Below are positions 1 to 50,380 of a DNA stretch of 50,380 bases, in pieces. The notes under the pieces were generated by a model, which did no database searches, had not been told where the DNA came from, and saw only the letters and a program-made list of their open reading frames with translations. The number at the start of each line of letters is the position of its first letter. Position 1 is the stretch's first letter. The position numbers and the translations under genes are program-made. Origin of the DNA: an uncultured Peptococcaceae bacterium (GTDB lineage: Bacteria > Bacillota > Peptococcia > Peptococcales > Peptococcaceae); assembly GCA_900552455.1 (NCBI GenBank), contig URZX01000016.1:1-50380 (forward strand). Reading direction: 5' to 3'.

Positions 1-105
1 TGGGGTGATATGACGAGAAAAAGGCAGCCGATTGGTGACCTTTTTCGACAAGCTGAAAGCTCCACCGAATGGTGGGGCTTTTCTTATAAAAGGGGTGTGC
101 GATGA
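1..105 (+). other. open frame entering from outside the window, possible gene tail
   Basis: Frame 1 is open from the first base to a TGA at 103-105 and would encode 34 residues that I do not recognise. It includes the segment WGDMTRKRQPIGDLF. Its stop would overlap the next gene's ATG as ATGA, which is common in bacterial operons. Against this, the frame runs through a terminator-like hairpin at 56-81. It may therefore be a chance open frame, with the true upstream gene ending before base 1. The window cannot decide between the two. Confidence 0.25.
56..85 (+). terminator. intrinsic terminator of an upstream gene
   Basis: AAAGCTCCACC (56-66) pairs with GGTGGGGCTTT (71-81) with one T-G wobble across a 4-base GAAT loop, and is followed by TTCTT. 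It lies just before the AGGGG ribosome binding site of the nuclease gene, so it probably ends a transcript that starts outside the window. Confidence 0.6.
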
Positions 106-677
106 GAAATATCTATGATTCGGTGCAAGCATTTCAGAAATTGCTGCAAACAGAGTATCGTTTTGTGCTCGGCAGAAAAGGGCGGCAGACAGTATTTGCA
201 CTGCGGTTTGACAAAGCACACTGCTTTCATCTGATGGGCCTGCACTATTTGAAAGATGTTCCTGCGTTGAACAAAAAACGGAGCATGGTTTTTGATGATC
301 TTGCTGCGGGAAAAATTGCTCACGAGCTGGTAGAGCGTTCGATATATTATGATCAAGTGGCAGAGCGCATCCATTATATGCCGCTGTTGGAAGCGCTCCT
401 CGACAGCAACGATACGATCTTCAAATACAACGAACGTGTCCAGAAAAACTCGAAGATCAGAGCAAAATTTCTGTTAAAAAATCACATGGAAGGGCGCAAT
501 CTGTTTTTGTTTATTGATAGAGACTGCGCGGAAAAATATTTCTGCCGTTTATTTTTTCCGGAAAGCACCAGAGACTTCACTGAGCGCCAGCCAAGGTTTA
601 CGCTCCTGCAGAAAACAAAGATTGATCTGGCAACGATGGAGGAAGTGATTTTATTTAACAGAATGCGCTGTGAATGA
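102..677 (+). CDS. PBECR4-like orphan nuclease domain protein
   Basis: This 191-residue protein resembles the PBECR4 domain (phage-Barnase-EndoU-ColicinE5/D-RelE-like nuclease 4), a small RNase-like fold found in phage and mobile-element effectors. Features supporting this are the early YRFVLGRKGRQ segment, the hydrophobic-basic FHLMGLHYLKDVP block near residues 42-54, the IHYMPLLEALLDSNDTIFKYN block near 88-108, and a C-terminal FTLLQKTKIDL strand. There is no signal peptide or membrane segment, so the gene product is probably cytosolic. The start has an AGGGG ribosome binding site 6 bases upstream. The gene is AT-richer than rnr beside it and stands alone, with no recognisable immunity gene. 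Family assignment is from remembered pattern; nuclease activity is inferred. Confidence 0.6.
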   Translation: MRNIYDSVQAFQKLLQTEYRFVLGRKGRQTVFALRFDKAHCFHLMGLHYLKDVPALNKKRSMVFDDLAAGKIAHELVERSIYYDQVAERIHYMPLLEALLDSNDTIFKYNERVQKNSKIRAKFLLKNHMEGRNLFLFIDRDCAEKYFCRLFFPESTRDFTERQPRFTLLQKTKIDLATMEEVILFNRMRCE

Positions 678-793
678 ATGTTGATTCGCAAATGATTAAT
701 TGAGGTTGGCTGGAGATCGATACGCCGCTGTCGCGTCGCATCGACTCTGGCCTTTTAATTTTATTCGCAGCCTTTGCGCAAGAGGGCACAGGA

Positions 794-822
794 TTCCATT
801 GCAGCGTTTGGCGGGATATGAT
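794..822 (+). promoter_or_regulatory. weak candidate promoter of rnr
   Basis: TTCCAT (794-799) and TATGAT (817-822) are 17 bases apart and lie 28 bases before the rnr start. The -10 is good but the -35 is poor. The stretch 678-793 holds no gene that I can see. Confidence 0.3.
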
Positions 823-849
823 AAGCTATTAGCAAGTGAGGTGTGAAAC

Positions 850-3183
850 GTGAACAAAGATTTTGTATATAAGCATCTGAAAAAAGCGCTCACTGGGCCG
901 ACGAGTCTGGAGGACATCCTGGCGCTTTTTGATCCGCGCAAGATCGCGCCGCAGGAGATCTGCGAGGCGCTGGATGGGCTGGAGAAGGACGGCCGCATTG
1001 TCAAGACGCGCACGGATCACTACGGCATTCCGGAGCAGATGAACCTGCTCACAGGCCGCGTGAAAAAGCTCAAGAAGGGCTACGGCTTTCTCGTGACAGA
1101 CAACATGGACATGGAGGATCTCTTCATCCCGCCGGACAGCCTGAACTCGGCGCAAAACGGCGACCGTGTCATTGTGCGCATCATGAAGCACCGCAGCGCC
1201 GCCGGCCAGGGCGGCAAAAACCGCGACGAGTGCGAGGTTGTGCGTATTCTCGAGCGCCACAACAAGATGTATGTCGGCACCTACAAGCCGAAAGCACATT
1301 ATGCGTTCGTTGTGCCGGACAACCAGACCTTCGGCCAGGACATCATTGTGCCTTTTGACAAGACCTATGGCGCCGCCGACGGCGACAAGGTGCTTGTGGA
1401 GATCACCTACTGGGGCGGCAAGGGCGAGATCCCGGAAGGGGAGATCACCTGTCGCCTCGGTCCGGCAGATGCGCCGGGGATCGATGTGCTCTCGCTGGTC
1501 TATCGCTACGACCTGGCGCCGAGCTTTTCAGCAGAGGCGCTGCGCGAGGCCGATCGACTGGCAGCTCAGCCTGTGGAAGGCCAGCTGGAGCGCCGCCGCG
1601 ATTTCCGCTTCTACAGCCATATCGTGACCATCGACGGCGCCGATTCCAAGGACCTTGACGACGCCGTGCAGATCGTGCCGCTGGAAAATGGCAACGTCAT
1701 GCTCGGCGTGCACATCGCCGACGTTGGCGAATACATCCGTGAAGGCGCCATCCTCGACAAGGAGGCCTACCAGCGCGGCACCAGTGTGTATTTTGTCGAC
1801 CGCGTGCTGCCGATGCTGCCAGAGGCGATCTCCAACGGCATCTGCAGCCTGAACGCCGGCCAGGATCGCTTCGCCCTCTCCTGTGTGATGGAGATCAACC
1901 CGCGGGGCCAGGTTGTGACAGCAGAGATCAGCGAATCGATCATCAATGTCGAGCGCCGCTTCACCTACGACACCGTCAACGACATTCTGCAAACGCAGGA
2001 ATTCGCCGAAGATCCATCTTACGTGGACACCTTCAACGACATGCGCGCCCTCGCGAAAATCCTCTACAACAATCGCATAGAGCGCGGCGCCCTCGAGTTT
2101 GACCTGCCTGAGAGCAAGGTCGTCCTCGACAGCGCCGGTCACGCCGTCGACATCGTCGTGCGCCAGCGCGGCGAGGCCGAGCAGATCATCGAAGAATTCA
2201 TGATCCTCGCCAACGAAACCGTCGCCGCGTATTTCTTCCGCCGCCGCATGCCGTTTATCTATCGCGTCCACGAGGAGCCAGAGCCAGAAAAGCGCGACGC
2301 CTTTCTGCAGTATCTCCAGCGCCTCGGCATCGTGCTCCCCGGCGGGCCAGAGCGGGAATTCACCGCCAGGGACATGCAGTGGATCCTTGCCAAGGCAGAA
2401 GAGAAGGGCTGCGCCGAGATCGTCAGCATGATGATGCTGCGCACCATGAACCACGCCTACTACACCACAAAGAAGACCAGCCATTTCGGCCTCGCCAGTC
2501 GCCACTACACCCATTTCACCTCGCCGATCCGCCGCTACAGCGACCTTTCCATCCACCGGCTCATCAAGGAATATCTGCAGTCCGGCGGCAGGCTCAACGA
2601 GCACCGCATCCAGCATTATGACAAGCGTTTCATCGACGCCAGCGAGCAGGCCTCCAGCTGCGAGCGCAACGCCGAGGAAGCAGAGCGCGCCAGCGTCGAT
2701 CTCAAGATCGCCGAATACATGCTGCCGTTTGTCGGCGCAGAATACCAGGCGCAGATCGTCAGCGTCACCTCCTTCGGCTTCTTCGTGCGGCTGGAAAACA
2801 CCGTCGAAGGCCTCGTCCACATCTCCACCCTCGTCGACGACTACTACAACTACGACGCCGACAGCCTCAGCCTCATCGGCGAGCACAGCGGCCGCAGCTT
2901 CAAGCTCGGGCAGAAAGTCGCCGTCGTCCTCGACGCCGTCAATATGAAGGATGCCACCATCGACTTCGTGCTCAAAGAAAACGACCGACCAAACCGCATC
3001 ACCATCACCAGCGAGCAGCACCCAAAAAAGCCAGCGCAGGTCACCGCCACCGCGCGCAAGCAGAAAACTGCCGCCCGCACCGCCGCCCGAAAACCATCCG
3101 CCAGCAAGAAATCATCAAGCAAGAAGAGGAAGACACACCGTGGGTCAAAAAATAATAGCAGAAAACCGAAAAGCAAGGCATGA
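850..3183 (+). CDS. rnr: ribonuclease R
   Basis: This 3'-5' processive exoribonuclease degrades structured RNA and works with SmpB-tmRNA in ribosome rescue. At 777 residues it has the usual family length. It has N-terminal cold-shock-like OB folds, then the RNB catalytic domain with the metal-binding aspartates D262, D268, D270 and D271 in [11 protein letters not shown]. An S1 domain lies near residues 628-712 (segment [14 protein letters not shown]). A lysine-rich tail follows, which in this family helps bind RNA. The start is GTG at 850 with GAGGTG 6 bases upstream. The end overlaps smpB by 44 bases, indicating translational coupling of functionally linked genes. The assignment is secure. 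Confidence 0.97.
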
Positions 3184-3598
3184 TTATTTCATCCTTGAAA
3201 CATTGGAAGCCGGCATCGCCCTCAAAGGCACCGAAGTCAAATCCATGCGCGCCGGCCACGCCAATCTCAAGGATTCCTATATTTTCATCCAGAACAACGA
3301 AGCCTTCATCGAAGGCATGCACGTCAGCCCTTACGAGCAGGGCAATATTTTCAACGTTGATCCGCTGCGCAAGCGCAAGCTCCTGCTGCACAAAAAAGAG
3401 ATCCTCAAGCTGCGCGCAAAAACGCAGGAAAAAGGCCTCGGCATCGTGCCGCTCAAGCTCTACTTCAAAGACGGCCGCGTCAAAGTCGAGATCGCCGTCG
3501 TGCGCGGCAAAAAGCTCTACGACAAACGCGCCACCGAAGCCAAGCGTTCCGCCGAGCGCGAGATCAACCGAGCACTCAGAGAAAGGGAGAGACACTGA
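3140..3598 (+). CDS. smpB: SsrA-binding protein SmpB
   Basis: This 152-residue protein binds tmRNA and brings it to stalled ribosomes. The N-terminal core reads [15 protein letters not shown] then [13 protein letters not shown], the conserved SmpB oligonucleotide-binding barrel. The basic C-terminus ([17 protein letters not shown]) is the tail that enters the decoding centre and mRNA channel. I place the start at GTG 3140, inside the end of rnr, because the conserved [12 protein letters not shown] begins there and GAGGA lies 9 bases before it. A longer upstream reading in the same frame overlaps the rnr tail and is low complexity. No tmRNA gene is visible in the window. Confidence 0.95.
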
Positions 3599-3600
3599 CC

Positions 3601-3783
3601 ATGGCCAAGAGATACAAAAACAACGAACTCCGCCGCGCCTTCCTCGGCAACGTCTTCACCACCGCCAAGGACCGCACCACCGGCGCCATTTTCCTAGGCA
3701 TCATCGCCGCCGGCGCATCCATCCTCCTCGGCGCGCTGAAAAACGACCAGGCCGCAGACGAGGAAGAGATCTTTCGCGAGTAA
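3601..3783 (+). CDS. small single-helix membrane protein, unknown
   Basis: This 60-residue protein starts 2 bases after the smpB stop, so it is in the rnr-smpB operon. Residues 1-26 are basic (MAKRYKNNELRR). Residues 28-46 form one hydrophobic, glycine- and alanine-rich helix. The C-terminal 14 residues are strongly acidic (DEEEIFRE). The ribosome binding site GAAAGGGAG lies inside the smpB end. I recognise no family. The charge pattern suggests an inner-membrane protein with its N-terminus in the cytoplasm, by the positive-inside rule. Confidence 0.7.
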   Translation: MAKRYKNNELRRAFLGNVFTTAKDRTTGAIFLGIIAAGASILLGALKNDQAADEEEIFRE

Positions 3784-3804
3784 AGACTTCGCTTCGCTTC
3801 GTTT

Positions 3805-3873
3805 AGGTAGGAGGTAGCGCGCTCCGCGCGACGGACGCGCTATCGCTTGTCCGCAGGTAGGAGGTGTTTTCAA
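3805..3873 (+). repeat. AGGTAGGAGGT repeat element, left copy
   Basis: AGGTAGGAGGT occurs at 3805-3815 and again at 3855-3865, separated by a GC-rich core with self-complementary GCGCGC-type runs, and ends GTTTTCAA. A second element of the same layout lies in inverted orientation at 4071-4168. TTTAGGTAGGAGGTAG at 3802-3817 is a perfect 16-base inverted match to 4156-4171. The inner copy supplies the AGGAGGT ribosome binding site of the 42-residue ORF. Confidence 0.7.
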
Positions 3874-4001
3874 TGAGCGAAACAAATAACGAACAGGATC
3901 CGTTTTATTCGCAGGAAAATATGGAGTACCTCAAAAAATCCGTTCAGGAGCTCAGAGAAGGTAAGGGAACAAAACACGAACTTTTAGAAGAAGAGGAATA
4001 A
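3873..4001 (+). CDS. 42-residue antitoxin-tail-like protein, possibly a remnant
   Basis: This short ORF begins at ATG 3873 with AGGAGGT at 3859-3865, a spacing of 7. It encodes 42 residues including DPFYSQENMEYLKKS and ending in an acidic HELLEEEE run. The pattern (DPFYS, an N, a regularly spaced amphipathic helix, GKG, HEL) is what I remember from the C-terminal, toxin-binding tails of RelB/YefM-type antitoxins. The DNA-binding N-terminal half is absent, and a repeat element sits where it would be. No toxin gene is adjacent. It could be a decayed antitoxin, a solitary neutraliser, or an unrelated small acidic protein. The call rests on motif resemblance only. Confidence 0.5.
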   Translation: MSETNNEQDPFYSQENMEYLKKSVQELREGKGTKHELLEEEE

Positions 4002-4006
4002 AAAAT

Positions 4007-4045
4007 ACGGAGCGTTCGTCGATTTGTGACGAACGCTCCGTGCTG
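4007..4045. terminator. bidirectional intrinsic terminator
   Basis: ACGGAGCGTTCGTC (4007-4020) pairs perfectly with GACGAACGCTCCGT (4028-4041) around a 7-base loop. T-rich sequence follows on the plus strand (GCTGTTTT), and an A-run precedes it that becomes a T-run on the minus strand. It can end both the rnr-smpB operon and the convergent cyclophilin gene. Confidence 0.85.
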
Positions 4046-4070
4046 TTTTGGAACGTATACAGAGAAGGAA

Positions 4071-4168
4071 GTTGAAAACCTCCTACATTCCCGACGCGAA
4101 GCTAGTCCTGTAAAGGGTACCTGTGCGCGAGCAGCGCGATGCGCACTGCGCAGCACTACCTCCTACCT
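4071..4168 (-). repeat. AGGTAGGAGGT repeat element, right inverted copy
   Basis: Read on the minus strand this begins AGGTAGGAGGTAG (4168 downward). It continues through a GC-rich core with GCGC runs and ends GTAGGAGGTTTTCAAC near 4071. The order of parts matches the left copy at 3805-3873. No start codon follows the inner copy here. Confidence 0.65.
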
Positions 4169-4175
4169 AAAAAAA

Positions 4176-4697
4176 TCAGCGAATCACCTTTGGCGCTTCC
4201 GGTTCGTAGCCATTGAGCGTCACAATCATCTTGTCGATGACCTCGTCTTCCAGCGGCTTGTCCGAGAAATTCGTCTTCGCCTCAGCAATGCGGTCCAGCT
4301 CGTCAAAGCCGTCCACCAGCTTGCCGAAAGCCGCATAGGCGCCGTCCAGATGAGGCGCTTTCGCATGCATGATGAAGAACTGGCTGCCAGCGCTGTCCGG
4401 ATGCATCGAGCGCGCCATCGAGATCACCCCGCGGTCGTGCTTCAGATCGTTCGTCACACCATTCTGACGGAACTCGCCCTTGATCGACCAGCCAGGACCG
4501 CCCATGCCAGTGCCCTGAGGGTCACCGCCCTGGATCATAAAGCCCTTGATCACACGGTGGAAGATCAGCCCGTTATAGAAGCCATTGTTGGCTAAAAATA
4601 AAAAATTGTTTACAGTGTTCGGTGCAACCTCCGGATACAGCTCAACTGTCATCGAATTGCCACTTTTCATCTTGATTTCAACCTGAGGATTTGACAT
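4176..4697 (-). CDS. peptidyl-prolyl cis-trans isomerase, cyclophilin type
   Basis: This 173-residue cytosolic cyclophilin catalyses prolyl bond isomerisation during protein folding. Its motifs are FHRVI with catalytic R48, FMIQGGD, and SMARSMHPDSAGSQFF for the active-site floor. No signal peptide is seen. I chose the ATG at 4697 (MSNPQVEIK) because AAGGAATGAAAGAATT precedes it; an ATG 18 codons upstream would add an unconserved extension. The gene is transcribed alone, divergently from the wall hydrolase. It ends at the inverted repeat and the bidirectional terminator. Confidence 0.93.
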   Translation of the reverse strand: MSNPQVEIKMKSGNSMTVELYPEVAPNTVNNFLFLANNGFYNGLIFHRVIKGFMIQGGDPQGTGMGGPGWSIKGEFRQNGVTNDLKHDRGVISMARSMHPDSAGSQFFIMHAKAPHLDGAYAAFGKLVDGFDELDRIAEAKTNFSDKPLEDEVIDKMIVTLNGYEPEAPKVIR

Positions 4698-4722
4698 AAT
4701 TCTTTCATTCCTTTCTGGAAAA

Positions 4723-4751
4723 TGGATATTTACCACAATATATGCTATCAT
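4723..4751 (+). promoter_or_regulatory. candidate promoter of the wall hydrolase
   Basis: TGGATA (4723-4728) and TATCAT (4746-4751) are 17 bases apart and about 60 bases upstream of the hydrolase start. The match is moderate. The divergent cyclophilin promoter must lie in the same 115-base gap but is not clear. Confidence 0.4.
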
Positions 4752-4811
4752 AAATGAGTGAGTATCACAATATCAAGTGTCACAAAGACACCAACACGAA
4801 AGGAAGATTGG

Positions 4812-6032
4812 ATGCAGTTCAAAAAATTTGTCTGTGCTTGTACCCTTGGCGCCGTGCTCGCAACTTCCGCCGCTCTGCCAGCAGAAGCCGCCGGCGCAAC
4901 CAATATAATCATCAATGGCGTTTCTTATCAGTGTGACGCGTCCTGCGCACCGCAGAACATCAACGGCCGCGTTTATGTGCCACTGCGCGTCGTCAGCGAA
5001 GGCCTCGGCCACAGCGTCGCCTGGGACAACGCCACCCGCACCGTGCTCATCGACTCCCAGCCGGCCGATATCGACGACACCGCAGCCATGCTTTCGTCGC
5101 TTTCCATCTACATCAATGGCCGAGAGCTCCAGGTCGATCTCTCCACCGGCGTGCCATACATCACGCCAAGCGGCTACACCATGGTGCCAGTCCGTGTCGT
5201 TGCTGAAAACCTCGGCGCCACCGTCAACTGGAACAGCACAAGCGGCAGCGTCACCATTACCACCAACAGCAGCTCCGGCAACAACGGCTCAACCGCGCCA
5301 ACCCTGCCAGATGTGACCTATCCAGATGTCAACCCATCCCAGCCAGATAACAACACCGGCTCCGTGGATGGCGGCAACTCCTCCGGCAGCGTGCAGCAGC
5401 CAAACGACAGCACAAAGCCACAGAGCGCCGACCAGGTGACCCTGCTCGGCCAGAGCTACTGCAGCCTTGAGCAGATGCAGCGCTACATCACCAACATCGA
5501 AAACACCATGCGCGCACGCGCAGCCGCCAGTGGCACCACCTTCGTACCGTTCCCAGACAACATCGCCTACCAGTATTACACCATCGGCCAGAAATATGGT
5601 ATCCGCGGTGACGTCGCCCTCGCGCAGGCCCTGCTCGAGACCGGCTACTTCCAGTATGGCAACGAAGTCAAGCCATGGCAGAACAACTACTGCGGCCTCG
5701 GCGCCGTCGGCCACACCGCCACCGAAGAAGACGTCGCCACCTCGCTCCTCACCAACATCGACCACAGCAGAGCCTGGCTCCAGGTCGGCATCCACGGCTG
5801 GATCTATGCAGATGTTGCAACCGGCGTTGAAGCCCACATCCAGCATCTCTATTCCTACGCCACCGCCGCCTCCCTGCCAAGCGGCTGCACCCTCGTTGAC
5901 GGCCGCTTCAACCACGGCAACCGCGGCGTCGCCACCGTCCTCACCGATCTCAACGGTAAATGGGCAGTACCAGGAAACGGCTACGGAGAAAACATCTACA
6001 ACAACATGCTCGTCGCAATGATGAACAGCTGA
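4812..6032 (+). CDS. secreted wall hydrolase with stalk repeats and glucosaminidase-like domain
   Basis: This 406-residue protein begins with a signal peptide (MQFKKFVCACTLGAVL, ending near AEAAGA). Two copper-amine-oxidase N-terminal-like stalk repeats follow, NGRVYVPLRVVSEGLG near residues 52-67 and GYTMVPVRVVAENLG near 119-133. A linker rich in Ser, Asn, Pro and Gly covers roughly 155-210. The C-terminal part resembles endo-beta-N-acetylglucosaminidase (LytG/AtlA type), with the likely catalytic glutamate in ALAQALLETGYF near residue 275 and the NNYCGLGAVG motif. The start is the ATG at 4812 after GAAAGGAAGATTGG; an upstream ATG in frame lacks a signal peptide at its end. The probable role is peptidoglycan remodelling outside the membrane. 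Confidence 0.85.
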   Translation: MQFKKFVCACTLGAVLATSAALPAEAAGATNIIINGVSYQCDASCAPQNINGRVYVPLRVVSEGLGHSVAWDNATRTVLIDSQPADIDDTAAMLSSLSIYINGRELQVDLSTGVPYITPSGYTMVPVRVVAENLGATVNWNSTSGSVTITTNSSSGNNGSTAPTLPDVTYPDVNPSQPDNNTGSVDGGNSSGSVQQPNDSTKPQSADQVTLLGQSYCSLEQMQRYITNIENTMRARAAASGTTFVPFPDNIAYQYYTIGQKYGIRGDVALAQALLETGYFQYGNEVKPWQNNYCGLGAVGHTATEEDVATSLLTNIDHSRAWLQVGIHGWIYADVATGVEAHIQHLYSYATAASLPSGCTLVDGRFNHGNRGVATVLTDLNGKWAVPGNGYGENIYNNMLVAMMNS

Positions 6033-6059
6033 TCGCCACAAAGCAGAGGGGAGATTATC

Positions 6060-6689
6060 ATGAATATCAGAAAGGAGATCCAGCAGGCGCTCGCCGCGCA
6101 GGATTTTGACCGCGTCGTCCAGTGCTTCGAGGCAAACGATGCTCAGACCACGCGCTATCTGCAGATGCACGTTTACGGCAGGCCCGACGATCCCGTGCGC
6201 TGGACAGCCATCGACCACCTCGGCCGTCTCGCCGGACGCTACGCCGAAGACAACGACGCCCTCTTTCGCAACATCATCCGCCGCTTCATCTGGCAGATGT
6301 GCGAGGAAAGCGCCAACGTGCCGTGGGCCTCAGCCGAAGTCGTCGGCAGCATCATCGCAAACGTCCCAGGCAAGCGCTTCGAGGAATTTATCGGCCCGCT
6401 CTTTTACCACACCGATCTCAACGACATCTGCTACGCAGGACTCTACTGGGTGCTGCCGCAGCTCATGCGTCACCACGCCGAAAAGGTAGAAGAGTATCTG
6501 CCAAACACCTACTACTGGTTCGACCAGTTCGACATGCCAGATCTGCGTGCCTATGCAGCGCACTATTTCCGCCAGTATCCGCACGCCGAGATGGAAAAAC
6601 ATCTCGCCGCCTGGAAAGAAGACCAGCGCATCGCCGTGCTCTATCTCGACGGCGAAGTCGTGCAGAAAAAAGTGTGCGAGATGATTTAA
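6060..6689 (+). CDS. HEAT-like repeat protein resembling the DVU0298 family
   Basis: This 209-residue soluble protein is made of short helical pairs. Examples are WTAIDHLGRLAGRYAE near residues 48-63, FIWQMCEESANVPWAS near 76-91 and VVGSIIANVPG near 94-104, with later helices ending in DLRAYAAHYFRQYP. This arrangement recalls the DVU0298-type HEAT-repeat proteins of anaerobes, whose function is not established. It has a good ribosome binding site (AGAGGGGAG) and lies 27 bases after the hydrolase, perhaps cotranscribed with it. Scaffold or protein-protein roles are plausible, but no enzyme motif is seen. Confidence 0.6.
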   Translation: MNIRKEIQQALAAQDFDRVVQCFEANDAQTTRYLQMHVYGRPDDPVRWTAIDHLGRLAGRYAEDNDALFRNIIRRFIWQMCEESANVPWASAEVVGSIIANVPGKRFEEFIGPLFYHTDLNDICYAGLYWVLPQLMRHHAEKVEEYLPNTYYWFDQFDMPDLRAYAAHYFRQYPHAEMEKHLAAWKEDQRIAVLYLDGEVVQKKVCEMI

Positions 6690-6691
6690 GC

Positions 6692-6720
6692 TTGCGCAGG
6701 ATCATTTTCTGCGCTATAAT
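6692..6720 (+). promoter_or_regulatory. rnpB promoter
   Basis: TTGCGC (6692-6697), a 17-base spacer and a perfect TATAAT (6715-6720) end about 7 bases before the P1 helix of RNase P RNA. Confidence 0.8.
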
Positions 6721-6726
6721 GGATCG

Positions 6727-7046
6727 CGTTAGCAGGTAGCGATCGCGGCGAAAGCTGAGGAAAGTCCGGGCTCCACAGGGCAGGATGCTGGCTAACGGCC
6801 AGTGGGGGCGACCCTAAGGAAAGTGCCACAGAAAACAAACCGCCTGCGGGTAAGGATGAAACGGTGCGGTAAGAGCGCACCAGCGGCTGGGTGACCAGTC
6901 GGCTTGGTAAACCCCATCCGGAGCAAGACCTAATAAAAACGATAACGCGGCCCGCGTTGTTTTGGGTAGGTCGCTGGAGATGCGTGGCAACACGTATCCA
7001 AGATAGATGATCGCTGATACAGAACCCGGCTTATTACCTGCTAATG
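6727..7046 (+). ncRNA. rnpB: RNase P RNA, bacterial type A
   Basis: This is the catalytic RNA that trims tRNA 5' ends. The conserved cores are all present: GAGGAAAGTCCGGGCT near 6757, the ACAGGGCAGGATG loop side, AGGGTAAGG-like P10/11 elements (GCGGGTAAGGATGAAA near 6845), AGATAGATGATCGC near 7000 and the 3' ACAGAACCCGGCTTAT. The 5' TTAGCAGGTA (6729-6738) pairs with 3' TACCTGCTAA (7035-7044) to close helix P1, which fixes both ends to within a few bases. An intrinsic terminator follows directly. Confidence 0.96.
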
Positions 7047-7056
7047 TATAGACAGC

Positions 7057-7093
7057 AAAACACCCCGAGCGCGTTTGCCCGGGGTGTTTTTTC
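7057..7093 (+). terminator. rnpB terminator
   Basis: AAAACACCCCG (7057-7067) pairs with CGGGGTGTTTT (7080-7090), and a run of T follows. Confidence 0.88.
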
Positions 7094-7104
7094 TGCACAG
7101 CGCA

Positions 7105-7138
7105 TAAAAAACCGGCCTGTGATCGCTCACAAGCCGGC
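7105..7138 (-). terminator. terminator of the DUF1858 gene
   Basis: On the minus strand GCCGGCTTGTGA (7138-7127) pairs with TCACAGGCCGGT (7122-7111) with one mismatch. A T-run (7110-7106) follows, 11 bases after the gene's stop. Confidence 0.82.
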
Positions 7139-7149
7139 AGTATCAAGCG

Positions 7150-7359
7150 TTACGCCTGTTCCTGTTCTTCAGCAACCTTGTTCAGCGCAGCCATCAGTGC
7201 GTCGACATCGATGCCGTGAACAACAGCGCCCTGTTCGATGTTTTCAAAATGAGCAGCAGCGCAGCCCAGGCAGCCCATGCCAAACTGCATGAATACAGGA
7301 GCGGTGCCAGGGTATTTTCTAACGGTATCGGAAATAGGCATTTCTTTGGTGATCAACAT
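7150..7359 (-). CDS. DUF1858 putative redox-disulfide domain protein
   Basis: This 69-residue protein matches the DUF1858 family, also described as a hybrid-cluster-protein-associated redox-disulfide domain. The N-terminal MLITKEMPISDTVRKYP segment is typical, followed by FMQFGMGCLGCAAAH with a CxxC pair near residues 30-33. The rest is an acidic helix. The family is common in anaerobes and its biochemical role is not well settled; the CxxC suggests thiol redox. It is monocistronic, with AAGGAGG before the ATG and its own terminator. It lies convergent to rnpB and divergent from tcdA. Confidence 0.85.
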   Translation of the reverse strand: MLITKEMPISDTVRKYPGTAPVFMQFGMGCLGCAAAHFENIEQGAVVHGIDVDALMAALNKVAEEQEQA

Positions 7360-7376
7360 ATGAAATCCTCCTTGAG

Positions 7377-7405
7377 TTGATAAAAGTTTGGTTCTTTGCT
7401 ATAGT
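7377..7405 (+). promoter_or_regulatory. tcdA promoter
   Basis: TTGATA (7377-7382), a 17-base spacer and TATAGT (7400-7405) lie about 60 bases upstream of the tcdA start. This is a strong sigma-A-type match. Confidence 0.75.
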
Positions 7406-7463
7406 ATATCAGACACCGCGAGGAAGTAAAACAATTTTAAGAAATAAATCTGGAGGGGCAGAG

Positions 7464-8150
7464 ATGGAAAATTTTTATGATAGAACTGAACGCCTGCTTG
7501 GCGCCGACGCCGTCGCCAAACTCGCTCGAGCGCATGTCGTCGTGCTCGGTGTCGGCGGCGTTGGCTCCTGGGCAGCAGAAGCGCTGGCGCGCGCCGGGAT
7601 CGGCGCGCTCACGCTCGTGGATTTTGACCGCATCGCGCCTTCGAATCTGAACCGCCAAGTGCACGCCCTCACAAGCACCATCGGCCGTCTCAAGGTCGAG
7701 GTCATGGCTGAGCGTCTCATCCAGATCAATCCGGCGCTCACCATCCACACCCACGCTGAGCGGCTCCTGCCGGAGGCGCTGCCGGATTATCTCGCAGACG
7801 GCGATTTCACCATCGATTGCATCGACGACGTGCAGGCGAAGGTGGCGCTCGCACTCTGGCATCTGGAGCACGGCAAGCGCATCGTCTCTTCCATGGGCAC
7901 AGGAAACAAGCTCGGCACGCATCCGTTCAAGATCGCCGACATCAGCAAAACCTCCGTCTGCCCGCTGGCGCGTGCTGTGCGGCTGAGGCTGCGCAAGGCC
8001 GGCGTGAGCAAAGGCCTGCCCGTGCTCTATTCGGAGGAGCCCGCCTACACCCAGCCGCCAGACGGCGAAAAGCCCGGCACGATCTGCTTCCCACCGGCGA
8101 TGGCAGGATTGGAGCTGGCGCGCTATGTCACCAGCCAGATTCTGCAATGA
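7464..8150 (+). CDS. tcdA: tRNA threonylcarbamoyladenosine dehydratase, ThiF/MoeB fold
   Basis: This 228-residue E1-like ATP-dependent enzyme cyclises t6A37 in tRNA to ct6A. The nucleotide-binding glycine motif GVGGVG is at residues 29-34, and SNLNRQVHALT, TIDCIDDVQAK and SSMGTGNKLGT are the family's adenylation and substrate loops. Length fits short TcdA proteins that lack the long membrane tail. The start is ATG 7464 after GGAGGGGCAGAG; an upstream in-frame start would place the promoter inside the gene. It appears to be transcribed alone. Confidence 0.9.
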   Translation: MENFYDRTERLLGADAVAKLARAHVVVLGVGGVGSWAAEALARAGIGALTLVDFDRIAPSNLNRQVHALTSTIGRLKVEVMAERLIQINPALTIHTHAERLLPEALPDYLADGDFTIDCIDDVQAKVALALWHLEHGKRIVSSMGTGNKLGTHPFKIADISKTSVCPLARAVRLRLRKAGVSKGLPVLYSEEPAYTQPPDGEKPGTICFPPAMAGLELARYVTSQILQ

Positions 8151-8230
8151 AGGAATTTCCTGAGATAATTTCTGATTATGTCTGGTCCAAAACCAAAATC
8201 TATGTTAAACTTAAGCTATAAGAGAGGTTT

Positions 8231-8350
8231 CGTTGGAGCGCCATCCAAGAAGCCAAGCCAATAGGCGCAGGCTGATTGGCTCATGGCGCCCATGCAAGGC
8301 CGGCCCGAGAAAGCAAGCAGTCAGGCGCAGCTTGATTGGCTGCCGGCTAC
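8231..8350 (+). repeat. two tandem 60-base structured units upstream of trxA
   Basis: Bases 8231-8290 and 8291-8350 are imperfect copies exactly 60 bases apart. The best-matched parts are AGGCGCAG and TGATTGGC (8263-8280 against 8323-8340). Unit 1 closes with GCGCCAT (8238-8244) and ATGGCGC (8283-8289). Unit 2 closes with GCCGGC (8299-8304) and GCCGGC (8342-8347). The helix is kept although its sequence differs. Unit 1 also has an inner helix AGCCAAT (8256-8262)/ATTGGCT (8275-8281). The ribosome binding site of trxA follows 8 bases later. This may be a regulatory leader RNA or a dispersed palindromic repeat. Confidence 0.6.
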
Positions 8351-8371
8351 TGCTTTTTAGGAGGATGAACA

Positions 8372-8695
8372 ATGGCTAGTGAACATGTGATTGCAGTCGA
8401 CGAGAGCAATTTTCAGGAAGTCGTGCTGGAATCAAGAGAACCTGTACTTGTGGATTTCTGGGCCGAATGGTGCGGACCTTGCAAGATGCTGAGTCCGATC
8501 ATCGACGAAGTTGCCAAGGAAAACGTCGGCAAGGTCAAGATCTGCAAGCTGAACGTCGACAATGCGCAGCGCATTTCCAAGCGCTATGGCGTCATGAGTA
8601 TCCCAACTGTGATGCTGTTCAAAGATGGCGAAGAAGTGGAGCGCGCCATTGGTTTTCGACCAAAATCCGATATCATCCGGATCATCAATCTCTGA
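8372..8695 (+). CDS. trxA: thioredoxin
   Basis: This 107-residue cytosolic dithiol-disulfide oxidoreductase has the active site WCGPC with C34 and C37, preceded by VDFWAEW. The cis-proline loop is SIPTVMLFKDG. Length is normal for TrxA. The start follows TAGGAGG 10 bases upstream, directly after the tandem structured units. A terminator follows, so it is monocistronic. No thioredoxin reductase gene is visible nearby. Confidence 0.95.
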   Translation: MASEHVIAVDESNFQEVVLESREPVLVDFWAEWCGPCKMLSPIIDEVAKENVGKVKICKLNVDNAQRISKRYGVMSIPTVMLFKDGEEVERAIGFRPKSDIIRIINL

Positions 8696-8712
8696 TCCTC
8701 ATCACATCGCGC

Positions 8713-8747
8713 AGCGGTTTTTTGAAAACCGTTACGTTTTTTTATGA
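8713..8747 (+). terminator. trxA terminator
   Basis: GCGGTTTT pairs with AAAACCGT around a short loop (8713-8732), followed by TACG and seven T residues. Confidence 0.7.
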
Positions 8748-8774
8748 GAAATTTTGACAATGTGTCAGGATTTA

Positions 8775-8803
8775 TTGCTGCGCGCTGAAAAACGTGCTAT
8801 CAT
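8775..8803 (+). promoter_or_regulatory. flavin reductase promoter
   Basis: TTGCTG (8775-8780), a 17-base spacer and TATCAT (8798-8803) lie 35 bases upstream of the start codon. Confidence 0.6.
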
Positions 8804-8838
8804 GCATGAAGAAAAAATCACGAAGGAGACGAAAATTT

Positions 8839-9396
8839 ATGAGAAAAGATTTTGGCACAAAAACCTGGTTCTATCCACAGCCTGTCATGATCATCGCTGC
8901 CTATGACGAAAACGGCGAAGCAAACGCGATGAACGCTGCCTGGGGCGGTGTCTACGCCAACGACAAGGTGATGCTGCGCATCAACCACGGCCACAAGACC
9001 ACACAGAACATCATCGCGCGCGGCGCTTTCACAGTAGCCTTTGCAGACGTGGACAACGTCGTTGCTTCCGACTATGTCGGCATCGTCAGCGGCAACGACG
9101 AGCCGCAGAAAATGGCAAAATCCGGCTTCCATCTGACAAAGAGCGCTCATGTCGATGCGCCGCTCATCGAAGAGCTGCCCGTCGCCATGGAATGCACCCT
9201 GGTGAAGGTCAATGAAGATGGCAACATCATCGGCAAGATCGAAAACGTCAGCGTTGACGAGCGCGTGCTCGACGCCGACGGCAATCTCGACTTTACAAAA
9301 TTCCGTCCGATCTCGTTCGAACCGGCGCACGCCGACTACCGCGTCCTCGGCGAAAAGGTGGCGGACGCCTTTCAGATTGGTGCGCAGTTGAAATAA
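8839..9396 (+). CDS. flavin reductase-like FMN-binding protein
   Basis: This 185-residue protein has the split-barrel flavin reductase fold. Its motifs are the N-terminal KTWFYPQPVMIIAAYD, then NAMNAAWGGVY (substrate and FMN loop) and KTTQNIIARGAFTVAFA, and a later C-terminal FRPISFEPAHADYRVLGE. Relatives include flavoredoxins and NAD(P)H-flavin oxidoreductases of anaerobes; the exact electron partner cannot be read from sequence. I chose the ATG at 8839 because GAAGGAGACG precedes it and the conserved region begins directly after. It has its own promoter and terminator. Confidence 0.85.
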   Translation: MRKDFGTKTWFYPQPVMIIAAYDENGEANAMNAAWGGVYANDKVMLRINHGHKTTQNIIARGAFTVAFADVDNVVASDYVGIVSGNDEPQKMAKSGFHLTKSAHVDAPLIEELPVAMECTLVKVNEDGNIIGKIENVSVDERVLDADGNLDFTKFRPISFEPAHADYRVLGEKVADAFQIGAQLK

Positions 9397-9406
9397 GCGC
9401 GCATTT

Positions 9407-9440
9407 TCCGGCTGCTCGTTTTCCGCAGCCGGATTTTTTT
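9407..9440 (+). terminator. flavin reductase terminator
   Basis: TCCGGCTGC (9407-9415) pairs perfectly with GCAGCCGGA (9425-9433), followed by seven T residues. Confidence 0.9.
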
Positions 9441-9471
9441 CGCCAAAGAAGGCTTTCCTGCGCGGATTCTT

Positions 9472-9501
9472 TTGACGCCAGACGGCAGCGCATGTTATAC
9501 T
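9472..9501 (+). promoter_or_regulatory. nrdR promoter with extended -10
   Basis: TTGACG (9472-9477), an 18-base spacer and TATACT (9496-9501) preceded by TGT form a good extended -10 promoter, 64 bases upstream of nrdR. Confidence 0.65.
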
Positions 9502-9565
9502 GAAAGAGTGTAGCGCTGCCTCTGCAGCGCAAAGCGAACAACGCAAGTAGCAAAGGGTGATCCGT

Positions 9566-10027
9566 ATGTTATGTCCAGTTTGTGGCGGGCAAAGCCGGGT
9601 GTTGGATACGCGTACCAACGACACTGTAAACACCGTGAAGCGCCGCCGGGAATGTGTGGAATGTGGCAAGCGTTTTACGACCTATGAAAAGATTGAGGAT
9701 ATGCCGCTGATCGTGCGAAAAAGATCCGGACGCACCGAGCTGTTCGACAAGGCCAAGATCCTGCGCGGCCTGGCAAAAGCCTGCGAAAAACGTCCGGTGA
9801 CCATCGATCAGCTCGAAGAAATGGTCGACAACATCGAAAAGCAGCTGAAAAACAATTACACCGAAGTCTCCACCTCGGAGATCGGTCAGACCATTCTCGA
9901 GCACCTGCTCAAGCTCGACCAGGTGGCGTATATCCGTTTTGCGTCGGTTTATAAGGATTTTTCGGATATCGAGAGCTTTTTCAAGGAGCTGGAGACGCTG
10001 AAAGAATCGGTGAACACCGGTGACTGA
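9566..10027 (+). CDS. nrdR: transcriptional repressor NrdR
   Basis: This 153-residue nucleotide-sensing repressor controls ribonucleotide reductase genes. The N-terminal zinc ribbon uses C3, C6, C30 and C33 (MLCPVCGG and ECVECGKRF). The ATP-cone domain starts at LIVRKRSGRTELFD and ends near IRFASVYKDF. I prefer ATG 9566, 8 bases after AAAGGG, over the in-frame GTG at 9557, because NrdR normally begins at this MxCP motif. The gene overlaps recO by 8 bases. No nrd genes lie in the window. Confidence 0.95.
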   Translation: MLCPVCGGQSRVLDTRTNDTVNTVKRRRECVECGKRFTTYEKIEDMPLIVRKRSGRTELFDKAKILRGLAKACEKRPVTIDQLEEMVDNIEKQLKNNYTEVSTSEIGQTILEHLLKLDQVAYIRFASVYKDFSDIESFFKELETLKESVNTGD

Positions 10028-10730
10028 ACCCTATCTCAGCGACCGCTTCGTCGTGCTGGGGCGTCGGCCCTTCAGGGACAATGACGCCCATCTCGTGCTG
10101 CTGGGAGAGCAGCTGGGCAAGTGCGTGGCGCTGGCAAAGGGTGTTGGCAAACCAACGAGCAAGCTCTCGTCGCTTTTAGAGGTTGGAAATCTCATCGAGG
10201 CAGAGCTTTACGATGGCAAAGCCGGCTACACCCTGCTTTCGGCTAGTCAGGTGGCTGGTTTCAGCCGTCGGTTCGCTTCCTACGAAGCGCTCTGCACAAG
10301 TGTGACGATCTGCGAGCTCACCGACGCCGCCCTCGAGCAGGGGCCGGGCGAGGAAGAGGTGTTCCGTTTTCTCACACAGACCCTGGCTGCGATGAACGAC
10401 CGCAACCTCATCGAAATGCGGCTGCGCTTTGAGTGGGCGCTGCTCCAGTGGTCAGGCTACGCGAGCGACGATCCGCAGGATTTTCTAGCGCTGCTCGCGC
10501 GCTTCTGGCGCACAGAATCGTTTTCGCCCGAAAAGCAGGCGCTCGCAGATGAGCTGCTGGCCTTTTTCAGCGTGCCCCTCGCAAGCGCGCGCGTCGGCGA
10601 TTATCTGCTCTCGAAGCAGGCACGAAAAACCATGCGCCGCCTGCTCGACAAGCTCATAAGCTCCCAGCTTTCGCTGCGGCTCAAAAGCGTGGCGCTCTTA
10701 GATGCGGCGACAATGCAATTCTATCCTTGA
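10020..10730 (+). CDS. recO: DNA repair protein RecO
   Basis: This 236-residue protein promotes RecF-pathway recombination by annealing single strands and loading RecA. The N-terminal OB-fold reads FVVLGRRPFRDNDAHLVLLG then ALAKGVGKPTSKLSSLLEVG, and the rest is helical. The start is GTG 10020, overlapping the nrdR end. Many Gram-positive RecO proteins carry a C-terminal four-cysteine zinc loop. Here the only cysteines are near residues 35, 92 and 98, and the C-terminal half has none. The stop codon lies inside the -35 box of the glyQS promoter. Confidence 0.88.
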   Translation: MTEPYLSDRFVVLGRRPFRDNDAHLVLLGEQLGKCVALAKGVGKPTSKLSSLLEVGNLIEAELYDGKAGYTLLSASQVAGFSRRFASYEALCTSVTICELTDAALEQGPGEEEVFRFLTQTLAAMNDRNLIEMRLRFEWALLQWSGYASDDPQDFLALLARFWRTESFSPEKQALADELLAFFSVPLASARVGDYLLSKQARKTMRRLLDKLISSQLSLRLKSVALLDAATMQFYP

Positions 10731-10754
10731 CAAGTGGACAGAATCACGTATAAT
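10727..10754 (+). promoter_or_regulatory. glyQS T-box promoter
   Basis: TTGACA (10727-10732), a 16-base spacer and TATAAT (10749-10754) give consensus boxes. The -35 includes the recO stop codon. Confidence 0.85.
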
Positions 10755-10760
10755 ATTTCC

Positions 10761-10976
10761 TATACTATAGAAGAACGATGACGAAGAGAAAAAGCTGCAA
10801 GCAAGTTCCAAGCGAGTCGGTGATGGTGAGAGACCGATACTGCGAACAGCCCATAAGGCGCTTCTGAGTTCATTTTTTAAGCGGACATGCAAATGTCAAT
10901 CAGGGTGGAACCGCGGGTAATGCTCGTCCCTGTCAGAAATGACAGAGGCGGGCTTTTGTATTTTTTAGGAGGATGC
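10761..10976 (+). ncRNA. glycine T-box riboswitch
   Basis: This leader senses uncharged tRNA-Gly. The T-box core AGGGTGGAACCGCGGG is at 10902-10917, and the UGG within it would pair with the tRNA acceptor end. Stem I holds the AAGAGAAAAAGCTG start, a GGTGATGGTGAGAGACC distal loop and a likely GGC glycine specifier near 10858, just before CTTCTGAG. The terminator pairs CTCGTCCCTGTCA with TGACAGAGGCGGG (10923-10952) and precedes T-runs. Uncharged tRNA would favour the antiterminator and glyQS expression. Confidence 0.93.
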
Positions 10977-10977
10977 T

Positions 10978-11844
10978 ATGCAATTTCAAGAAATGATCTT
11001 ATCGCTGAATAAGTATTGGAGCGACAACGGCTGCATCATTCTGCAGCCATACGACATCGAAAAGGGCGCCGGCACGATGAATCCGGCCACCTTCCTGCGC
11101 GCGCTCGGGCCAGAACCATGGAACGTCGCCTATGTTGAGCCTTGCCGTCGTCCGGCGGATGGCCGCTATGGCGACAACCCAAACCGCCTGCAGCATTATT
11201 ACCAGTATCAGGTCATCCTGAAGCCATCTCCGGACAATATCCAGGAGCTCTATCTCAAGAGCCTGGAGATCCTCGGCATTGACCTGCTCAAGCACGACGT
11301 GCGTTTCGTCGAGGACAACTGGGAATCGCCAACCCTCGGCGCCTGGGGCCTTGGCTGGGAAGTCTGGCTCGATGGCATGGAAGTCACCCAGTTCACCTAT
11401 TTCCAGCAGTGCGGCGGCATTGACTGTGATCCTGTCTGCGGGGAGATCACCTACGGGCTCGAACGTCTGGCCATGTTCATCCAGAACAAGGAAAACGTCT
11501 ACGACATCGACTGGATCGGGGATGTGAAGTACGGCGACGTGTTCCATCACAACGAAGTGGAATATTCGAAGTACAACTTTGAATTCTCCGATGCGACCAT
11601 GCTGGCAACGCTTTTTGATATGTACGAAAAGGAAGCAGAACACGTGCTCGAATGTGGCGTCGTGCAGCCAGCTTACGACTACGCGCTGAAATGCTCCCAT
11701 GTGTTCAACCTGCTGGATGCACGCGGCGCGATCAGCGTCACCGAACGCACGCATTATATCGCACGCGTCCGCAATCTTGCCAAGAAATGCGCTGAAGCTT
11801 ATGTGGAAGAACGCCGCAAGCTCGGCTTCCCACTGTGTAAATAA
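10978..11844 (+). CDS. glyQ: glycyl-tRNA synthetase alpha subunit
   Basis: This 288-residue subunit carries the class II catalytic core that charges tRNA-Gly, acting as an alpha2beta2 enzyme with GlyS. Typical signatures are the N-terminal [17 protein letters not shown], the [20 protein letters not shown] block near residues 37-56 and [16 protein letters not shown] near 154-169. Length is normal for GlyQ. The start follows TTAGGAGGATGCT just downstream of the T-box terminator. glyS begins 12 bases after the stop. Expression should follow tRNA-Gly charging through the T-box. Confidence 0.97.
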
Positions 11845-11856
11845 GAGGAGGATACG

Positions 11857-13941
11857 ATGGCTGAATATCTTTTAGAAATTGGCATGGAAGAAATGCCGGC
11901 TGCCTATATGAATGGCGCCGTCAGTGATCTCAAGAAAAACGCGCAGGCGCTTTTTGAAACCGTTCGCCTGACCTACGATTCTCTCGAAACCTACGCCACC
12001 CCACGTCGTCTCGTGCTTGATGTAAAAGGCCTGGCCGATCTTCAGGAAGATCTTTCCGAAGAAGTGAAGGGCCCATCTGTGAAGGCCGCTTACAAGGACG
12101 GGCAGATCGCCAAGCCACTGGAAGGCTTCCTGCGCGCCAACGGTTTCACCGAAGCAGACGTCTACACCAAGGAAATGAAGAACGGCGAATACGTTTTCTG
12201 CAAACGTGAGGAAAAAGGCCGCCCAGCGAAGGAGATCCTCGCAGAAGTCATGCCAGGACTCATCCTCGACATGAAATTTCCGAAGAGCATGCGCTGGGGC
12301 AGCCTCGATCTGCGCTATCTGCGTCCGATCCGCTGGGTCGTTTCCCTCTTTGACGCCGAGATCGTACCATTTACCGTCGGCGTGCTCGAAGCTGGCCGCA
12401 CCACCCGCGGACACCGCACCCTCGGCCACGAAGCCGTAGAGATCAAGGATGCCGCAGCTTATTTTGAAACCATGGAAAAGGAATACGTCATCGCCAGCCA
12501 GGCGCGCAGAAAAGAAATGATCCTTTCTCAGATCGCTGCCATTTTCGACGGCACCGACGAACATTACCAGGAAGACAACGCCCTCCTCGAGGAAGTCATC
12601 AATCTCGTCGAATATCCAACAGCGCTGCGCGGCAGCTTCGATGAAAAATACCTCGCGCTGCCAGATGAGCTCGTCATCACGCCAATGAAGGAGCACCAGC
12701 GCTACTTCCCAGTGCTGAAAAACGACGGCACCCTGACCAACGGCTTCATCACCGTGCGCAACGGCACCGCTGAATACCTCGACATCGTGCGCGCCGGCAA
12801 CGAAAACGTGCTGCGTGCCCGTCTCGCCGATGCAGAATTTTTCTACCAGGAAGACCTCAAGCGCGGTCTTGAATCTGGCGAAGAAAAGCTCAAGGCCATC
12901 GTCTTCCAGGAAAAGCTCGGCACCGTCTATGAAAAGACCCAGCGTCTGCAGATCATTGCCGCAGGCATCGCCCGCGATCTCCACGTCAGCGACAGCGTGC
13001 GTGAAGACGCCGTCACCGCTGCGCGCTGCACAAAGATGGACCTCGTCTCGAACGTTGTCTCCGAATTCCCTGAGCTGCAAGGCCTGATGGGCGAATATTA
13101 CTACATCGCCGAGCATCCGGACAAGAAAAACGTCGCCCAGGCCATCCGCGAGCACTACATGCCACGCTTCGCCAACGACGCTCTGCCGGAAACCGTCGAA
13201 GGCAGCATCGTCAGCGTCGCAGACAAGATCGACACCATCGTCGGTTGCTACTATGCCGGCATTATCCCAACAGGCTCCCAGGATCCGTATGCTCTGCGTC
13301 GCCAGGCACTGGGGCTGGCCAATATCATCATCGACAAAAAATGGTCCCTCTCGCTGTACCGCCTGATCAACATCGCCTGCGAAGCCTATGCAAGCACCGG
13401 GCTGCAGTTCGGCGACGACAAAACGAACGCCACCATCCATCAGTTCTTTGAACAGCGTCTGCTCAAGATCTTCAAGGATATGGCCATGCCAAACGACATC
13501 GTGCAGGCCGTTATGAAGGTTGGCTACGACGATTTCTACGATGTCATCCTGCGTGCTGAAGCCCTTGCTGCTTACGTCAAGAGCGACGACAAGGACGCCG
13601 TCAAGGCCACCCTCGACAACAGCGGCCGTGCTGCAAACATCACCGAAAAAGTCGAAGCCCTCACCATCGATCCTGCGCTCTTTGCAGCAGACGAAGAACG
13701 CGCGCTCTATGATGCCGTCAGCGCCTGCGAAGAAGCGCTGCCAGGGCTCGTCGAGAACAAGGACTACGCTGCTGTGATCGCACGTTTTGCAGCGCTCAAT
13801 GGCGTCGTCGAAACCTTCTTCGAAAAGATCCTCGTCATGGACGAAGATCCTGCCATCCGCGCCAACCGTCTCGCCCTTGTAAAGCGCTATGAAAGTGTGC
13901 TCGGCGCTTATTACAAGCTCAGCGAAGTCACGAACGCGTAA
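11857..13941 (+). CDS. glyS: glycyl-tRNA synthetase beta subunit
   Basis: This 694-residue beta subunit binds the anticodon and much of tRNA-Gly. The N-terminus LLEIGMEEMPAAYM is diagnostic, followed by ATPRRLVLDVKGLA, KFPKSMRWG, RPIRWVVSLF and EYPTALRGSFDEKYL. An HD-like region contains the RCTKMDLVSNVVSEFPELQG and MGEYYYIAEH segments, and QDPYALRRQALGLANII lies near residue 470. The C-terminal helices end with MDEDPAIRANRLALV. It shares the T-box-controlled transcript with glyQ. A long open frame on the opposite strand is a codon-bias shadow. Confidence 0.97.
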   Translation: MAEYLLEIGMEEMPAAYMNGAVSDLKKNAQALFETVRLTYDSLETYATPRRLVLDVKGLADLQEDLSEEVKGPSVKAAYKDGQIAKPLEGFLRANGFTEADVYTKEMKNGEYVFCKREEKGRPAKEILAEVMPGLILDMKFPKSMRWGSLDLRYLRPIRWVVSLFDAEIVPFTVGVLEAGRTTRGHRTLGHEAVEIKDAAAYFETMEKEYVIASQARRKEMILSQIAAIFDGTDEHYQEDNALLEEVINLVEYPTALRGSFDEKYLALPDELVITPMKEHQRYFPVLKNDGTLTNGFITVRNGTAEYLDIVRAGNENVLRARLADAEFFYQEDLKRGLESGEEKLKAIVFQEKLGTVYEKTQRLQIIAAGIARDLHVSDSVREDAVTAARCTKMDLVSNVVSEFPELQGLMGEYYYIAEHPDKKNVAQAIREHYMPRFANDALPETVEGSIVSVADKIDTIVGCYYAGIIPTGSQDPYALRRQALGLANIIIDKKWSLSLYRLINIACEAYASTGLQFGDDKTNATIHQFFEQRLLKIFKDMAMPNDIVQAVMKVGYDDFYDVILRAEALAAYVKSDDKDAVKATLDNSGRAANITEKVEALTIDPALFAADEERALYDAVSACEEALPGLVENKDYAAVIARFAALNGVVETFFEKILVMDEDPAIRANRLALVKRYESVLGAYYKLSEVTNA

Positions 13942-13954
13942 AGCAGGTGACACC

Positions 13955-14833
13955 ATGTTGAGCATGACAGGCTACGCGTCACTCACCAGAGAATGCGACG
14001 CCTTTTCCGTGCAGATCGACATCAAATCGGTCAACGGAAAATACAGCGATCTGCGTCTGAACGCGTCAGCCTTTGACAATAATTTTCTTGAAACCCTGCG
14101 CAAGTGCGCCGCCGCGCGCACTGTGCGCGGTCAGGTGACGGTGGATGTCGCCCTCAAACGCGGCGCACGCGTCGGCGATCTCTACCGCCTCGATATTTCG
14201 CAGCTCGAGCAGTATCAGAAGGATTACGAAGAAGCCTTCGGCAAGATCAAGGGCGACTGGAAACACATGAAGCATTTTCTCAAGCTCGATCGCGTGACGA
14301 AAAAAGACGAATTCACCTTCGACGCTGAGAAGGATGGCGAATTTGTTCTCGCCGCGCTGAACGACGCCTTCGATGCCTTCTTCGCTTCCCGCGCCGAAGA
14401 GGGCGCGCGACTGCAGAAGGATCTGCTCGCCAAGATCGCCCAGCTGGAAGAGACACGTGCCGCCATCGCGCGCCGTGTGCCAGAGCTGGAGCAGGCGTAT
14501 CGCGCGCGCCTGGAAACGCGCATGCGCGAGTTCATCGAAAACCTTGACGAGGTCGACGAAGCGCGCATCCTTTCTGAGGTTGCCGTGCACGCCGTAAAAT
14601 CCACCATCGACGAAGAGCTCGTGCGGCTCGCCTCTCATTTCGAAAAGCTCCGCGCGCTGCTTGCAAGCGACGATCAGCTCATCGGCAAAAAGCTCGATTT
14701 CTATATGCAGGAAGTCAACCGCGAATACAACACCATCGCCTCGAAAGTCAGCGATATCCAGGTCGCCGAAGAGATCGTCGAAAGCAAGGTCATCGTTGAC
14801 CAGATCCGCGAGCAGGCGCAAAATATCATGTAG
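13955..14833 (+). CDS. yicC: YicC family endoribonuclease-like protein
   Basis: This 292-residue protein has the YicC family N-terminus MLSMTGYAS, the SVNGKYSDLRLN segment and the C-terminal LDFYMQEVNREYNTIASK, which includes the DUF1732 region. YicC proteins are reported to act as endoribonucleases in RNA decay. The start is ATG 13955 after AAGCAGGTGACACC, 13 bases past the glyS stop; upstream codons in frame only extend into glyS. It heads the yicC-remA-gmk-rpoZ-coaBC order typical of Gram-positive anaerobes, and may be read from the glyQS transcript. Confidence 0.92.
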   Translation: MLSMTGYASLTRECDAFSVQIDIKSVNGKYSDLRLNASAFDNNFLETLRKCAAARTVRGQVTVDVALKRGARVGDLYRLDISQLEQYQKDYEEAFGKIKGDWKHMKHFLKLDRVTKKDEFTFDAEKDGEFVLAALNDAFDAFFASRAEEGARLQKDLLAKIAQLEETRAAIARRVPELEQAYRARLETRMREFIENLDEVDEARILSEVAVHAVKSTIDEELVRLASHFEKLRALLASDDQLIGKKLDFYMQEVNREYNTIASKVSDIQVAEEIVESKVIVDQIREQAQNIM

Positions 14834-14842
14834 GGGAACATC

Positions 14843-15076
14843 ATGACATTTTTGAACATTGGTTTTGACAACATGGTCGCCACAGATAAAATCGTCGCCA
14901 TTGTTTCTCCGGAAGGCGCGTCGGTCAAACGTCTCGTGCAATACGCCAGGGAGAATCATCGCCTCATCGATGTTTCATCGGGACGAAAAACGCGCGCTGT
15001 TGTGATCACAAGCGACGACTACATTTTGCTGTCGGCGATCCAGACCGACACACTGGCTGGACGCATGAACGATTGA
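14843..15076 (+). CDS. remA: RemA/DUF370 family DNA-binding regulator
   Basis: This 77-residue protein matches the RemA (DUF370) family, whose Bacillus member activates matrix genes and binds DNA as a ring-like oligomer. The signature is LNIGFDNMVATDKIVAIVSPEG, with SGRKTRAVVITSDDYI later. It lies 9 bases after yicC and just before gmk, the conserved family position. Regulatory targets in this organism cannot be inferred. The ribosome binding site is GTAGGGG. Confidence 0.9.
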   Translation: MTFLNIGFDNMVATDKIVAIVSPEGASVKRLVQYARENHRLIDVSSGRKTRAVVITSDDYILLSAIQTDTLAGRMND

Positions 15077-15100
15077 TTTAGAAAAAGGAGAGAACAACCT

Positions 15101-15727
15101 ATGCTGATCCACGACACAAAAGGGATTCTGTTGGTGATGAGCGGTCCGTCTGGCGCCGGGAAGGGCACACTCTGCGCCCATCTGCGCGAGCAGATCCCGG
15201 TGGCGCTGTCGATCTCGGCGACCACCCGCGCACCGCGCAAAGGCGAGCAGGAGGGCGTCAATTATTTCTTCATGACCCAGGACGAATTTAAGCAGAAGAT
15301 CCAGGAAGACGGCTTCATCGAATGGGCCAAGGTCTACGACAATTACTACGGCACGCCGCGCAAATATGTTGAAGACATGCTCGATGCCGGTCAGAACGTC
15401 ATGCTCGAGATCGATCCCCAGGGTGCTAAGAGCGTGAAGCTGCGCATTCCAGATGCGGTGCTTGTTTTTATCATGCCGCCATCCTACAAGGAGCTCGAGC
15501 GTCGTATTCGCGGCCGCGGCACAGAGACTGAAGAACAGATCGAAAAACGTTTATCGTGTGCTGTTGGTGAAATTAATACATTAGCCGCCTACGATTATGT
15601 TATAATTAATGCAGACATCCAGGCTGCCGTCGACAATCTCAAGGCGATCATCGCGGCAGAACGGTGCAAAGTATCGAGAAACACCTCGCTTCCAACGACG
15701 TTTATTTTAGAAAAGGACAGTGAATGA
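15101..15727 (+). CDS. gmk: guanylate kinase
   Basis: This 208-residue enzyme phosphorylates GMP to GDP with ATP. The P-loop [11 protein letters not shown] is near residues 14-24. The GMP-binding region contains [19 protein letters not shown], with [15 protein letters not shown] after it. The lid is in [19 protein letters not shown]. Length is normal. The ribosome binding site is AAAAGGAGAG. The stop lies just before the rpoZ start, so the two are coupled. Confidence 0.96.
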
Positions 15728-15728
15728 A

Positions 15729-15923
15729 ATGATCCAACCAAGCATTGATGAATTACTGGAAAAAACCGACAACAAATACACACTGGCTGTCGTTGCAGCC
15801 AAGCGTGCGCGTGAACTCGTCGACGGTGCCGAACGTTACACCGACGCACCAACAGACAAGGCCGTCTCCATCGCCCTCTGCGAAGTCGGCGACGGCAAGG
15901 TTACCTATCGTTTCAACGATTGA
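15729..15923 (+). CDS. rpoZ: RNA polymerase omega subunit
   Basis: This 64-residue protein stabilises the beta-prime subunit during RNA polymerase assembly. The N-terminal [29 protein letters not shown] is the family core. I chose ATG 15729 over the in-frame GTG at 15720, because the conserved region begins there and AAAGGA is too close to the GTG. The stop lies 6 bases before coaBC. The gene order gmk-rpoZ-coaBC is the usual Gram-positive one. Confidence 0.9.
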
Positions 15924-15929
15924 TGCGCC

Positions 15930-17120
15930 ATGAAGATCGTAGTGGGTGTAACCGGGAGCATCGCAGCGTATAAAGCCGTCGACCTGGTGAATCAATGTCG
16001 CAAGCTCGGCCACGAGGTGCGCGTTGTCATGACGAAACATGCAGCAGATTTTGTGCAGCCGCTGACCTTCGAAGCGATCGCGCATGCGCCAGTCGTATGC
16101 GACATGTTTGCAGAAGGCGTCGAGGCGCTGGCGCACATCAGCCTCGCAAAATGGGCCGATGTCTGCATCGTTGCGCCGGCAGATGCGAATGTGATCGCAA
16201 AAATGGCGCACGGCCTCGCCGATGATTTCCTCACAACCTTCATCCTCGCTTTCGACGGGCCCGTACTCGTGGCGCCGGCGATGAACACCGTGATGTATCA
16301 TCAGCAGGTCACACAGGACAACCTCGCACGGCTGAAAAGCTACGGCTACGAGATCGTTTCACCGGCAAGCGGTCAGCTCGCCTGTGGAGATATTGGCGAA
16401 GGCAAGCTCGCAGATCTGGAGACGCTGCTGTTTCATCTGGAAAAAAGCGTCACCGCGCAGACGCTGGCTGGCTTTCGTCTCGTCGTCACCGCCGGACCAA
16501 CCGTTGCACCGATCGATCCGGTGCGCTTTGTGACCAACCACTCGAGCGGCAAGATGGGCTTTTCCATCGCCCACGAAGCTGCGCTTCGCGGCGCTGAGGT
16601 GACGCTTGTTGCCGGTCGCGTGCAGCGTCCGACGCCAGTCGGCGTTTCCCGCGTCGATGTGGCGACGACAGCAGAGATGCTCGCTGCCATCGAAGCGCTG
16701 ATGCCAAAATCCGATGGCCTGATCATGGCGGCAGCACCGGCAGATTACACGCCAGCTGAGTACCACGAAGAAAAGATCAAAAAAGCAGGAGACGAACTCG
16801 TCCTTGCATTCAGAAAGAATCCTGATATACTAAAGACGCTGAAGCCGATTCTCTCAGACAAGATCGTCGTTGGTTTTGCCGCCGAGAGCCATCAGCTGTT
16901 AGAAAATGCAGAGAGAAAATTAAAAGAAAAAAATCTGGATTTTATCGTCGCAAACAACATCGCCGGAAAGGACACCGCGTTCCGCTCCGACTACAATGCG
17001 GCGACCATCATCTATAAGGACGGTCATCAGGAAGTGATCCCGCGCCAGCTGAAAACCGAACTCGCGGATAAGATTCTTGATGAGATCCAACACATCCGAT
17101 GCCAGAAGGAGGAACGATAA
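15930..17120 (+). CDS. coaBC: bifunctional phosphopantothenoylcysteine decarboxylase / phosphopantothenate-cysteine ligase
   Basis: This 396-residue fusion carries out the two middle steps of coenzyme A synthesis. The N-terminal flavoprotein CoaC domain shows GVTGSIAAYKAVDLV and the PAMNTVMYHQ substrate motif near residues 112-121. The CoaB domain begins near LAGFRLVVTAGPTVAPIDPVR and includes TNHSSGKMG and AAPADYTP. A conserved FRKNPDIL segment follows. There is no strong ribosome binding site before ATG 15930, so translation is probably coupled to rpoZ. metK follows immediately with no gap. Confidence 0.96.
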   Translation: MKIVVGVTGSIAAYKAVDLVNQCRKLGHEVRVVMTKHAADFVQPLTFEAIAHAPVVCDMFAEGVEALAHISLAKWADVCIVAPADANVIAKMAHGLADDFLTTFILAFDGPVLVAPAMNTVMYHQQVTQDNLARLKSYGYEIVSPASGQLACGDIGEGKLADLETLLFHLEKSVTAQTLAGFRLVVTAGPTVAPIDPVRFVTNHSSGKMGFSIAHEAALRGAEVTLVAGRVQRPTPVGVSRVDVATTAEMLAAIEALMPKSDGLIMAAAPADYTPAEYHEEKIKKAGDELVLAFRKNPDILKTLKPILSDKIVVGFAAESHQLLENAERKLKEKNLDFIVANNIAGKDTAFRSDYNAATIIYKDGHQEVIPRQLKTELADKILDEIQHIRCQKEER

Positions 17121-18311
17121 TTGAAACAGTTTTTTACATCCGAGTCTGTGACCGAAGGGCATCCTGACAAGATCGCTGATCAGATCTCCGATGCCATTTT
17201 GGATGCCATTCTTGAAAAAGACCCAAACGCCCGCGTTGCCTGTGAAACCTTCGTCACCACCGGCATGGTGCTGATCGCCGGCGAAATCTCCACGAAATGC
17301 TACGTGGATATGCCAAAGATCGCTCGCGGCGTCATCAAGGACATTGGCTACCATGACATGAACCACGGCTTTGACTACAAAACCTGCGCCGTGCTCACCT
17401 CCATCAGCGAGCAGTCTGCCGACATCGCCATGGGTGTTGACAAGGCGCTGGAAGCAAAAATGGGCGAAATGGACGACTCCGAGCTCGACGCCATCGGCGC
17501 CGGCGACCAGGGCATGATGTTCGGCTATGCCAGCGATGAGACCGACGCCTATATGCCGCTGCCAGTGTATTATTCCCATGCGCTGACCCGCCGTCTCGCG
17601 GAAGTCAGAAAGAGCGGTGAGGTGCCATTCCTTTTGCCAGACGGCAAGAGCCAGCTCACCGTTGAATACGTTGACGGCAAGCCAACGCGCATCGACGCCG
17701 TGACCATCTCCACCCAGCACACGTCCGATGCCAGCATCGACGAAGTGCGCGAAGCAGTCATGGATAAAGTCATCAAGGCGGTGCTCCCTGCAGAGATGCT
17801 CGACGAAAACACCCGCTACTACATCAATCCAACCGGGCGCTTTGTTATCGGCGGTCCTCAGGGGGACACCGGTCTCACTGGTCGCAAGATCATTGTCGAT
17901 ACCTACGGCGGCATGGCGCGCCATGGCGGCGGCGCCCTCTCTGGCAAGGATGGCACGAAGGTTGACCGTTCTGGTGCGTATGCTGCACGCTACGTTGCCA
18001 AAAACATCGTCGCTGCCGGTTTGGCCAAGCGCTGTGAAGTCCAGCTCGCATACACGATCGGCGTAGCGCGTCCGATGTCTATTTTCGTCGAAACCTTCGG
18101 CACCGGCATCGTTGATGAAGAAAAGCTCGCGCAGGTGATCGGCGAAGTGTTCGATCTGCGCCCAGCGGCCATCATCCGCGATCTCGACATGCGCAAGCCA
18201 ATGTATCGCCAGTGTGCAGCCTACGGTCACTTTGGCCGCACCGATATCGATCTGCCATGGGAACGCCTGGATAAGATGGATGCGCTGAAGCAGGCTTGTG
18301 GTGTAGAATAA
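17121..18311 (+). CDS. metK: S-adenosylmethionine synthetase
   Basis: This 396-residue enzyme makes SAM from methionine and ATP. Family motifs are [20 protein letters not shown] at the N-terminus, [12 protein letters not shown] near residues 128-139 and the P-loop-like [14 protein letters not shown] near 249-262. [17 protein letters not shown] follows. The start is TTG at 17121 after AGAAGGAGG, adjacent to the coaBC stop. No SAM riboswitch is seen before it, and it relies on the upstream operon for transcription. A terminator follows. Its position between coaBC and priA is not the commonest order. Confidence 0.97.
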
Positions 18312-18320
18312 TGAACGTTC

Positions 18321-18349
18321 AAGCAGATATCTCAGGATATCTGCTTTTC
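18321..18349 (+). terminator. metK terminator
   Basis: AGCAGATATC (18322-18331) pairs perfectly with GATATCTGCT (18336-18345) across a 4-base loop, followed by TTTCATC. Confidence 0.75.
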
Positions 18350-18373
18350 ATCTATTTATGAGGAGGTGAGCGC

Positions 18374-20725
18374 ATGGAAAATTGCCGCGTCATTGTCGAC
18401 GGTGCGCCTTTCGTCAACGAGGACGGATTCACTTACCGTGTTCCGCCGTCCCTGGAACAGTTCGTCGCCATTGGCAGCATCGTCTACGTGCCTTTCGGCA
18501 AAGGCGACAAGCTGAAGATCGGCTTTGTCGTCAGCGAAGAGGCTGCGGTAGAAACAGAAGCGGCTCATAAGATCAAGGACATCGTCATGGTCAACCATCT
18601 TTCGCCGGTGGTCACGCCGGAGCTGATGGCGCTTTGCCGCTTTGTCGCCGATTCCTACGCCTGTGCGCTCATCTATGCCCTGCGCCAGGTGGTGCCAAAA
18701 TACATGCTGCACCACGCCTTCGTGGCATTCGAAGAGATCGAAAGTGGCAAACGCACGGCGCTCAATCGCCGCAGCATCAAAGACGGCGCCGCTGGCTGCG
18801 CGGCGGGAACGCTGCGGCTCGTTCCCCATGAACCGACGGCAGAGCCTGGTGAGCGCTTCTGGCAGCTCACATCCGAAGAGAGCGTGACGATCGAAGCCTG
18901 GATGATCGCGCTGAAGCGAGCGCCAAAGCAGAAAGCCGTGCTGCAATTCATCCTGCAGCACGGGATCGTCGACGGAGAACGTCTGAACGACGCCTTCGAC
19001 GGCTGCCAGCCAACGCTGCGCACCCTCCGCGAAAAAGGATACATCCGTGAATGCGCACGCCCTGTGGCGAAGGCGCCTGACGATGGCGCGCTGCAGCCAG
19101 AGCTCGTCATGACCGAGCGCCAGCAGGCTGTGTTCGACGCCCTGCGCACACAGCTCGATGCGCACGCCTACCACAAGAGCCTGATCAACGGCGTCACCGG
19201 CTCAGGCAAAACGCTGATCTACGAAAAGCTCACAGAAACCGTCATCGCCCACAAGCGTCAGGTGCTCATCCTCGTTCCGGAGATCGCGCTCTCGCAGCAG
19301 CTCTTCGAGCGCCTGCAGAAACGTTTCGGTGCGCGCATCGCGCTCCTGCACAGCCAGCTCACTGAGCGCGAGCGCTACGAGATCTGGCTGGCCACACAGG
19401 CGCACGAGATCGACATTGTGCTGGGGCCGCGCAGCGCGCTGTTTCTGCCGTTTGCCGATCTCGGGCTTGTCATCATCGACGAAGAGCACGAGTCAAGCTA
19501 CAAGCAGAGCGAGCCCGATCCACGCTATCACGCGATCCGCGTTGCCGAATACCTCGCGCAGAGAAATCAGGCGCTGCTCCTTCTCGGCAGTGCAACGCCG
19601 TCTGTCGACACCCTCTATGAAGTGGTGCAGAAAAAATGCAGCATCTACAATCTGCCAGACCGCATCGGTCAGGCTGCGTTGCCAGAAATGCGGCTCGTTG
19701 ATATGACAGAGGAGCGCAGGCAGGGCAACCACGGCATTCTCAGCCAGGCGCTGCGGGAAGCGATGGCCGCATCCCTCTCGCGCGGTGAGCAGGTGATCCT
19801 GCTGATCAATCGCAAGGGCTATTCCTCGTCGATCGTTTGCCACGAATGCGGCGAGGTCATCCGCTGTCCGCGCTGCGACATCCCGCTGACCTACTACCAG
19901 TCGACTGGCGAACTGAAATGCAATTACTGCGAATACCATTTGCCTATGGTCAGCGCCTGTCCGTCCTGCGGCAGCAGCTTCATCGACAAGCGCGGCACCG
20001 GCACAGAAAGCGTCGAAGAAGAATGCGCGCGGCTCTTTCCGAAGGCTGTCGTCGCTCGTCTGGATGCGCAGGCCCTCGCCAACAAGACGTCGCGCGATCG
20101 CGTCCTCCAGGATTACGCCGACAGACGCACCAATATCCTCGTTGGCACGCAGCTTCTGGCAAAAGGGCTGGATTTTATCAACACCACCTGCATCGGCGTG
20201 ATCCACGCCGACCTGACGCTGAACCTGCCGGATTTTCGCAGCGCCGAACGCTGCTTCCAGCTCATGGTGCAGGTAGCCGGGCGCGCTGGCCGCGACAACA
20301 AGCCGAGCACTGTTTTCATCCAGACCTACCAGAAGGACCACTATGCTTTCGCAGACGCCTGCCAGCAAAACGTGCACCAATTCTTTCTGGACGAGATGGC
20401 GTTTCGCAAGCAGTGGCTCTATCCGCCGGTCGTCCGTCTCTGCCGCGTTATTGTCTCGGATTTTGACGCGAATGATGTTGAGAAGTCGATGCGTTCCATT
20501 TATAATTATATTGTGCGACTGCCGATCCGGAAGGAGGTCATCGGCCCATCCTACGCGCCGTTGGCAAAAAAGAACAATCGCTATCGCATGCACCTCATCA
20601 TCAAAACAACAGAGGAGGAGGACGTGCAATCGCTGATGCGCCAGTTCCGCAGCGACCTGCAGTCGATGCATTTGAAAAATTCCACCCGGGTCCTCATCGA
20701 CATCGATCCGGAAAACATTTTCTGA
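18374..20725 (+). CDS. priA: primosomal helicase PriA
   Basis: This 783-residue superfamily 2 helicase restarts collapsed replication forks. The Walker A motif GVTGSGKT is at residues 273-280 and the helicase motif II reads DEEHESSYKQ. A zinc-binding cluster starts at C489 in CHECGEVIRCPRC and ends with CPSCGSS, forming CxxC pairs. Later motifs include ILVGTQLLAKGLDF and QVAGRAGR (motif VI). The N-terminal DNA-binding domain is the first 110 residues. The start ATG 18374 has AGGAGGTGAGCGC before it. def follows 18 bases later. Confidence 0.96.
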   Translation: MENCRVIVDGAPFVNEDGFTYRVPPSLEQFVAIGSIVYVPFGKGDKLKIGFVVSEEAAVETEAAHKIKDIVMVNHLSPVVTPELMALCRFVADSYACALIYALRQVVPKYMLHHAFVAFEEIESGKRTALNRRSIKDGAAGCAAGTLRLVPHEPTAEPGERFWQLTSEESVTIEAWMIALKRAPKQKAVLQFILQHGIVDGERLNDAFDGCQPTLRTLREKGYIRECARPVAKAPDDGALQPELVMTERQQAVFDALRTQLDAHAYHKSLINGVTGSGKTLIYEKLTETVIAHKRQVLILVPEIALSQQLFERLQKRFGARIALLHSQLTERERYEIWLATQAHEIDIVLGPRSALFLPFADLGLVIIDEEHESSYKQSEPDPRYHAIRVAEYLAQRNQALLLLGSATPSVDTLYEVVQKKCSIYNLPDRIGQAALPEMRLVDMTEERRQGNHGILSQALREAMAASLSRGEQVILLINRKGYSSSIVCHECGEVIRCPRCDIPLTYYQSTGELKCNYCEYHLPMVSACPSCGSSFIDKRGTGTESVEEECARLFPKAVVARLDAQALANKTSRDRVLQDYADRRTNILVGTQLLAKGLDFINTTCIGVIHADLTLNLPDFRSAERCFQLMVQVAGRAGRDNKPSTVFIQTYQKDHYAFADACQQNVHQFFLDEMAFRKQWLYPPVVRLCRVIVSDFDANDVEKSMRSIYNYIVRLPIRKEVIGPSYAPLAKKNNRYRMHLIIKTTEEEDVQSLMRQFRSDLQSMHLKNSTRVLIDIDPENIF

Positions 20726-20743
20726 TCCTGAAAGGAGAACACA

Positions 20744-21202
20744 ATGGCTAGATATAAAGTTGTTTTGACAGGCGATCCTGTGCTGCGCCGCATTGCACAT
20801 CCTGTCAAAGAAGTGAATGATAACATCAAAAAACTCATGAACAACATGGCAGAGACCATGTACCACGCCAAGGGCGTCGGTCTGGCAGCGCCACAGGTCG
20901 GCATCAGCAAGCGCGTGATCGTCGTCGACATCGGCGAAGGGCTGTTCAAGCTCGCCAATCCGGAGATCGTTTCCTCAAGCGGCATCCAGGATGGTGCCGA
21001 AGGCTGCCTCAGCGTGCCAGATGTCGTCGGCAATGTCAAACGCAGCGAGCATGTGAAGGTCAAGGCGTTGAACGAAGACGGCGACGAGGTGACGATCGAA
21101 GCCTCCGGTTATCTGGCGCGCGCCTTTCAGCACGAGATCGATCATCTCAACGGCATCATTTTCACCGACAAAGCCACCGCGATTGAAAGGGTGACAGACT
21201 GA
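20744..21202 (+). CDS. def: peptide deformylase
   Basis: This 152-residue metalloenzyme removes the N-formyl group from nascent proteins. All three family motifs are present: GVGLAAPQVG (residues 44-53), EGCLSVP with metal ligand C88, and QHEIDHLNG with H130, catalytic E131 and H134. Length fits short type 1 enzymes. It overlaps fmt by one base (TGATG), so the deformylase and the formyltransferase that creates its substrate are translated together. Confidence 0.97.
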   Translation: MARYKVVLTGDPVLRRIAHPVKEVNDNIKKLMNNMAETMYHAKGVGLAAPQVGISKRVIVVDIGEGLFKLANPEIVSSSGIQDGAEGCLSVPDVVGNVKRSEHVKVKALNEDGDEVTIEASGYLARAFQHEIDHLNGIIFTDKATAIERVTD

Positions 21203-22140
21203 TGAAGATCGTTTACATGGGCACGCCGGATTTTGCGGTGACCATCCTTGACCGGCTGATCGCTGCCGGACACGAGATCGATCTCGTGTTCACGCAGCCG
21301 GACCGCCCAAAGGGCCGTGGCAAAAAGCTGCAGGCGCCACCAGTGGCCGAATATGCGAAAGAACATGGCCTGAAGCTTCTGCAGCCGGAATCGATCCGCA
21401 CGCCAGAGATCGCAGCGCTGCTCACTGAAAGCGCCCCTGACGTCGTCATCGTTGCTGCCTACGGCCGCATCATTCCGGATGCTCTGCTGGAAATGCCAAA
21501 ATATGGCTACATCAATGTTCATGCGTCGCTCCTGCCAAAATACCGCGGCGCCGCTCCAATCCAGTGGGCGCTGCGCAACGGCGATGCAGAGACCGGCGTC
21601 AGCATCATGAAGCTCGAATCCGGTCTCGATGAAGGGCCGGTTTACAAAATGGCAAAGCTCGCCATCGCGCCAGAGTGGAACAAGAAAGATCTCTTCGACG
21701 CGCTGGCTGTGCTCGGCGCCGACTGTCTGCTCGAAACCCTGGCCGAGATCGATTCTCTCACGCCAGTCGCTCAGGACCACGCCAACGCCACCTACGCGCC
21801 AATGTTTGGCAAGCAGGATGGCTGCATCGACTTCGCGCAGCCTGCAAAAATGCTCGTCGATCTCAGCCGCGCCCTTGAGCCGGACGACAGTATATACACA
21901 TTTATTAACAATAAACGAATTGCCTTTAAGAGCGTCGCGATTTCTGATAATATAGAAAACAAATCAGCAGTTCCCGGAACGGTGCTCGCTGTCAGCAAAA
22001 AATCCATCGATATTGCGACAGGAGACGGCGCACTCCATGTCACTGAGGTGCAGCCTGCCGGGAAAAAGCCGATGGCCATTCAGTCGTTTTTGAATGGTCA
22101 CCCGTTACAAGTTGGCGATCGTTTTTTAATTGAGAGTTGA
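21202..22140 (+). CDS. fmt: methionyl-tRNA formyltransferase
   Basis: This 312-residue enzyme formylates initiator Met-tRNA with 10-formyl-tetrahydrofolate. The N-terminal Rossmann part reads MGTPDFAVTILDRLI, and the active site HASLLPKYRGAAPIQWA is near residues 110-126. The C-terminal tRNA-binding beta-barrel follows residue 207. Length is normal. It sits in the priA-def-fmt order. The last hundred codons contain an AT-richer stretch (21890-21970), which I treat as ordinary variation. Confidence 0.96.
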   Translation: MKIVYMGTPDFAVTILDRLIAAGHEIDLVFTQPDRPKGRGKKLQAPPVAEYAKEHGLKLLQPESIRTPEIAALLTESAPDVVIVAAYGRIIPDALLEMPKYGYINVHASLLPKYRGAAPIQWALRNGDAETGVSIMKLESGLDEGPVYKMAKLAIAPEWNKKDLFDALAVLGADCLLETLAEIDSLTPVAQDHANATYAPMFGKQDGCIDFAQPAKMLVDLSRALEPDDSIYTFINNKRIAFKSVAISDNIENKSAVPGTVLAVSKKSIDIATGDGALHVTEVQPAGKKPMAIQSFLNGHPLQVGDRFLIES

Positions 22141-22146
22141 GGTAAA

Positions 22147-22833
22147 ATGTTTTTCTGGGATATTTCCATGATCATTCTGATCCCTGGTCTGCTGCTCGCA
22201 ATGTATGCACAGGCCAAAGTGTCGTCGACCTACAACCGCTACAAGAAGGTCACATCTCACAGCGGCTACACCGGCGCGCAGTTTGCGCGCAAGATGCTCA
22301 ACGACAACGGATTGTACGACGTGACGATCACGCAGATCAGCGGGCGCATGAGCGACCACTACGATCCGCGCGCCAATCAGGTGCGTCTGTCTGCCGAAGT
22401 TTACAACGGCACAAGCATCGCATCGCTGGGTATCGCCGCCCACGAAGTCGGTCATGCTGTGCAGCATGCGACGAATTATTTTCCGCTGACCGTGCGCAAT
22501 CTGGTCGTGCCAGTGACAAATTTCAGCAGCAGCATCTACATGCTGTTCATCTTTATCGGGATCATCATGAACAGCTTCTCGATGATCCAGTTCGGCATCA
22601 TGCTGTTTGCCGTCATCGTCATCTTCCAGGTCATCACGCTGCCGGTTGAGTTCAACGCCAGTCGTCGCGCGATCGCGACCCTCGGCGGCGATGGTGTGCT
22701 CGATGCCGAGGAGCTCAGCGGCGCCAAACGCGTTCTCGGCGCAGCCGCAATGACCTATGTCGCTGCCATGGTGACTGCTGTGCTGCAGCTTCTGCAGCTG
22801 CTCATGGTCTTTGGCGGACACAATGACGATTAA
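22147..22833 (+). CDS. neutral zinc metallopeptidase, YugP-like
   Basis: This 228-residue membrane protein has the zinc motif HEVGHAVQHA near residues 100-109 in the YugP/DUF family of putative neutral zinc metallopeptidases. The N-terminal hydrophobic segment MIILIPGLLLAMYA, a central pair of helices (SSIYMLFIFIGIIMNSF, FGIMLFAVIVIFQV) and a C-terminal helix give about four membrane spans. The conserved VRLSAEVYNGTSIASLGIAAHE region surrounds the active site. It is in the fmt-rsmB interval as in many Bacillota. The substrate is not known. Confidence 0.85.
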   Translation: MFFWDISMIILIPGLLLAMYAQAKVSSTYNRYKKVTSHSGYTGAQFARKMLNDNGLYDVTITQISGRMSDHYDPRANQVRLSAEVYNGTSIASLGIAAHEVGHAVQHATNYFPLTVRNLVVPVTNFSSSIYMLFIFIGIIMNSFSMIQFGIMLFAVIVIFQVITLPVEFNASRRAIATLGGDGVLDAEELSGAKRVLGAAAMTYVAAMVTAVLQLLQLLMVFGGHNDD

Positions 22834-22865
22834 TCACAGTAGAGAATAGGATGGGTGAAGATTCA

Positions 22866-24188
22866 ATGGAACAAAATGCACGCGCGCTCGCCTATCATGT
22901 TCTGATCGATATCCAAAAGAACGGAGCCTATGCCAACCTCGCGTTGGACAAGGCTCTTTTGCGTTCAGAATTAAATCCAAACGACCGCCGTCTGGCGACG
23001 GACCTGGTCTACGGCTGCACAAAAATGCAGCTGCATCTCGATCAGATCATTGGGGCGTATTGCGACCTCAAGCGCACCGATAAAAAATCCCTCATGCTCC
23101 TGCGCATGGCTGTTTATCAGTTGACCTTCCTGGAGAAGATCCCGGACCACGCCGTGCTCAACGAAACCGTCGCCCTCGCTAAAGCAGAAGGGCTGCGCAC
23201 CGATAAATTCATCAACGGCGTGCTGCGCAACATGCTGCGCAAGGAGAAGACCGTCACCTGGCCGGACAAGCGCAAGCAGCGCAGCCAGTATTACGCGAAA
23301 TGGTACAGCTTTCCGCAGTGGCTCATCGATATCTGGGTCAAGGAATATGGTTTTCAGGCGACAGAACAGCTCTGCAGCTATTTCAACCAGCCGGCGGCAA
23401 CCTGGATCCGCGTGAACACGCTGAAAGCGTCTGTCGCTGATGTGATCCGCACGCTGGAAGCGCAGAACGCAGAATTTTTCCAGCATCCGCAGCTGCCGGA
23501 AGCGATCCGCGTCGCCTCGCTGCAGCCGGTGAAGAACAGTGGACTGATCGCCCACGGCAAGGTCACGGTGCAGGATCTCAGCTCGATGCTACCGGCCGTT
23601 GTCCTGCAACCGAAAAATAACGCGAAGATTTTAGATATGTGTGCCGCTCCTGGTGGAAAAACCACGCACTTATCTGCTATAATGGAGAACAGTGGAGAGA
23701 TCGTCGCCTGCGATCTGCATCCGCATCGCGTGGGGCTCATCGAAGAGAATGTGAAGCGCCTCGGCGTGCAGAACGTTCGCTGCATCACAGGCGAGGCCCA
23801 GGATCTGCCGGCATCGTTTCACGCTGCCTTTGACGCGATCCTCCTGGACGCACCGTGCAGCGGGCTCGGTGTGCTGAATCGCCGTGCCGATCTGCGCTGG
23901 CGCATAAGACGCAGCAATCTGCCTGAGATCGAAGCGCTGCAGCGCGACCTGCTCGAAGCAGCCACGCGCTATCTGGTGCCGGGCGGCATCCTTGTTTACA
24001 GCACCTGTACGCTGAATAAAAAAGAAAACGAGGAGCAGATTGCGCAATTTCTGGAACGCCATCCGGATTTTTCCCCTGTGCCATTTGACTGCCTGGGCGA
24101 AACCTGCGCATCAGGCATGAAGACGATCTATCCGTACATCGACCACTCAGATGGTTTCTTTATTGCCAAGCTCAAAAGAAAGGACTAA
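22866..24188 (+). CDS. rsmB: 16S rRNA m5C967 methyltransferase RsmB
   Basis: This 440-residue enzyme methylates C967 of 16S rRNA. The N-terminal NusB-like domain covers residues 1-130. The methyltransferase domain contains the SAM-binding MCAAPGGKTTHLSA near residue 258, DAPCSGLG with the catalytic cysteine of motif IV, and STCTLNKKENE with the second cysteine of motif VI. I prefer ATG 22866, 7 bases after GGTGA, over the in-frame ATG at 22851. rlmN starts 5 bases after the stop. Confidence 0.93.
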   Translation: MEQNARALAYHVLIDIQKNGAYANLALDKALLRSELNPNDRRLATDLVYGCTKMQLHLDQIIGAYCDLKRTDKKSLMLLRMAVYQLTFLEKIPDHAVLNETVALAKAEGLRTDKFINGVLRNMLRKEKTVTWPDKRKQRSQYYAKWYSFPQWLIDIWVKEYGFQATEQLCSYFNQPAATWIRVNTLKASVADVIRTLEAQNAEFFQHPQLPEAIRVASLQPVKNSGLIAHGKVTVQDLSSMLPAVVLQPKNNAKILDMCAAPGGKTTHLSAIMENSGEIVACDLHPHRVGLIEENVKRLGVQNVRCITGEAQDLPASFHAAFDAILLDAPCSGLGVLNRRADLRWRIRRSNLPEIEALQRDLLEAATRYLVPGGILVYSTCTLNKKENEEQIAQFLERHPDFSPVPFDCLGETCASGMKTIYPYIDHSDGFFIAKLKRKD

Positions 24189-24193
24189 GCCTG

Positions 24194-25264
24194 TTGGATA
24201 TTCGCGCATTAGATTTTGACGAACTACAAGAATATTTGCTGCAGATCGGCGAGCCAGCCTTCCGCACCAAACAGTTTTTTTCGTGGCTGCACAATCAGCA
24301 GATCACTGATTTTGAGCAGGCGCACAATGTCGGTAAAAAACTGCTTCAATCGTTGACGCTGGATGGTTACGAGCTGATCGATCCTGTGCTGAAGCAGCGC
24401 TTTGTTTCCAAGGACGGCACAGAAAAATATCTCATGGAGCTGGCCGACGGCTCTCTGATCGAATGTGTGCTCATGCGCTATCGCGGCGATTTCAGCAAGC
24501 AGCGCAACACCCTCTGCGTCTCCAGCCAGGTTGGCTGCGCCATGGGCTGTGTGTTTTGCGCAACCGGGCACCAGGGCTTCGAGCGCAATCTCTCGGTTGC
24601 AGAAATCCTCAGCGAAGTTTATACTGCAAATAGAATCCTGGGAGAAAACGAGAAGAGGCAGGAGATCCGCAACATCGTCTTCATGGGAATGGGCGAGCCT
24701 TTCAATAATTTTGACAACGTCATGAAGGCGATCCGCATTCTCTGCCATCCCAACGGCATGAATCTGTCGCCGCGCCGCATCACCATTTCAACCTGCGGCG
24801 TCGTGCCGAAGCTCATCGAATTTGCCGATCTGAACACAGACGTTGGCCTGGCCATTTCGTTGCACGCCTCCAACAACAAGGACCGCGACGCGCTGATGCC
24901 AGTGAACCACGCTTATCCGCTGGAAGCGCTCATCGAAGCCTGCCACCATTACGCCGATGTGACCGGCAAGCGTATCAGCTTTGAGTACGCTCTCATTGAA
25001 AATGTCAACGACCAGCAAAAACACGTCGACGAGCTCAGGAAGCTGTTGCACGGGCTCGACTGTCACATCAACGTCATCCCCGTCAACAGCGTCGCCCACA
25101 ACAAATCGCTGCAGCGACCGGATAAAAACCATATCCACCGCTTCATTGAGGCTCTGCGCGCAGCTGGCATTGGCGCCAGCGTGCGTCAGGAAAAAGGCGC
25201 AGACATCAACGGCGCCTGTGGGCAGTTAAAAACCAGCTATTATCAATCCAACCAGGAAAAATGA
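24194..25264 (+). CDS. rlmN: radical SAM 23S rRNA m2A2503 / tRNA m2A37 methyltransferase
   Basis: This 356-residue enzyme methylates A2503 in 23S rRNA and A37 in some tRNAs. The iron-sulfur motif is CAMGCVFCATG, with three cysteines in CxxxCxxC spacing. Other signatures are MGMGEPFNNFDNVMKAI and PRRITISTCGVVP, followed by a C-terminal RQEKGADINGACGQL that carries the catalytic cysteine. The start is TTG 24194 with AAAGGA 9 bases before. It lies in the rsmB-rlmN-PP2C cluster, linking ribosome modification with signalling genes. Confidence 0.95.
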   Translation: MDIRALDFDELQEYLLQIGEPAFRTKQFFSWLHNQQITDFEQAHNVGKKLLQSLTLDGYELIDPVLKQRFVSKDGTEKYLMELADGSLIECVLMRYRGDFSKQRNTLCVSSQVGCAMGCVFCATGHQGFERNLSVAEILSEVYTANRILGENEKRQEIRNIVFMGMGEPFNNFDNVMKAIRILCHPNGMNLSPRRITISTCGVVPKLIEFADLNTDVGLAISLHASNNKDRDALMPVNHAYPLEALIEACHHYADVTGKRISFEYALIENVNDQQKHVDELRKLLHGLDCHINVIPVNSVAHNKSLQRPDKNHIHRFIEALRAAGIGASVRQEKGADINGACGQLKTSYYQSNQEK

Positions 25265-25281
25265 GAAGGGAGTGAAGCCTT

Positions 25282-26025
25282 GTGATCTTTGGAAAAACGC
25301 ATATAGGACTCGTTCGTGAGACCAACGAGGATGCGCTCTTCTATGATGAAGAAAACAAAGTGATGATCATTGCAGACGGCATCGGTGGGCACGCGCGCGG
25401 GGAAGAAGCCAGCAACAAGGCGATCGAATCCCTGAGAGATTACATTTATAACAATCGCAGCCGCTACGCCGACAAGGAAAAGCTCCTGATCGACGGCTTC
25501 AAAGCTGCGAATACCGCCGTTCATCACATCCAGGAGGGACTGGCAGAAGGAAAGATCTGCGGCACCACACTGACTTGCGCCATCGTCGACCAGGGCATTC
25601 TCTATTTCGCCCACGTTGGCGACACGCGCATCTATGTGTCACGCGACAAGAAAGACATCGAGCAGATCACCTACGACCATACCTATCTCTCCGAGCTCGC
25701 GCGCAAGGATTTCAAAACCTTCATTGAAATGCAGAGCACGCAGATCTCCCGCGCGAACAATTATCTGACGCGCGCCATCGGTCCGGATGTCACCGTCGAG
25801 CCACAGGTTGGACATTTTCGGCTGAAGCCCGGCGATTACATCATCATGCTGACCGACGGCGTCTACCGCTATCTCAATCCACTTGATATCCTGCATACAT
25901 TAAAAGAATGCACGAGCATCGTGCAGTTTACGAATATGGTCCTTGAGATCGCCCTGGAAAAAGGCGGCAAGGACAATCTCAGCATCATCGTTGGACTCTT
26001 TTCAGAGGGGAGGGCAAGATCATGA
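25282..26025 (+). CDS. stp: PP2C-type serine/threonine phosphatase
   Basis: This 247-residue metal-dependent phosphatase reverses phosphorylation by the adjacent PASTA kinase. Metal-binding motifs are GLVRETNEDAL at the N-terminus, ADGIGGHARGEEAS near residues 34-47, AHVGDTRIYVSRD near 112-124, LTDGVYRYL near 190-198 and KGGKDNLSIIV near the end. The start is GTG 25282 after AGAAGGGAG. It overlaps prkC by 4 bases (ATGA), so phosphatase and kinase are coupled. Confidence 0.95.
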   Translation: MIFGKTHIGLVRETNEDALFYDEENKVMIIADGIGGHARGEEASNKAIESLRDYIYNNRSRYADKEKLLIDGFKAANTAVHHIQEGLAEGKICGTTLTCAIVDQGILYFAHVGDTRIYVSRDKKDIEQITYDHTYLSELARKDFKTFIEMQSTQISRANNYLTRAIGPDVTVEPQVGHFRLKPGDYIIMLTDGVYRYLNPLDILHTLKECTSIVQFTNMVLEIALEKGGKDNLSIIVGLFSEGRARS

Positions 26026-28025
26026 ATGAATTGTTAGCCGGTCGCTATAAGATCGAGCGTAAGATCGGCAGTGGTGGAATGGCCATCGTTTATCTTGCCA
26101 AGGACCTGTCTCTGGACCGCAACGTCGCCATTAAGGTGCTGCGTGACGAATACACCGAAGACAGCACCTTCCGCCGTCATTTCCAGAAGGAAGCCGTCGC
26201 CATCGCCAAGCTCTCCCACAACAACATCGTCGGGATCTACGACATCATCACCGACGACGACACCATGTGCCTCGTTATGGAATATGTGGAAGGGGAGACC
26301 CTCAAGGACAAGATCAACCGCGATGGCGCGATCCCGTGGCAGCGCGCTGTGAAATACGCTGTGCAGATCGCCAATGGGCTCGCTTACGCGCACGCCAATC
26401 AGATCATCCACAAGGATGTGAAAAGCCAGAACATCCTCATCGATAAATTTGACAATGTCAAGATCACCGACTTTGGCATTTCCCAGATGATGAACAACAC
26501 CACCATCACCCACAACAAGGGTGTTCTGGGCTCGGCGCATTATTTCTCGCCGGAGCAGGCCCGTGGTGAAAAGCTGTCCTATCAGACAGATGTCTATTCT
26601 TTCGGCGTTGTGCTCTATGAAATGCTTGTCGGCGAGCTGCCGTTCACAGCAGACAATCCAGTCAGCGTGGCGCTGAAGCACATTCAGGAGCCGCCGAAAT
26701 CTGTGCACGCCATCATGCACGATGTGCCTGAAAGCCTGAGCTTTATTGTCTCGAAATGTCTCGAGAAAAAGCCGGAGGACCGTTTTGCGAGCATGCAGGC
26801 GCTGTCCCGGGCGCTCTCGAGCATTTCTCAGAATAAAAACGAAGGGCGCGCAGCTACCGCCGGAAAGACCATCAAAACAGCCGCCGTTGCTGCTGGCGCT
26901 TCCGCAGCAGCAGGAGCCGCCGCCAAGGGCGCAGCGGCCAAAGCAGCGCAGCAGGCCGCAAATCCTCAGGTGGCAAAAAAAGCGGCACCAGCCGCCGCAA
27001 AAACGGCAGCGAAGCAAGCTGCCGATCCGCGCGCTGCTCAGCCTGGGAAAAAGGCCACGGCTGCGACAGCTTCCGCAGATAAGAAAAAACCGCCAAAGAA
27101 AAAGAAGAAGAAAACCAACATCTTCGTGCTCGCGCTCATCGTCCTGCTCGTTTTGGCCGCCACGCTTGTGTTGGCACAGAAGATTGCGCCGCCAAGCGAG
27201 CTCACCGTGCCGGATTTTCGCGGCATGACCATTGAAGAAGCACAGAACGAGGCTGCCAAGCACGAGCTCACGATCACCGAAGCCGGCAGCGAGTTCAGCG
27301 ACGAATACGCAGAAGGGCTCATCAGTTCCCAGTCGCCAACGCAGAATTCCAACGTCTCCAAGGGCGATAAGATCTCTGTCGTGGTCAGCAAGGGTCCTGA
27401 ACAGAGCACCGTCCCTGACGTGCGCGGTCAGACTCTCGACGAAGCAACGAGCATGCTTGCCGATGAAGATCTCGCCGTTGGTTCTGTGATCGAATCCTAC
27501 AGCTCGTCGGTCGCAGCCGGCAACGTCATCTCGCAGGGCATTGCGCCAGATACGAAGGTGGAACGCAACACCGCTGTCAATCTCGAGATCAGCCTCGGTG
27601 AAAAACCATACGCCATCGTTCCGGATGTGCGCGGCGAGACCCTCGACACCGCCAGCACGTCCCTCGCCAACGCAAAATTGAACGTCGGCAGCATCACCTA
27701 TCAGGAATCGGATCAGGCCAGCGGCATCGTCATCAGCCAGGGCTACGATCCGAACACCCACGTCGATGAATACACCGCCGTGAACCTCGTCGTCAGCTCG
27801 GGACCAGCTGAGGAAAAACCAAAGTCTTATCAGATCACGGTCCCTGTTGATACTTCTGGACGCCTGAACGTTTCAATGACCGATGACAAGCAAACCGATG
27901 CGTTGGTTGACAGTGTGAATGTCGAAGAAGGGACCACCTATTCTTCCTACTTTGATTACTATGGTTCTGCCACCTTCATTGTAACGATTGACGGTCATGA
28001 AGTTGGACGCTTCACGGCGAACTAG
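26022..28025 (+). CDS. prkC: PASTA-domain serine/threonine protein kinase
   Basis: This 667-residue membrane kinase senses muropeptides or lipid II and regulates wall growth. The kinase domain covers about residues 1-270, with glycine loop GSGGMAIVY, lysine in VAIKVL, catalytic HKDVKSQN, DFGISQ and GSAHYFSPEQARG. A linker of about 90 residues is dominated by alanine and lysine (roughly 277-362). One membrane helix lies near 367-387, followed by three PASTA repeats starting near 393, 462 and 530. A C-terminal beta-rich extension (about 600-667) follows. The KSQN triad variant replaces the usual KPxN but keeps the catalytic aspartate. Confidence 0.95.
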   Translation: MNELLAGRYKIERKIGSGGMAIVYLAKDLSLDRNVAIKVLRDEYTEDSTFRRHFQKEAVAIAKLSHNNIVGIYDIITDDDTMCLVMEYVEGETLKDKINRDGAIPWQRAVKYAVQIANGLAYAHANQIIHKDVKSQNILIDKFDNVKITDFGISQMMNNTTITHNKGVLGSAHYFSPEQARGEKLSYQTDVYSFGVVLYEMLVGELPFTADNPVSVALKHIQEPPKSVHAIMHDVPESLSFIVSKCLEKKPEDRFASMQALSRALSSISQNKNEGRAATAGKTIKTAAVAAGASAAAGAAAKGAAAKAAQQAANPQVAKKAAPAAAKTAAKQAADPRAAQPGKKATAATASADKKKPPKKKKKKTNIFVLALIVLLVLAATLVLAQKIAPPSELTVPDFRGMTIEEAQNEAAKHELTITEAGSEFSDEYAEGLISSQSPTQNSNVSKGDKISVVVSKGPEQSTVPDVRGQTLDEATSMLADEDLAVGSVIESYSSSVAAGNVISQGIAPDTKVERNTAVNLEISLGEKPYAIVPDVRGETLDTASTSLANAKLNVGSITYQESDQASGIVISQGYDPNTHVDEYTAVNLVVSSGPAEEKPKSYQITVPVDTSGRLNVSMTDDKQTDALVDSVNVEEGTTYSSYFDYYGSATFIVTIDGHEVGRFTAN

Positions 28026-28033
28026 GTGACTGC

Positions 28034-28912
28034 ATGATAGGAAAAGTTTTAAAAAAGCACGGCGGCTTCTATGTCGTAGATGCCGCCGATGAATTGTTTG
28101 AATGTAAGCTCAGTGGAAAACAAAAGCACCAGCAGCGGGAGCACATCGTCTGCGGCGATTTCGTGGATTTTGATATCGACGATGCAGCGGCAAAGCGTGG
28201 CTACATCACAAAGGTGCAGACGCGCAACAACTTTATCCCGCGCCCGGGGATCGCCAACGTTGACCAGATCCTGATCGTCGCAGCCATTCGTGAACCAAGC
28301 TACGATTTTCTGCTGCTCGACAAGCTGACAGCTCTTTCGCGCTATTACAAGATCCCGCCAACCCTCTGTTTTTCCAAGATGGATCTTGCCGATCCGCAAT
28401 CAGAGCAAGAGGTGCGCGATTATTACCGCAACACGGACATCGGGCTGCTCTTCGTTGGCCAGAACGATCCGTTGGATGTCGTGCGGGATTTCTGCCGGGA
28501 AAAAACGACGGTGCTAACTGGAAATTCCGGCGTCGGAAAATCGTCGATGATCAACCGCCTGCTCGGCAGAGAGGTGCAGGTCGTTCAGGATATCAGCATG
28601 AAGCTGAATCGCGGCAAGAACACGACGCGCACCGCAGAATTTTTCCCGTTTGAAAACGGCTTCATCGTCGACACGCCTGGATTCAGCGCCCTCGATCTGC
28701 CGCCGGAGATCCTGAAGACCGATCTCAAGGAGCTTTATCCGGACTATCAGTGCGCGGCAGCCGATTGCCGCTTCAACAACTGCATCCACATCAACGAGCC
28801 GGACTGTGAAGTCAAGGCCCTCGTTGAAGAGGGCGTGCTCGACGAGGCGCGCTATCAGAATTATAAAAAGATGGTTCTGGAACTGGAAGAAAGAGAGAGA
28901 ATGAGGAGATAA
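28034..28912 (+). CDS. rsgA: ribosome small subunit GTPase RsgA
   Basis: This 292-residue circularly permuted GTPase releases factors in late 30S maturation. An N-terminal OB-fold is followed by the G4 motif in CFSKMDLAD, the P-loop GNSGVGKSS near residues 163-171, and the G3 DTPGFS. The C-terminal zinc site is C245-x4-C250-x-H252-x5-C258 in DCRFNNCIHINEPDC. It lies 8 bases after prkC. It is a reported kinase substrate in related bacteria, consistent with the operon, but that is not shown here. Confidence 0.95.
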   Translation: MIGKVLKKHGGFYVVDAADELFECKLSGKQKHQQREHIVCGDFVDFDIDDAAAKRGYITKVQTRNNFIPRPGIANVDQILIVAAIREPSYDFLLLDKLTALSRYYKIPPTLCFSKMDLADPQSEQEVRDYYRNTDIGLLFVGQNDPLDVVRDFCREKTTVLTGNSGVGKSSMINRLLGREVQVVQDISMKLNRGKNTTRTAEFFPFENGFIVDTPGFSALDLPPEILKTDLKELYPDYQCAAADCRFNNCIHINEPDCEVKALVEEGVLDEARYQNYKKMVLELEERERMRR

Positions 28913-28915
28913 AAA

Positions 28916-29587
28916 ATGGATAAGATCATCTTTTCACCGTCATTTTTGTCGGCCGACTTTGCTCGGATCGCCGATGAACTGGCGGATATCAAAAAAGCCG
29001 GCGCCGAATGGATCCACCTGGATGTGATGGATGGGATCTTTGTGCCGAATATCACCTTTGGCCCACCAGTTGTGAAAGCCATGCGCCCACACAGCGATCT
29101 GTTTTTCGATGCCCATCTGATGATCCACGAGCCGATCCGCTATGTGCAGGCGTTTGCCGATGCTGGCGCGGATATGATCACCTTCCATGTCGAAGCTGCC
29201 GAGGATGTGCGCGCTACGATCGATCAGATCAAAGCTTCAGGCTGCAAAGTTGGTCTGGCGTACAATCCTGCCACGCCGCTCGATGGTCTGGAAGATTATC
29301 TGGAAGCCCTGGACATGGTGCTTTTGATGAGCGTCAATCCTGGCTTTGGTGGTCAGAGCTTTATCGATATCACCGACAAGCTGCAGGACCTGTCTGAAAT
29401 GATCCGCCAGCAGGAGCGCGATGTTTTGATCCAGGTCGATGGCGGCATCAACACGCAGACGATCGCGAAGGTCGTTCACAGCGGCGCGAATGTGATCGTT
29501 GCCGGCAGCGCCGTTTTCGGCAAGCCGGATCGCAAGGCCGCGCTGGAAGCGCTGCGCGCGCAGGTGACAGAGGAGAGTGACAAATGA
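28916..29587 (+). CDS. rpe: ribulose-phosphate 3-epimerase
   Basis: This 223-residue TIM-barrel enzyme interconverts ribulose 5-phosphate and xylulose 5-phosphate. Motifs are SPSFLSADFARI at the N-terminus, HLDVMDGIFVPNITFGP near residues 33-49, FDAHLMIHEP near 64-73, MSVNPGFGGQSF near 139-150 and QVDGGINTQT near 172-181. It follows rsgA by 3 bases and overlaps plsX by 4 (ATGA). This rsgA-rpe order is common in Bacillota. Confidence 0.96.
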   Translation: MDKIIFSPSFLSADFARIADELADIKKAGAEWIHLDVMDGIFVPNITFGPPVVKAMRPHSDLFFDAHLMIHEPIRYVQAFADAGADMITFHVEAAEDVRATIDQIKASGCKVGLAYNPATPLDGLEDYLEALDMVLLMSVNPGFGGQSFIDITDKLQDLSEMIRQQERDVLIQVDGGINTQTIAKVVHSGANVIVAGSAVFGKPDRKAALEALRAQVTEESDK

Positions 29588-30579
29588 AAATAGCTATTGA
29601 TGCAATGGGCGGTGACAACGCGCCACAGGAGATCGTGGCCGGTGCGTGCGAAGCACTGCGCGCCGATGCGTCCATTGATAAAATGCTCCTGGTCGGGGAT
29701 CAGGAAAAGATCGAGGCGCTGGTCGACGCGTCGCTGAAGGATCGCATCGAGATCGTTCACTGTGACGAGGTCATTGGCATGGACGAGCATCCGGCTCAGG
29801 CCTATCGCCAGAAAAAGAATGCGTCCATCTGCGTCGCCTCCCGTCTGGTCAAGGAAGGGCGGGCTGACGCCGTCGTTTCTGCTGGCAGCACCGGCGCGCA
29901 ACTTGTGACAGGACTTTTTGAGATCGGTCGTCTGCGCGGCATCAAGCGTCCGGCGATCGCCGCCACGCTGCCAACGCTGACAGGCATCAAGGTGCTCGTC
30001 GATGCTGGCGCAAACACAGAAGTCAACGTGAAAAATCTTGAGCAATTTGCGCTCATGGGCTATTATTTTGCCAAAGCCCTGAAAAAAGACAAGCCGAACA
30101 TCAAAGTGGCCCTCGTCAACAACGGCACCGAAGAAACCAAGGGCAATGCGCTGACACAGGAAGCCTACCAGGCGCTGAAAGCCAATCCGAAGATCCCGTT
30201 CGCCGGAAATATTGAAGGCAACGGCGTTTTGACAGAGGATGTGGATGTGCTCGTCTGCGACGGCTTCACAGGCAATATCGTTCTGAAAACCTGCGAAGGC
30301 GCCGCTAAGGGACTTTTCAAAGCGCTCAAGGACACGATCAGCACATCGACCAGATACAAGCTCGGGGCTTTGCTGTTGAAACCTGGCCTCAAAGAGATCA
30401 TGGGCAAATACAATTCGAAGGCCGTTGGCGGCTCGCCGCTGCTCGGTCTCAACGGGATCAGCATCGTCTGCCACGGCAACAGCGACAGAGAAGCATTTGC
30501 CAACGGCATTCGCCTGGCTGCACAGTGTGTGAACAATCGCTTGGTCGAACAGATCAGAGAAAGCATTACGGAGGAATGA
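29584..30579 (+). CDS. plsX: phosphate acyltransferase PlsX
   Basis: This 331-residue peripheral membrane enzyme makes acyl-phosphate from acyl-ACP for phospholipid synthesis. The N-terminal IAIDAMGGDNAPQEIV is diagnostic, with VSAGSTGAQLVTG near residues 98-110, LVDAGANTEV and VCDGFTGNIVLKT near 223-235. The length is normal. In many Bacillota plsX is followed by fabD, fabG or fabH; here only acpP follows, 3 bases after the stop. Confidence 0.95.
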   Translation: MKIAIDAMGGDNAPQEIVAGACEALRADASIDKMLLVGDQEKIEALVDASLKDRIEIVHCDEVIGMDEHPAQAYRQKKNASICVASRLVKEGRADAVVSAGSTGAQLVTGLFEIGRLRGIKRPAIAATLPTLTGIKVLVDAGANTEVNVKNLEQFALMGYYFAKALKKDKPNIKVALVNNGTEETKGNALTQEAYQALKANPKIPFAGNIEGNGVLTEDVDVLVCDGFTGNIVLKTCEGAAKGLFKALKDTISTSTRYKLGALLLKPGLKEIMGKYNSKAVGGSPLLGLNGISIVCHGNSDREAFANGIRLAAQCVNNRLVEQIRESITEE

Positions 30580-30582
30580 GAT

Positions 30583-30810
30583 ATGGTATTGGATGACGTA
30601 AAACAGATCGTTGCCGCACAGATGCACCTGTCACCGGACAACGTGAAAGACACCACGACTTTCTACGATCTTGAGGCAGATTCTCTCGATGTGGTCGAGG
30701 TGATCATGGCGCTTGAAAGCAAGTTTGATATGATTTTGCCGGACGAAGCGGTGGAAACCTTCAAAACCGTCGGCGATCTTGCGAATTATATCGAGAATCA
30801 GCGAAGTTAA
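30583..30810 (+). CDS. acpP: acyl carrier protein
   Basis: This 75-residue acidic protein carries acyl chains on a phosphopantetheine attached to S34 in LEADSLDVVEVIMALES. It is the expected partner of PlsX and directly follows it. The ribosome binding site is GGAGG before GAGAT. No rnc gene follows, although acpP-rnc is a common order; instead a promoter and hairpin begin the rimP operon. Confidence 0.95.
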   Translation: MVLDDVKQIVAAQMHLSPDNVKDTTTFYDLEADSLDVVEVIMALESKFDMILPDEAVETFKTVGDLANYIENQRS

Positions 30811-30811
30811 T

Positions 30812-30840
30812 TTGTAATTGCGCGCAGTTTATGGTATGAT
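30812..30840 (+). promoter_or_regulatory. rimP-nusA operon promoter
   Basis: TTGTAA (30812-30817), a 17-base spacer and TATGAT (30835-30840) lie directly after acpP. Transcription should start near 30847, leaving a short leader with a hairpin. Confidence 0.65.
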
Positions 30841-30850
30841 ATGTCTGTTG

Positions 30851-30887
30851 GAAAGAGTGGGAACCCCCACTCTTTCGTGTTTATTAT
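30851..30887 (+). promoter_or_regulatory. rimP leader hairpin, possible attenuator
   Basis: GAAAGAGTGGG (30851-30861) pairs perfectly with CCCACTCTTTC (30866-30876) around an AACC loop, followed by GTGTTTATTAT. The hairpin sits within about 5 bases of the predicted transcript start. The T-run is interrupted, so it may be a weak terminator under autocontrol by NusA or a 5' stabiliser. Confidence 0.5.
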
Positions 30888-30902
30888 AAAGGTGGTGAAG
30901 AT

Positions 30903-31373
30903 ATGAACAGTGTTGAAAAATATATTTTCGAGAATTACCGTGCGCTGGTCGAAAACGCAGGCTTCAGTGTCTACTACGTGGAATTCCAGAAAAACCACAA
31001 GGACAGCATCCTGCGGCTGTACATCGAACCAAAGGACGCAGACCAGACGATGGACATTGACGCGTGCGAGGTGGTCAGCCGCGCCTGCAGCGATGCCTTT
31101 GACGCAGATCCAAAGTTCCCGATCGCCGATGCGTACATTCTCGAAGTATCTTCTCCAGGGATTGAGAGAACGTTGTTTGTTCCGGAGCATTTTGAACGCT
31201 ATGTCGGCGAAAAGGTGCGCCTGGGATTATATAAGAGCTTGAATAAGAAGAAAGAATTTATCGCGATTTTGAAAAGTGCCGATGAAAACGGCATTGAGAT
31301 CGACGATGGTGGCGACATCATCGCGCTCGAGTACAAAGATATTTCAAAAGCACAGTTGTACTGTGACTTTTAA
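30903..31373 (+). CDS. rimP: ribosome maturation factor RimP
   Basis: This 156-residue factor assists 30S assembly. The N-terminal part has GFSVYYVEFQKNHKDSILRLYIE and the conserved VVSRACSDAFDAD, then the signature EVSSPGIERTL near residues 81-91. The C-terminal part is an Sm-like barrel. It heads the rimP-nusA-ylxR-ylxQ-infB operon. The ribosome binding site is AAGGTGGTG. Confidence 0.95.
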   Translation: MNSVEKYIFENYRALVENAGFSVYYVEFQKNHKDSILRLYIEPKDADQTMDIDACEVVSRACSDAFDADPKFPIADAYILEVSSPGIERTLFVPEHFERYVGEKVRLGLYKSLNKKKEFIAILKSADENGIEIDDGGDIIALEYKDISKAQLYCDF

Positions 31374-31385
31374 CCGAGGTGTGAA

Positions 31386-32486
31386 ATGAATAAAGAGTTT
31401 GTTTTAGCATTAAAGCAACTGGAAAAAGAAAAAGGGATCGATGCCTCCGTGATCATGGAAGCCATTGAGGCTGCATTGATCTCTGCATGCAAGAAAAACT
31501 ACGGTTCTCTGATGAACGTCTCTGTCAAGATGGATCCCGAGACAGGCGACATCAACGTTTTCTCTGAAAAGGAAGTCGTTGAAGATGTCCATCTGCCTAA
31601 TACGGAGATCTCCCTGGAAGATGCGCAGGCGCTGAAGCTCGACGCCCAGCTCGGCGACGTTGTGAATGTGCCGGAGTATCCGAAGAATTTCGGCCGCATC
31701 GCCGCGCAGACAGCGAAGCAGGTTGTCGTGCAGCGCATCCGCGAAGCCGAACGCGGCGTCATCTACAACGAGTTCACGAGCAAGGAATCGGAGATCATCA
31801 GCGGTGTCATCGACCGCATCGAGCAGGGCTCCTGCTACATCAAGCTGAACAAGGCAGAAGCTGTGCTCACGCCACAGGAACAGATCCCTGGCGAAGAATA
31901 TTATGTGAACAAGCGCATCAAGGCCTGCATCCTGGAGGTCAAGAAAGCGCAGAAGGGCCCACAGATCATTATCTCCCGCACCAACGCCAAGCTTTTGGTG
32001 CGTCTCTTCGAGCTCGAGGTGCCGGAGATCAAGGACGGCTATGTCGTCATCAAATCTGTCGCCCGTGAAGCTGGGATGCGCTCGAAGATTGCTGTGCAGT
32101 CTCTCAATGACGACATCGATGCCGTCGGCTCCTGCGTCGGGCCAAACGGCACGCGTGTCAAATCCATCGTTGACGAGCTCTGCGGTGAAAAGATCGACAT
32201 CATCAACTGGGACGAATCGCCGGATATTTACATCGCCGAAGCCCTCAGCCCTTCGCTGGTCATCGATGTGCTCATCGACGAAGAAAACAAAAAAGCCGTC
32301 GTCATCGTTCCTGACCATCAGCTCTCGCTGGCGATCGGCAAGGAAGGCCAGAACGCCCGCCTCGCAGCCAAGCTGACAAACTGGAAGATCGACATCAAGG
32401 ATCAGTCCCAGGCCGATGAGCAGGGGATCGAATACAATTACATCTTCTGCGACGAAGACGATTGCAAGGGTGAGGTCGATGCCTAA
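31386..32486 (+). CDS. nusA: transcription elongation factor NusA
   Basis: This 366-residue RNA polymerase-binding factor modulates pausing, termination and antitermination. The order is an N-terminal polymerase-binding domain (residues 1-125), an S1 domain near 130-200 and two KH domains. KH markers include GSCVGPNGTRVKSIVDEL and LAIGKEGQNARLAAKL. The length is that of Gram-positive NusA lacking the acidic repeats. The end overlaps ylxR by 8 bases. Confidence 0.96.
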   Translation: MNKEFVLALKQLEKEKGIDASVIMEAIEAALISACKKNYGSLMNVSVKMDPETGDINVFSEKEVVEDVHLPNTEISLEDAQALKLDAQLGDVVNVPEYPKNFGRIAAQTAKQVVVQRIREAERGVIYNEFTSKESEIISGVIDRIEQGSCYIKLNKAEAVLTPQEQIPGEEYYVNKRIKACILEVKKAQKGPQIIISRTNAKLLVRLFELEVPEIKDGYVVIKSVAREAGMRSKIAVQSLNDDIDAVGSCVGPNGTRVKSIVDELCGEKIDIINWDESPDIYIAEALSPSLVIDVLIDEENKKAVVIVPDHQLSLAIGKEGQNARLAAKLTNWKIDIKDQSQADEQGIEYNYIFCDEDDCKGEVDA

Positions 32487-32745
32487 AAAACCAGTACTGA
32501 GATCGTGTGCGATCTGCCGCGAAAAGAAAGAGAAGAAAGATCTGCTCAGGATTGTCCGCCGTCCAACCGGCGAGGTCGAGATCGATCCCACCGGTAAAAT
32601 GCCTGGCCGCGGCGCCTACATCTGCCGCACAGAAGAATGCGTCAGTGCCGCTGAAAAAAGCAAGAGGCTGAACGGCGCCCTCAAGGCCGAGGTTCCGGAC
32701 AGCGTCTATGGCGAAATAAGGAAATTTATCAACGATGAGCAATGA
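32479..32745 (+). CDS. rnpM: YlxR/RnpM family RNA-binding protein
   Basis: This 88-residue basic protein matches the YlxR (DUF448) family; the Bacillus homolog is reported to bind RNase P RNA and was named RnpM. The signature is RSCAICREKKEKKDLLRIVR and GKMPGRGAYIC. I place the start at ATG 32479, where GGGTGAGG precedes it and the conserved MPKKPVLRS begins. It overlaps nusA and ylxQ. The rnpB gene in this window is its likely partner, by analogy. Confidence 0.9.
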   Translation: MPKKPVLRSCAICREKKEKKDLLRIVRRPTGEVEIDPTGKMPGRGAYICRTEECVSAAEKSKRLNGALKAEVPDSVYGEIRKFINDEQ

Positions 32746-33076
32746 TACTCAGAAAATCTATACCTATCTTGGGTTTGCCTCAAAATCGAAAACGGCCAAA
32801 GCAGGCGAACAGGCTGCTCTGGCCCATCTGAAAAAGAATGATGTCTATCTCCTGGTGATCGCTGAAAACGCGCAGCCAAAAGCCATCGAACGCTGGCAGC
32901 GCCGCGCGGAACAGTATCACGTTCCCTATATCATCTTCGGGACACAGGCAGAGCTGGGCCGCGCGATCGGCTCATCGTACAAGACCATCATTGCTTTGAC
33001 AGACAGGAAGCTCTCAGAAGCGATTATCTCATGCAATGGAGGTGCTCTATGGGAAAAATCAGAATCTACGAATTAG
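32735..33076 (+). CDS. ylxQ: L7Ae-family K-turn RNA-binding protein YlxQ
   Basis: This 113-residue protein belongs to the L7Ae/L30e/S12e/Gadd45 family that binds kink-turn RNA. The fold is seen in [31 protein letters not shown] and [17 protein letters not shown]. It overlaps ylxR by 11 bases and the infB start by 28 bases, so its last codons double as the infB ribosome binding region. The precise RNA target is not known. Confidence 0.88.
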
Positions 33077-35451
33077 CAAAGGAACTGCGTCAGGACTCTA
33101 AGACCATCATCACAGAACTGAAGAAGATGGACGTTGCTGCCAGCAACCACATGAGTACGATCGATCAAGCCGACGCAGACAAAATAAGAACGCATTTCGC
33201 AAACGGCGGCAAGCCAGCAGAAGAAAAGCGTCAGCCAAAGAAAGAACAGCCGGCCAAACAGGACAAACAGCAGCCGGCACAGAAGCAGGAGAAGCCTGCT
33301 GAACAGAAGCGTGACCAGAGCAAAAAAGGACCACGCGACCACGGCAAGCGTGAAAATGTGAAACACGACGCGCCAAAGCACGACGGCCAGAATCAGAAGA
33401 AGAGTGGCAGCGAGCGCCATGCTGCGCCTGCCAAAAAGCAGAAAGCCGACGGCGGCCACCACGCTGCGGCTGCGGCACATCCTGAACAGGGCAAGCCACA
33501 GAGCCGTCGCAACAAACAAAAACCACAGAAAAAAGATTACGCCAGCCACGAAGAAGAATTCAACAATTCCTCCTCGAAGAAATCCCGCGGCGACAGAGAC
33601 AACCGCAACCATTTCGGCAAGAGCGGCAAGGGCAAGAACAAGAAGAACAAAAAAGGCCAGGCCCCTCAGAAGGAAGTCCATGAATTTACCGAGGTTCAGC
33701 ATCATGTTGTCGTCGAAGGCACGATCACTGTACAGGAGCTGGCTAAGCAGCTCGGCAAGAAGGCTTCGGAAGTCATCATGAAGCTGATGAGCATGGGCAT
33801 GATGGCCACGATGAACCAGGAGCTGGATTTTGAAACAGCAGAGATCATTACCGAAGAATACGGCGCAACGATCGAGCTGAAAGCGACAATGGAAGAAAAC
33901 CTCCTCAGCGAAAATGAAGAAGAGGATCGTCCGGAAGATCTCGTCACCCGTCCACCAGTCGTGACGATCATGGGCCACGTTGACCACGGCAAAACCTCGC
34001 TCCTCGACCAGATCAGAAATTCCAACGTCATCTCCACCGAAGCCGGCGGCATCACCCAGCACATCGGTGCTTATCAGGTATCGATCAACGATCAGAAGAT
34101 CACCTTCCTCGATACCCCAGGCCACGAAGCGTTCACGGCCATGCGCGCCCGCGGTGCACAGATCACCGACATCGCCATCCTCGTCGTCGCTGCAGACGAC
34201 GGTGTCATGCCGCAGACCATTGAAGCCATCGACCACGCCAAGGCTGCCGGTGTGCCGATCATCGTTGCCATCAACAAGATCGACAAGCCGGACGCCAATC
34301 CGGAAACCGTCAAGACCGAGCTCACCCAGTACGGCCTCGTTGCAGAAGACTGGGGCGGCGACACGATCATGGTGCCAGTTTCTGCGAAGAAGAACATTGG
34401 CATCAGCGATCTCTTGGAAATGATCCTTCTCGTTGCCGAGATGGAAGACCTCAAAGCCAATCCAAATCGCGCAGCCCGTGGTAAGGTTGTCGAATCCAAG
34501 CTCGACAAAAACCGCGGCGCCACGGCAACGCTCCTCGTCCAGAACGGGACGCTGCACAACGGCGACTTTCTCATCTGCGGCACCACCCAGGGTCGCATCC
34601 GCGCCATGTTCGATTACCACGGTCAGCCGATCGATCACGCTGGTCCATCTGTGCCGGCAGAGATCCTCGGCCTCAACGATGTGCCGGAAGCCGGGGACGA
34701 TTTTGTCGTCGTCGCCAACGAACGTCTGGCAAAACAAGTTGCCGAACAGCGCTCTCAGGAAAAACACATGCAGGAAATCTCCCGCGGTTCGAAGGTATCT
34801 CTCGAAGATCTCTTCAGCCAGATCCAGCAGGGCGATGTACAGGAGCTGAACATCGTGCTCAAGGCCGATACCCAGGGCTCCATCGAAGCGATCCGCCAGT
34901 CCCTCGAAAAGCTCAGCACCGACGAAGTGCGCGTCAACATCATCCGCACCGCCGTCGGCGGTATCCGCGAGACCGACGTCAGCCTTTCGGCAGCATCCAA
35001 TGCCATCATCATCGGCTTCAACGTGCGCCCGGATGCCAACGCGAAAAAGCTGGCTGAAAAGGAACAGGTCGACATCAAGACCTACAGCATCATCTACGAA
35101 GCCATCGACGATGTCAAGGCTGCAATGAGCGGTCTGCTCGCGCCGGACATCAAGGAAAGCGAACAGGGTCAGGCGGAAGTCCGCAACGTCATCAAGGTGC
35201 CAAAGGTCGGCAACATCGCCGGCTGCTACATCACCGACGGCAAGATCACCCGCCACAGCAAGATCCGTGTGCTGCGCGACGGCATCGTCATCTACGATGG
35301 CGAGATCGCTTCGCTGAAACGCTTCAAAGACGACGTGCGCGAAGTGGCCAGCGGCTACGAATGCGGGATCAGCCTGGAACGCTACAACGATTTCAAGGAA
35401 GGCGACATTCTCGAAGCCTACGTCCTTGAAGAGATCAAGCGAGAATTATAA
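33049..35451 (+). CDS. infB: translation initiation factor IF-2
   Basis: This 800-residue GTPase brings initiator fMet-tRNA to the ribosome. An IF2_N domain ([16 protein letters not shown]) is followed by a long, low-complexity basic region of Lys, Gln, Ala and Pro (about residues 60-215). A second IF2_N-like domain lies near 224-275. The G domain starts with GHVDHGKT at 309-316, then DTPGHEAF and NKID. C-terminal barrels end in [18 protein letters not shown] chose ATG 33049 after GGAGGTGCTCT; an earlier in-frame ATG lies within ylxQ. Confidence 0.97.
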
Positions 35452-35462
35452 GAAGGTGCATC

Positions 35463-35804
35463 ATGGCAAACAGAAATTATCGACTTGCCGGTGAGATCAA
35501 GCGCGATCTCACGGACATCTTCGCCCATGAGATCCGCGATCCGCACATCGATTCGATGGTCAGCGTCACCGACGTTGAGGTGTCGAACGATCTCAGCTAT
35601 GCGCGCATCTATGTCAGCAAGTTGGGCAGCGACAAGGAACGCGAAGCGATGCTCGCTGCGCTGGAAAAAGCGAACGGCTACATCCGCTCGCTGCTCGCCC
35701 AGCGCCTGAAGATCCGCAAGGTGCCGGAGCTGCGCTTTTCTCTGGACAATTCGCTGGAATATGGCGCGAAGATCGAAAAGATCCTTGGAGAATTAGGAGA
35801 TTAA
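35463..35804 (+). CDS. rbfA: ribosome-binding factor A
   Basis: This 113-residue KH-like protein binds 16S rRNA during 30S maturation. The conserved core is RDPHIDSMVSVTDVEVSNDLSYARIYVS, with LRFSLDNSLEYGAKIEKIL near the end. It lies 11 bases after infB and 3 bases before nrnA, in the standard order. Confidence 0.96.
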   Translation: MANRNYRLAGEIKRDLTDIFAHEIRDPHIDSMVSVTDVEVSNDLSYARIYVSKLGSDKEREAMLAALEKANGYIRSLLAQRLKIRKVPELRFSLDNSLEYGAKIEKILGELGD

Positions 35805-35807
35805 TCC

Positions 35808-36782
35808 GTGCAAAGAGTATTTGATTTTTTAAGTGAACATCGTGCCAAAACGGTCGCCATTTTTTCCCACGTTCGTGGGGATGGCGACTGTTTGGGTGCG
35901 CAGACAGGCCTTGCAGAGATATTATCCTCTGCAGGGTTTCCTGTTGCCCTCTATAATCAGGACGCACTCTCGGAAAAATTCTGCTTCATGGCGCATTATG
36001 ACGAGATCACCGTCTGCGACGATGCAGCGCCGCTGCCGGATGTCTGCATCGCTGTGGACTGCGCAACGTTGGAACGCATCGGCAAGCTTCCGCAGGCATT
36101 TCTCGCTCGTCCCTGGATCAACATCGACCACCATGTGAGCAACAACAGCTTTGGCGCGCTGAACATCGTCGAAGCAGACGCCTCGTCTACCTGCGAGATC
36201 CTCGCGCGCATGGCGCTGGACGCTGGCGCAGCGCTTTCGCCGGAAGCCGCGACCTCGCTCTACAGCGGCATCAGCACCGACACCGGATCGTTTCTCTATC
36301 CAAGCGCACAGGCCACCACCTTCCACACCGCAGCCAGATTGCTTGAAAATGGCGCAGATAAAAATCTCATCCAGGCGCATTTCTGGGAAAATACCAGCAA
36401 AAAGAAGGTGCGCATTCTGGAGCATCTTTTCGGGAACATCACCTATCTCCTGGACGACAGCGCCGCCTACAGCGTCTTTTCGCTGGAAACCCAGCAGGCG
36501 CTCGACGTATCAACGCTGGATCTGGAAGGGATCGTGGCGATGATCAAGGAGATCGAAGGCGTCGAAGTGGCCGTGCTCTTCACAGAAATGCCAGATGGTA
36601 GCTGCAAGATCAGCCTGCGCTCCCGCGACTGGTTTGACTGCAATCGCTGCGCCAGCGTCTTCGGCGGTGGCGGCCACGTGCGCGCATCTGGCGCGACGCT
36701 GACGCGTCCGCTTGCAGAAGCAGTGGAGGCCGTGCTCGCTGAGATCACGCAGGAATGGGAGGAGGCGCATCATGCCGAATAG
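35808..36782 (+). CDS. nrnA: DHH-DHHA1 phosphoesterase NrnA
   Basis: This 324-residue enzyme hydrolyses short oligonucleotides (nanoRNA) and pAp in relatives. Motifs are FSHVRGDGDCLGAQTGL near residues 20-36, CIAVDCATLERIG, the DHH triad in NIDHHVSN near 105-112 and SGISTDTGSFLYP. The DHHA1 domain ends in FGGGGHVRASGATL. The start is GTG 35808 after TAGGAGA. It overlaps truB by 11 bases. Confidence 0.94.
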   Translation: MQRVFDFLSEHRAKTVAIFSHVRGDGDCLGAQTGLAEILSSAGFPVALYNQDALSEKFCFMAHYDEITVCDDAAPLPDVCIAVDCATLERIGKLPQAFLARPWINIDHHVSNNSFGALNIVEADASSTCEILARMALDAGAALSPEAATSLYSGISTDTGSFLYPSAQATTFHTAARLLENGADKNLIQAHFWENTSKKKVRILEHLFGNITYLLDDSAAYSVFSLETQQALDVSTLDLEGIVAMIKEIEGVEVAVLFTEMPDGSCKISLRSRDWFDCNRCASVFGGGGHVRASGATLTRPLAEAVEAVLAEITQEWEEAHHAE

Positions 36783-37656
36783 CGGTGTGCTTCTCATTGA
36801 CAAACCAACGGAGATGACCTCCCACGACCTCGTGAACATTGCGCGCAAGGTTTTCCAGACAAAAAAGATCGGCCATAACGGCACCCTTGATCCCGATGCC
36901 ACAGGTGTCATGGTGCTCTGCGTCGGTCAGGCGACGCGGCTCAACGAATACCTCACGGCAGACGACAAGCGCTACCGCGCGACGCTGCGTTTCGGCACAG
37001 AGACCGACACCCAGGACAGCTCTGGCAATGTCGTGGCGACGTGCGCGCTGCCAACGCAGGACGAAGCAGGTTTCCGCGACGTGCTGACGCGCTTCGTCGG
37101 CAAGCAGGAGCAAACGCCACCGCTTTATTCTGCGATCAAGAAGGACGGCAAGCCACTCTATCGCTACGCCCGCGAAGGCGTGACAGTGGACGACATTCCC
37201 AAGCGCGAGATCGAGATCTACGCCCTGGAGTGCCTTTCCTACAACAATGAGGAAGCAGTGATCGACGTCCACTGCAGCAAGGGCACCTACATCCGCACCC
37301 TTTGCCAGGACATCGCCCGCGCCTGCGGCAGCTGCGGCTGCATGTCGGCGCTGCGGCGCACAGCAGCCGGCGCTTTCACGCTGGATGCCTGCCTCAGCGT
37401 CGAGGCGCTGCGCGAGAGCACCGATCCCTATGCGCTACTCCTGCCGATGAGCGAAGCGCTGACCTTGCCGCAGCTGGCGATCACCAGCGCAGCTGAGCGC
37501 GACGATCTGATGAACGGTCGCCGTGTGCGCGTTGCGCCGGATGCAAGCTGCAATGCTACGGAAGGCTGGGTGCAAGCCGTGCAGGATGGCGAACTCTTGG
37601 CCATCGGTCACATCGAAGCAGGCGCATTTATTCCCAAAAAAGTCTTTCATGGATAA
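36772..37656 (+). CDS. truB: tRNA pseudouridine 55 synthase
   Basis: This 294-residue enzyme makes pseudouridine 55 in tRNA. The N-terminal GVLLIDKPTEMTSHDLV and KIGHNGTLDPDATGVMVLC contain the catalytic aspartate (in LDPDATG). Other motifs are YRATLRFGTETDTQDSSG and CSKGTYIRTLCQDIA. I chose ATG 36772 after GGAGGAGG, where the conserved region begins. The C-terminal part is a short PUA-like tail. ribF follows 12 bases later. Confidence 0.95.
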   Translation: MPNSGVLLIDKPTEMTSHDLVNIARKVFQTKKIGHNGTLDPDATGVMVLCVGQATRLNEYLTADDKRYRATLRFGTETDTQDSSGNVVATCALPTQDEAGFRDVLTRFVGKQEQTPPLYSAIKKDGKPLYRYAREGVTVDDIPKREIEIYALECLSYNNEEAVIDVHCSKGTYIRTLCQDIARACGSCGCMSALRRTAAGAFTLDACLSVEALRESTDPYALLLPMSEALTLPQLAITSAAERDDLMNGRRVRVAPDASCNATEGWVQAVQDGELLAIGHIEAGAFIPKKVFHG

Positions 37657-37668
37657 GGAGGAGAGCCA

Positions 37669-38601
37669 TTGATCGTATATCACGAACTGAGCACCCTGCC
37701 GCAACAAAAGCGCGTCGTCGTGCTCGGCAATTTTGACGGGCTGCATATAGGCCATCAGAATCTCATTCATCAGGGGCGCCTCCTTGCCGACGCCAAAGGC
37801 GCATCCCTCGCAGTGCTGACGTTCTACCCACAGTGGCAGTCGCTGCATAAGCCGGATTTCAAATATCTCCTGCCTCAGGCAGACAAGATCGCTTTCCTCG
37901 AAAAGCTCTCTGTCGATGAAATGATCAGCGTTCCATGCGACGCTGAATTTGCCGGCATGGCACCGGAGGCTTTCATCGACGACGTGCTCGTCGGTGCGCT
38001 CGATGTCTGCGGTGTGGTCGTCGGGTTCAATTTTTCCTTCGGCCACGAAGCCAAGGGCACACCGGAGATGCTGCGCGAACGCCTGACGCCGCAGGGCGTC
38101 GAGGTGCACGTGGAGCCACCGTTTGAATACGGTGACAGCACCGTCTCCAGCTCCCTCATCCGCCGCCAGATCCGCGCCGGCAATATGATGCTCGTGAAGG
38201 CGCTGCTCGGCTATCCCTACCGGCTCTGCGGCGAGGTTGTGCACGGCGCGCAGAATGGCCGCGCCATGAACTTCCCAACCGCCAACATCGATTTCGATGA
38301 AGCGCTGATGCTGCCGTCTCTCGGCGTGTACGCCGCGCGCGCCTGGCTCGTCAACGAGCCGGAGCAGAAATACGACGGCGTGCTCAACATCGGCACCCGG
38401 CCAACCGTCGACGACTCACCAAAGATCACCGTCGAGGTCCACATGCTCGGCTTTGACCGCGACATCTACGGTCAGGAGCTCTGCGTGGAGATCTACCACT
38501 TCCTGCGCCACATCTCAAAGTTCAGAGATCTTGGCGAGCTCAAGACGACCATCACCATGGACGTCGAAAACGCAAAAAAATTCTTCGCAACCGAAGGTTA
38601 A
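37669..38601 (+). CDS. ribF: bifunctional riboflavin kinase / FAD synthetase
   Basis: This 310-residue enzyme converts riboflavin to FMN and FAD. The N-terminal adenylyltransferase shows VVVLGNFDGLHIGHQNLI and GFNFSFGHEAKG, then SSSLIRRQIRAGN. The kinase domain has GRAMNFPTANIDF near residues 201-213 and GVYAARAWL. The start is TTG 37669 after AAGGAGGAGAG. No FMN riboswitch precedes it. It is the last gene before the rpsO promoter. Confidence 0.95.
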   Translation: MIVYHELSTLPQQKRVVVLGNFDGLHIGHQNLIHQGRLLADAKGASLAVLTFYPQWQSLHKPDFKYLLPQADKIAFLEKLSVDEMISVPCDAEFAGMAPEAFIDDVLVGALDVCGVVVGFNFSFGHEAKGTPEMLRERLTPQGVEVHVEPPFEYGDSTVSSSLIRRQIRAGNMMLVKALLGYPYRLCGEVVHGAQNGRAMNFPTANIDFDEALMLPSLGVYAARAWLVNEPEQKYDGVLNIGTRPTVDDSPKITVEVHMLGFDRDIYGQELCVEIYHFLRHISKFRDLGELKTTITMDVENAKKFFATEG

Positions 38602-38604
38602 GGC

Positions 38605-38633
38605 TTGCCACAGCGGCGCTTTGATTGTATAAT
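38605..38633 (+). promoter_or_regulatory. rpsO promoter
   Basis: TTGCCA (38605-38610), a 17-base spacer and a perfect TATAAT (38628-38633) begin 4 bases after ribF. Confidence 0.8.
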
Positions 38634-38639
38634 ATGTAT

Positions 38640-38721
38640 GTTATGGTCCACTGCTCAGTGAAGCGCTCACTCCGACGCTCACCTGGCAGGCGGATAATTC
38701 AAATTTTAGGAGGAAATAACC
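38640..38721 (+). promoter_or_regulatory. rpsO leader, possible S15 autoregulatory site
   Basis: The roughly 80-base leader has small helices CACT(38649-38652)/AGTG(38657-38660) and AGCG(38662-38665)/CGCT(38676-38679), then TAGGAGG before ATG. S15 represses its own mRNA through leader structures in several bacteria. Which fold applies here is not clear. Confidence 0.35.
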
Positions 38722-38991
38722 ATGGCAATTGATGCAGCTAAGAAAGCAGAAATCATCGATCAGTACAAATTACACGAAGGCGACACTGGATCCCCAGAAG
38801 TGCAGATCGCACTCCTGACCTATCGCATCCAGTACCTGACCGAACACCTGAAAGTGAATAAGAAGGACCACCATTCCCGTCGTGGTCTGCTGAAGATGGT
38901 TGGTCAGCGCAGAGCAATGCTGAACTATCTGATGGACGTCGATATCGAACGCTATCGTACCATCGTCAACAAGCTCGGTCTGCGCCGCTAA
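38722..38991 (+). CDS. rpsO: 30S ribosomal protein S15
   Basis: This 89-residue four-helix ribosomal protein binds the 16S central domain. Conserved motifs are [38 protein letters not shown] and [21 protein letters not shown]. It has its own promoter and a terminator before pnp. rpsO-pnp is the standard order. Confidence 0.98.
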
Positions 38992-39006
38992 TCGATTTTT
39001 GTTTAC

Positions 39007-39044
39007 AAAGATGCTTGAGGCTTCCTGTTCAAGCATCTTTTTTT
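39007..39044 (+). terminator. rpsO terminator
   Basis: AAAGATGCTTGA (39007-39018) pairs perfectly with TCAAGCATCTTT (39029-39040) around a 10-base loop, followed by TTTT. Confidence 0.88.
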
Positions 39045-39081
39045 GCTTGACAACGAAAACGATAGATGAAGAGAGGTAGCA

Positions 39082-41178
39082 ATGGATACGATCATTAAAA
39101 AAAGTATGAGCCTTGCTGGCCGTGAATTAAGCATTGAAACTGGCCATCTGGCCAAACAGGCGAGTGGCGCCGTTCTCGTTCGCTACGGCGACACGGTCGT
39201 GCTCGTCACCGCCACCACGAGCAAAGAACCACGCGAAGGCGTGGATTTCTTCCCGCTCACTGTAGACTACGAAGAAAAAATGTACGCCGTCGGGAAAATC
39301 CCTGGCGGATTCCTGCGCCGCGAAGGTCGTGCGACGGAAGCAGCAACCCTGTCAGCCCGTCTCATCGACCGTCCGATCCGTCCGCTCTTCCCAAAGGGCT
39401 ATCGCTGTGACGTTCAGATCGTCGCCACCGTGCTCTCTGTGGAAGCAGACAACGAACCAGACATGTGCGCCATGATCGGCGCCTCCGCAGCGCTGCATTT
39501 GTCCAGCGCCCCATTCATGGGTCCGATCGCCGGCGTCAGCGTTGGCCTCATCGGCGATGAATTCATCATCAACCCAACGGAAGCCCAGCGCGCCGAAAGC
39601 CGCATGCACCTGTCCGTCGCCGGCACCTTCGACGCCATCATGATGGTCGAAGCCGGCGCCAAGGAAGTGCCTGAGGAACAGATGCTCGACGCCATCATGT
39701 TCGGCCACGAAGAGATCCAGCGCATCGTCGCCATGATCGAAGAATTCCGCGCCGACGCCCTGGCAGCAGGCATCGCCCAGAACAAGATCGACGTCGAACC
39801 GATCGAACTGCCGGAAGACATCGTCGCCGATGTTGAAGCCACCGCTCACGACGAGCTCAAGGAAGCGCTGCAGATCGTCAACAAGCAGGCCCGCGACGAA
39901 GCCGTCAGCGCCGTCAAGGACAAAGCCGTCGAAGCCCTCATCGAAAAATATCCAGAGCAGGAGGAAGATCTCCGTGCCGCCCTGGAAGCCATGATGAAGC
40001 AGATCGTGCGCAAGCTCATCACCCTCGAGCACAAGCGCCCAGATGGCCGCGCCATCACCGAAGTGCGTCCGCTCACCTGCGAAGTCGATCTTCTGCCACG
40101 CGCCCACGGCAGCGCCGTCTTCACCCGTGGTCAGACGCAGATCATGAGCGTCACCACCCTCGGCTCCCTGCGCGATAACCAACTCCTCGACGGCATCGAA
40201 AACGTCGACTCCCGCCGTTATCTGCACCACTACAACTTCCCACCATACAGCGTCGGCGAAACCCGCCCAATGCGCGGACCAGGCCGCCGCGAGATCGGCC
40301 ACGGCGCCCTCGCGCGTCGCGCCCTCGAGCCAGTCATCCCAAGTGAGGAAGAATTCCCATACACCATCCGCGTCGTCTCCGAAGCCATCGAGTCCAACGG
40401 CTCCACCTCCATGGGCAGCGTCTGCGGCAGCACCCTCTCGCTGATGGCTGCTGGCGTGCCGATCAAAAAGCCAGTCAGCGGCGTTGCCATGGGGCTCATC
40501 CGTGAAGGCGACGAGTTCGTCGTCCTCACCGACCTCCAGGGCCTCGAAGACGCCCTCGGCGATATGGACTTCAAAGTCGCTGGCACCAAGGACGGCGTCA
40601 CCGCCCTGCAGATGGACATCAAGATCACCGGCATCAACCGCGCCATCCTCAAGCAGGCCCTCGCCCAGGCGTACGATGGCCGCATGTTCATCATGGACGC
40701 CATGCTCGCCGCCATCCCAGCGCCACGCACCGAGCTTTCACCATACGCTCCACGCGTGCTGCAGATGAAGATCGACGTCGACAAGATCAAAGACGTCATC
40801 GGCAGCGGCGGCAAGACCATCAAGAAGATCATCGAGCTCACCGGCGTTGAGATCGACGTCGAAGAGACCGGCGTCGTCCACATTCTTTCTGTGGATGCCG
40901 ATGCCGCAGCCCGCGCCCAGAAGATGATCGAAGACATCGTCCGCGAGCCGGAGGTCGGCGAGATCTACGAAGGACCAGTCGTCAAGATCATGGACTTCGG
41001 CGCCTTCGTCAACATCCTGCCTGGCAAGGACGGTCTCGTCCACATTTCCCAGCTCGCCAAGAAGCGCGTCAACAAAGTGGAAGACGTTGTCAAAGTCGGC
41101 GACATCGTGCGCGTCAAGCTCGTCGAGATCGACAAGCAGGGCCGCCTCAACCTTTCCATGAAAGCGCTGCTCGACTAA
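39082..41178 (+). CDS. pnp: polyribonucleotide nucleotidyltransferase (PNPase)
   Basis: This 698-residue phosphorolytic 3'-5' exonuclease is a core RNA-decay enzyme. The first RNase PH domain includes [31 protein letters not shown] and [10 protein letters not shown]. An all-alpha region covers about residues 230-310. The second RNase PH domain shows [35 protein letters not shown] and AGVPI. The C-terminal KH ([14 protein letters not shown]) and S1 domains are intact. It lies downstream of the rpsO terminator; no clear separate promoter is visible. Confidence 0.98.
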
Positions 41179-41185
41179 AAATCTC

Positions 41186-41224
41186 AACGATCGCTCAGAG
41201 AAAATCTGCAGCGATCGTTTTTTC
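41186..41224 (+). terminator. pnp terminator
   Basis: AACGATCGCT (41186-41195) pairs with AGCGATCGTT (41210-41219), followed by TTTT. Confidence 0.85.
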
Positions 41225-41315
41225 ATGCGCGAGTAAAGTGTTCACCCCAGAAGTAGCGACAACCTGCGCCATGATCGTCAGCATTTTGGCGCCTGGAGAA
41301 TGTGACGAACGCTAA

Positions 41316-41355
41316 AAAAGCGACCACCGCAGAAATTTCTGCGATGGTCGCTTTT
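41316..41355. terminator. near-perfect palindromic terminator
   Basis: AAAAGCGACCA and CGCAGAAATTTCTGCG with TGGTCGCTTTT form a nearly uninterrupted palindrome (41316-41355) with A- and T-runs on both sides. It ends 6 bases past the stop of the minus-strand ABM gene and can act in both directions. Confidence 0.85.
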
Positions 41356-41360
41356 CGCGC

Positions 41361-41645
41361 TCAATAGCGCTCGATCTTGGTGCCGTCGATGAAGCGCGAT
41401 TTGATCTCGGCAAGCTCCTGCATGTGGAGCTGGGCCATGTGGGCTTCCTGATGCGCGGGGCTTTGCCATTTTTCGATGAGCATGAGGCGGTCGATGTCGT
41501 CCTCGGAGGCGTAGTAATCGTAGGCGATGCAGCCTTCCTCGGCGCGGATCTTGTCGAGAATGCCGCGGGCAACAACCTCTTCCACAAAAGCCTGGCGCAT
41601 GCCTGGCTTGGACGTATAGACGACGGTGAGGGTGAGTTCTTCCAT
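41361..41645 (-). CDS. ABM-domain (putative quinol) monooxygenase
   Basis: This 94-residue protein has the antibiotic biosynthesis monooxygenase (ABM) dimeric ferredoxin-like fold. The pattern is TLTVVYTSKPGMRQAF, EEGCIAYDYYASEDDID and MLIEKWQSPAHQEAHM with the conserved H. Relatives such as YgiN act on quinols; others are unassigned. It is monocistronic, with GAAAGGAGC before ATG and a strong terminator after it. The substrate is unknown. Confidence 0.85.
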   Translation of the reverse strand: MEELTLTVVYTSKPGMRQAFVEEVVARGILDKIRAEEGCIAYDYYASEDDIDRLMLIEKWQSPAHQEAHMAQLHMQELAEIKSRFIDGTKIERY

Positions 41646-41678
41646 GATGAAGCTCCTTTCATTGATCTGTTACGTTCT

Positions 41679-41707
41679 ACTTTACAACGCGGCAGCGCTG
41701 CTGTCAA
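41679..41707 (-). promoter_or_regulatory. ABM gene promoter
   Basis: On the minus strand TTGACA (41707-41702), a 17-base spacer and TAAAGT (41684-41679) lie 33 bases upstream of the ABM start. Confidence 0.7.
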
Positions 41708-41718
41708 ATGTCAGATCT

Positions 41719-41747
41719 TTGCGTTTTGCTGCGTGGCGTGGTATAAT
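41719..41747 (+). promoter_or_regulatory. methyltransferase promoter, extended -10
   Basis: TTGCGT (41719-41724), a 17-base spacer and TATAAT (41742-41747) preceded by TGG lie 31 bases before the methyltransferase start. It is back to back with the ABM promoter. Confidence 0.75.
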
Positions 41748-41778
41748 AAGAGGCAGCTAATCAATCGGAAAGGAACGG

Positions 41779-42381
41779 ATGCTTATGGGGCTTGGTGAAT
41801 GGTTTGATCCGGCGGCGCGGGAATATGGGCGCATGGCGCGGGCACACGGAAAATTGTGGCAGTGGGGGCTGGCGCATCTGAAGCTTTTTGCGCCACTGGA
41901 CATTGCCGATCTCGGCTGTGGCGATGGGCGTGTGCTGGCGGAGCTCTTGCGCATGTTCCCGCAGGCAAAGGTGACAGGGCTGGATAGTTCGCCAGAGGCT
42001 GTGCAGCTGGCGCGCAAGCGCAACCACGGCGACATTACCAGCCGCCGCTGCGAGATCGTGGAGGGCAGCGTGGCTGCGCTGCCATTTGCTGACGAAGCGC
42101 TGGATCTGGTCACTGCTTTTGAGACGATCTATTTCTGGCCGGGACCGCTGGAAAGCTTCCGCGAGGTGTATCGTGCACTGATGCCTGGCGGCCTCTTTAT
42201 GATCGTCAATAAGCTCGATGGCGAAGCGCAGACACCGCCTGCCTGGGCCGAACAGATCGACGGCCTGACGGCGTACGACAAGATGACGCTGATCCGCCTG
42301 CTCAAGGAAGCAGGCTTCGACGAATTTTCCGTCGACCAGAACGAGGCGCAGCTCTGGCTATGCATCATCGCGCGAAAATGA
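41779..42381 (+). CDS. class I SAM-dependent methyltransferase
   Basis: This 200-residue protein has the Rossmann methyltransferase fold. The SAM motif I is IADLGCGDGRVLAEL near residues 36-50, followed by VTGLDSSPEAV and the FADEALDLVTAFETIYFW acidic loop. LMPGGLFMIVN is the post-motif. It resembles UbiE/Methyltransf_11 proteins, but the substrate cannot be inferred. The start is ATG 41779 after GGAAAGGAACGG. It has its own promoter and terminator. Confidence 0.85.
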   Translation: MLMGLGEWFDPAAREYGRMARAHGKLWQWGLAHLKLFAPLDIADLGCGDGRVLAELLRMFPQAKVTGLDSSPEAVQLARKRNHGDITSRRCEIVEGSVAALPFADEALDLVTAFETIYFWPGPLESFREVYRALMPGGLFMIVNKLDGEAQTPPAWAEQIDGLTAYDKMTLIRLLKEAGFDEFSVDQNEAQLWLCIIARK

Positions 42382-42392
42382 ATACATTTCTC

Positions 42393-42422
42393 AAGCATCA
42401 GGCGAAAGTCCGGTGCTTTTTG
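42393..42422 (+). terminator. methyltransferase terminator
   Basis: AAGCATCAGGC (42393-42403) pairs with GTCCGGTGCTT (42408-42418) with one mismatch and wobbles around a GAAA loop, followed by TTTG. Confidence 0.7.
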
Positions 42423-42492
42423 CATTTTTATTGAAAAAATCTGTAATGAATCGCTGACTCGTGCGTTAATAAGGTGAAAGGGGGCGAGGCGC

Positions 42493-42996
42493 GTGGACAT
42501 TGAGACCATCTACAACGACTATTTCAGGGACGTGTATCTGTTTCTTCGGAGCCTGTCGGCCGATGCGCAAACGTCTGAAGAGATCACCCAGGAAACTTTC
42601 GCGCGAGCGTTGGCGGCGATCGATTCCTTTGACGGCCGGAAAGATATTCGCGCCTGGCTGTTTACGATCGCGCGCAACACGTACTATAGCTATTGCCGGC
42701 GCAATAAGATTTACGTGAGCGTTGTGAACGAAGAAACCGCTTCGCCAGCCGCTGTGTCCGCAGATTTTTCTGAGCAGATGATCGACGCAGAGACGGCGTT
42801 CCTCGTTCACCAGTATTTGCATGACATGGCGGAGCCCTATAAAGAGGTATTCACGCTGCGCGTGTTTGGCGAGCTGTCCTTCGAGAAAATCGCCCAGCTT
42901 TTTGGCCGAACGCCGAATTGGGCGCGCGTGACATTCTACCGCGCCAAACGACAGATCATCGATTATATGGAGGTGATGGAACATGGAAACAATTAG
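42493..42996 (+). CDS. ECF-type RNA polymerase sigma factor
   Basis: This 167-residue sigma-70 family protein has region 2 in YNDYFRDVYLFLRSLSAD and EITQETFARALAAIDSF, with RAWLFTIARNTYYSYCRR as the -10 reading helix region. Region 4 reads YKEVFTLRVFGELSFEKIAQLFGRTPNWARVTFYRAKRQI. The start is GTG 42493. It overlaps the anti-sigma gene by 14 bases. The pair forms an ECF switch whose inducing signal is unknown. No clear autoregulated promoter was found in the preceding 70 bases. Confidence 0.9.
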   Translation: MDIETIYNDYFRDVYLFLRSLSADAQTSEEITQETFARALAAIDSFDGRKDIRAWLFTIARNTYYSYCRRNKIYVSVVNEETASPAAVSADFSEQMIDAETAFLVHQYLHDMAEPYKEVFTLRVFGELSFEKIAQLFGRTPNWARVTFYRAKRQIIDYMEVMEHGNN

Positions 42997-43615
42997 CTGT
43001 GCTGTCACGCGGGATCTTCTGCCGCTCTATGTGGAAGGCATCCTCAGCGAAGAAACAACGGCAGTGGTCGCGGCTCATTTGCAAAGCTGTGAACATTGCC
43101 GCAGAGAGTACGAGCAAATGGAAGCATGCTTTGTTCTGCCATCTGCGCCAGCCCTCGACGAAGAAAACAGAAAGGTGCTGAAAACTATGAAACGACGATT
43201 GAAGCATCGGCGCATCCGCGCGGCGGTGCTCGCCGCTCTTCTCACAGCGGCTGTTTGCATCGCTGCCTTCATGGCTTACACGAATGTCGGCGCCGTGTAC
43301 GATTATTTCACAGAAAACACGCGCGTTACTTTGCGCGATGTGCACACAGAAAACGGCTGGATGCCGCTCACCTTTGAAGGCGGTGGCCAGACGATCAATT
43401 TTGACCGCCTAATCTGTCATAAGGAAGTGGTCGTCCACGCAGATAGCACCAGTGGTGCCAGCTTCCGCATTCGTGACGCGGAAGGCGCGATCGTCATCGA
43501 TGATCTCTATGTTGCGCCCGGTGCCGCAGCATCTCTGGACCAGCTTGCGCGCAACACCGACTACACTGTGGAGATCCAGTGTTACGCAGATTTTATCGCG
43601 ATCACTTTCTGCTGA
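42983..43615 (+). CDS. zinc-finger anti-sigma factor with one membrane helix
   Basis: This 210-residue protein has an anti-sigma zinc-finger (zf-HC2-like) N-terminus with H32, C36 and C39 in AAHLQSCEHCRREY. One membrane helix lies near residues 79-99 (AAVLAALLTAAVCIAAFMAY). An extracellular domain of about 110 residues follows that I do not recognise. It includes TLRDVHTENGWMPL and ends in FIAITFC. It should hold the overlapping ECF sigma factor inactive at the membrane until an envelope signal acts. Confidence 0.85.
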   Translation: METISCAVTRDLLPLYVEGILSEETTAVVAAHLQSCEHCRREYEQMEACFVLPSAPALDEENRKVLKTMKRRLKHRRIRAAVLAALLTAAVCIAAFMAYTNVGAVYDYFTENTRVTLRDVHTENGWMPLTFEGGGQTINFDRLICHKEVVVHADSTSGASFRIRDAEGAIVIDDLYVAPGAAASLDQLARNTDYTVEIQCYADFIAITFC

Positions 43616-43655
43616 ACAACGACAAACGACGATCTCAAGCATCGTGGTCGTCGCA

Positions 43656-43688
43656 CCCTATTTTGGCTAGATGCCAAAATAGGGTTTT
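43656..43688 (+). terminator. sigma/anti-sigma operon terminator 1
   Basis: CCCTATTTTGG (43656-43666) pairs perfectly with CCAAAATAGGG (43674-43684), followed by TTTT. Confidence 0.88.
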
Positions 43689-43733
43689 CCCATTGGTCGC
43701 CGATTAGGCAAGACAAAACCACCAGCATAGATG

Positions 43734-43766
43734 GCCTTTTCTGTTTAAGCAGAAGAGGCTTTTTTA
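43734..43766 (+). terminator. tandem terminator 2
   Basis: GCCTTTTCTG (43734-43743) pairs with CAGAAGAGGC (43750-43759) with one wobble, followed by seven T residues. Confidence 0.82.
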
Positions 43767-43877
43767 CGTCTCATATTATTCTGCTTATTTTATTTTTATA
43801 AATAGAAACCTCTTTACAAAAAATTATAAAATGAAATTTCATATATCGTATAATTTTAAAACTTATATGCAAAAATA

Positions 43878-43905
43878 TTTCAGCCGCTTCATACAAAAGC
43901 TGAAA
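43878..43905. promoter_or_regulatory. dyad symmetric candidate operator
   Basis: TTTCAGC and GCTGAAA form a 7-base dyad separated by 14 bases, between two AT-rich candidate promoters upstream of the phosphodiesterase. It may bind a regulator such as a LysR-type protein, but there is no direct evidence. Confidence 0.25.
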
Positions 43906-44041
43906 CCATAAATACTCCATCATAAATAGAATGATTCCGTTCCATAAGCCAGCTTTATATAATAAGGGTGTAAAGATAAATCCATGGATTGCCGCTTAGA
44001 AAATCGTAAAAAATTCATTCGAAACGTAAGGAGTGTTAAAA

Positions 44042-46087
44042 ATGACTTGCAGTCGAAAAGCTTTAACCGATAAGATCATCGTATTAGGCGTAGATGGTTT
44101 AGATCCACGCTTGACGAAAAAGTTTATGGACCAAGGAAAAATGCCTAACCTGAAGAAATTCGTTGATCGAGGTTCTGCGCGTGAAGATCTTGTTCTGCTC
44201 GGTGCCGTACCAACTGTAACACCTCCACAGTGGACCACCCTTGCTACTGGTGCTTACCCTATGACCCACGGTATTACTGCATTTTTCAACCCACATCCAG
44301 AATACGCAGACAGCTATGTATATGCACTTGATTCTAAGCTTTGCAAAGCGGAACCATTGTGGAATGTATTTGCAGAAGCCGGTAAAAAGACACTCGTATG
44401 GCACTGGCCTGGCTCAAGCTGGCCTCCAACCAGTGACAACCCAAACCTTCATGTTGTAGACGGCACCCAGCCAGGGGCAGTAAACATGGGTACTGCAATT
44501 GTTGACTGGGAAACCATTGTGTACGCAGCAGAAGATGTAGATGCTGTTCGCTTCACTGCTCACGATGCACCAAATAACCCTGGTGTAGGTTGCGTCATTA
44601 CAGACGTAGATGAGCTTGAAGGTGGAAACGAAGGTAAAGGGTCGAAAGCGCTCACCAGTGCCCTTGGCGGTGGTGCAGCACGCATGAAATCCTGCTTGCT
44701 GGATGAAAGTGATACCGAAATCGAGACCCTTGGTGTAGTTAACCTTAACCTTGTCAATTCCCCTCTTAAACCAGCTACTGGTTGGGTAGATGCGCCAGCA
44801 GATGCCAAAGAATTCACCATTCTGACCTCTAATGGTTTTGTTCGTCGTCCATCGTTATTGCTTAAGAATGAAGATGGCGTTTATGACACAGTAGCAGTCT
44901 ATAAATCTAAAAAAGATCAAGAACCTGTCGTAATCGTTAAAAGCGGTGAATACAACCCTGACTTTATCGACGAAGTTATCGCCAAGGATCAAAAACTCGT
45001 TGCAAATCGAAATACCAGCATTCTCGAAATCGCGCCAGATGGATCCAAGCTTAGAATGTGGATGAGTGTTGCATACGACATGAGCAAAAATTCGTTGTTC
45101 CATCCAGAAAGCCTGTACGAAGAAATCACTTCTAACATTGGTGCAGTGCCACCTATCAGTATGGCAACAGGCCGTAACCCTGAGTATGTAGAAAAACTTC
45201 TCCTTCCAGCATGGGATTATTATTGCGATTGGCAGGCAAGAGCTCTTACATACCTGATGAACGAAGACTATGACGTTATCTTCTCTCATCTCCACAATGT
45301 TGACCTCTGCGGTCATCAGTTCTGGCATTATGCAAAACATCGTAATGTATGGAACAACGATGAAAAACTGTACCAGGGCTACATTCAGTACATCTATGAA
45401 CAGACTGACCGTTATTTCGAACAGTTCCTGCCTTATTTAGATGAGGGCTGGACCATGATAATCACCTCTGACCACGGACTTATCACTGAAGAAAACCATC
45501 CTCCAGGATTCGGCGAAGCTAAGAATAATGCGACGGTCATGGTAGATCTCGGATATACAGTGCTTAAGGAAGATGAAAATGGAAATACCTTACCAGAAGT
45601 TGACCTGAGCAAGACCAAAGCGTGCATGAACCGTGGTGGATATGTAACCATCAACCTTAAAGGAAAATTTAAAGACGGTATCGTTGATCCATCTGAAAAG
45701 GATGCATTGGAAGAACAGATCATCGATGACTTGTATAACTATAGAGATCCGATCACAGGCAAACGTGTTGTCGCACTTGCGTTCCGCAACAAAGATGCGG
45801 CTGCCATCGGCTTGGGCGGCGATCTCTGTGGTGATGTCATTTGCTTCATGACTGAAGGCTTTAACATCATTCATATGGATTCTCTTGCAACGCAAAAAGG
45901 CTATTTTGATACCTCTGTATCGCCTATCTTCATCGCAGCTGGCCCTGGTATCAAGGAAGGGTACACGACTTCCCGTGTTATCCGTCAGGTTGACGTAACA
46001 CCAACGATGGCAGTATTGGGCGGTGTAAGAATGCCTCATGAATGTGAAGGCGCACCTGCTTATCAGATTCTGACTGAAGAATTCTAA
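44042..46087 (+). CDS. type I phosphodiesterase / alkaline phosphatase superfamily enzyme
   Basis: This 681-residue enzyme has the alkaline phosphatase superfamily core. The first metal ligand is D18 in VLGVDGLDP and the likely nucleophile is T60 in PTVTPPQWTTLATG. Other ligands lie in HNVDLCGHQFW and TSDHGLITEENH, and VTPTMAVLGG sits near the C-terminus. It resembles nucleotide pyrophosphatase/phosphodiesterases. There is no signal peptide, so it should act in the cytosol. I chose ATG 44042, 9 bases after AGGAG, over the in-frame GTG at 44033. The adjacent permease suggests import and hydrolysis of an anionic ester; this is inference. Its codon use is AT-richer than upstream genes. Confidence 0.85.
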   Translation: MTCSRKALTDKIIVLGVDGLDPRLTKKFMDQGKMPNLKKFVDRGSAREDLVLLGAVPTVTPPQWTTLATGAYPMTHGITAFFNPHPEYADSYVYALDSKLCKAEPLWNVFAEAGKKTLVWHWPGSSWPPTSDNPNLHVVDGTQPGAVNMGTAIVDWETIVYAAEDVDAVRFTAHDAPNNPGVGCVITDVDELEGGNEGKGSKALTSALGGGAARMKSCLLDESDTEIETLGVVNLNLVNSPLKPATGWVDAPADAKEFTILTSNGFVRRPSLLLKNEDGVYDTVAVYKSKKDQEPVVIVKSGEYNPDFIDEVIAKDQKLVANRNTSILEIAPDGSKLRMWMSVAYDMSKNSLFHPESLYEEITSNIGAVPPISMATGRNPEYVEKLLLPAWDYYCDWQARALTYLMNEDYDVIFSHLHNVDLCGHQFWHYAKHRNVWNNDEKLYQGYIQYIYEQTDRYFEQFLPYLDEGWTMIITSDHGLITEENHPPGFGEAKNNATVMVDLGYTVLKEDENGNTLPEVDLSKTKACMNRGGYVTINLKGKFKDGIVDPSEKDALEEQIIDDLYNYRDPITGKRVVALAFRNKDAAAIGLGGDLCGDVICFMTEGFNIIHMDSLATQKGYFDTSVSPIFIAAGPGIKEGYTTSRVIRQVDVTPTMAVLGGVRMPHECEGAPAYQILTEEF

Positions 46088-46100
46088 AACGAAACAATTA

Positions 46101-46140
46101 TAGGGCTGATGTCATGAAAATAGTTCAAACATCAGCCCTA
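46101..46140 (+). terminator. hairpin between phosphodiesterase and permease
   Basis: TAGGGCTGATGT (46101-46112) pairs perfectly with ACATCAGCCCTA (46129-46140), followed by ATTTAAAATA. The T-run is poor, so it may be a partial terminator or an mRNA processing/stability element that sets relative expression of the two genes. Confidence 0.5.
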
Positions 46141-46178
46141 ATTTAAAATAACAAAGAGATCGAAGGGAGTGTAAGGTC

Positions 46179-47639
46179 ATGACTGAACAAGTGGCAAAGA
46201 AAAATACCGTTTTTTATATACACGTACTAATCACCATCTTCTTTATGTTCTTCTTTGGCTTTATTCCACCGATTGAGCCAATTACCCCGCTTGGTATGAA
46301 AATGCTTGGGATATTTATCGGGCTTGTATATGCATGGACCACGACGACATTATTATGGCCTAGCTTTTTAGGCATGATCGCAGTTGTTACTACTGGCGTG
46401 ACAACAATGACTGATTTTGCAGCTCTTTCCTTTGGGAATGAGACTGTTGTTTTCATGATCCTCATTACAGCATTTGCAACTGCATTAGACAGAGCTGGCC
46501 TGGTAAACTTTCTTTCCAGCTGGATTATCAGCCGTAAAATTGTTGAGGGCAGACCATGGATCTTTACTCTGTTAATGCTCTATGGCGCTTTTCTTGGTGG
46601 CATGCTCGTAAATACTCTTGCCAGTGTCATTTTCTTTTGGAAGATATTGTATACGGTTTGTGATGAGTTCGGATTTAAGAAATATGAAAAATATCCTTCT
46701 TTAATGATTTTAGGCATTGTTTTTGCTTCTATGACCGCCGGCGGGACAGTTTTTCCATTCCGCTTAACAGGTTTGATCCTGCTTGGTGCGATTGAATCTG
46801 TCACAAAAATGTCTGTATCATTCTTCTCATATATTTTATTCACGTTGCCTCTCAGTATTATTCTGGTTCTGGTGTATTACCTGATCATGCGTTTTATTTT
46901 CAGACCAGACTTATCTCGAATGAATAAGATAAGTATCGATTTTATCGACCCTAAGGATCTGATCCTGAGCAAAACGCAAAAATTTGCTGCGTTCCTGACT
47001 GGCGTTATGATCGTACTACTCATGAGCGTAGACCTTATCCAGATGGCTTTCCCTGGAAGCGTTGTAGCCAATATCCTGTCTGGTTGGGGCGTTATCGGTG
47101 TTATTCTTGTCATCATTTGCTTTGCTATGGTGACTAGAATTGATGGGAAACCGTTTATGAATTATCAAGATGCTGCTAAAGGGATCGACTGGAGCATGAT
47201 GTATTTGTTTGCGATCATCCTGCCATTTTCCAGCCTTCTTACAAGTGATGCAACAGGGATCAACACCTTCCTTGTTCAGCTACTATCGCCAATTTTCGGA
47301 GGCAAAACCTTCCTGTTGTTTGCCTTTATCGTATTGTTGATCGTTACTTTGTTAACAAACGTTGCCAACAACGCTGTTATCATCGTTATCTTCATCAATA
47401 TTTGCACCCCTATTTGCGCTAGCATGGACATTTCACCAATTCCTCTTATCATGGTCATCCTGTGGTGCGGACAGCTCGCTTACATGACGCCAGCAGCTTC
47501 TGCTCCAGCAGCATTTGTCTTTGGTAATAGTGAATGGATCAAAGCATCGATGATGTACAAATACATTGCGATCATTCTCGTGATCATGTTTGTAGTATGT
47601 TATGTTATCGGCTTACCGTTAGCCAATCTAATTTTCTAA
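46179..47639 (+). CDS. DASS/SLC13-family anion permease
   Basis: This 486-residue integral membrane protein has about 12 hydrophobic helices in two similar halves, as in divalent anion:sodium symporters (DASS, SLC13). The substrate and sodium-binding loops appear as MLVNTLASVIFF in the first half and LLTNVANNAVIIV in the second, departing from the usual SNT form. A late MTPAASAPAAFVFG loop is also typical. The substrate may be a dicarboxylate, sulfate or organic phosphate ester. The upstream cytosolic phosphodiesterase makes an organic ester attractive, but not proven. The ribosome binding site is GAAGGGAGTG. Confidence 0.85.
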   Translation: MTEQVAKKNTVFYIHVLITIFFMFFFGFIPPIEPITPLGMKMLGIFIGLVYAWTTTTLLWPSFLGMIAVVTTGVTTMTDFAALSFGNETVVFMILITAFATALDRAGLVNFLSSWIISRKIVEGRPWIFTLLMLYGAFLGGMLVNTLASVIFFWKILYTVCDEFGFKKYEKYPSLMILGIVFASMTAGGTVFPFRLTGLILLGAIESVTKMSVSFFSYILFTLPLSIILVLVYYLIMRFIFRPDLSRMNKISIDFIDPKDLILSKTQKFAAFLTGVMIVLLMSVDLIQMAFPGSVVANILSGWGVIGVILVIICFAMVTRIDGKPFMNYQDAAKGIDWSMMYLFAIILPFSSLLTSDATGINTFLVQLLSPIFGGKTFLLFAFIVLLIVTLLTNVANNAVIIVIFINICTPICASMDISPIPLIMVILWCGQLAYMTPAASAPAAFVFGNSEWIKASMMYKYIAIILVIMFVVCYVIGLPLANLIF

Positions 47640-47648
47640 AAAAATATG

Positions 47649-47692
47649 AAAGGAAAATAGTGCGCAGTCCGATTGGAACTGCGCACTAAGTG
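47649..47692 (+). promoter_or_regulatory. ribosome binding site bridged to GTG start by a hairpin
   Basis: AAAGGA (47649-47654) is the only good ribosome binding sequence before the zinc-ribbon gene. AGTGCGCAGT (47659-47668) pairs perfectly with ACTGCGCACT (47678-47687). The GTG start is at 47690-47692. If the hairpin forms, the effective spacing from GGA to GTG is about 6 bases; without it the distance is 35. No T-run follows, so it is not a usual terminator. Confidence 0.5.
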
Positions 47693-48145
47693 ATTATGAT
47701 GGATATTTTAAAGCGCTACAATTCAAACGGAAGAGTTGAAAGCTTAAAGAAAAGAACTGAACGATGCTGTTGTAAATATTGTGGTGGAAAATTAGAAATA
47801 AGAAGGATCATCTTTAGTCAAGATGAAGACGCACGTATTGAACTTTTTTGTAGTCAATGTGACCGCATCGAATATGGGGTAGAACCTGAAATTTATTCAG
47901 TAGCAAAACATTTTGTCGACTATCTCCAGTTCGATCACTACCCAGAATTAGACAAAAATCAGCAAACCCGGCGAATGAATATTGCAAAGGTATGTGAAAT
48001 CATCACGTGGGGAGTTAAAAATCTCGGCCTTCTCTCACCAGATGGTTTTAATGCTCCAGTTGTTATGCGAGAAGAAATAGGAGAAGACTGTTTGCTATTG
48101 ACAGAAAGCCTAATTAAAGAAAGGAAAGTGAAGGAAAATGAGTAA
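47690..48145 (+). CDS. zinc-ribbon protein of unknown function
   Basis: This 151-residue soluble protein has a zinc ribbon built from C28-x2-C31 (CKYCGGKLE) and C54-x2-C57 (CSQCDRIEYG), with a further cysteine pair at 26-27. The C-terminal half is helical (AKVCEIITWGVKNLGLLSPDGFN) and I do not recognise it. Start choices are GTG 47690, ATG 47696 or ATG 47699. I prefer GTG because it best suits the hairpin-bridged ribosome binding site. The end overlaps the ABC ATPase gene by 8 bases, implying a joint role. Confidence 0.65.
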   Translation: MIMMDILKRYNSNGRVESLKKRTERCCCKYCGGKLEIRRIIFSQDEDARIELFCSQCDRIEYGVEPEIYSVAKHFVDYLQFDHYPELDKNQQTRRMNIAKVCEIITWGVKNLGLLSPDGFNAPVVMREEIGEDCLLLTESLIKERKVKENE

Positions 48146-48977
48146 TACAGCTATTAATTGCCACAATATATGCTGTCAGTCCGGTCATCGCTTTCTTTTA
48201 AAAAATATTAACTGGCAAGTAAAAGAAGGGGAGCATTGGGTTGTATTCGGAATGAACGGAAGCGGCAAAACGACTCTTTTGTCTCTAATTGCCGGCTTCA
48301 AAGTACAAACCAGCGGCTCGGTCAAAATATTTGGTGAAGAGTATGGGAACAATAATGTCCTCAAACTACGAAAAAAGATTGGCTGGGTAAGTGGATCCTT
48401 TTTTGACAAATTTTTTTCTCAGGAAACAAGTTTAAATATTGTTTTATCTGGCGTTTGTGGCACCTTTTGTCCAGATGACTCTATCACAGATGAGGATGTC
48501 ATTAAGGCAAAAGAATTGCTTAGGCAACTGAGCCTGGGGGATAAATTTGACCGCCAATATAAGACGTTAAGCAAAGGCGAACAACAAAGTGTTTTGATAG
48601 CCAGATCACTGATCGGAGAACCAGATATCCTTGTTCTCGATGAACCTGGAACAGGATTGGATGTTCAAGCAAGAGAATCTATGCTGCAACTTGTCAAAGA
48701 TTTGGCTGAACATACAAGTGTAACTATAATATACGTTACACATTATCCGGAAGAAATACTGGAGTTGTTTGATCACTGCCTTTTATTGCGTCACGGAAGG
48801 ATATTTAAAATTGGCCCAACTGAAGAATTAATGTCGTCTGAGACACTATCATCTTTTTTAGAGAAGCCTATCCACGTAGAAAAATATAAAGGAAGCTGCA
48901 GGTGGCTACCACTCCAGATGGTTTGCCACGGTCCTAAAAAGTTCGATTTGAAGGGAGTGAAGAGGAGTTATGGCTGA
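48138..48977 (+). CDS. ABC ATPase resembling YlmA/ModF, no permease nearby
   Basis: This 279-residue ABC ATPase has a Walker A GMNGSGKTT at residues 38-46, signature LSKGEQQ at 144-150 rather than LSGGQ, Walker B ILVLDEPGTGLD at 164-175, and switch histidine H202 in VTHYPEEI. The pattern, with SGSFFDKFFSQETSLNIVLSG between, recalls YlmA/ModF-like proteins, some annotated as iron or molybdate transport ATPases without clear permeases. No membrane partner lies beside it here. It overlaps both neighbours by 8 bases, so the three genes are probably translated together. Transport, regulation or a non-transport role are all possible. Confidence 0.8.
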   Translation: MSNTAINCHNICCQSGHRFLLKNINWQVKEGEHWVVFGMNGSGKTTLLSLIAGFKVQTSGSVKIFGEEYGNNNVLKLRKKIGWVSGSFFDKFFSQETSLNIVLSGVCGTFCPDDSITDEDVIKAKELLRQLSLGDKFDRQYKTLSKGEQQSVLIARSLIGEPDILVLDEPGTGLDVQARESMLQLVKDLAEHTSVTIIYVTHYPEEILELFDHCLLLRHGRIFKIGPTEELMSSETLSSFLEKPIHVEKYKGSCRWLPLQMVCHGPKKFDLKGVKRSYG

Positions 48978-49896
48978 ATTTTTCAGAGACATGCAAGTAA
49001 GTATGGATGTTGGCAAAATGGTAGAACTCGGTAAATTCGATAAAGAGTTTACTGCTTATGGATGTGCCTATCTTCAGAATGGAGAAGTTTATATTCCTGT
49101 CAGTGAACATGCAGAAACGATTTATAGGATACGCGAGAAAAAACAACTGGAAGGGATCTATCCGAGCAATGTTGTTGACTATCACATCACGACGAAAGTG
49201 CCAGCTGGCGCAATTGATGATATATGGGAAGAGGTAAAGTGGAGCCTGGGAGAGCAACTGCTAAATGCCTTTCCTAAACAATACCTGGATATACTCAATA
49301 CTATTGGCAACTTACCCCCTGAAGACAACATGCATTTGGTTCTCGAAGATCTAAAGACAAGAATTGAAGGGCTATTTGCCAAGGATATACTTGCCTTATT
49401 TGACGCTATTGTTGTAGAATGTTATTTGAGTAAGCAATTAGATAATAAACACTTTAAGGAATTAAAAAGTTGGTCAGATAATATTTGGAGACAGATGGAA
49501 GATGATCCTGAGATTAAAGATATCCACTCAAGAACCTTGAATGGCTTCGCATATCTGGAAAACGAAAAAATAAAATATAAGGTAAATGCGCAGTATGTTC
49601 ATGTAGTAAAAAGCAGGCAGATTTTACGAAGCCAAGGAATACTAACAACCCCAATCTACAGTGAAATGTGTTGGTACTCAACGCAATCTCAATTCCCTGC
49701 AAAAAGACAAGCTTACGACAAAAAACTAAAGGAATTTATGGAGGTAACAATGGAGATCATGTGTTACCTGGAAAAGCAGAAATCCTTTTCTGGTAGAAAA
49801 GAATTCTTAGAAGAATACGAGAAAGTAAAAGATCTAAATAATGAATTGGTAACTGGTACTTTCCAATTTTATGGGTATCAGTGGCATTGCTTCTAA
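48970..49896 (+). CDS. 308-residue protein of unknown function with an internal duplication
   Basis: I recognise no family for this protein. Two segments align at equal spacing. GCAYLQN (from G31) recurs as GFAYLEN (from G192); in both, V follows 13 residues, R 24 residues and GI 31 residues after the first G. The copies are 161 residues apart. There is no signal peptide or membrane helix; much of it looks helical and charged (DAIVVECYLSKQLDNKHFKELK). The start ATG 48970 follows AGAGGAG. It ends 24 bases before a LysR gene's AAGGAGG region and is coupled to the ABC ATPase by an 8-base overlap. Confidence 0.65.
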   Translation: MAEFFRDMQVSMDVGKMVELGKFDKEFTAYGCAYLQNGEVYIPVSEHAETIYRIREKKQLEGIYPSNVVDYHITTKVPAGAIDDIWEEVKWSLGEQLLNAFPKQYLDILNTIGNLPPEDNMHLVLEDLKTRIEGLFAKDILALFDAIVVECYLSKQLDNKHFKELKSWSDNIWRQMEDDPEIKDIHSRTLNGFAYLENEKIKYKVNAQYVHVVKSRQILRSQGILTTPIYSEMCWYSTQSQFPAKRQAYDKKLKEFMEVTMEIMCYLEKQKSFSGRKEFLEEYEKVKDLNNELVTGTFQFYGYQWHCF

Positions 49897-49926
49897 TGCT
49901 TTTATAGTAATAAGGAGGATATGTCT

Positions 49927-50328
49927 ATGCGAATCGAACAACTCAGATATTTTGTTGAAACCGCAGAATCCGCCTCTATAAATAAAGCAAGCGAACGACT
50001 TTTTATTAGCCAACAAAGCTTAAACGCATCATTAACTAAATTGGAAGAAGAACTTGGTGTTACATTATTTACGCGATCCTCACAAGGTATCCATTTAACC
50101 AGAGAAGGCCTTGTGGTTGTCGAATATGCATTGGATGTGCTAGAGAGAACAAAAAAATTAAAAGAAATCCTTCTACAAAGACCTGATTCATTACAGGGAA
50201 CATTGGAGATATCCGCTGGTCCGGCTTTTAGTTATGATGTTCTGCCTAAAGTCGTCTCTAAAATGCATCAGTTGCATGAGGAAGTTTCAGTATCATGTAT
50301 CGAAAGAGAAAGCCTGGATATGATCTGA
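49927..50328 (+). pseudogene. LysR-type regulator, truncated after 133 residues
   Basis: The N-terminal winged helix-turn-helix is intact (MRIEQLRYFVETAESASINKASERLF then SQQSLNASLTKLEEELG), followed by the linker helix and the start of the ligand-binding domain (LQGTLEISAGPAFSYDVLPK). A TGA at 50326-50328 ends the frame at 133 residues; the family is usually about 290-300. Both other frames also close within 50334 or so. I chose ATG 49927, 8 bases after AAGGAGG, over ATG 49921, which is only 2 bases away. It may still bind DNA but cannot sense a ligand normally. Confidence 0.7.
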
Positions 50329-50380
50329 TATGCTCCCCATAGAGTAGATACTCGAAATAACAAAAATCGAGCCTACACTA
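50329..50380. mobile_element. possible insertion sequence end disrupting the LysR gene
   Basis: Directly after the early stop the sequence reads TATGCTCCCCATAGAGTAGA, resembling from memory the TCCCC...GTAGA-type ends of IS3-family elements. The element body would lie beyond the window. Only 52 bases are visible, so direction and family remain open. Confidence 0.3.

What the first reader, a model, noticed from the sequence alone, without database searches (positions are those of the whole stretch)
47649..49896. Three-gene overlapping operon: zinc ribbon, lone ABC ATPase and a 308-residue unknown
Three genes overlap by 8 bases each, a strong sign of joint function. The ABC ATPase has the variant signature LSKGEQQ and no permease, so it may not be a normal transporter. 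Both partners are unrecognised apart from one zinc ribbon. Together with the AT-rich composition this is the best candidate for an undescribed system in the window.
Basis: partly seen in the sequence, partly recalled or inferred. Interest (0 to 1): 0.75.

Follow-up and report, generated by a model that had tools for sequence, protein, structure and literature searches.

The report
ABC ATPase module beside anion hydrolases
Three overlapping genes encode a soluble ABC motor protein and two proteins of unnamed families that, in related gut and sediment bacteria, recur beside an intracellular phosphodiesterase-type enzyme and an organic-anion carrier, which suggests an undescribed energy-driven partner of that enzyme rather than a transporter.

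Summary
Three genes (zinc ribbon ZR, ABC ATPase, 308-residue U308) overlap by 8 bases each. ZR and U308 reach no Pfam or NCBIfam cut-off and no solved structure. The unit is larger than the triad: it sits with a cytoplasmic alkaline-phosphatase-superfamily phosphodiesterase (PDE), a secondary anion carrier and a LysR regulator. Among 65 ZR copies, an ABC ATPase is adjacent in 64, a PDE within 4 kb in 59 and U308 within 1 kb in 46. No ABC permease recurs. The nearest carrier is DASS-type in 42 of 63 ABC cassettes and an aromatic-acid-type MFS carrier in 10; carrier type is random on the ABC tree, whereas U308 presence is clustered. ABC and ZR distances follow PDE distances more than carrier distances. 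All 18 ZR-bearing genomes of 107 searched also carry the PDE. Distribution is narrow: 5 of 398 phylum-wide genomes, all already known. U308 is internally duplicated, with no confident fold match. My best reading, which is inferred, is an ATP-driven partner that remodels or loads the PDE, as PhnK does in C-P lyase. Substrate and mechanism are untested.

The parts
44033..46087 (+). PDE: 684-aa alkaline-phosphatase-superfamily phosphodiesterase (PF01663), no hydrophobic signal segment; catalytic set D21, T63, D424, H428, D480, H481, H614 (roles assigned from family knowledge)
   Evidence: Pfam 1.4e-33; six of the seven residues in 67 of 67 relatives, H614 in 66 of 67; top 19-residue hydropathy 1.40
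46179..47639 (+). DASS/CitMHS-type secondary anion carrier, 486 aa
   Evidence: PF03600 5e-18; TIGR00785 3.6e-20 but below its cut-off; VcINDY relatives in PDB
47658..47688 (.). perfect 11-bp inverted repeat between DASS and ZR, no T run; stems of 8 bp or more near 13 of 65 ZR starts (this one included), of differing sequence
47690..48145 (+). ZR: zinc-ribbon protein, 151 aa (true start probably 47696 or 47699)
   Evidence: CxxC/CxxC in 65 of 65 copies
48138..48977 (+). ABC: soluble lone ABC ATPase, 279 aa, 2ihy/4hzi/ModF-like
48970..49896 (+). U308: 308-aa protein of unnamed family, two beta-beta-alpha-beta repeats (about 24-76 and 186-236) around a helical middle
   Evidence: no confident fold match
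49921..50328 (+). LysR-type regulator, ORF stops after 135 aa close to the window end (truncated or assembly edge)

Best explanation
The triad is the ATP-driven accessory part of an organic-anion uptake-and-hydrolysis cassette. SHOWN: ZR-ABC (plus U308) recurs with a phosphodiesterase-type metallohydrolase gene (PDE), usually a secondary organic-anion carrier (DASS or aromatic-acid-type MFS) and a LysR regulator. No ABC permease recurs beside the ABC gene, whose distances co-vary with ZR, U308 and PDE more than with the carrier. INFERRED: the regulator turns the cassette on, the carrier brings an anionic ester or phosphonate-like compound into the cell, and PDE cleaves it there. An ABC dimer, docked through the zinc-ribbon protein and (in the long-ZR form) the pseudo-twofold U308 adaptor, uses ATP to open, load or release substrate from the PDE, much as PhnK and PhnL remodel the C-P lyase core.
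For: Linkage among 65 ZR copies: ABC adjacent in 64, PDE within 4 kb in 59, U308 within 1 kb in 46, DASS within 4 kb in 39. Dependence: 18 of 18 ZR-bearing genomes carry the PDE, against 39 of 107 examined. Distance correlation on the same 32 cassettes: PDE-ABC 0.56, PDE-ZR 0.48, ABC-ZR 0.49, but DASS-ABC 0.24 (p 0.018) and DASS-ZR 0.06. Carrier type needs 9 changes on the ABC tree for 10 MFS of 52 scored, against 9.4 in shuffles, that is, random; U308 presence needs 3 against 13.6. ZR tail goes with U308: 45 of 46 ZR copies with U308 match the ZR model to position 137-145 (one to 127), 17 without only to 115-124; two more without U308 (140, 144) lie at contig ends. PDE residues are intact and its best solved match is phosphonoacetate hydrolase. 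U308 is an internal duplication (hhalign probability 97.8, E 7.8e-13), which fits a partner of a dimer. Precedent: non-transporter ABC ATPases open C-P lyase on ATP hydrolysis (PMC9947105, passages read).
Against: PDE does not need the triad: 21 of 39 PDE-bearing genomes lack ZR, and PDEs beside a ZR are not a clade of their own (20 label changes against 21.7 in shuffles). Co-variation can reflect cassettes copied as a block rather than contact. In the 23-cassette subset that also has U308, DASS-ZR rises to 0.29 (0 of 500 permutations) and PDE-ABC falls to 0.40. LysR-ABC is also above chance (0.30). No complex, ATPase activity or substrate was measured. No PhnK or PhnL model is among the 25 best of 200 NCBIfam hits of ABC.
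Confidence: 0.35

Rival explanations
1. Maturation: ABC and ZR (with U308) load the zinc or other metal pair into the PDE, a metallochaperone role; ATP drives release of metal or apo-enzyme.
For: ZR keeps four candidate metal-binding Cys in 65 of 65 copies; PDE keeps its metal-ligand residues; ZR was found only in PDE-bearing genomes, 18 of 18; fewer ZR than PDE copies per genome (12 ZR and at least 25 PDE in G001).
Against: 21 of 39 PDE-bearing genomes have no ZR. A four-Cys ribbon is usually structural (recalled). No metal assay.
Confidence: 0.22
2. Energised carrier: the ABC ATPase couples to the adjacent secondary carrier and turns it into an ATP-driven pump, as ArsA does with ArsB (also of the ion-transporter superfamily, recalled).
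For: DASS lies directly upstream in the window; DASS is the nearest carrier within 6.5 kb of 42 of 63 ABC copies; DASS-ABC distances correlate weakly (0.24, p 0.018) and DASS-ZR 0.29 in the U308 subset.
Against: The nearest carrier is an unrelated MFS family in 10 of 63, placed at random on the ABC tree (9 changes, 9.4 in shuffles); 11 of 63 have neither within 6.5 kb (six of these on stretches under 11 kb); DASS distances follow ABC and ZR less than PDE distances do.
Confidence: 0.13
3. Sensor or regulator: the triad reads ligand or ATP status and controls LysR or the carrier.
For: LysR within 8 kb in 50 of 65; LysR-ABC distance correlation 0.25-0.30, above chance.
Against: LysR-PDE distances are uncorrelated (-0.10). 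LysR genes also stand next to PDE-carrier pairs without a triad, for example in L061 and L100.
Confidence: 0.12
4. Ordinary ABC transporter whose permease lies elsewhere in the genome, with chance or loose neighbours.
For: Lone NBDs can serve remote permeases (recalled). One ABC-2 permease (in L086) and two ECF S components (L063, L093) lie within 3.5 kb of a ZR.
Against: Constant ZR partner (64 of 65); those three are single cases among 22 membrane ORFs (4 or more segments, within 3.5 kb, DASS apart); no ABC-permease family among the 25 commonest of 100 families in 76 flanking proteins.
Confidence: 0.07

Closest known systems
Lone ABC ATPases of the 2ihy / 4hzi / ModF-like group
   Same: Similarity over nearly the whole chain (E 8.6e-51 over residues 17-252 with 2ihy, 2.7e-45 over 4-260 with 4hzi); signature LSxGE
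   Different: Here paired with the ZR family (64 of 65) and tied to PDE cassettes; far below the ModF cut-off (132 bits against 459). That 2ihy and 4hzi act without a permease is recalled
PhnK/PhnL of C-P lyase
   Same: Non-transporter ABC ATPase tied to a phosphonate-type metalloenzyme; precedent for ATP-driven opening (PMC9947105, passages)
   Different: No PhnK/PhnL model among the 25 best NCBIfam hits; no C-P lyase core genes seen in the cassette; the enzyme is an alkaline-phosphatase-superfamily hydrolase; likeness of mode is inferred
ArsA-ArsB
   Same: ATPase next to a carrier of the ion-transporter superfamily (recalled)
   Different: ABC fold, not ArsA; carrier exchangeable with MFS; ZR and U308 have no counterpart
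Phosphonoacetate hydrolase / nucleotide pyrophosphatases (the PDE)
   Same: N-terminal catalytic region matches (PDB 3szy 2.7e-13 by profile)
   Different: About 680 aa, no signal segment, many copies per genome, substrate unknown; PhnA model hit 34 bits against a 408 cut-off

Membership tests
ABC transporter | intact nucleotide-binding domain (Walker A/B, signature, switch His) | tested here: met
   PF00005 1.2e-28; K44, D168, E169 in 63 of 63 and H202 in 62 of 63 ABC-labelled rows of 255-300 aa, a few of them not from cassettes
ABC transporter | cognate ABC permease encoded with it | tested here: not met
   none in the window cassette; of 22 membrane ORFs within 3.5 kb of a ZR, one ABC-2 permease (L086) and two ECF S components, none recurrent
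2ihy/ModF-type lone ABC ATPase | near full-length sequence similarity to solved members of the group | tested here: met
   E 8.6e-51 to 2ihy over residues 17-252
ModF (NF008186) | equivalog score at or above cut-off | tested here: not met
   132 bits against 459
C-P lyase (PhnGHIJKL) | PhnG/H/I/J core subunits in the cassette | tested here: not met
   window cassette genes are PDE, DASS, ZR, ABC, U308, LysR; none among the 25 commonest of 100 families in 76 flanking proteins
C-P lyase (PhnGHIJKL) | ABC remodels the enzyme core on ATP hydrolysis | not testable with these tools
   needs biochemistry or cryo-EM
ArsAB-type energised carrier | ATPase co-inherited with one carrier family | tested here: not met
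   carrier type random on the ABC tree: 9 changes, 9.4 in shuffles, 92 of 200 as low
Alkaline-phosphatase superfamily, PF01663 | domain score above gathering cut-off and catalytic residues | tested here: met
   117.4 bits against 23; D21, T63, D424, H428, D480, H481 in 67 of 67 and H614 in 66 of 67
Phosphonoacetate hydrolase (TIGR02335) | equivalog cut-off | tested here: not met
   34.4 bits against 407.55
Known fold for U308 | confident structural match over most of the chain | tested here: inconclusive

The most novel reading that the evidence does not exclude
A new kind of ATP-powered hydrolase machine: a soluble ABC motor with a zinc-ribbon coupler and a duplicated-domain adaptor that drives or proofreads a hugely expanded set of intracellular alkaline-phosphatase-superfamily enzymes (68 pattern matches in one 3.0-Mb metagenome-bin genome, none for the reversed control). 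Each cassette would be tuned by its own LysR and exchangeable carrier, giving these anaerobes a modular repertoire for anionic ester or phosphonate compounds.
Probability: 0.25. Interest if true: 0.85.

Novelty: new variant of a known kind. Interest (0 to 1): 0.6.

Why it matters
Lone ABC ATPases of the 2ihy/ModF type are widespread and mostly without a known job (recalled). Here one has a constant ZR partner, usually a second partner, a candidate client enzyme and tens of natural copies, so its role becomes testable. The PDE-carrier-LysR repertoire is also a striking gene expansion in uncultured gut bacteria, which I did not find described, and whose substrates are unknown.

Tried and rejected
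Family searches: the U308 search with one sequence gave 9 proteins and with a 45-row profile 11; the genome scan with the 9-row alignment matched 234 stretches but confirmed none. A scan with ZR gave 18 loci. Pfam on 45 U308 members gave only scattered weak hits (best 0.0011 in one member), treated as noise; NCBIfam on 25 ZR members likewise (best 0.0099). Fold searches with both U308 models gave no PDB match, and with the second model no viral match, with E of 0.001 or less. Some viral rows of 55 or so residues have high Foldseek probability but E above 0.1, and some are named GIY-YIG endonuclease; no GIY-YIG claim is made. ZR alone was not folded. Defence role: PADLOC hits for ABC look like generic ATPase matches; ZR, U308 and PDE have none. 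Plasmid or phage carriage: ZR has no match in 72,556 plasmid or 50,697 phage records.

Ideas weakened by my own tests: ABC-DASS coupling and a special triad-linked PDE clade (no clustering). The upstream hairpin is not conserved. The idea that PDE is a steroid sulfatase, prompted by recalled work on Peptococcus niger, has no support here beyond a search listing. A thioredoxin-like gene stands near the triad in only 6 of 63 loci, with one weaker hit in L059 and one in the window 39 kb away.

Literature: searches listed no paper that, by title or start of abstract, describes the cassette; the library is open-licence PMC only. Only PMC9947105 was opened (passages); the other papers were seen as search listings.

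Rows dropped: of 62 ZR matches, three pieces were left out of the 65 (two halves of one broken copy in G003, one contig-end piece in G002); the 65 are 59 of those, 5 and the window. A2 used 24 of the 120 listed ZR homologues plus the window; A3 used 29 relatives plus the window, thinned from 67; A4 used U308 of 295 aa or more, thinned at 90%, less two odd-length or cut copies, plus eight database proteins. Distance tests used full-length genes within 4.5 kb (55 PDE, 37 DASS, 43 U308, 42 LysR, 63 ABC of 65). The ABC tree left 2 rows unscored for U308 and 11 for carrier. Eleven other ABC-labelled ORFs in the flanks are not cassette members. PDE scoring was capped at 25 per genome. In one search only the 25 commonest of 100 families are shown; searches then scanned 17 of the 22 membrane ORFs (the other five are the MFS carriers already named).

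Full report
Observation. The three genes are real and overlap by 8 bases each. ZR keeps four ribbon cysteines in 65 of 65 copies, ABC is a complete nucleotide-binding domain, and U308 looks soluble. ZR, ABC and U308 show no stretch above 1.6 on a 19-residue Kyte-Doolittle scan, while DASS reaches 2.97. The region is AT-rich: 38.1% GC against 53.5% for the window. Upstream on the same strand lie a PF01663 phosphodiesterase-type gene and a DASS carrier; downstream lies a LysR ORF that ends after 135 codons.

What recurs. U308 is rarely caught by single-sequence search (9 proteins), but ZR has 201 homologues at E of 0.001 or less. A genome scan with a ZR alignment gave 18 loci, titled Peptococcaceae, Clostridia or Gracilibacteraceae metagenome bins. 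Searches of whole genomes gave ZR in 13 of 46 genomes of the class of G001 (12 matches in G001; 13 in G003, two of them halves of one broken copy), and in 5 of 61 relatives of G007, including a genome with a 5.86-Mb contig (the size fits Desulfosporosinus orientis as I recall it, not verified). In 398 genomes drawn across the phylum only 5 carry ZR, all already found in these two groups. I mapped 63 fetched stretches plus the window. For 65 ZR copies: ABC adjacent 64 (the exception sits 105 bases from the end of its stretch), U308 within 1 kb 46, PDE within 4 kb 59, DASS within 4 kb 39 and within 8 kb 45, LysR within 8 kb 50.

Two forms. Of 46 ZR copies with U308, 45 match the ZR model to position 137-145 and one to 127. 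Of 19 without U308, 17 match only to 115-124; the other two (140 and 144) lie within 760 bases of a contig end, so U308 may be cut off. On the ABC tree U308 presence needs 3 changes against 13.6 in shuffles, 0 of 500 as low. So the ZR tail, U308 and a part of the ABC family travel together.

Carrier exchange. Nine loci carry an MFS transporter whose two scanned members score best against the aromatic acid/H+ symport subfamily (TIGR00895, below its cut-off). Within 6.5 kb of 63 ABC copies the nearest carrier is DASS in 42, this MFS in 10 and neither in 11, six of which lie on stretches under 11 kb (stretch lengths). Carrier type needs 9 changes on the ABC tree against 9.4 in 200 shuffles, 92 of them as low, so it is random there. 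On the same 32 cassettes the rank correlation of distances is 0.56 for PDE-ABC, 0.48 for PDE-ZR and 0.49 for ABC-ZR (0 of 500 permutations each), against 0.24 for DASS-ABC (p 0.018), 0.25 for DASS-PDE (p 0.010) and 0.06 for DASS-ZR (p 0.234); thinning near-copies to 28 leaves this pattern. In the 23 cassettes that also hold U308 the contrast is weaker: PDE-ABC 0.40, PDE-ZR 0.44, DASS-ABC 0.15, but DASS-ZR 0.29 (0 of 500). The wider, unequal sets agree with the main pattern. This points to PDE rather than the carrier as the lasting partner. Against this, PDEs beside a ZR are scattered over the PDE tree (20 changes against 21.7 shuffled), and common descent of a cassette also gives correlation.

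No recurrent permease. Of 22 membrane ORFs within 3.5 kb of a ZR (DASS apart), five are the MFS carriers named above. The other 17 were scanned: further MFS proteins, MATE and other carriers or non-transport proteins, one ABC-2 permease (L086), two ECF S components (L063, L093) and one without a match. Eleven further ABC ATPase ORFs stand elsewhere in the flanks; I did not study them.

Dependence. All 18 ZR-bearing genomes carry the PDE at E of 1e-80 or less; PDE is in 15 of 46 and 24 of 61. So ZR was found only with PDE, while 21 PDE-bearing genomes lack ZR. The genomes are related, so this is not 18 independent events. PDE is strongly multiplied: a pattern for its nucleophile loop, which fits about four in five (56 by my count) of the 70 PDEs tabulated, matches 68 times in G003 and 28 times in G001; the reversed control gave none in 25 genomes, and five genomes without PDE gave none. 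The high-copy genomes are metagenome bins, so strain mixing could inflate the counts.

Mechanism. I infer that the carrier brings in an anionic compound, PDE cleaves it, and the ABC dimer with ZR and U308 acts on PDE by ATP-driven opening or loading. The precedent is C-P lyase, where PhnK and PhnL, ABC proteins that are not transporters, bind the core and ATP hydrolysis opens the metal site (PMC9947105, passages). This is likeness of mode, not membership. Rivals are metal loading, energising of the carrier, regulation, and an ordinary transporter, in that order.

Novelty. ZR and U308 are families without names in Pfam or NCBIfam. Five searches listed no paper that describes the cassette by title or abstract. 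The parts ABC, PDE, DASS and MFS are of known kinds, so I rate it a new variant of a known kind, with a larger claim kept in the novel case.

Noticed in passing
genomes G001, G003: Very large paralogue expansion of the approx. 680-aa phosphodiesterase: 68 nucleophile-loop pattern matches in a 3.0-Mb genome and 28 in another, with many DASS and LysR genes in the fetched loci.
   Followed up: partly
L113:7138-7473, L114:12172-12498, L115:2086-2409, L051:7251-7571, L054:6388-6750, L088:3096-3488: A thioredoxin-like gene (CxxC) near the triad in 6 loci, downstream of U308 within 1 kb in five; in L114 followed by a thioredoxin-reductase-like gene.
   Followed up: partly
window 49921-50328: LysR ORF ends after 135 codons, about half the usual length (recalled), 52 bases before the window end: truncated gene or assembly edge.
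   Followed up: no
window 47658-47688: Perfect 11-bp hairpin between DASS and ZR without a T run; different hairpins with stems of 8 bp or more stand at 12 other ZR starts of 65.
   Followed up: partly
window 44033-49896: Cassette is more AT-rich than the window: GC of PDE 45%, DASS 41%, triad 38%, window 53.5%, which may mean recent acquisition.
   Followed up: no
L068, L071, L079, L086, L093: A short-chain dehydrogenase-type gene lies near the cassette in 5 loci (one scanned, L079), a possible hint to the product chemistry.
   Followed up: no
G003:C141:22202-22467: A broken ZR copy in two pieces, left out of all counts; no other cassette gene was recognised on that stretch (L087).
   Followed up: no
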